IMG/VR virus record: IMGVR_UViG_3300048590_000481
Coordinates: 1 to 25,223 of that record
DNA: 25,223 bases
DNA from: a virus
Direction: 5' to 3' (one strand)
Shown piece by piece: positions 1 to 25,223 of this stretch; the stretch's first letter is position 1, and every line of letters begins with the position of its first letter. The notes under the pieces were generated by a model that saw only the letters and a program-made list of their open reading frames with translations, did not search any database and had not been told where the DNA came from. The position numbers and the translations under genes were made by a program.

Positions 1-414
1 AATGGGGATCTGTATTATGCAACTGGAATAACAAACACAATTAGAATTCCTTTAGAATATAAAGATGCATCACACCAAAGCGTATATGATTCTTATGATA
101 CTGATAATGATAGTATTTTAATATCTTCAGATTTGAGAAAATTAAAAGCATTTGTTTTTAGTCCAATGACAGAACAAATGATGGATAAAGTGCTGATTGC
201 GGTTTCACATAAATTCGTAACAATGGACCGGGTTCCATATAAAATTGAAAGTTCTGAAACAGAATTGTTGGGAGAAACAAACACCTATGATGTGAAGGTA
301 ACAATGAAATTGAAAAGCTCACTTTATAGTGGTGATGGTTTACAGTTCGATGAAACAGGAATGGAAATTCCGGCACTTATTCCAACAGGCACCGGCTATG
401 TTAAATATCAATAA
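1..414 (+). CDS. C-terminal part of a phage structural (tail/baseplate) protein, cut by the window edge
   Basis: The frame is open from base 1 to the TAA at 412-414, giving the last 137 residues of a longer protein whose start lies outside the window. A TTG at 133 could serve as a start but the reading is continuous upstream, so a partial gene is the better call. The residues are beta-rich and polar with no transmembrane segment or catalytic motif that I recognise. It ends 42 bases before a large fibre-like gene and all downstream neighbours up to the lysis genes look structural, so a tail or baseplate role is inferred from position only. Function is otherwise unknown. Confidence 0.6.
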   Translation, partial: NGDLYYATGITNTIRIPLEYKDASHQSVYDSYDTDNDSILISSDLRKLKAFVFSPMTEQMMDKVLIAVSHKFVTMDRVPYKIESSETELLGETNTYDVKVTMKLKSSLYSGDGLQFDETGMEIPALIPTGTGYVKYQ

Positions 415-456
415 TGATAACAAAAATTTATACCTTTAACCCAAAATATTGGACAA

Positions 457-2376
457 ATGTCATTGTTAACTGAAATATATCAAAAACTTGTTTCTTTAAC
501 CCAACGGTTGAATGAAATTGGAGCAAACTCAAAAACAACAGAAGAGCATCCAACACTAACCCCAATTGACCGGGATGCATACCTTCGTTTTTCCGTTAGC
601 GGTTTAAGTTATAAAGCAAAATTGCAGGCAATTATTGATGAAATTGCAACTGAATTGGCACTTGGAAACGTTCCTGTTGTATTTTTTCCTGTTAATGTGA
701 ATTTCACAACACCGGAAAATACAGCCGAAAAAATAAGGCTAAAACTCAATTCAGATCCAAATTATGTACTTCAGCAAGGCACTTTATATATTCCATACGT
801 TCAAAGAATAGTATTAAGCAATGGAATTGCAAATGGTGTTGTAATAGGTTCCGATGGAACAACTTTTGCCATAATTACAGAGTATTTTATGATTACTCAG
901 GGGATTGAGCCTAATGTAGATGGGGTGGCTTCAATAGGTGATGACGGAACGGAAATTCTTGTTAACGGTGTTCGTTATTTCAATACGGTTGATTCAAGAA
1001 ACTTTGCTCCCGTTGATTTTTATATGGGCGATATAGGAAGTACAGATATTTGGGACGCTGTTAATGCGGCTTCGGTAAAATCAACTCCAAACGGAACAAC
1101 TGTATTATTTCACGCCACACAGGGCGCAGAAGATAGAATATGGCTTTACAGGGGGATGCAAGAAGAAGTTGGTACAGGCAGACCATTGACTGATGAAGAA
1201 GATTATCGCTTATTCCCCGCAGATGGAGAAACAGACCCACCCCCAACCTATCAGGAAACAAAACCACAAATAGGATTTTCAGGAACTTCGGTACTTTATA
1301 TCGACAACCACGAGGGGCGATTGATTAGTATGGAATCTGCCTATTATCAATCTACATTCACAGCAAGGCGTATAAGATTAGGATCTTTCACAAGGGCGTT
1401 AATTGACACTTCGGGCGAAACAGCCTATCCAAAAGTTAAAAATAAATGGCTTGTTAAAATGGGTACTGGTTCGGGAACTGCAAATATTGTAATTAGCGGA
1501 ACGAACTATCTAATAACCCAAAACGCAACGCCATATGTAATGGAAAATAATTTTGTTGCAACCCACGCAGCAAACATATTATCTTCAAAAAACCTTACCG
1601 TTATTTTCAATTCTGATGGTTATCTCGAATTTGACGGTCTTACAAGTCCATCTATTACAGTTGTAACGGCTTCGGGAACTTTAACTGGAACAGTAAAAAC
1701 AATTCCTTCGGTATTGATAAACACACCTGAATTTACAGAAGGGGTTTTTGATATGTTTACGGAATATGACGGAAAACAGATAAACTACTCCTACCGACCA
1801 CGTGTTATTGAAGGATATAACGGTTTTGTTTTAAAGCAATATGATGATATAACCGCATTATTAGCAGGACAAAGCGAACAAAAGCCAAATGCGCTTTATT
1901 TGGTTATGGATGCGAGCGCAGATACAAATATTACTTTTGGAGTTGGCGAAACAAAGTTACAGGCTACTTATAAATTCAAAGGCGACACCGAAACAGGTAG
2001 TGTTTCAGATTACACGGTTATTAGTGCGCCTTATGCAACGCCAAAAGCAACACAAATCACCAAAACCGCAAACTTCACCTTAGACCCAACAGAAAATGAT
2101 GCCACGATAATAAGCGAAGGAAAGATTTGTACGATTGACCCCATAACAAAGACCTACCCATCCGCTTTTACGGTGGCTATGAAAAACGATGCAGCGGCTA
2201 CAAATTTGGTCATAGTGCCAAAAACAGGATGGAGCTACCAGCTTAACGATGCCGATGCCGTATCACTTACCACAGGCGGGAGCAATGTTACATTAACTTG
2301 GACAAAGGGCGGAACGTGTACGGTAATTTTAAAAGGTTCAACCAATAAAATTATGATAGATGGCGGCGTTGAATAA
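457..2376 (+). CDS. Large tail-fibre/baseplate-like structural protein
   Basis: A 639-residue protein starting at an ATG shortly after the preceding structural gene. The first 60 residues include a short helical stretch (LTEIYQKLVSLTQRLNEIG), a plausible attachment or trimerisation part. The rest is rich in G, T, N, S and V with alternating beta-strand-like patterns, and the last ~90 residues form a compact T/V/G-rich beta domain. There is no signal peptide, transmembrane segment or obvious enzyme motif. Size, composition and position just before a repeat-rich fibre gene and the lysis cassette suggest a tail fibre, appendage or receptor-binding component. I do not recognise a specific family. 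The 3' end overlaps the next gene by 17 bases in another frame, suggesting translational coupling. Confidence 0.6.
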   Translation: MSLLTEIYQKLVSLTQRLNEIGANSKTTEEHPTLTPIDRDAYLRFSVSGLSYKAKLQAIIDEIATELALGNVPVVFFPVNVNFTTPENTAEKIRLKLNSDPNYVLQQGTLYIPYVQRIVLSNGIANGVVIGSDGTTFAIITEYFMITQGIEPNVDGVASIGDDGTEILVNGVRYFNTVDSRNFAPVDFYMGDIGSTDIWDAVNAASVKSTPNGTTVLFHATQGAEDRIWLYRGMQEEVGTGRPLTDEEDYRLFPADGETDPPPTYQETKPQIGFSGTSVLYIDNHEGRLISMESAYYQSTFTARRIRLGSFTRALIDTSGETAYPKVKNKWLVKMGTGSGTANIVISGTNYLITQNATPYVMENNFVATHAANILSSKNLTVIFNSDGYLEFDGLTSPSITVVTASGTLTGTVKTIPSVLINTPEFTEGVFDMFTEYDGKQINYSYRPRVIEGYNGFVLKQYDDITALLAGQSEQKPNALYLVMDASADTNITFGVGETKLQATYKFKGDTETGSVSDYTVISAPYATPKATQITKTANFTLDPTENDATIISEGKICTIDPITKTYPSAFTVAMKNDAAATNLVIVPKTGWSYQLNDADAVSLTTGGSNVTLTWTKGGTCTVILKGSTNKIMIDGGVE

Positions 2377-3163
2377 ATTGCAGCTGCAGGTTTTTGGGAG
2401 AGTCTTGAATAATGAATCAACCATTATATTAAAAGGCGTAGCTTCTACTATAAACACGGAAACTCTTTTTGCATCTTACTTTAATTTTTCTGATTCTGAT
2501 ATATCGAATTTTATAGTTGATGTGGGCTTAAATACCGTTACTGCGATTATAGGAGTAACAGATATAATTGTTAATACTAATGGCTTTATAAATAATTCAC
2601 AATTAACATCTTTTTATTTTCAAGGAAAATCCCTTGACACGGGTATTCAAGGCTTTAGAAATTGCGCCAATCTTGCAAATTTTGATTGTGATGGCGATGT
2701 ATATCTAAATGGCTCATCTTTTCTTCAATGCGCAAAACTTAGAGTTAATTGGATAGTTTTTACAAAAAAAGTGTTTATAAACTATTTTACTCAATGTTTT
2801 AATTTAATAATGAACGCTGGAGGTACTTTAAATTTATCGGGAGTTGATAGTATAATAACCGATAGCCAAGTTCACCTGGCTTTTGGTGCGCGAACATATA
2901 CAATAAACCTAAACAACTGCCATACATTGAATATTAATAACACAGACGGTTATACCACCTTGTTTTCCAATTTCAATGGGACTATAAATCTTGCGAATTT
3001 AACCACTATGGGAGTTCCCTCAGTTAATAAAAATGTTTTTGGCACGCATACAACCACAATGACCGTAAATGTAAATGCCGTGATGGCAACAATTAATGGA
3101 GGGCTTCCTCACGCTGAACTACAATCGGTAGTGGCTAGAGGCGGAACTGTAAATTATATATAA
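2360..3163 (+). CDS. BspA-type leucine-rich-repeat protein, probable distal tail fibre/adhesin
   Basis: A 267-residue protein whose ATG lies inside the end of the preceding gene. From about residue 60 on it shows repeats of the BspA/LRR_5 kind: FRNCANLANFDCDG, FLQCAKLRVNW, then degenerate units with CFNL, NCHTLNI and NLANLTTMG. The recurring pattern is F-x-x-C-x-x-L followed by short beta strands, consistent with a curved solenoid. LRR_5 domains are common in Bacteroidetes surface adhesins and some phage fibres. Coupling to a structural gene makes receptor recognition the most likely role. The LRR reading is visible in the sequence; the binding role is inferred. There is no secretion signal, which argues against a host surface protein. 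Confidence 0.6.
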   Translation: MAALNKLQLQVFGRVLNNESTIILKGVASTINTETLFASYFNFSDSDISNFIVDVGLNTVTAIIGVTDIIVNTNGFINNSQLTSFYFQGKSLDTGIQGFRNCANLANFDCDGDVYLNGSSFLQCAKLRVNWIVFTKKVFINYFTQCFNLIMNAGGTLNLSGVDSIITDSQVHLAFGARTYTINLNNCHTLNINNTDGYTTLFSNFNGTINLANLTTMGVPSVNKNVFGTHTTTMTVNVNAVMATINGGLPHAELQSVVARGGTVNYI

Positions 3164-3165
3164 TT

Positions 3166-3415
3166 ATGAAACTAAAAACCTTACAACCAGTAACAATAGC
3201 CCAAGCCCGCCAATTTGAGGACGAACAGGGATTGAAAGGCATTAAAAAAGAAAATATTTTCAGTCAGGCAGACTGAAATAGACGTAGTGAAAGTATATGA
3301 AGATGTATTAAAAATGGGGTACGAAAGCAAACAGATTTACGATGTGTTAATAAAAGAATACACCAAAAGAAACGATACAATTAAAGTTAACTATTATAAA
3401 AAACTAAAAGGATGA
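3166..3415 (+). pseudogene. Small phage gene apparently split by a +1 frameshift
   Basis: An ATG at 3166, two bases after the LRR gene, opens a 36-codon frame that starts MKLKTLQPVTIAQARQFEDE and stops at 3274-3276. The +1 frame then runs open to a TGA at 3413-3415 and encodes a credible helical tail (YEDVLKMGYESKQIYDVL, then KLKG). Its stop overlaps the ATG of the following gene in a GGATGA junction, as expected for the true end of a coupled gene. Removing one T from the TTTT run near 3259-3262 would join the two parts into a protein of about 82 residues. It may be a real mutation, a sequencing error, or less likely programmed frameshifting. Function unknown. Confidence 0.5.
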
Positions 3416-3657
3416 AAACAAAACTTATTTATGCAGGAATTATTGCCGCACTTTTCGCACTTGCAATGATTATATTCCATAAAACAATGACACTTAGAGA
3501 AATTATACTTGCATTTGTTGGCGCAGGTTCCACAATTGGATGGATTTGGAAATGGATTTCAGAATCAGAATCAAAAACAGAAAACAATCAATTAAAATTA
3601 GATTTCAAAAAAGCCAATGGAATCACTATTGAAAAATTCAGAAAAGAAAATAATTGA
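3412..3657 (+). CDS. Small two-helix membrane protein of the lysis region (holin candidate)
   Basis: An 81-residue protein. Residues about 5-22 (YAGIIAALFALAMIIF) and 28-46 (LREIILAFVGAGSTIGWIW) are two strongly hydrophobic helices joined by a short charged turn, and the tail is charged. The ATG overlaps the stop of the preceding split gene. Size, topology and position just ahead of the endolysin fit a class II-like holin or pinholin, but a larger membrane protein next door is an equally good holin. No family is recognised, so the lysis role is inferred from context. Confidence 0.55.
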   Translation: MKTKLIYAGIIAALFALAMIIFHKTMTLREIILAFVGAGSTIGWIWKWISESESKTENNQLKLDFKKANGITIEKFRKENN

Positions 3658-3689
3658 ATTTTGAATAATTTATTTTAAATCCCCACAAA

Positions 3690-4244
3690 ATGATCAATAC
3701 AATAATATTTTTTATCCTACGAAATATTTTAGCAATCCACAGTGGAACGGCTGTTGTAAAATTCAAATCACTTTTGATTTTATCAATGCCAATTGCAACC
3801 ACTGTTTTTTTCAATCCAATATCAGAATGGATTGATAAAAATATTGCATATATCGGTTTTGTATTGGTTGCCATTGCTATTGATCATATTCTTGGCAGTG
3901 CTGTTCACGCATTTATAAAAAATGATTTTACATTTAGAAAAAATATAGTTGGTTTATCAGTAAAATTGGCCCTTGCTTTAAGTGTTGGGATTTTGTTTGA
4001 AGGGTTTCAATTTTTATATCCTGATAAAACACCAATGATCCAGGTTGTGATGGATTATCTTCTTGCAATCACCCGGATAATGGTGTTTTTATATCCTGCA
4101 TCATCAGCATTTGTGAACAGCTCAATATTGACAGATGGAAAATTTCCACCTTTGGGATGGATCAAAAAAATAGATAAATTCAATAAATCAATGGATATAA
4201 AAGAACTAAACAATGAAAACGAAGATTCAAACCAAGAAAACTAA
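3690..4244 (+). CDS. Multi-pass membrane protein, holin-like
   Basis: A 184-residue protein with about four hydrophobic segments: residues about 24-42, 50-70, 88-104 and 118-140, and a polar, asparagine- and glutamate-rich C-terminus. The pattern of a D-H-I-L-G segment followed by a basic loop and more helices resembles the phage holin 4 (TcdE/Cph1) family. This is a resemblance by eye, not a confirmed match. It lies 32 bases after another small membrane protein and two genes before the endolysin, so a role in membrane permeabilisation is likely. Its last 32 bases overlap the next gene. Confidence 0.55.
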   Translation: MINTIIFFILRNILAIHSGTAVVKFKSLLILSMPIATTVFFNPISEWIDKNIAYIGFVLVAIAIDHILGSAVHAFIKNDFTFRKNIVGLSVKLALALSVGILFEGFQFLYPDKTPMIQVVMDYLLAITRIMVFLYPASSAFVNSSILTDGKFPPLGWIKKIDKFNKSMDIKELNNENEDSNQEN

Positions 4245-4494
4245 CATTAGTATTTTATCCAAAATAACAAATGTTTTAGTTACACTTTTTTTAATCATGT
4301 TAATCCCAATAACAATTGTGGGAACATATTCAGTTGCTGTTAATAGTGTTGATATAAAAGAAAACACAAAATTCCGTGTAAAATCAGAAAAAACAATTGA
4401 CAGTTTATTGATACAGCTCAGATTGGAAAAAAAAATTAATACAATTCACCGTGATTTTATTAAAGACGAAATAATAATTGACACTGTTAAATAA
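4213..4494 (+). CDS. Single-pass membrane protein of the lysis module
   Basis: A 93-residue protein with a basic N-terminus (MKTKIQTKKTN), one hydrophobic helix at about residues 21-45, and a charged C-terminal part of about 45 residues likely to lie in the periplasm. It starts inside the end of the holin-like gene and precedes the endolysin by 19 bases. The N-in, C-out layout could suit an antiholin, a small inner-membrane spanin or a lysis accessory protein. No conserved motif is recognised and the specific function is unknown. Confidence 0.5.
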   Translation: MKTKIQTKKTNISILSKITNVLVTLFLIMLIPITIVGTYSVAVNSVDIKENTKFRVKSEKTIDSLLIQLRLEKKINTIHRDFIKDEIIIDTVK

Positions 4495-4513
4495 TAACTT
4501 TAAAAATTGAATT

Positions 4514-5032
4514 ATGAACAGAATAAAAGTATCAGAAAATTTCTTTTTGGATGAATTCATTGATCCGCACAGCTATTTGACACGTTCAGATAATGGACTT
4601 GGATTGATTGATAAAAAAGTTATTGCCATAGCTCAAAAGGTCCGTGAATTAAAAGGATCTTCAATCACCATAAATAATTGGTGGAACCACCTGGATAAAT
4701 ACACCGGTGATGCAGTAAAGTTTTTAAAATATTGCAATGATTCCAGGTTCATCAGGTGTTGGAGTGGTTACAGATCACCACTTTGCACAATCGGTGCCAC
4801 AAATTCAGCACACAGAAAAGGATGGGCCGCGGATATGGCCGGTGATGAAAAAGAATATTATAATATTGTGAAAGGGAACGCAGCCTGTTTTTATTTTATG
4901 GGTTTGAGGCGTTTGGAAGATAGAAGTATCACAAAGGGTTGGATGCACTTTGATATTTGGGAAAAAAATACACAGCCAAATTCAATCCGTGTTGTGGATC
5001 TTAAAAAATGCACTGAAACAATCCGTTGGTAA
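4514..5032 (+). CDS. Endolysin: M15-type zinc D-Ala-D-Ala/L-Ala-D-Glu peptidase
   Basis: A 172-residue protein. It carries the zinc site of the peptidase M15 family (VanY / M15_3-like): SAHRKGWAADM at about residues 98-108, with H100 and D107 as ligands, and WMHFDI at about 143-148, giving the third ligand H145. The sequence RCWSGYRSP at about 81-89 matches the substrate-binding GYRS motif. These enzymes cut peptide stems of peptidoglycan, so it is the likely muralytic enzyme of the lysis cassette. There is no signal peptide, so export would depend on a holin. All expected catalytic ligands appear present. Confidence 0.85.
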   Translation: MNRIKVSENFFLDEFIDPHSYLTRSDNGLGLIDKKVIAIAQKVRELKGSSITINNWWNHLDKYTGDAVKFLKYCNDSRFIRCWSGYRSPLCTIGATNSAHRKGWAADMAGDEKEYYNIVKGNAACFYFMGLRRLEDRSITKGWMHFDIWEKNTQPNSIRVVDLKKCTETIRW

Positions 5033-5033
5033 A

Positions 5034-5435
5034 ATGGAAAATCAGAAAAAGTCATTTAAAAGCTATTTAACGGCCAAAAATATTATAATTGGTGTTCTTG
5101 GCCTTTTTTTGATTCTTTCATTAGCAATTGGCGGTTATGGTTATCGTATGCTTAAAAAAAGGATCGAAAAAGAAATACAATTGAAGGAAACCCAAATTTT
5201 GGATTCACAAAGAAAACAGGATAGTATTTTGAAGATTGTGAACATTTATAAAAGTGATGCAGATTATTACCGTGAACAATCGGAAACATTAAGTGCCAAA
5301 AACAAAATTTTGAACAATGAAATCAAACGTAAACAAAAACTTCTTTCTATCAGGGATACTTCTTTTCGTAACAATGCACGGATCATCACAAACGGTGTTA
5401 ACAGATACTATTCAGGAAAGGACAGTATTAGATAA
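5034..5435 (+). CDS. i-spanin-like (Rz-like) protein: N-terminal TM plus coiled coil
   Basis: A 133-residue protein starting at the ATG one base after the endolysin stop; an upstream in-frame start inside the endolysin gene is unlikely. Residues about 16-36 (NIIIGVLGLFLILSLAIGGY) form one transmembrane helix followed by basic residues and a long heptad-like coiled coil to about residue 110. This is the architecture of a phage inner-membrane spanin. A second exported coiled-coil gene begins out of frame inside its 3' end, as in Rz/Rz1. The spanin call rests on architecture and synteny, not sequence homology. Confidence 0.6.
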   Translation: MENQKKSFKSYLTAKNIIIGVLGLFLILSLAIGGYGYRMLKKRIEKEIQLKETQILDSQRKQDSILKIVNIYKSDADYYREQSETLSAKNKILNNEIKRKQKLLSIRDTSFRNNARIITNGVNRYYSGKDSIR

Positions 5436-5775
5436 AAAGGCTACAATTGCAACCGGAAACCTATTGAAAGAAGGTGAAGGATATAAAAGCCTATTCAGTG
5501 AACAGCAGGTTTTGGTTGATAGCCTGATAAAACAAACTGAGATCCAAAAAAAGGAAAATGATGTTTTCCGGTTGAAGGTTGTTCCAGGATTGGAAAGTTT
5601 GAACCGTGAACAAAAAAAGGAAATCCAATTTGTGAATGAAAAAATTGAACTTAAAACTGAGCTTTTGCAAACTCAGTTGAAAAGGGAAAAAGGAAGGAAG
5701 TGGACCTTTGGCGCAATTGGCACTGGATTTGGCGTTTTGATAACTTTGGCAGGGTTGTTATTGTTTGGGGGGTGA
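5317..5775 (+). CDS. Second spanin-like protein: signal peptide, coiled coil and C-terminal TM
   Basis: A 152-residue protein whose first 119 bases overlap the previous gene in another frame. Residues about 8-25 (NFFLSGILLFVTMHGSSQ) look like a Bacteroidetes Sec signal peptide ending in SSQ. The middle is a charged coiled coil (residues about 60-125) and residues about 131-151 form a final hydrophobic helix. There is no lipobox cysteine, so it is not a classical Rz1 lipoprotein. The layout resembles a unimolecular spanin with the lipid anchor replaced. If translation began at the internal Met of MHGSS it would be a tail-anchored cytosolic protein. The stop overlaps a promoter. Confidence 0.55.
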   Translation: MKSNVNKNFFLSGILLFVTMHGSSQTVLTDTIQERTVLDKKATIATGNLLKEGEGYKSLFSEQQVLVDSLIKQTEIQKKENDVFRLKVVPGLESLNREQKKEIQFVNEKIELKTELLQTQLKREKGRKWTFGAIGTGFGVLITLAGLLLFGG

Positions 5776-5791
5776 ATTTGATATATATTTG
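5761..5791 (+). promoter_or_regulatory. Bacteroidetes-type promoter TTG-N20-TATATTTG
   Basis: TTG at 5761-5763, a 20-base spacer and TATATTTG at 5784-5791 match the -33/-7 consensus of Bacteroidetes (TTG and TAnnTTTG). It overlaps the end of the spanin-like gene. The predicted start near 5797 is only about 75 bases before a strong terminator and no gene lies between, so its product would be a short RNA. Confidence 0.6.
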
Positions 5792-5796
5792 CACTG

Positions 5797-5875
5797 TTTG
5801 TGTATCATATCTACATACTGATACTAATTATCGTTTGTTTGAAAACCCTTCAGTTTAACTGGGGGGTTTTCTTCT
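5797..5875 (+). ncRNA. Candidate trans-acting small RNA with a seed matching phage leaders
   Basis: Between a good promoter and an intrinsic terminator lie about 75 bases with the build of a bacterial small RNA. There is a 5' hairpin (GTATCA at 5802-5807 with TGATAC at 5819-5824), a likely unpaired linker, then a terminator hairpin. The linker carries ATCGTTTGTTTG at 5830-5841. Its complement CAAACAAACGAT occurs exactly in the leader before the gene at 18573. Matches of 11-13 bases occur before the genes at 5953, 12119, 15372 and 19238, next to their start codons. The structure and complementarity are read from the sequence; expression and function are inferred. Confidence 0.5.
5841..5875 (+). 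terminator. Strong intrinsic terminator after the lysis module
   Basis: GAAAACCCTTCAG (5841-5853) pairs with CTGGGGGGTTTTC (5859-5871) through 13 pairs, including one G-T, around the loop TTTAA. T-rich sequence follows. The A-rich left arm makes it potentially bidirectional. It separates lysis-module transcription from the early-gene promoter just downstream. Confidence 0.8.
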
Positions 5876-5880
5876 TTAAT

Positions 5881-5952
5881 AAAGATTTTTATTAATTTAT
5901 TAGGTTTTAATAAAATCCTTTATTATTTTTGTCTTAACAAACAAACGAAATT
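5881..5952 (+). promoter_or_regulatory. Promoter, operator-like inverted repeat and conserved leader
   Basis: TATTTTTG at 5924-5931 is a TAnnTTTG box. Just upstream, AAAGATTTTTATT (5881-5893) faces AATAAAATCCTTT (5909-5921), an imperfect inverted repeat with 11 of 13 matching positions that could bind a dimeric repressor. Downstream is the leader AACAAACAAACGAAATT directly before the ATG at 5953. The same order recurs at 18487-18572. No clear TTG lies at the usual -33 distance, so activity may depend on an activator. Confidence 0.55.
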
Positions 5953-6399
5953 ATGGAACAAATAAATCAAAGAACAAAAAATTATGTGGAACATTATGAA
6001 AAAGTTGATCCACGAAAAATATATTCATTAACTGAATTATTAGAGTTAAGCGAATTAGAACTTCTTAATCTGATGCCACAAAATCAATGTGTTGATGAAT
6101 ATTCAGATAAACATGGTTTTAACATAACAAAACATATTGTTGGATTTGGAATTTATAAAATAATTGATGGCACTTGGCGAATTGGTTATTATGAAAACCA
6201 CAGAGATAAAAAACAATCAGAACAATATAAACTTTTTGAAATTTCCTATGTAAATGATTTGAAAATTGGATTAGTTGATTTGTTTCTTATGGTTCAAAAT
6301 AGAAGTATTGAATATTTTAATGGTGTTAAGTCAGGCCGTATAAAATTAAATCTTTCTGAAAGTTGGGATAATCGTGAAGAGTTGGGTTTATCAAAATAG
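5953..6399 (+). CDS. Hypothetical early protein
   Basis: A 148-residue soluble protein, first gene of a transcription unit with its own promoter and the ACAAACGA leader. It has a helical N-terminal part (LTELLELSELELLNLM at about residues 26-41). A more beta-like central part follows, with aromatic stretches (HIVGFGIYKIIDGTWRIGYY) at about 59-78. I recognise no domain, metal site or membrane segment. Being first in the operon behind a regulated promoter suggests an early regulatory or host-takeover role, but that is context only. Confidence 0.55.
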   Translation: MEQINQRTKNYVEHYEKVDPRKIYSLTELLELSELELLNLMPQNQCVDEYSDKHGFNITKHIVGFGIYKIIDGTWRIGYYENHRDKKQSEQYKLFEISYVNDLKIGLVDLFLMVQNRSIEYFNGVKSGRIKLNLSESWDNREELGLSK

Positions 6400-6405
6400 C
6401 AAGTA

Positions 6406-6546
6406 ATGGAAGAAATCGAAACACTTTTAAAATCGGAAAACATTCTTTTTGCCAATGGTTATATTGAAAAATATGAAGGCAGTTTTTGTGTTGTGTTCAG
6501 GAACCAAAATGAAGATGCATTTCTTTTGGAAACTTCTTTAAATTAA
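6406..6546 (+). CDS. Small hypothetical protein of 46 residues
   Basis: An ATG six bases after the previous stop opens a 46-codon frame (MEEIETLLKSENILFANGYI, then KYEGSFCVVFRN, ending ETSLN) that stops 17 bases before the next gene. The spacing and acidic, soluble composition match the neighbours and the frame fills the gap exactly, supporting a real gene. No function is recognised. Confidence 0.5.
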   Translation: MEEIETLLKSENILFANGYIEKYEGSFCVVFRNQNEDAFLLETSLN

Positions 6547-6563
6547 TTTCTAAAAATATCACT

Positions 6564-7034
6564 ATGTATAGTTACGGATTAGTACAGTTTTTACAAGCTA
6601 AAAAACTTAAATCAAATGAGTGTATAAATGCTTTTTTGAAATCAGAAAACGTTTCAGAATTTACTGCAAAAAATCACAATAGGGTTAATATCTACATTGA
6701 AAAACACTGGAATAAATTTGCATCCTTTGTTGATAGAGGCATTAAAAATGGTGATTTAAAAGGCAAACCGGTTAAACTTAATCATCATTTTGACGAACAA
6801 AGGGAAAGAAATGAAAGGATAAAAAAAGAATTTCAAGATGTAAATCTAAATTCAGAACAACAAAGAATCATCAATGAAATCAAAAAAGATGGAGTTGGAA
6901 AATTTCAATCTGCAATGATGAAAGAAGGAATCAATCCAGTTGGGAAAGATTATGCTTTTGAATCAAAAACTTTGCAATGGTTGCCTTTGGTGAATCAGAT
7001 AATTGAAAATAATATATTAACCTTTAAAAATTAA
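6564..7034 (+). CDS. Hypothetical protein with basic helical region
   Basis: A 156-residue soluble protein. The N-terminal half is compact with aromatic residues (YIEKHWNKFASFVDRG at about 48-63). The middle is highly charged (HFDEQRERNERIKKEF at about 75-90), likely a long helix, and the C-terminus is mixed. No catalytic pattern or transmembrane segment is seen. It ends 3 bases before an HTH-like gene in a dense co-oriented operon, so it is probably translated together with it. Function unknown. Confidence 0.55.
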   Translation: MYSYGLVQFLQAKKLKSNECINAFLKSENVSEFTAKNHNRVNIYIEKHWNKFASFVDRGIKNGDLKGKPVKLNHHFDEQRERNERIKKEFQDVNLNSEQQRIINEIKKDGVGKFQSAMMKEGINPVGKDYAFESKTLQWLPLVNQIIENNILTFKN

Positions 7035-7037
7035 ACT

Positions 7038-7394
7038 ATGGCTGAAAAGCAAAGAAAATTGTATTTGGATGTTCCAAAACTGATTGAGATCCACAACAGA
7101 AACAATCCAAATGATATTGTTGATCGTGATGGATTTGCAAAGAAGTTTGAAACTACATATCAAACTTTGACAAATTACAATGGCGGTGTTATTCCTAAAT
7201 CATTGGAATTGGTGAACAAAATTTTAACCGTATCAAAAGCAAAATATGAAGAAGTTTTTGTTGAGGTTGGAAAAGAAAAAATTCAGGAACCAAAAACGAA
7301 AAAACAAGATCCATTTCCTGATTCACTTCAGAAGGCCATCAATGAAATTGGTGGTGATGAAATAATTCAAATTTTAACCAAAAGAAAAAAGTAA
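7038..7394 (+). CDS. Small helix-turn-helix-like protein
   Basis: A 118-residue protein. Residues about 30-70 (DGFAKKFETTYQTLTNYNGG, then PKSLELVNKILTVSKAKYEE) have the spacing of an XRE/Cro-type helix-turn-helix: a helix, a T-Y-Q-T-L-x-N-Y recognition-like helix, then P-x-S-L helices. A basic linker and a short C-terminal helix follow. It could be a phage transcriptional regulator acting on the operator-like repeats found in this window, but that link is speculative. Its stop overlaps the ATG of the nuclease gene (TAATGA), implying coupled translation. Confidence 0.5.
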   Translation: MAEKQRKLYLDVPKLIEIHNRNNPNDIVDRDGFAKKFETTYQTLTNYNGGVIPKSLELVNKILTVSKAKYEEVFVEVGKEKIQEPKTKKQDPFPDSLQKAINEIGGDEIIQILTKRKK

Positions 7395-8533
7395 TGAAAA
7401 AAGCAAACGATGAAAACAAAGAAAATTCAGTTCAAAAAGGAATTGATGAACTGAATGAAATCAAATTTCAATCTGAGGAAAACAGTGATGCATTTCAGGA
7501 ATTATTGGATGATAATCCTGAAGGCGTTTATCAATTGGCACCTGGATTGACAGTGGAAGAAATGAAGGCAATCTTCTTTGATTATGATGCACTTGTTGAG
7601 GCGCCACAAAAGGTTTACAGGTTGCAGGGTTCAAAAGATCGTTATTATTATACATTTAATGAAGATGGAACCGTTTCTTTTTACACTTCAGTAACCACAA
7701 TGATCAAATTCACAATGCCAACATCACCACATTTGATCAAATGGATTGCGGATATGGGTTATGATGAAAGTAAAAATTATGCAGCGGAAAGGGCCGATTA
7801 TGGAACATTTATGCATAAAGAATTTGCTGAGCTTGCAATCAACAGGCGTTATGATACCACAAAGTTGAAATCAAAATTAAAAGCATATTGTGAGGAAGAA
7901 AAACTTCCAATTGATTTCATCAATCATGAAGATGAATTGAAAAAGGATATTATGGCATTTGCTCAATTTATGATTGATTACAAGGTTAAACCATTAGCAG
8001 TTGAAATTGTATTAACACATCCGAAAGATGGTTATGCAGGTGCCGTTGATATGCCGTGCAAAATGACAATTGAAGTTGATGGATTGGATGAAGAAAATCC
8101 ATATAAAACAGGGCCAAGAAAAGGCGAACCGAGAGAAGTAAAAGTTGAAAAAGAAATTTCTGCAATTGTGGATTTCAAATCAGGCCGTAAAGGATTTTAT
8201 GAAGAAAATGAAATTCAACTGGAGGCCTACAAACAAATGTGGGATCTTCATTTTCCAAACAAACCGGTTGAAAAGATCTACAACTTTTCACCTAAAGATT
8301 GGCGAACAAAACCATCTTACAATCTAAAGGATCAAACCGATTCACGCAGCCGTGAAAAACTTCAATATCTTGTTGAACTTTCCAGGATTGAAAGCCTCAG
8401 AAGATCAAACACGGTTACAATCATTGATGGCATTATTGAACTTGACAAAGGAATTAATGAAAACGTTTCTGAAATTTCATTTGATGAACTGATTCTGAAA
8501 AGAAATGCAGAAAAAGAAAAACCCAATAAATAA
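7394..8533 (+). CDS. RecB/Cas4-like PD-(D/E)XK nuclease
   Basis: A 379-residue protein with the ordered motifs of a RecB-family nuclease. These are GTFMHKEFAEL at about residues 137-147 (motif with H141), YAGAVDM ending at about 220 (D219), AIVDFKSG at about 257-264 (D260, K262) and EIQLEAYKQMW at about 273-283 (the QxxxY motif). All expected catalytic residues are present. There is no cysteine cluster for an iron-sulfur site, so it is not a classic Cas4. In phages such enzymes act in recombination, often alongside an annealing protein. It sits between an HTH-like gene and an RDF-like gene. It overlaps both neighbours by one base. Confidence 0.8.
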   Translation: MKKANDENKENSVQKGIDELNEIKFQSEENSDAFQELLDDNPEGVYQLAPGLTVEEMKAIFFDYDALVEAPQKVYRLQGSKDRYYYTFNEDGTVSFYTSVTTMIKFTMPTSPHLIKWIADMGYDESKNYAAERADYGTFMHKEFAELAINRRYDTTKLKSKLKAYCEEEKLPIDFINHEDELKKDIMAFAQFMIDYKVKPLAVEIVLTHPKDGYAGAVDMPCKMTIEVDGLDEENPYKTGPRKGEPREVKVEKEISAIVDFKSGRKGFYEENEIQLEAYKQMWDLHFPNKPVEKIYNFSPKDWRTKPSYNLKDQTDSRSREKLQYLVELSRIESLRRSNTVTIIDGIIELDKGINENVSEISFDELILKRNAEKEKPNK

Positions 8534-8682
8534 TGAAAAGGTTTTTCATCTTTCAGGTTGTTGATGGGTTTTTCACTTTGAATGGAAAAAAGATTGATTA
8601 TCCATCAATGACTGTTGAAGAAAAAGCCATTCTTAGTTTTCACATTAAAAAACAAAAACAAATTTATTATGGCCAAAGGTAG
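8533..8682 (+). CDS. Small hypothetical protein of 49 residues
   Basis: The ATG at 8533 overlaps the TAA of the nuclease gene (TAATG). The frame encodes MKRFFIFQVVDGFFTLNGKK followed by a short helical and basic tail, stopping at 8680-8682, inside the first codons of the next gene. A beta-hairpin-like start and coupled overlaps at both ends support expression. No function is recognised. Confidence 0.5.
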   Translation: MKRFFIFQVVDGFFTLNGKKIDYPSMTVEEKAILSFHIKKQKQIYYGQR

Positions 8683-9370
8683 GATTATAAGACAGGAACC
8701 AAATCAATCATTGAAACTTCCAAGAGTTGGAATGATCAAAACAGGTTTCAAAAATGAAAATGGATTTCCACAAAGCACTGATTACTTCATTGCAACTGGA
8801 AAATATTCCGAACTTTTTAATCGGGAATATCCAAACAAACCATCAACAATTCAGGTTGTTTTTTGGGATGATGATCCTGAAACAATGTGCCAGGAACGTT
8901 TTGAATATCGGGATGCACAGGGAAAGTTATTTGCATCCGGTGATGGTGAAAACTTTAAAGTTTGGAACAGTACTGAAAAGAAATATCAGGACATGAATAC
9001 TGTTGATGTTCCTAACTTAATGGAACAGATCCATAAAAAAGTGAATTACAAAGGTTGGAGTGTTATTCTAACTTTGCGTTTTTTACTTCCAAAGGTGAAG
9101 GATATTGCCGGATTTTGGGAGTTCAATACAAAAGGTGAGGCATCAACAATTCCTGCCATCAGGGATATGTTTGATGCAATGCTGATGCAAAGGGGTTCAG
9201 TTCGTGGTGTTATCTTTGATTTGAACGTTGTATTTGCCAAAAGCCAAAAACCTGGAGTTGGTTCACGTTATCCTGTTGTGAATTTGGTTCCAAACCAAAG
9301 CAAAGAAAACATTCAGGCGCTGAAGGGTTCAATGATGAATGTTGAAGAACCTAAGCAATTAAATCAATAA
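8669..9370 (+). CDS. Recombination-directionality-factor-like (gp3-like) protein
   Basis: A 233-residue protein. I choose the ATG at 8669 (MAKGRIIRQEPN) because it follows A-rich sequence and overlaps the preceding small gene by 14 bases; an in-frame upstream start would overlap far more. The early part, with LPRVGMIKTGFKNENG, then STDYFIATG, a segment KPSTIQVVFWDD and ASGDGENFKVWN, resembles the phiC31 gp3-like RDF family by pattern. In Bacteroidetes phages proteins of this kind sit in replication and recombination modules, so a general DNA-binding role is also possible. No integrase is visible in the window. Confidence in the product name is limited. Confidence 0.5.
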   Translation: MAKGRIIRQEPNQSLKLPRVGMIKTGFKNENGFPQSTDYFIATGKYSELFNREYPNKPSTIQVVFWDDDPETMCQERFEYRDAQGKLFASGDGENFKVWNSTEKKYQDMNTVDVPNLMEQIHKKVNYKGWSVILTLRFLLPKVKDIAGFWEFNTKGEASTIPAIRDMFDAMLMQRGSVRGVIFDLNVVFAKSQKPGVGSRYPVVNLVPNQSKENIQALKGSMMNVEEPKQLNQ

Positions 9371-9376
9371 TTTTTT

Positions 9377-9384
9377 TATATTTG
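9377..9384 (+). promoter_or_regulatory. TATATTTG promoter box before the kissing-loop leader
   Basis: TATATTTG at 9377-9384 matches the Bacteroidetes -7 box. No TTG lies at the expected -33 spacing. It is followed by about 100 non-coding bases ending in an intrinsic terminator. Confidence 0.5.
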
Positions 9385-9389
9385 CGTTA

Positions 9390-9483
9390 GTGTTGCGCTC
9401 GACTAAAGCAACAGCAAAGATTTTTATAACACCCTTTTAATGAATTTTCCAGTCGAGCGGAAAAGGATTTAAGAGGGTTTTTT
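9390..9483 (+). ncRNA. Two-hairpin leader RNA or small RNA with complementary loops
   Basis: Hairpin 1 is TGTTGC (9391-9396) with GCAACA (9408-9413), loop GCTCGACTAAA. Hairpin 2 is the terminator, whose inner stem TTTTCC (9445-9450) / GGAAAA (9459-9464) holds the loop AGTCGAGC (9451-9458). Loop 1 bases 9397-9404 (GCTCGACT) are the exact reverse complement of loop 2, so an 8-base-pair kissing interaction is possible, or 9 pairs if the flanking C-G opens. Such contacts control RNA partner binding, stability or termination. The RNA ends 11 bases before the replication initiator start, so it could be an attenuator for that gene or a stand-alone small RNA. Confidence 0.55.
9431..9483 (+). terminator. 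Intrinsic terminator upstream of the replication initiator
   Basis: ACCCTTTTAA (9431-9440) pairs with TTAAGAGGGT (9469-9478) over 10 positions with one G-T, topped by a second stem of 6 pairs, and is followed by TTTTTT (9478-9483). It forms hairpin 2 of the kissing-loop RNA. Its place directly ahead of the initiator gene suggests conditional read-through. Confidence 0.75.
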
Positions 9484-9494
9484 AATTGTAAAAA

Positions 9495-10271
9495 ATGAAA
9501 AGAACAGATTATATACATATTCAGGGGTGGATGGTTTCAGATTTAAAATTGAAAGGAAATGAATTGTTGGTTTTTGCAACTATTCACGGTTTTTCTAAAG
9601 ATGGTGTAAATAAATACAGGGGTAGCATTTCTTATGTTTCTGAGTTTATTTCAATATCAAAACGATCTGTTGTTACCATTTTATCAAATCTCGTTGAAAA
9701 AGGTTATGTATCTAAAGAAGAAAATCCAACTGGAAATTTATTTCAATCACTATTTTTCGGTGATGAATTTGAAGTAGTGAAAAAGTTGCATAGGGGTAGT
9801 GAAAAAGTTGCACAGGTAAGTAGTGAAGAAACTTCACCACTTAGTAGTGAAAAAGTTGCATATAATAATAATAAACATAATAATAAGAATACATATAATA
9901 ATATGGAGTTTGAGTTTTTTAAAAATCCTTTAAAAGACAAAAAAAATAAAAAAGAAAAACCTACAAAAGAAAAAGTTTTGATGCCATTTGATTCGGAAAA
10001 CTTTATTCAGCAATGGCAGGTTTGGAAGGATTATAAATTTAAGGAACATGGATTCAGGTATAAATCAACCACAAGCGAACAGGCGGCTTTAAAAAAACTA
10101 TCCGAACTTTCACACGGAATGGAACAGAAAGCCATTAAAATAATACACGAATCAATTTCAAATGGATGGAAGGGATTCTTTGAACTCAAAACAAACAACG
10201 ATGGAAAAAAGCAAGCACTTAACGAACTTGGAAGTATCGCAATCAACTGGAAAAGAAATAACGCTTCGTGA
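9495..10271 (+). CDS. Phage replication initiator (lambda O/DnaD-like) with N-terminal winged helix
   Basis: A 258-residue protein. Residues about 10-80 (LKLKGNELLVFATIHGFSKD, then SISYVSEFISISKRSVVTIL and a wing with LVEKGYV) form a winged-helix domain typical of phage replication initiators. Residues about 95-165 are a low-complexity, asparagine- and lysine-rich linker. The C-terminal part has SISNGWKGFFEL at about 227-238, the NGWxG motif seen in DnaD/phage replisome organisers. The linker region contains the iterons, so the origin appears to be inside the gene as in lambda O. It precedes the helicase by one small gene, matching an initiator-loader-helicase order. An upstream terminator may control it. 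Confidence 0.7.
   Translation: MKRTDYIHIQGWMVSDLKLKGNELLVFATIHGFSKDGVNKYRGSISYVSEFISISKRSVVTILSNLVEKGYVSKEENPTGNLFQSLFFGDEFEVVKKLHRGSEKVAQVSSEETSPLSSEKVAYNNNKHNNKNTYNNMEFEFFKNPLKDKKNKKEKPTKEKVLMPFDSENFIQQWQVWKDYKFKEHGFRYKSTTSEQAALKKLSELSHGMEQKAIKIIHESISNGWKGFFELKTNNDGKKQALNELGSIAINWKRNNAS
9774..9905 (+). repeat. Iteron array plus AT-rich segment, candidate replication origin
   Basis: GTAGTGAAAAAGTTGCA occurs exactly at 9774-9790, 9796-9812 and 9844-9860. A degenerate copy (GTAGTGAAGAAACTTCA) lies at 9820-9836. Start-to-start distances are 22, 24 and 24 bases, about two helical turns. They are followed directly by a nearly pure A/T stretch of TAATAA-type repeats at about 9861-9905, suitable as a DNA unwinding element. 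Iterons in the linker-coding region of an initiator gene plus an adjacent AT-rich tract parallel the lambda origin inside gene O. Origin function is inferred. Confidence 0.65.
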
Positions 10272-10590
10272 AATAATGAACGATGATTTGACAAGGAATA
10301 TTTTGGTTGCACATCAATTCCTTTCAGAAACGAATTTCACGCCACAAACGATATTTGAACAATCAGATGCGTTGAAAACAATTTTCCCTTCAGTACCTAT
10401 CAAAAATATAATTAAAGCCATTTACAACGGTTATACAGGTTTTTATGGAAAAACATTCAAACTTAATATGCAGGAAATGTGCATTTGGGTTCGTTGCTAT
10501 GAAAACAAGTGCAAACCAAACGATCTGAAAACAGAAAAACCATTTAATGCCTTTGAAGAAATGAAAAAAGGAAAACACGTAAACCACTAA
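10201..10590 (+). CDS. Small replication-module protein of unknown function
   Basis: A 129-residue protein reading MEKSKHLTNLEVSQSTG, then ITLREIMNDDLTRNILVAHQ. The start at 10201 overlaps the initiator gene by 71 bases; the Met of MNDDL at 10276 gives a 104-residue alternative without overlap. The core is helical, with a segment like SVPIKNIIKAIYNGYTGFYG at about residues 64-83 and a tail rich in lysine. It lies between the initiator and the helicase, where helicase loaders are often found, but I see no Walker motif, so a loader role is only suggested by position. Confidence 0.5.
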   Translation: MEKSKHLTNLEVSQSTGKEITLREIMNDDLTRNILVAHQFLSETNFTPQTIFEQSDALKTIFPSVPIKNIIKAIYNGYTGFYGKTFKLNMQEMCIWVRCYENKCKPNDLKTEKPFNAFEEMKKGKHVNH

Positions 10591-10592
10591 AA

Positions 10593-11579
10593 ATGGAAGA
10601 AAAAAAAATGTTAGATGGTTTTAAAATAGTTTCAGGATCTGAATTAACTCAGGATTTGGTTAATTATGCAGAACAGGGAGCTTTAAGGGGTGTTTGGTTA
10701 GGGTTCCCAAATATTCACGAACATTATACAATGAGTTTGCCTGGCGTTACCGATTGGAGTGGAATTCCAGGATCAGGAAAGAATGAAGTTCTGATGGAGT
10801 TCCAAATAAATACATCAAAATTCTATGGTTGGAAACATCTTCTTTATATGCCTGATGCCGGCGATCACATTGAAATACTTTCAGATATTATTCAAAAGGT
10901 TTCAGGGAAAACATTTGATAAAAGATTCAGCAATATTATTGATGAAGTTGAAATTTCACATCACCTTCCATGGGTTTTGGAACACTTTAAAATATTGGTG
11001 AAAACCGATATGAAGGCAAAATTAACACCCTACCAGTTTTGGGATTTGGCCGTTGAAATAAAAAAAAGTGAAGGACTTCAAACGGCAACAATAGATTCTT
11101 GGAAAGATATGGATCACAGCCGGGAAAAGGAAATTGGCAGAACGGATCAATATCTTGATGATGTACTTGCGTACCGAAACGCAATTTCAAAATCAAACAA
11201 TCTTCATTTACATACAATTATCCATTCATTAAAAACTGATAAAGATAAAGATGGAAAGAGAAAACCATCAACCGCATACGATTTAAAAGGTGGTCCAAGT
11301 TGGTTCGATAACGGAAAAGTAATGGTAACGGCACACCGGCCAGATGGAAAAGAAAATTTAACTGAAATTTATTGGAATAAAGTAAAGCCAAGATCAATTG
11401 GAAGTTTGGGAGTTGATGAACTTTTGTTTGATACAGCAACAAGGAATTTTTATATCAATGATATTGATGAAAATGGCAATACTTTTAAACGATATGCAGA
11501 AAAAGAACCTTATAAACTAAAAAGGCAGTTTGTTGAATCACTTAGCGATGATGATGAAGATAATCAAGTTCCTTTTTAA
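10593..11579 (+). CDS. Replicative helicase domain protein (DnaB/Twinkle-like RecA fold)
   Basis: A 328-residue protein with a Walker A motif GIPGSGKN at residues about 57-64, a Walker-B-like strand ATIDSW at about 166-171, and the late motif GGPSWFDNGKVMVTAHR at about 232-248, typical of phage and mitochondrial Twinkle-like helicases. A candidate sensor histidine lies in TIIHSLK. The tail is very acidic (SLSDDDEDNQVPF), resembling an SSB-type interaction tip ending in P-F. The residue after the Walker lysine is N rather than S/T, which is unusual. It follows the initiator and is the most likely DNA-unwinding motor of the phage replisome. No primase domain is fused. Confidence 0.75.
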   Translation: MEEKKMLDGFKIVSGSELTQDLVNYAEQGALRGVWLGFPNIHEHYTMSLPGVTDWSGIPGSGKNEVLMEFQINTSKFYGWKHLLYMPDAGDHIEILSDIIQKVSGKTFDKRFSNIIDEVEISHHLPWVLEHFKILVKTDMKAKLTPYQFWDLAVEIKKSEGLQTATIDSWKDMDHSREKEIGRTDQYLDDVLAYRNAISKSNNLHLHTIIHSLKTDKDKDGKRKPSTAYDLKGGPSWFDNGKVMVTAHRPDGKENLTEIYWNKVKPRSIGSLGVDELLFDTATRNFYINDIDENGNTFKRYAEKEPYKLKRQFVESLSDDDEDNQVPF

Positions 11580-11588
11580 AAATATCTG

Positions 11589-12041
11589 ATGAAAGATTTA
11601 AAAAAAAATAGGGAAACCGGAAAATATACTGAATTGAATCAATTGCAGTTGAATTCAAAATTGGTGAAAAAATTAATGGATGATTATTATATTGCAGCAA
11701 AGGAATCAAACCTGGAAGATCTTCAATTTGGATATAATATTTTAAATTTAACTGAAAATTTATCTGATTGGCTGAAAAAGATTGATGAAAATAAAAAGCC
11801 TGATCAACACAAAACACTTTCAAAAATGGCAAATTCTTGTGTTGAAATATTGGTTTATCAGCAATCTTTCAAAATGAAAATGGCACGTTCCATTGTTGAA
11901 ACTGAAAAGTGGAAAGAACAATGGCAAATCCAGTATAAAAAAGCAAATGAATTTGAAGAGTTGATTAAGCGAAAAGAAAACACAATCATTTCATTGCAAC
12001 GTGAACTGGAATATCTAACAAAGGAAAATCAAAAGAAATAA
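11589..12041 (+). CDS. Coiled-coil hypothetical protein
   Basis: A 150-residue, strongly helical protein with no glycine-rich or catalytic motif. The final 50 residues (EQWQIQYKKANEFEELIKRK, then ISLQRELEYLTKENQKK) form a clear coiled coil. It starts 9 bases after the helicase and ends a transcription unit before a promoter-like region. Position suggests a replisome accessory or structural partner, but the function is unknown. Confidence 0.55.
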   Translation: MKDLKKNRETGKYTELNQLQLNSKLVKKLMDDYYIAAKESNLEDLQFGYNILNLTENLSDWLKKIDENKKPDQHKTLSKMANSCVEILVYQQSFKMKMARSIVETEKWKEQWQIQYKKANEFEELIKRKENTIISLQRELEYLTKENQKK

Positions 12042-12042
12042 C

Positions 12043-12118
12043 AAAGATATTTATTTTTTTAACCATAAAAAACAAAGGATTTTATTAAATTTACACCACA
12101 AACAAAAACAAACGATTA
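12043..12118 (+). promoter_or_regulatory. Promoter region with two AAAG..TTTAT elements and ACAAACGAT leader
   Basis: TAAATTTA at 12086-12093 is a near-consensus -7 box. AAAGATATTTATT (12043-12055) and AAAGGATTTTATT (12074-12086) are direct copies of the half-site seen at 5881 and 18487. AAACAAACGATTAATG ends in the start codon at 12119-12121. The leader can pair with the candidate small RNA over 11 bases (AAACAAACGAT). Confidence 0.5.
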
Positions 12119-14293
12119 ATGAAACAAACATCAGATTATCAGAGATTTTTAAAAACGAAAGAAAAAACATTTATTTCAAGTGGTTTCATAGTTGATGAAG
12201 AAAAGCTAAATCCAATGCTTTTCCCTTTTCAGAAATATTGTGTAAAGGTTGCACTTGAAAAAGGAAGGTTTGCACTTTTTGAAGATTGCGGACTTGGAAA
12301 AACAGCTCAGCAACTTGAATGGGCGCATCAGGTTTATTTGCATACTGGAATGAAAGTTTTAATACTTGCACCTTTAGCAGTAGTTGAACAAACCAAAAGA
12401 GAGGCTAAAAAGTTTAATATTCCAAGTGAATGTTTTGATATTACAAACTTCGATCAATTGAAAAATATTGATTGCTCAGTTTATTCAGGAATTGTTTTGG
12501 ATGAATCAAGTATCTTAAAAGGAAAAGACGGAAAACTTTCATCATTGATTATTGAAACCTTTAAAAATACACCGTACAAGTTAGCATGTACAGCAACACC
12601 ATCACCAAATGATCACATGGAATTGGGCCAACACGTTGAATTTTTAGGTTTTGATAGTTATGAAAATATGAAATCAATGTTTTTTATTCAAGATCAAAAA
12701 ATAAAAAGCAATGATAAATGGAGGTTAAGAAAACACGCTGAAGATGATTTTTGGAAATACGTTTGCACTTGGAGTATGTCAATTGATAATCCTTCAACTT
12801 TGGGTTTTGATGGTGAAGGCTTTAATCTTCCTGAAATTGAATTTGTAGAACATATAATTCCAGTTGAAAACAAAAGCGGAAATCTATTCAATGACGTTGC
12901 AGTTAGTGCAACTGATTTGCACAAAGATTTGAAACGTTCATTTGATAAAAGGATTCAAAAAACAATTGAATTAGTGAACAGTTCTGATGAACAATGGTTG
13001 ATTTGGACATTAAAAAATGATGAAGCTGATGCACTTTCAAGAGCAATTAAAAATTCAGTAAATGTTCAGGGTTCAAACAATGCAGATTATAAATCAAAAA
13101 ATCTAAATGGTTTTGCAGATAACGAATTTCAAAATCTTATAACAAAAACTTCAATTGCTTCATTTGGGATGAACTTTCAAAATTGCAGCAATATGATATT
13201 CACGTCCTATGATTTTAAATTTGAACAATTTTATCAGGGTGTTAGGCGATCATATCGCTTCGGACAAAAAAACAAAGTTACAGTTCATTTATTGGTTCCT
13301 GAAACACAAAAAAATGTGAGGCAATCAATATTGGAAAAAGAAAGAAAACACAAATTAATGATTTCAGAAATGGCAAAATACTCAGCAAATACAGATTATA
13401 AAAAAAATGAATCTGCAATAAATAAAAACTTCCGTGAATTTAAAAGTGAAAACTTTTGGTTAATGGAAGGCGATTGTGTAGATAGGACAAAGGAAATTGA
13501 AGATGAAAGCGTTGATTATTCATTTTTTAGTCCACCGTTTAAAGATTTATATACTTATTCTGATGATCCGAGAGATTTATCAAACGTAACAAATGATGAT
13601 GATTTTTACAAACACTTCAGGTTTTTAGTCCCTGAACTTTTTAGAGTTTTAAAACCTGGAAGATTATTATCAATGCATATAATGCAGGGAACAACATCAA
13701 TTGGAAAAGATGGTTTTCTTTCAATTATTGATTTTAGAGGTGAACTAATACGTTTGTTTCAGGAATATGGTTTTATATTCCACGCTGAAAAGATGATTCG
13801 TAAAAACCCACAATTGGCAGCAGTAAGGACAAAAAACATTCAATTGATGCACGGCCAAACAAAAAGAGATAGTTCAATCAATAGGCCTGGATTGGCTGAT
13901 TATGTTATTACATTTAGAAAGCCAGGCCAAAACATTGTTCCAATTCAAAATGATATTGATTTTGATCTTTGGTGTAAATTAGCTGAGCCGGTTTGGATGG
14001 ATATAAATGAAAGTGATGTTATTTCAAACTTCAGAAAAGCAAAAGGAAAAAATGATGAAAAACACATGACACCAACGCAGTTAAGTGTTATCAGAAATTG
14101 TTATTTGCTATGGAGTAATCCTGGTGATGTTTGTTTCAGTCCGTTTGGTGGTGTTGGCAGTGAGGGTTGCCAGGCTATAAAAATGGATAGAAAAAGCATA
14201 AATATAGAACTGAAGGAAAGTTATTTTGATATGAATTATTCAAATCACAAAGCATTTGAAGAAAATAAAAACTCAGTTCTTACTTTGTTTTAA
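12119..14293 (+). CDS. Fusion of SNF2-like SF2 helicase and beta-class DNA methyltransferase
   Basis: A 724-residue protein. Residues 1 to about 430 are an SF2/SNF2-type ATPase: Walker A DCGLGKT ending at about residue 62, DESS at about 128-131, TATPSPND (motif III), and QGVRRSYRFGQ around 372-382 (motif VI). Residues about 445-724 are a DNA methyltransferase with motif IV FSPPFKDL at about 470-477 and motif I FSPFGGVGSEG at about 672-682. That order, catalytic before SAM-binding, is the beta class, and SPPF suggests N4-cytosine or N6-adenine methylation. No nuclease domain is seen, so it is not a complete restriction enzyme. Protection of phage DNA is the likely role. It begins behind its own promoter. 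Confidence 0.75.
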   Translation: MKQTSDYQRFLKTKEKTFISSGFIVDEEKLNPMLFPFQKYCVKVALEKGRFALFEDCGLGKTAQQLEWAHQVYLHTGMKVLILAPLAVVEQTKREAKKFNIPSECFDITNFDQLKNIDCSVYSGIVLDESSILKGKDGKLSSLIIETFKNTPYKLACTATPSPNDHMELGQHVEFLGFDSYENMKSMFFIQDQKIKSNDKWRLRKHAEDDFWKYVCTWSMSIDNPSTLGFDGEGFNLPEIEFVEHIIPVENKSGNLFNDVAVSATDLHKDLKRSFDKRIQKTIELVNSSDEQWLIWTLKNDEADALSRAIKNSVNVQGSNNADYKSKNLNGFADNEFQNLITKTSIASFGMNFQNCSNMIFTSYDFKFEQFYQGVRRSYRFGQKNKVTVHLLVPETQKNVRQSILEKERKHKLMISEMAKYSANTDYKKNESAINKNFREFKSENFWLMEGDCVDRTKEIEDESVDYSFFSPPFKDLYTYSDDPRDLSNVTNDDDFYKHFRFLVPELFRVLKPGRLLSMHIMQGTTSIGKDGFLSIIDFRGELIRLFQEYGFIFHAEKMIRKNPQLAAVRTKNIQLMHGQTKRDSSINRPGLADYVITFRKPGQNIVPIQNDIDFDLWCKLAEPVWMDINESDVISNFRKAKGKNDEKHMTPTQLSVIRNCYLLWSNPGDVCFSPFGGVGSEGCQAIKMDRKSINIELKESYFDMNYSNHKAFEENKNSVLTLF

Positions 14294-14556
14294 TGAGCAA
14301 AGAAATGCAATATTGCCTAAAGAATGGAATCAAAGTTTATCCATTTATGCAGCACGGATTCAAAAGCACTGCAAAACAGACTTTCAAAGATAGGCATTGG
14401 TATTTGGAGGTTGATAACAACGGTAAAAAAATCAGATATGATAAATCACTTGGAACTGGAATTTTAAGAGGTAAGGCACTTCAGGAACCGATTGAAAAAA
14501 CTTATTCATTTTGGTACAATAAATTAATTAAAAACAAATCCAATGAGAGAACCTGA
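14293..14556 (+). CDS. Small hypothetical protein
   Basis: An 87-residue basic protein whose ATG overlaps the stop of the helicase-methyltransferase gene (TAATGA), implying coupled translation. It has a beta-rich middle (DRHWYLEVDNNGKKIRYDKS at about residues 33-52) and a helical end (YSFWYNKLIKNK). No known motif is recognised. Its last 14 bases overlap the resolvase gene, so it sits tightly inside a recombination operon. Confidence 0.5.
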   Translation: MSKEMQYCLKNGIKVYPFMQHGFKSTAKQTFKDRHWYLEVDNNGKKIRYDKSLGTGILRGKALQEPIEKTYSFWYNKLIKNKSNERT

Positions 14557-15076
14557 AGTATTGGCACATTTAAAATTATTGGATCCACCATCAAAGTATT
14601 TCAAAAAGCACAAAAAACCCAAATACGATGATGATAAAGGAAAATTGATATTGGGAAAAGATTACTATCTAACTAACAATATTTTCTTTGGCAATTCTAT
14701 TCATTGGAGTACACAATATGAAATCATCAACTTTGCAAAAGATTGGTTATATCTGAGGCTTTTGGATCTTCCTAAAATTGTAAAGTGCCGGATTGATATT
14801 GTTTATCATCATCCCACTGATAATTGGGATCTTGATAACAAAGGTGCATTTTGGTTGAAGATGATTTTGGATATTTTGAAAACACCAACAGAAAAACAAC
14901 ATGCAAAGGCAAAACGTTTCAATTCCTACATCAAAACCGTGAATTGCATCCCTGATGATACTGTTCGATATGTTACCGGTTACAGTGTAGAATATAATAA
15001 AGGTGTTCATTGTTTGGAAATTAAAATCACTGGATTTTTGGATGATTTTGGAAAACAGGAAAAGTTGTTTCAGTAA
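14543..15076 (+). CDS. RusA-like Holliday junction resolvase
   Basis: A 177-residue protein with the RusA signature: WDLDNKGAFWLKMILDIL at about residues 95-112, where D96, D98, N99 and K100 form the D-x-D-N-x-x-K pattern, and PDDTVRY at about 137-143 supplies the conserved D-D pair. RusA enzymes cut Holliday junctions as dimers, using these acidic residues to bind metal. It is somewhat longer than E. coli RusA at the N-terminus. It overlaps the preceding gene by 14 bases and the next ATG by one, placing it in the same recombination operon as the methyltransferase fusion. Confidence 0.75.
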   Translation: MREPEVLAHLKLLDPPSKYFKKHKKPKYDDDKGKLILGKDYYLTNNIFFGNSIHWSTQYEIINFAKDWLYLRLLDLPKIVKCRIDIVYHHPTDNWDLDNKGAFWLKMILDILKTPTEKQHAKAKRFNSYIKTVNCIPDDTVRYVTGYSVEYNKGVHCLEIKITGFLDDFGKQEKLFQ

Positions 15077-15327
15077 TGGAAAAATTGAAATCTTTATGGG
15101 TTGATTGTCCGTTTTCTGAAGGGATAAAAATTGATGATTTCCTGGTTGCGATCGGTGAAAAAAAATCAAATAGCGTTTATCACGTTGCTGATGTTAAAAC
15201 AAAGGATTCACCAAAGCCAAGAATGAAAAGGCACCATTTAAAGGTTTATAAAAGTGATATTATCACAGCATTGAAAAGGGATGAAAACCAAAATCTGATT
15301 CCTTTTTATTGGTACAAAAGAAAATAA
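15076..15327 (+). CDS. Small hypothetical protein
   Basis: An 83-residue basic protein (MEKLKSLWVDCPFSEGIKID at the start), coupled to the resolvase by an ATG overlapping its stop (TAATG). It looks like a compact beta-alpha domain with several lysines and a segment KPRMKRHHLKVYKSD that could contact nucleic acid. No family recognised. A promoter box lies just after its stop, so it probably ends this operon. Confidence 0.5.
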   Translation: MEKLKSLWVDCPFSEGIKIDDFLVAIGEKKSNSVYHVADVKTKDSPKPRMKRHHLKVYKSDIITALKRDENQNLIPFYWYKRK

Positions 15328-15343
15328 AACACTTTTGTTTTTA

Positions 15344-15371
15344 TATATTTGTAAAACAAACGATTAAACAA
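15344..15371 (+). promoter_or_regulatory. TATATTTG promoter with ACAAACGATT leader
   Basis: TATATTTG at 15344-15351 is followed by TAAAACAAACGATTAAACAA and the ATG at 15372. The leader copy AAACAAACGAT lies only a few bases after the predicted transcription start. A -33 TTG is not evident at the normal distance. Confidence 0.55.
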
Positions 15372-15884
15372 ATGCATCACGAAGTAATTTCATTCGGACA
15401 TGTGAACGGTGAAGGCGAGTTATCATTATATGATAAAAAATCCTTTTCATTGGCAGTTAAGAACAAATTGAAAAACAAATCAATTGAGCTTATTGCACGT
15501 GAACGTTTTTATCCATTTTCCGACAAACAAAGGGCATATTATTTTGCCGTGATAGTTACTGAAGCAAAACATGCGTTTCTTTCATCAGGTGTTTTAAAAA
15601 GCCTAAAGGAAACAGATACTTTTTTGCGTGAATCATTTCTTTTCAAAGAAACATTAAATCCTGAAACTGGAATTTATGAAAAAGAGGTTTACAGTTTGGG
15701 AAATTTAAACCAGGAAGTGAGCAAAAAAATGATGCGTGAATTTTGCGAAACTTGCATTATATTCTGTATCACTTCGCTTGACTGGGCAGTGCCGTTTCCA
15801 AATGAAATATTTGGCCCAAATGAAATGACTGAAAAGCAAAAAAATGTTTCATCAGGCAAAACATTAAAGGAATCAACTTTTTAA
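15372..15884 (+). CDS. Phage recombination-module protein, possibly NinB-like
   Basis: A 170-residue protein. The start at 15372 follows the promoter and conserved leader; a longer in-frame start would overlap the promoter. The segment ARERFYPFSDKQRAYYFAVI at about residues 43-62 recalls the S-x-Q-N/R-x-Y-Y-x-x-V pattern of phage NinB-like and related recombination proteins, which promote strand annealing. The C-terminal part (LNQEVSKKMMREFCETCIIF, then DWAVPFPNE) is helical. The NinB link is by pattern and weak; hypothetical is the safe alternative. It is followed by a structured repeat-rich cassette. Confidence 0.5.
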   Translation: MHHEVISFGHVNGEGELSLYDKKSFSLAVKNKLKNKSIELIARERFYPFSDKQRAYYFAVIVTEAKHAFLSSGVLKSLKETDTFLRESFLFKETLNPETGIYEKEVYSLGNLNQEVSKKMMREFCETCIIFCITSLDWAVPFPNEIFGPNEMTEKQKNVSSGKTLKESTF

Positions 15885-16070
15885 ATTGATTATAACGAAT
15901 GGGGAGTATGTTTCGTTGCCGTGTGTGTAAAACTACCTTTTTCAGGTGGTTTGGGAACACGAAAGGCAATGAACGATTTAAAAAGCCCTGCCGTAGGCAA
16001 TGATACATAATCCGTGTTCGCGGGTCGTAACCTTAACAAACTAAATATTAACTAAACACAATTATAAATT

Positions 16071-16451
16071 ATGGAAGCAAAAATTAAAACACTTACAGTT
16101 AAACAAGCGATAGAAGAAGGATACACTCTTTGCGGTTTTGCGAACAAAGATTGGCAATCATTAATTCCTCTTGAAGATATTACAGATGAATATTTTAAAG
16201 ATTCTTCGTACAACGGCAAATTAGTTTTAGCAGAAAAGCAAAGCCATTCGTATTTAGTGGATGCCGAAACATTTAGGGATTTATTAGCTGATACCGTGGG
16301 AGAAAATTACAGACAGGAATGCGCTGATGATACGGATGAAATTGAAGAACTGATAAAAGAAGTTGATTTCACTGAAATTGTAAACACAATAAATGAAAAA
16401 ATATCCGTAAAAAAATGGTGGATATTAACAAATATTGAATTAAATCCGTGA
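16071..16451 (+). CDS. Acidic hypothetical protein inside the inverted-repeat cassette
   Basis: A 126-residue acidic protein. The N-terminal LTVKQAIEEGYTLCGFANKD and the C-terminal KKWWILTNIELNP frame a helical acidic middle (ECADDTDEIEELIKEVDFTE). I have the impression that proteins with this V-x-x-A-I-x-E-G-Y start and I-x-L-x-P end recur in Bacteroidetes accessory regions, but no function is known to me. The whole gene sits in the loop of the A and B inverted repeats, so it probably travels with the cassette. It has no obvious TAnnTTTG box, only an A-rich leader. Confidence 0.55.
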   Translation: MEAKIKTLTVKQAIEEGYTLCGFANKDWQSLIPLEDITDEYFKDSSYNGKLVLAEKQSHSYLVDAETFRDLLADTVGENYRQECADDTDEIEELIKEVDFTEIVNTINEKISVKKWWILTNIELNP

Positions 16452-16497
16452 GCGATAGCGAGGGGAAAGGGCTTTTTAAATCGAATACTCCCCATTC

Positions 16498-16627
16498 GTT
16501 CACGGGCATTAGGAAATCTTGAGCCTTTTGCTTTTCGCAAATTGCGGATTTACGTATCCGATGCAAAGGCAAGTGGGAACGGTGCAACGAGTTGACACTT
16601 GCCTTTGTTGAGGTTATGCCCGTGAAC
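16498..16627 (+). repeat. Inverted repeat C with internal hairpins
   Basis: GTTCACGGGCAT and its exact complement ATGCCCGTGAAC, 106 bases apart, enclose three smaller hairpins: TTTGC/GCAAA near 16527-16541, CGGAT/ATCCG near 16545-16560 and CAAAGGCAAGTG/CACTTGCCTTTG. A related sequence, GTGTTCGCGGGTCGTAACC at about 16014-16032, resembles the reverse complement of the right end (GTGTTCACGGGCATAACC). The fold resembles a recombination site of attC type or a structured RNA domain, but neither is established. Confidence 0.55.
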
Positions 16628-16662
16628 ACCAAAATAAAAAACCGTTTCAATGTTTTTTATTG

Positions 16663-16684
16663 ACTGTTATAAACAGTTTTTTTA
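16663..16684 (+). terminator. Short palindromic hairpin with T-tract
   Basis: ACTGTT (16663-16668), loop ATA, AACAGT (16672-16677), then a run of T. It could end transcription from the cassette, or being a perfect palindrome, serve as a repressor site for the gene at 16715. The rest of 16628-16714 is A/T-rich without further features. Confidence 0.45.
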
Positions 16685-16714
16685 AATGAATATTAATTTA
16701 ATTTTTATATAAAT

Positions 16715-17308
16715 ATGGCACCTTTAAAACAAATGAAAAGGGATGATTTTTCCCTTAAAAAAGTAAGGTTTACAAATCCAGGATTGGAATGTTCCTTTGA
16801 TGGAAAACAAATTGTGGATGGAAAAACAGAACCTTTTGAAACAACACGGAAAAGTAAGTATCAACCGCATCAGGATTTGATTTCATTCAAAAATGATCTG
16901 AAACATTATTTGGCAAAGGCATATCAGTTCCATGTTGGATTTGATATTGCTGAAAAGTATCTGAAAGGCGAACAAAAACAAAAAGCAATTGATGCAAAGA
17001 TTGAACTTTTTGAAAAGATTGAGGTAACTGGTGTTTCCGTTGGTGGAACCGATGAATTGCGTGGAATTGTTATTTCAGGAAAGATTGAAAGCAACAACGG
17101 TTCCAAATGTGCAATCAATACACCAAGAATTGTTTTTTCATCTGATAAACTTGGTTATGAAGATGAAGTTGAAAAGATATTTGAATTGATCCAAATGGAG
17201 GTTTTCAGATATGTTTTTGAAGGGCGTTCCGGTGATGCAACACTTTTTGATGATCAGGATGAAAAAGATGAAGAAAAAGTTGAGGCACCAAAAGTTGATG
17301 CCGCATAA
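16715..17308 (+). CDS. Hypothetical DNA-metabolism protein with acidic tail
   Basis: A 197-residue protein. The body is mixed beta-alpha with segments such as FEKIEVTGVSVGGTDELRGI at about residues 90-109, then IVISGKIESNNGS and INTPRIVFS, suggesting a beta-barrel-like core. The last 25 residues are highly acidic (FDDQDEKDEEKVEA), like the flexible tails of single-strand DNA-binding proteins. It lies just upstream of a NinG-like gene and SSB, so a role in phage DNA replication or recombination is plausible. No family recognised. A terminator follows immediately. Confidence 0.5.
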   Translation: MAPLKQMKRDDFSLKKVRFTNPGLECSFDGKQIVDGKTEPFETTRKSKYQPHQDLISFKNDLKHYLAKAYQFHVGFDIAEKYLKGEQKQKAIDAKIELFEKIEVTGVSVGGTDELRGIVISGKIESNNGSKCAINTPRIVFSSDKLGYEDEVEKIFELIQMEVFRYVFEGRSGDATLFDDQDEKDEEKVEAPKVDAA

Positions 17309-17316
17309 TTAAAACA

Positions 17317-17343
17317 GGGCCGGTTGAAAAACACCGGCCTTTT
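17317..17343 (+). terminator. GC-rich intrinsic terminator
   Basis: GGGCCGGT (17317-17324) pairs with ACCGGCCT (17333-17340), seven Watson-Crick pairs plus one G-T, loop of 8 bases, followed by TTTT. The next gene starts 7 bases downstream, so read-through is probably partial. Confidence 0.75.
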
Positions 17344-17349
17344 AATCCT

Positions 17350-17778
17350 ATGGAAGTAAAGCCAAAAAAATGTGCCAACGTTGATTGTGATAATGTTTTT
17401 ACACCGAAATACAGAACAACTGAAAGAACATGTTGTTATGCTTGTGAAAAGGCATATCAGGACAGTAAACCGCAAAAGGAACAAAAGCATTATAAAATTC
17501 CAAGAGTTTCAAAAAAACGTTCTAAAGAAGAAAAAATTTACACAGCTCGAAGGATTGTATTTCTTTCAAAGCCTGAAAACAAACTTTGCAGGATCAATGG
17601 CACAAATTGCACTTCATTAGCAACCACAATTGAACATTCAGCCGGAAGAGGCATCAACTATCTAAATGAAGAAACCTGGAAACCTGCCTGTTCAAATTGC
17701 AATATTGAACTGGAAAACAATTCAGAACTTTCAAAGGAACATCAGGTTAGTAAAATTCATGGAGGAAAAAAGATTTGA
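17350..17778 (+). CDS. NinG/HNH-like recombination nuclease
   Basis: A 142-residue protein. The N-terminal 35 residues hold a zinc-finger-like cysteine set (KKCANVDC at about 7-13, then RTCCYACEKAY with C28, C29 and C32). After a basic linker the C-terminal half has EHSAGRG at about 94-100 and WKPACSNCNIELENN at about 110-124, then KEHQVSKIHGGKK, an HNH-like arrangement. Lambda NinG (Rap) has the same layout and cleaves recombination intermediates. Position between a replication-type gene and SSB fits. An HNH endonuclease of another type is the alternative. Confidence 0.6.
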   Translation: MEVKPKKCANVDCDNVFTPKYRTTERTCCYACEKAYQDSKPQKEQKHYKIPRVSKKRSKEEKIYTARRIVFLSKPENKLCRINGTNCTSLATTIEHSAGRGINYLNEETWKPACSNCNIELENNSELSKEHQVSKIHGGKKI

Positions 17779-17781
17779 TAA

Positions 17782-17991
17782 ATGGCAAAGATTAAATATC
17801 CAAAAAGCGACAAAGCAAAAGTTATATTTGAATTCAACCGGTCCAAATTAAACAGTTCAAAATATCTTGCTGAAAGATTGGGATTAACACAATATTTCGT
17901 TGATAAAACAATTACTGATTATTTGAACCAAAAAAAGGAAAAAGCAAATTTGATAAATAAATTAAACCGAAAAATACAATGGGAAGATTAA
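17782..17991 (+). CDS. Small helix-turn-helix-like protein
   Basis: A 69-residue basic protein. Residues about 24-50 (SSKYLAERLGLTQYFVDKTI, then TDYLNQKK) look like a helix-turn-helix: a first helix, the turn at G-L, and a recognition helix. A basic C-terminal helix follows. The gene starts 3 bases after the NinG-like gene and its end overlaps the ssb start by 13 bases, so it is co-translated with SSB. It may bind DNA as a small regulator or recombination accessory; this is inferred. Confidence 0.5.
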   Translation: MAKIKYPKSDKAKVIFEFNRSKLNSSKYLAERLGLTQYFVDKTITDYLNQKKEKANLINKLNRKIQWED

Positions 17992-18419
17992 ACAAAGTGC
18001 AATTAATAGGCAGGACCGGAAACGAAATAAAAATTCACAATTTTGAAAACGGCAATGCAATTGGAAATGTTTCTTTGGCAACAACTGAAACATATAAAAA
18101 TCAACAAGGTGAAAAAGTGGAAAACACTGAATGGCACAATTTGGTTTTCAGGAACAAAGCATGTGAAATAATTGAAAAGTATGTTCCAAAAGGAACTGCA
18201 TTATATGTTGAAGGCCGTTTGAAATATCGAAAATGGCAGGATAAAGATGGTGTTGATCGTTATTCAACTGAAATACACATTTCAGATTTTGAATTTTTGG
18301 AAAGCAAAAAGGATTCAAATTCATCCAGTGGTTCAAATGCAAGTTCGAATTCCAGTGCAACACCACCACAACAAAACAATTATACACCAAATGAAGAGGA
18401 AGATGATCTTCCATTTTAG
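17979..18419 (+). CDS. ssb: Single-stranded DNA-binding protein
   Basis: A 146-residue protein with the full SSB pattern. The OB fold starts MGRLNKVQLIGRTGNEIKIH, has TEWHNLVFRNKACEIIEKYV at about 50-69 and KGTALYVEGRLKYRKWQDKD at about 71-90, then a serine/asparagine-rich linker and the acidic tip EEDDLPF. The tip recruits partner proteins such as helicases and recombinases in bacterial SSBs. It protects single-stranded DNA during phage replication and recombination. The gene overlaps the preceding small HTH gene and ends just before a terminator. Assignment is secure. Confidence 0.95.
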   Translation: MGRLNKVQLIGRTGNEIKIHNFENGNAIGNVSLATTETYKNQQGEKVENTEWHNLVFRNKACEIIEKYVPKGTALYVEGRLKYRKWQDKDGVDRYSTEIHISDFEFLESKKDSNSSSGSNASSNSSATPPQQNNYTPNEEEDDLPF

Positions 18420-18443
18420 GATCCAATAATTCTATATTTAAGG

Positions 18444-18470
18444 CCTCAGCATTTTATGTTGGGGTTTTTT
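18444..18470 (+). terminator. Intrinsic terminator after ssb
   Basis: CCTCAGCA (18444-18451), loop TTTTA, TGTTGGGG (18457-18464) pair over 8 positions with two G-T pairs, followed by TTTTTT. Confidence 0.75.
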
Positions 18471-18486
18471 ATTTTAAAGAAATAAT

Positions 18487-18572
18487 AAAAGTTTTTATCA
18501 TTTTATTTGGTAATAATAAAAACCTTTATTAAATTTGTTCCAACAAACAAACAAACGATTAAAACAAACGAC
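18487..18572 (+). promoter_or_regulatory. Promoter TTG-N20-TAAATTTG with operator-like repeat and leader
   Basis: TTG at 18507-18509, a 20-base spacer and TAAATTTG at 18530-18537 give the best promoter in the window. AAAAGTTTTTAT (18487-18498) and ATAAAAACCTTT (18516-18527) form an inverted repeat with one mismatch that brackets the -33 element. The leader contains CAAACAAACGAT at 18548-18559, a perfect 12-base complement of the small RNA candidate. The block aligns closely with that at 5881-5952. Confidence 0.65.
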
Positions 18573-18896
18573 ATGAAAACACAAACAAATTTCCGTTCAA
18601 ACGTATTTGCAAAAGCACATTTAATTTTTTCATCAACTCGCATTTCATTTTCCGATGCATTGAAAAAAGCCTGGAAACTTTACAGATTATCAAAGCAACT
18701 TTTTTCAAAGGATGAAGTGAAATTTAGCTACAAAAAAGTTGATGGCACTTTAAGAACTGCCTATGGCACTTTAAAGAACGTTTCACAATTCATAAAAGGA
18801 AACGGAACGCCAAATAATAAAGTTTTCAATTATTGGGATTTGGAGGCCGTTGGTTTCAGATGTTTCAAAATAGAAAACATTGTTTCAATAGGATAA
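18573..18896 (+). CDS. WYL_2/Sm-fold (DUF2693)-like phage protein
   Basis: A 107-residue protein. I use the ATG at 18573 (MKTQTNFRSNVFAKAH) because upstream in-frame starts fall in the promoter. The first half (AHLIFSSTRISFSDALKKAW) is a helical segment common before this domain in Bacteroidetes phages. The second half (DEVKFSYKKVDGTLRTAYGT at about 47-66, ending WDLEAVGFRCFKIENI) fits the WYL_2 Sm-like barrel, with the K-x-D-G-T-L-R-x-A-x-G-T signature. Its role is unknown; such small barrels may bind nucleic acid. It is monocistronic, between a strong regulated promoter and a structured terminator, so probably abundant. Confidence 0.6.
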   Translation: MKTQTNFRSNVFAKAHLIFSSTRISFSDALKKAWKLYRLSKQLFSKDEVKFSYKKVDGTLRTAYGTLKNVSQFIKGNGTPNNKVFNYWDLEAVGFRCFKIENIVSIG

Positions 18897-18901
18897 AAAC
18901 T

Positions 18902-18969
18902 AAAGCCTTTGTTATTTCCAATTTTTGATGTGAGGTTAATATTTGGAAATTCCTCAGCAAAGGCTTTTT
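18902..18969 (+). terminator. Large terminator-like hairpin with a possible pseudoknot
   Basis: AAAGCCTTTG (18902-18911) pairs with CAAAGGCTTT (18958-18967) and, nested inside, ATTTCCAA (18914-18921) pairs with TTGGAAAT (18943-18950). A T run ends at 18969. TGAGG in the inner loop (18931-18935) is complementary to CCTCA (18952-18956) just after the inner stem, allowing an H-type pseudoknot. It ends 14 bases before the next gene. Confidence 0.65.
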
Positions 18970-18983
18970 AAAAATCTTCCAAA

Positions 18984-19214
18984 ATGGCAAAGAAATCTGA
19001 AAATTTAGTTGTTGCAGAAATCAACAAAAACTTCCTGATCCAGTGGAAAAATCAGGATGAAAAAGAAACACAGCTTGTTTCAGCAGGAAAGTATCATACA
19101 ATTGTAGGTGCTGAGTTTGCAGAAAAGCATTTTAAGAAGGTTTTGGAAGGTGGGCAACAGAATTACACGTTTCTGATTAGAAAACGTCTTAGAATTAAAT
19201 TTTATTCAAAATAA
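18984..19214 (+). CDS. Small hypothetical protein
   Basis: A 76-residue basic protein (MAKKSENLVVAEINKNFLIQ at the start) with a short beta-rich body including KYHTIVGAEFAEKHFKKVL at about residues 34-52. It lies directly behind the pseudoknot-like terminator, so its transcription may rely on read-through. No domain is recognised. Confidence 0.45.
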   Translation: MAKKSENLVVAEINKNFLIQWKNQDEKETQLVSAGKYHTIVGAEFAEKHFKKVLEGGQQNYTFLIRKRLRIKFYSK

Positions 19215-19222
19215 CTTAAATA

Positions 19223-19237
19223 AAAACAAACGATAAA
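19223..19237 (+). promoter_or_regulatory. ACAAACGATAA leader before the GHKL-like gene
   Basis: AAAACAAACGATAAA directly precedes the ATG at 19238. AAACAAACGATAA matches the complement of the small RNA candidate over 13 bases, the longest match in the window. No TAnnTTTG box is evident close upstream. Confidence 0.45.
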
Positions 19238-20533
19238 ATGAAGTATTTAAAAATTTCAAACAAAGGTGTTGTTGAACCTGAGGCCTTCAGTTTAGTTGGC
19301 GCATCAACAAAAAGAAACGATGATTCAAAAATTGGAATGTTTGGATCAGGAAACAAATATGCAATCAGTTTCCTATTCAGGAACAAAATGAACTTCAGGG
19401 TTTTCACTGGAGGCCGTGAAATGACATTTACAACCGTTGAAAAGGCATTTGCAGGAAAAACATTTGATGTTATTGTTATTGATGGAAAAGAAACTTCTTT
19501 AACTACTGAAATGGGGCCAAAATGGAAATTGTGGCAGGCAATCAGGGAACTTTATTCAAACGCAATGGATGAAGGCCTGATTGAATTTAAAATGGTTGAT
19601 GCCATTTCTGATGATGAACCAACTGATGAAACTTCAATTTATATTGAGGCAAACATGGAACTGTTGGAAATGCATTTTGAAATTGATAAATACTTTTCAC
19701 ATGGCAGGGTGCCAATTTATGAAAACAAGTTTGGAAAGATTTACAAAAGCTCAGGTAAAAGTTGCGTGGTTTACAGAAAAGGAATCAAAGCAATTGAAAA
19801 TGAAAAACCTGGAATATTTGATTATGATCTGAATGATTTGGATTTAACTGAAGATAGGATTGCAAGATATTCATGGGATGTTCCTCAGGGAATTTGGAAC
19901 CTGTTGGAACTTTGTGATGATGATTTTATTGTTCGCAAATTGCTGATGGAAATTCCAAACCGTGAATATTTTGAAAACAATGTTGATGATTCATTTGTAA
20001 CTGTTTTCACCGGTGGAAAATTTCCTCAGGTTTGGAAAGAGGCACTTTGTGATTCCAAGATTGCGCCAAGAAACATGGGCGGTTTTGTAAAGGATGAAGA
20101 ACGTGCAAAAACAACACTTTTACCATCACGTTTATACAATGCAATGGTTGCCAGTTTTGGAAAGGATCTGAAAACACAATCTTTTAAAACATCTGATGTT
20201 GGATTGCCTTATGTGATTGTAGAGCAAAAGGAATTTGAAAAGAAAATTCTGAATGATGTAAAAGGTTTTTTCACGGAATGTAAATTTGATATTGATTATG
20301 ATATTCGCATTGTTGATTTTAAAGATGCTGATATTCATGGTTCAATTGAAGGTGAAACAATTCTGATTGATATAAATGCTTTTGAACGTGGAAAGGTTTG
20401 GATTGCAAACGTTATCATTGAAGAGTATATTCACATAAAGCATAATGCAGCCGATGAAAGCCGAAAGTTCCAGGATGCATCAATTGGTGAACTTTTAACC
20501 TATATGCAAAAAATAAATTCATTTTTGTTATGA
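19238..20533 (+). CDS. GHKL-like ATPase with reordered motifs and a degenerate metalloprotease-like tail
   Basis: A 431-residue protein. IGMFGSGNKYA at about residues 32-42 resembles the glycine-rich lid motif of Hsp90/MutL/MORC ATPases. IRELYSNAMDEG at about 101-112 resembles their N-box, with E104, N108 and D111. In classical GHKL proteins the N-box comes first, so a circular permutation is suggested. Near the end, VIIEEYIHIKHNAAD at about 392-406 resembles a zinc-protease helix (HExxH), but the first histidine is E395, so peptidase activity is doubtful. It follows the ACAAACGATAA leader. A DNA- or protein-remodelling role is possible; function is unknown. Confidence 0.5.
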   Translation: MKYLKISNKGVVEPEAFSLVGASTKRNDDSKIGMFGSGNKYAISFLFRNKMNFRVFTGGREMTFTTVEKAFAGKTFDVIVIDGKETSLTTEMGPKWKLWQAIRELYSNAMDEGLIEFKMVDAISDDEPTDETSIYIEANMELLEMHFEIDKYFSHGRVPIYENKFGKIYKSSGKSCVVYRKGIKAIENEKPGIFDYDLNDLDLTEDRIARYSWDVPQGIWNLLELCDDDFIVRKLLMEIPNREYFENNVDDSFVTVFTGGKFPQVWKEALCDSKIAPRNMGGFVKDEERAKTTLLPSRLYNAMVASFGKDLKTQSFKTSDVGLPYVIVEQKEFEKKILNDVKGFFTECKFDIDYDIRIVDFKDADIHGSIEGETILIDINAFERGKVWIANVIIEEYIHIKHNAADESRKFQDASIGELLTYMQKINSFLL

Positions 20534-20892
20534 AAGAATTTTTAAAAACTTTGATCTATTGCATCAGGCAGGCAATTGAAATTCAGAAGGCAATCACCGG
20601 TTTAAAAGATAGGCCGGTGATTGATCACAAATTTACACGTGGTGAATGGCACGTTGTGGAATATGCAGGATTTGGAATTGTTCAAGATTCTGATCAGTAC
20701 GATGGAAAAAAATTATTGGATTTGGAAGAAGTTTCTGAAGATGAATTTTATGCAAATGCACGTTTAATTGTTGCAGCGCCAAAACTTCTTCAGATTGCAG
20801 AAATGTACTTTGATTCAATGCGTGGAACTGGATTAGAAAATTCCCTTCCCTATCAGATAACTTTGAAAACCTTAAAAGAAATTGAAGGATGA
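20530..20892 (+). CDS. Phage accessory protein with ARLIVAAPKLL motif
   Basis: A 120-residue protein overlapping the preceding stop by 4 bases (ATGA). The segment NARLIVAAPKLLQIAEMY at about residues 76-93 matches the N-A-x-L-I-A-A-A-P-E-L-L motif frequent in small phage proteins of unknown function. The N-terminal 25 residues are helical. The central part (RGEWHVVEYAGFGIVQD at about 37-53) is beta-rich. A 10-pair perfect hairpin lies in its coding sequence (20591-20623). The role is unknown. Confidence 0.55.
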   Translation: MKEFLKTLIYCIRQAIEIQKAITGLKDRPVIDHKFTRGEWHVVEYAGFGIVQDSDQYDGKKLLDLEEVSEDEFYANARLIVAAPKLLQIAEMYFDSMRGTGLENSLPYQITLKTLKEIEG

Positions 20893-21083
20893 AAAATGAA
20901 ATAAATGATCCAATTATTATTGATGCAGTTTTTGTTAGGGAAACAAAAGATGCAATTCTTTTTGATTGTGAAGGTGATTTGGAATGGTTTCCGAAAAAGA
21001 ACATAAATTTTGATTCTGAAAACGATGAATTGGAAGTTGAAAGATGGATTTTAAAACAGAAATTTCCTGATGAAAGCTATTGA
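20889..21083 (+). CDS. Small acidic hypothetical protein
   Basis: A 64-residue acidic protein (MKNEINDPIIIDAVFVRETK at the start) coupled to the previous gene by an ATGA overlap. It reads as a small beta domain: two strands, AILFDCEGDLEWFPK at about 22-36, and an acidic helical end. This layout is often seen in phage accessory proteins. No function is recognised. Confidence 0.5.
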   Translation: MKNEINDPIIIDAVFVRETKDAILFDCEGDLEWFPKKNINFDSENDELEVERWILKQKFPDESY

Positions 21084-21084
21084 T

Positions 21085-21330
21085 ATGAAAAGGAAAAGAT
21101 TATGCAATTATGATGTTCAACTTTGGCTGCCTGAAAATGAACGTGAAAGTGAAGATGATCCAGGATTTGTTTTGGTTTCCGGCACTGGATGGTTTCATTG
21201 TTGGGCCAATGATATTGAAGCTGATGGAAAGGATCAGTTGAACAACATCACAGTTGGAATTGTTGAAGATGCTGAAACCGGAAAAGTTTACAATGTTCAC
21301 CCAAATAACATTCAATTTATTAAAGATTAG
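21085..21330 (+). CDS. Small acidic hypothetical protein
   Basis: An 81-residue protein from the ATG at 21085, one base after the preceding stop; an ATG at 21070 in the same frame would overlap by 14 bases and is the alternative start. It is tryptophan- and aspartate-rich with beta-like stretches (GFVLVSGTGWFHCWANDI at about residues 28-45, then TGKVYNVHPNNIQFI near the end). This may be a small barrel that binds an unknown partner. Function unknown. Confidence 0.5.
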   Translation: MKRKRLCNYDVQLWLPENERESEDDPGFVLVSGTGWFHCWANDIEADGKDQLNNITVGIVEDAETGKVYNVHPNNIQFIKD

Positions 21331-21333
21331 ATA

Positions 21334-21591
21334 ATGGAAAACATAATAAAAAATATTGATTCAAAAGAAATAATTGATGAAATAAAAAATGATCGTTTCA
21401 TTAAAGAATATTACTATCAACTTTATATTTTGAATCAAAAAGCAATTCCTGAAAAGATAATATTAAAAGGAAGTGAAATAATTTATAATTATTCAGATTC
21501 TTTTAATGCAACTGAAATCAAAATTAAAGAATTTATAAAAGAAAGAATTAATCAAATTATTGAACGATGGCAAACACAAAATCAAAAGTAA
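21334..21591 (+). CDS. Small helical hypothetical protein
   Basis: An 85-residue isoleucine-, lysine- and glutamate-rich protein (MENIIKNIDSKEIIDEIKND at the start) that looks entirely helical apart from a short middle. It starts 3 bases after the previous stop and its end overlaps another small gene by 25 bases. No recognisable motif; presumably a phage accessory or inhibitor protein. Confidence 0.45.
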   Translation: MENIIKNIDSKEIIDEIKNDRFIKEYYYQLYILNQKAIPEKIILKGSEIIYNYSDSFNATEIKIKEFIKERINQIIERWQTQNQK

Positions 21592-21734
21592 ACAGAAACG
21601 TTCCTGATTCTGATTCAATACAATTAAGATCAGATTTTTGGAACCAAAAATGGATAAATCCAATTTCAGGATTTGAAGAAAGGATTTATTCAAAGAAAAA
21701 TGAGCCAACAAAACATTTTAATTACGAACACTAA
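21567..21734 (+). CDS. Very small basic hypothetical protein (55 residues)
   Basis: An ATG at 21567 inside the preceding gene opens a 55-codon frame (MANTKSKVNRNVPDSDSIQL, then RSDFWNQKWINPISGFEERI, ending YEH). It stops 12 bases before the next gene and fills the gap. Its polar, tryptophan-containing content and the overlap are typical of the surrounding phage genes. Expression is uncertain and function unknown. Confidence 0.45.
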   Translation: MANTKSKVNRNVPDSDSIQLRSDFWNQKWINPISGFEERIYSKKNEPTKHFNYEH

Positions 21735-21746
21735 AACAAAACGATT

Positions 21747-22295
21747 ATGAAAACAAAAATCACATTACTAATGCTATTTGTAACAATGGCAATTTCAGCA
21801 CAGGTTGAACCGTTCTTTGGATTTTCAATTGATCCAAAAATGGCAATTGAAGGACCGTACAAAGGCAAAACAAACGACATTGGAACAACTTTCAATGGTG
21901 AATTTAAAATTGGGGTTGATTTTGATGATTTCCGATATACAATGATGGTTGAAATCCATCCTGCAATCAATTACACCAAATGGACCTGGATCGCATTGGA
22001 TTATAAAATAGCAGATTTTCCAGTTAAAAGATTTGGTACTTATATTGGACTTGAAAGCTCAGTTATTTACAGAACCAATTCAAATCCCGATTACACCGAT
22101 GGTAACAATTATAAAAAGCACCAAAGCACAAGGGCAATAAATCCTGGTGTTAACTTGGAATTTCAATATAGGGTTTACAAAACATTTTATTTAAGTTCAG
22201 GGATCAATGTTTTTGGCGCTGAAGAAGCATTGACACGATATGATAAATATATCCGGTGGGATTGGATGATTGGCGGTTATTATAAATTTAATTAA
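21747..22295 (+). CDS. Exported outer-membrane beta-barrel protein
   Basis: A 182-residue protein with a clear signal peptide, MKTKITLLMLFVTMAISAQ, cleaved before VEPFFG. The mature part alternates polar and aromatic residues in strand-like stretches (FRYTMMVEIHPAINYTKW, FGTYIGLESSVIYRT, VNLEFQYRVYKTFYL) and ends in GGYYKFN, a typical outer-membrane barrel terminus. Its size suits an 8-stranded barrel. A host-surface protein amid phage DNA genes suggests a moron changing the lysogen's surface, for example blocking other phages. The leader contains AAAACGATT, a variant of the shared motif. Confidence 0.65.
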   Translation: MKTKITLLMLFVTMAISAQVEPFFGFSIDPKMAIEGPYKGKTNDIGTTFNGEFKIGVDFDDFRYTMMVEIHPAINYTKWTWIALDYKIADFPVKRFGTYIGLESSVIYRTNSNPDYTDGNNYKKHQSTRAINPGVNLEFQYRVYKTFYLSSGINVFGAEEALTRYDKYIRWDWMIGGYYKFN

Positions 22296-22343
22296 GTTCA
22301 TTGATTTATATTTATTATGTTTACAATATAAAGTCATATAATT

Positions 22344-22880
22344 ATGAAAACTGATGAAATGTATGAACTGTATAAAAAGGGATACAGTTTAGCTGATATT
22401 GCAAATGTTTGCTCACTAAGTCGTCAATCTGTTTATTCTCGTTTTAAGAATAAAAAATTAAAGTTGCGTTCAAAAAAGAAAAAACCATTCATAATTATAG
22501 ATGGGTTGAGATTCACAATAAATAGAGATGGTTATTATGAATGTACGACAATTGACAGGTTAATGCTTCACAACTATAATTGGGAGAAAATAAATGGTAA
22601 AATTCCAAATGGATATGAATTACATCATAAAGACTTGAATAAAATAAACAATGAAGTTTCAAATTTACAGCTTGTAACCCCAAAACAACATACAGAGATT
22701 CATTCAAAAATTAGAAATGGTAGTGGAATGAACAAAAAAGTAAAATGTATTGAAACAGGCGAAATATTTGATAGTATAGTTCAGGTAGCAAAAAAACACA
22801 ATCAGTATTCATCAAACGTATCAAGATATTATATTGATGGAAAAAGAAAATTAGATGGATTTACTTATGAGAAAATATAA
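22344..22880 (+). CDS. HNH homing endonuclease with HTH and NUMOD1-like parts
   Basis: A 178-residue protein. Residues about 5-40 (YELYKKGYSLADIANVCSLS, then RQSVYSRFKNK) form a helix-turn-helix. The HNH core follows: LMLHNYNWEKINGKIPNGYE at about 73-92, LHHKDLNKINNEVSNLQLV with the metal and catalytic histidines, then KQHTEIH. The end (KCIETGEIFDSIVQVAKKHN, then KLDGFTYEKI) is a NUMOD1-like DNA-binding unit. Free-standing HNH genes of this kind are mobile and cut a homologous site. Its last 14 bases overlap the cytosine methyltransferase start, which is a likely insertion point or target. Confidence 0.8.
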   Translation: MKTDEMYELYKKGYSLADIANVCSLSRQSVYSRFKNKKLKLRSKKKKPFIIIDGLRFTINRDGYYECTTIDRLMLHNYNWEKINGKIPNGYELHHKDLNKINNEVSNLQLVTPKQHTEIHSKIRNGSGMNKKVKCIETGEIFDSIVQVAKKHNQYSSNVSRYYIDGKRKLDGFTYEKI

Positions 22881-24888
22881 TATTGGTTCAGATTGTTCGG
22901 GTGTGGGTGCATTTTTGCAGTCATTAAATAGATTGGGTATTGACTATGAAGAAAAATTTTCAACAGATTTTGATTATTATGCAAGGTTGACATATTTGCT
23001 TAATTATGGAACTGAAGAAGATATTGAACTTGGAAATTCAAAAGAACATAAAATATTTGCGGATGGAGTTAAACAAATAGCACTATCTGAAAAAGAACCA
23101 ACGGATGAAGAAATAGCATTTTTAAACGATGCTAACGAATTTTCAAAAAAGTTTTCCTTTTATTATCCATTCAATATGTACCAAAGGGAAATACCTTCAA
23201 ATCCATTGGATATTTATATTGGAAGTTTCCCATGTCAAAGTTTTAGTTTATCAGGAAAAAGAAAAGGGGAAGAAGATAAAAGGGGGATTCTTTTTTATAA
23301 TGGACACGAATTTATTAATAAAAATAAGCCAAAAATATTCATATTAGAAAATGTGAAAGGCTTATTGAGTGATGATGGTGGCAAAACCTTTCAAAGATGG
23401 TTGGATTTTCTTGGTGGAAAATCAGTAAATGGAAACCCGGTTATTTTTCCACATCCTGAAAGCGTTCCATATCATATTTATCATCAGGGTTTAAATGCAA
23501 AGGATTATGGAGTTCCACAAAATCGGGAACGCATTTTTATAATTGGGATCCGTGATGATTCAGATAATACCTTTTCATTTCCAAAACCTTTTCATTTGAA
23601 AAAAAGATTGAAAGATGTTATTGATTTGGAAGTTGATAAAAAATATCACCTCAGCGAAAAAATGATTAATTATCTTTTTAGCCGTGCCGGAAACTTCAAC
23701 AATGGAAAAATAAATTTTAAAGGTGAAGATGATATTGCATCATCAATAACTGCATCCAGTAAATCATTGGATATTTCTGATAATATATTAAAAGTTGGGA
23801 ATGTACATCCAAGCGGAAACGGAATGAATGGAAATGTTTTTTCTGTTGAAGGAATTTCTCCATCATTAACAACTAATAAAGGTGAAGGATTAAAAATACA
23901 AATTGCCGCGAATCGCGGCAGAAACCCACAAAACCCAAAATCACGTGAAACAGGAAAAGAAACCGTTCAAATGTTGGAAGTAAATGAAAACGATGTTTCA
24001 AATGCACTTACAACAGTGCAAAAAGATAATGTTGTTTTGATCCGTAATGTTCATGGCGGTTTTGGTGAAAGTGAACCAAGTGTTGTTCAAATGAATCCAT
24101 CAAAGGAAAGTGGAGGGCAACAACCGTATAAACAACACCGTATTTTTCATGGTGATGGTTTATCACCTGCATTAGATACTGAATGTGGAAGGCCAAACTA
24201 TTTGTTTAACTATAACAAAAACATTATCTTTAATGGGATAAATATTAAGTATAATGAACAAAAAAGCATTAGCGAAACATTGTGGTTACTGCAAGAAGAA
24301 ATTGGAAAGAAGGAAATTGAATCGTGGGGATTACGAATCTTGGAAACAATTCGAGAAAAAGAAATATTGCAATCGGGAATGCATGAAAAAAGCATTCAAG
24401 GAAAAACCAAAAAAACAACAAAAGGATTTATCAGTAAGATACAGCAGAGTAAAGGCACAAAAGAAAATGCCTTTATCATTATGCGAAGTTTGTCAAAAGA
24501 AAAATGGGAAAGATGTTCACCATATAGACGAAAATCCATTAAACAATGCGTTAGAAAACTTAATGAGAGTTTGCAGAAGTTGCCATCTGAAAATTCACAG
24601 GCCAAAATCAATTTGCAAAGTGGAAAGTTTCAGTATAGAAATGAAGGGGTTAGGATATTGCAACAAGCATTATATACGATTCAAGAAATATGGAAATCCA
24701 ATGATAACGAAATATCCAACTCGTATATAATAAGAAGGCTTACAGTACGTGAATGTTTCAGATTGATGGATTTTCCTGAAACGTTTGACATTTCAAAAGT
24801 AAGCGATTCTCAAGGTTACAAACAGGCAGGAAATTCAATTGTTGTTGCGGTGTTGGCTGCATTAATAGAAAAACTACCTTTAAAATAA
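22867..24888 (+). CDS. C5-cytosine DNA methyltransferase with a large insertion
   Basis: A 673-residue protein from the ATG at 22867 (MRKYNIGSDCSG); an ATG at 22855 is in frame but less likely. Motif I is GSDCSGVGAF, motif IV GSFPCQSF with catalytic C123, motif VI ENV at about 161-163, motif VIII QNRERIF near 218, motif IX RRLTVRECFRLMDFP near 629-643 and motif X QAGNSIVVAV near 654-663. Between VIII and IX lie four S-x-x-L/I-T-like units and then about 160 residues of unusual, low-conservation sequence. That stretch coincides with an HNH gene in another frame. It methylates cytosine at C5, probably protecting phage DNA, if the insertion is tolerated. Confidence 0.75.
   Translation: MRKYNIGSDCSGVGAFLQSLNRLGIDYEEKFSTDFDYYARLTYLLNYGTEEDIELGNSKEHKIFADGVKQIALSEKEPTDEEIAFLNDANEFSKKFSFYYPFNMYQREIPSNPLDIYIGSFPCQSFSLSGKRKGEEDKRGILFYNGHEFINKNKPKIFILENVKGLLSDDGGKTFQRWLDFLGGKSVNGNPVIFPHPESVPYHIYHQGLNAKDYGVPQNRERIFIIGIRDDSDNTFSFPKPFHLKKRLKDVIDLEVDKKYHLSEKMINYLFSRAGNFNNGKINFKGEDDIASSITASSKSLDISDNILKVGNVHPSGNGMNGNVFSVEGISPSLTTNKGEGLKIQIAANRGRNPQNPKSRETGKETVQMLEVNENDVSNALTTVQKDNVVLIRNVHGGFGESEPSVVQMNPSKESGGQQPYKQHRIFHGDGLSPALDTECGRPNYLFNYNKNIIFNGINIKYNEQKSISETLWLLQEEIGKKEIESWGLRILETIREKEILQSGMHEKSIQGKTKKTTKGFISKIQQSKGTKENAFIIMRSLSKEKWERCSPYRRKSIKQCVRKLNESLQKLPSENSQAKINLQSGKFQYRNEGVRILQQALYTIQEIWKSNDNEISNSYIIRRLTVRECFRLMDFPETFDISKVSDSQGYKQAGNSIVVAVLAALIEKLPLK
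24254..24730 (+). CDS. HNH endonuclease gene nested out of frame in the methyltransferase
   Basis: A 158-residue protein in the +1 frame relative to the methyltransferase. It has a first zinc-binding unit (CGYCKKKLERRK at about 10-21, YCNRECMKKAF), then the HNH core LCEVCQKKNGKDVHHIDENP at about 76-95 and MRVCRSCHLKIHRP, with the CxxC pairs and H-H of zinc-binding HNH nucleases. A third motif GYCNKHYIRFKKYGNPM ends the protein, a common tail in such endonucleases. Its coherent domains show this frame is the genuine coding frame here. The methyltransferase frame stays open through it. It is probably an invasive homing-type gene. Confidence 0.75.
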   Translation: MNKKALAKHCGYCKKKLERRKLNRGDYESWKQFEKKKYCNRECMKKAFKEKPKKQQKDLSVRYSRVKAQKKMPLSLCEVCQKKNGKDVHHIDENPLNNALENLMRVCRSCHLKIHRPKSICKVESFSIEMKGLGYCNKHYIRFKKYGNPMITKYPTRI

Positions 24889-24892
24889 TATT

Positions 24893-25117
24893 ATGAATGA
24901 TCAGGAAAGAAAATCAAAACAATTAGTTGAAAGGCAAAATTATTATTCTGCCAACTATTCAAAGATAATTGTGAAGTATCAGAACAATTCAAAAAAGGTT
25001 TTCACACCTGATGAATGGGCATTGTTTGAAGATGCCGTTAACAAGGTTGCAAAGAATATAAAGTTTGTTTCAATTAAAAAAACAAGTTTTTGGAAAAGGC
25101 TTTTTGGAATTGGATAA
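24893..25117 (+). CDS. Small basic hypothetical protein
   Basis: A 74-residue protein starting 4 bases after the methyltransferase stop. It has an N-terminal basic and polar helix (RKSKQLVERQNYYSANYSKI at about residues 6-25), a segment KVFTPDEWALFEDAVNKVAK and a tail KTSFWKRLFGIG that could associate with membranes. No function recognised. A promoter overlaps its 3' end. Confidence 0.5.
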   Translation: MNDQERKSKQLVERQNYYSANYSKIIVKYQNNSKKVFTPDEWALFEDAVNKVAKNIKFVSIKKTSFWKRLFGIG

Positions 25118-25159
25118 TATTTTTCACTATATTTAAACAATCTTAAAACAATCTTAAAA
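25104..25159 (+). promoter_or_regulatory. Promoter followed by an 11-bp tandem repeat
   Basis: TTG at 25104-25106, a 21-base spacer and TATATTTA at 25128-25135 resemble the Bacteroidetes consensus. Directly downstream CAATCTTAAAA occurs twice head to tail (25138-25148 and 25149-25159), one helical turn apart, as in a direct-repeat operator. CCTCAGCACC and a five-codon ATG frame (MKKM, stop) follow; the rest to 25223 is A/T-rich with no gene seen. Confidence 0.45.
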
Positions 25160-25223
25160 CCTCAGCACCATGAAAAAAATGTAATAAATTAATTTGATTC
25201 TTAATTAAATTAAAATTTGTTTT

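Follow-up and report, generated by a model that had tools for sequence, protein, structure and literature searches.

The window analysed here is the whole 25,223-nt stretch of DNA at positions 1 to 25,223 of IMG/VR virus record IMGVR_UViG_3300048590_000481, and a second contig of the same phage, IMGVR_UViG_3300048589_000381, carries the same DNA (99.99% over 14.5 kb). A short plus-strand unit at 5784-5875 lies between a gene whose stop is at 5775, which comes after an endolysin-family gene at 4514, and the gene at 5953, the first of the next module. Its promoter (5761-5791), recognised from the sequence, combines a TTG at 5761-5763, a spacer of 20 nt and TATATTTG at 5784-5791. This is the -33/-7 type of the Bacteroidota, for which the consensus is TTTG and TAnnTTTG (as cited in PMC7366714), and a TAnnTTTG-type box is found at the identical position in all the related units listed. 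The predicted small RNA of approximately 75 nt (5797-5875) would start about 5 nt past the -7 box and end with the terminator; there are no transcript data. No ATG occurs in 5797-5871. A GTG frame at 5801 was considered as a gene and judged unlikely; it continues through the terminator.

In the RNA fold, a 5′ hairpin (GTATCA...TGATAC, 5802-5824), which the initial annotation had missed, is followed by an unpaired linker and then by an intrinsic terminator hairpin (5841-5871, evident in both the sequence and the fold) with a T-rich run behind it. The linker carries the antisense seed TTATCGTTTGTTTG (5828-5841), which includes ATCGTTTGTTTG at 5830-5841 and the unpaired core TCGTTTGTTT at 5831-5840. 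The z-score of the fold is -4.7, with the terminator as the main contributor. The promoter and the gene-free unit of about 75 bases described in the initial annotation stand as they were given, and its 13-pair terminator has to be amended, as the fold gives 14 pairs. A base-pairing RNA that acts in trans is generally expected to have its own promoter and an intrinsic terminator and no evident protein-coding role, and the unit meets this description. At the gathering score, no Rfam 15 family matches anywhere in the window. The arms of the 5′ hairpin also form a perfect dyad (GTATCA-N11-TGATAC, 5802-5824) directly past the promoter, where a repressor operator is possible in addition to an RNA structure.

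The complement of the seed is found on the plus strand before five genes of the window: 11 nt at 5938-5948 before the gene at 5953, the first past the unit; 11 nt at 12106-12116 before the helicase-methyltransferase gene at 12119; 11 nt at 15354-15364 before the gene at 15372; two sites, of 12 nt (18548-18559) and 10 nt (18562-18571), before the gene at 18573, which encodes a WYL_2 protein; and 13 nt at 19224-19236 before the gene at 19238, which encodes a GHKL-like ATPase. Pairing before these five genes had been claimed at 11, 11, 11, 12 and 13 nt, respectively, and we could verify it base by base; all of the sites in the window lie within approximately 25 nt of the start codon. A sixth target is a further copy of the leader before the gene L005:9467, just beyond the window end on contig IMGVR_UViG_3300048589_000381. 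The leaders of 5953, 15372 and 18573 stand directly 3′ of TAnnTTTG boxes and are thus probably the 5′ ends of mRNAs with promoters of their own. The earlier functional labels held for the helicase-methyltransferase and for the WYL_2-like protein (PF10902), and the GHKL-like/HATPase label is supported via annotated phage homologues. Among these three targets, which have an assignment by homology, none is an antirepressor. The products of 5953 and L005:9467 have no family match, and relatives of the 5953 protein were found only in the same phage.

Within the window, AAACAAACGA occurs seven times on the plus strand, with six of the copies at the starts of the five genes, and its single antisense copy is inside the small RNA unit. 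Along with the one-base-shifted AAACAAACG, AACAAACGA is the 9-mer most enriched at gene starts (6/7 copies, p = 9e-8 before correction). An unsupervised search of all terminator-proximal k-mers ranks the seed first here, as it does the seed of Croceibacter phage P2559S. Of 2000 shuffles of the linker 9 scored as high as the original, and so did 130 of the 5036 genome windows of the same length (both strands); with a genome as A-rich as this one, the match by itself is therefore no more than suggestive. Duplex energy did not separate targets from non-targets, and the reversed linker also finds a strong partner. Judged from the window alone the match is moderately unlikely; it is the comparative evidence that makes it strong. 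The score shared by so many windows, together with the low complexity of the seed, leaves room for a simple explanation in which the hairpin merely ends the lysis operon, where a terminator is expected, the resemblance of the box to a promoter is fortuitous and A-rich leaders account for the complementarity. We disfavour this explanation and consider it highly improbable, for reasons that come from other phages.

The exonuclease at 7394 leads to P2559S (65%), which is the closest annotated relative. The intergenic region at 30505-30690 of P2559S contains TATATTTG, a short linker with CGCTCTCGGT, which is unlike the linker of the window, and a terminator. CGAGAGC is present in nine copies on the plus strand of this 45 kb genome and all nine are at gene starts, with one copy inside the exonuclease gene, at codons 3-5, and the other eight at a distance of 8-16 nt from the annotated start that they precede. 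CGAGAGC is also the 7-mer with the strongest enrichment at starts in the P2559S genome (p = 4e-13 before correction for 16,384 7-mers), and its only antisense copy lies inside the unit. In six aligned RNAs of the P2559S type the -7 box is invariant and the body largely so while the terminator sequences differ, which is not what would be expected of a terminator accompanied by an accidental box. Only tRNAs match Rfam in P2559S and six relatives.

The same promoter-linker-terminator unit with a different seed is present in P2559S and its relatives and in the phages at L029/L463, L466, L264, L498 and L503, where the seeds match different leaders belonging to the respective phage, each common to 3-9 gene starts. 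The helicase-methyltransferase gene is targeted in other phages too, by other seeds. In L029 the seed TTTTCGTTT matches the leader AACGAAAA, all five copies of which precede starts, one being that of the helicase-methyltransferase; L463, whose own leader count is weak, was retained mainly as a homologue of L029. The RNA of L466 aligns with that of L029 and is its homologue in sequence, yet its seed is changed, together with the leaders (AACTAAAC). L503 has the seed TCATAATCTT and the leader AAGATTATG (4/4 copies at starts), and L498 a 12-nt seed, TTGTTTTGTTTT, and the leader AAAACAAAACAA (3/3 copies at starts, helicase included). In L264, with the seed CGTATCGTTT, the leaders AAACGATACGACAATG precede an exonuclease, a small protein and a 469-aa protein with a resemblance to RecN/condensin-type ATPases that rests solely on its position and its first residues. 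Immediately upstream of its antisense unit, L264 has another promoter-terminator unit (L264:6595-6670), of unassigned role. L482, L508 and L472 are probable further cases. L304/L305 was rejected as weak, and its -7 box appears to lie within a gene. We found no convincing antisense unit in FCV-1, Arctus_1, TCUEAP2, PDS1, C1_85S2P, PD491P1, BKO1-3 or AS73P1. Recurrence in unrelated sequence forms, including the complex seed of P2559S, is difficult to reconcile with complementarity that arises from A-rich leaders by chance.

DNA searches with the region of the unit against phage and plasmid collections gave no match, nor did the same searches with the L236 and L264 units. Searching viral contigs for the exact seed followed by a terminator returned 15 stretches, one from the same phage and the others of unrelated sequence, and among the matches listed for the exact leader before an ATG essentially all are due to chance, so the leader looks private to this phage. 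Two unrelated viral fragments, found in viral contigs by promoter and exact seed, contain further promoter-linker-terminator units with the core seed TCGTTTGTTT, one at L328:13226-13320 and one on the minus strand near the right-hand end of L361. The latter fragment has one matching leader, after a TATATTTG box. Since these fragments carry only 0-1 leaders, they are unproven as cases.

The main scan covered 166 loci with 98 promoter-terminator units and asked for linker k-mers complementary to at least three leaders. Ten of the 166 loci were positive in the antisense orientation, with scores of 24-50, and the identical, reversed and complemented k-mer controls gave 1, 1 and 2 loci, all at a score of 24. 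Several of the ten are interrelated; five are P2559S-like, and L304 and L305 belong together. A later, fresh set of 76 loci gave 3 in the antisense orientation and 0, 0 and 0 in the orientation controls. These nearly empty controls speak against the explanation by a terminator and chance, and they exclude pure chance for the class, though not for every added case. An accessible seed that is complementary to several start regions beyond chance, another general expectation for such an RNA, is thereby met.

A second line of evidence comes from the orthologous helicase-methyltransferase start. In nine chosen phages it matches the phage's own RNA over 9.6 nt and foreign RNAs over 6.2 nt, a difference reached in 0 of 100,000 permutations; the leaders were part of the reason for choosing these phages, and L466 entered with a misassigned start, an error that works against the hypothesis. 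With the unselected set of all 31 loci that have any unit, the values were 7.23 nt (own) and 6.23 nt (foreign), with 5/20,000 permutations; 21 of the 31 loci fall short of a 9-nt match, a point against the hypothesis. Compensatory change of seed and target between relatives, also a general hallmark of base-pairing regulators, is thus present. The proposal in the initial annotation of a discrete RNA that pairs in trans with several leaders is supported by this co-variation, the transcript, the action in trans, the repression and the early character of the target set being inferred. It had named as refuting a pattern in which relatives conserve the leaders while the seed drifts without compensation; the relatives display the opposite, seeds and leaders changing together. 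One caveat is that in the gut phages L225, L226, L227, L228 and L229 and in the Elizabethkingia phage L223 a shared leader, AGAGCGA, is kept right before several starts per phage and there is no antisense copy of it, so a shared leader can have another reason. Such leaders may predate the RNA in evolution or serve a second function. The AGAGCGA leaders often follow a G+C-rich hairpin and are related in sequence to the P2559S leader; their function is unexplained.

Our preferred interpretation, to which we assign a probability of roughly 0.78, is that the unit encodes a trans-acting antisense RNA that prevents translation from starting on a group of genes of the same phage. The anatomy of the unit, the complementarity and the co-variation with its controls are observed; transcription, action in trans, repression and timing are inferred. 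The main rival explanation is that the antisense element works only in cis as an insulator, folding onto the 5953 leader in transcripts that read through from the lysis genes and so blocking translation, the motif of the other leaders being unrelated. It is not without merit: the seed and the 5953 leader share a strand with 97 nt between them and pair with each other in a long fold, the next leader in P2559S-like phages is 118-127 nt downstream, and in most cases the gene adjoining the unit is one of the targets. However, the next exact leader copy is 690 nt away in L029 and 910 nt away in L264, and the unit has its own promoter and a terminator ahead of the leader. An insulator would also need no match at the 4-8 other leaders, yet tag and seed are matched genome-wide and the match extends to a helicase start kilobases away. 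We therefore regard the cis-only explanation as unlikely, if still the one to be taken most seriously among the alternatives.

According to the trans-acting interpretation, a host-type promoter would drive a phage RNA of about 75 nt whose transcription ends at the intrinsic terminator, and the single-stranded linker would supply an antisense seed of 11-13 nt to a leader repeated at at least six of the phage's gene starts. Flavobacterium does not use Shine-Dalgarno pairing to initiate translation; adenines ahead of the start codon and an unstructured start region tune it, and structure there is linked to lower translation (PMC6847099). Pairing over 9-13 nt at the start region should block initiation; it would cover the ribosome landing site of A-rich leaders that lack a Shine-Dalgarno sequence, and the genes would be turned down together. 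The leader may thus be a private tag for a gene set and the RNA its cognate silencer, both changing together between phages. In principle, the RNA could instead protect or open the mRNAs with which it pairs. The direction of the effect cannot be read from the sequence, and it can be inferred, though no more than that, that short leaders might be protected from decay by an RNA paired to their 5′ ends. Activation or stabilisation nevertheless seems very improbable to us given that the pairing lies within approximately 25 nt of the start codon, that it includes the start codon itself in L503, L482 and L508, that one site in P2559S falls within the exonuclease coding sequence, at codons 3-5, and given the association of start-region structure with lower translation in Flavobacterium. 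As to timing, the position of the unit between the lysis genes and the next module leads us to propose that a shut-off as infection proceeds is most likely, with the RNA accumulating and the tagged genes becoming silenced; the host-type promoter also fits this inference.

Several known RNAs resemble the one predicted here in part. The c4 RNA of P1/P7 and the sar RNA of P22 (77 and 68/69 nt) are likewise short phage RNAs that pair around the ribosome-binding site or translation start of a phage mRNA, and they block translation (PMC12197685). Theirs is a single target, the antirepressor ant mRNA, in the lysogeny control of enterobacterial phages (PMC12197685), whereas the present RNA is matched by a leader that recurs at six or more gene starts, and no antirepressor is among the targets that have an identity. 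The OOP RNA of lambda is an independently promoted phage RNA of 77 nt that lowers phage gene expression, but it is a cis-encoded antisense to cII (PMC12197685), and the present seed is 11-13 nt long with most targets kilobases away. VpdS of phage VP882 is phage-encoded, acts in trans and affects both phage and host mRNAs; unlike our RNA it is an Hfq-bound Vibrio RNA with no repeated leader tag described, nor is such a tag described for c4, sar or OOP in the same review (PMC12197685). In mechanism alone the RNA predicted here can be compared with GibS of Bacteroides thetaiotaomicron, a Bacteroidota sRNA that provides an experimentally tested precedent for pairing at start codons. GibS has several mRNAs as partners in this way, and in vitro it bound two of them at high affinity with no protein cofactor present; it is chromosomal, has metabolic targets and carries its seed in an unstructured 5′ part (PMC7366714).

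Most of the phage small RNAs listed in a review from 2025 have a single mRNA or a few as their targets (PMC12197685), and the novelty here would be a single RNA that reaches an entire group of genes of its own phage via a repeated leader tag. A targeted literature search found no paper that combines all of these features, most subscription journals being outside its coverage. The results suggest a little-known way for Bacteroidota viruses to shut down a set of genes together. Related phages have changed both seed and tag on several occasions, which provides natural compensatory mutations and a clean genetic test, and a sequence rule for discovery follows: once a shared leader is identified, look for the one place where it occurs in antisense. 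The subject touches on the way these phages change from one gene programme to another, on how translation is controlled when there is no Shine-Dalgarno pairing and, possibly, on immunity of one phage against another. If seeds and tags diversify in parallel between phages, the RNA could additionally provide an RNA-based immunity, acting on a co-infecting phage whose tag is identical and sparing those with other tags. That Bacteroidota phages as a group have a leader tag of their own per phage, one short RNA silencing all tagged genes and such an effect on co-infection is a generalisation we hold tentatively, at slightly less than even odds.

A second RNA unit is located at 9377-9494 of the window (RNA 9385-9494), right before a replication-initiator-like gene. 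It has a promoter, a 5′ hairpin and a terminator hairpin, and the loop of the 5′ hairpin can pair with that of the terminator hairpin (pseudoknot or kissing loop). It has no Rfam match, either in the window or in P2559S and six relatives. A search for this RNA gave 25 matches in 24 loci compared with 3, 3 and 1 in control searches; the matches at L221 and L297 were set aside as unlikely. The loci include L231:3182, L232:13248, L238:12070, L239:3572, L245:12906, L253:11837, L255:12738, L257:12230, L263:10401, L265:11969, L282:11797 and L298:12322. The RNA could be an attenuator or a separate RNA. Among the aligned cases there are 20 with an open reading frame that begins 7-17 nt past the T-run. 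The loops co-vary strongly across approximately 22 phages, and in nine phages all 12 hairpin and pseudoknot pairs form in every sequence, with changes on both sides in 8 of the 12.
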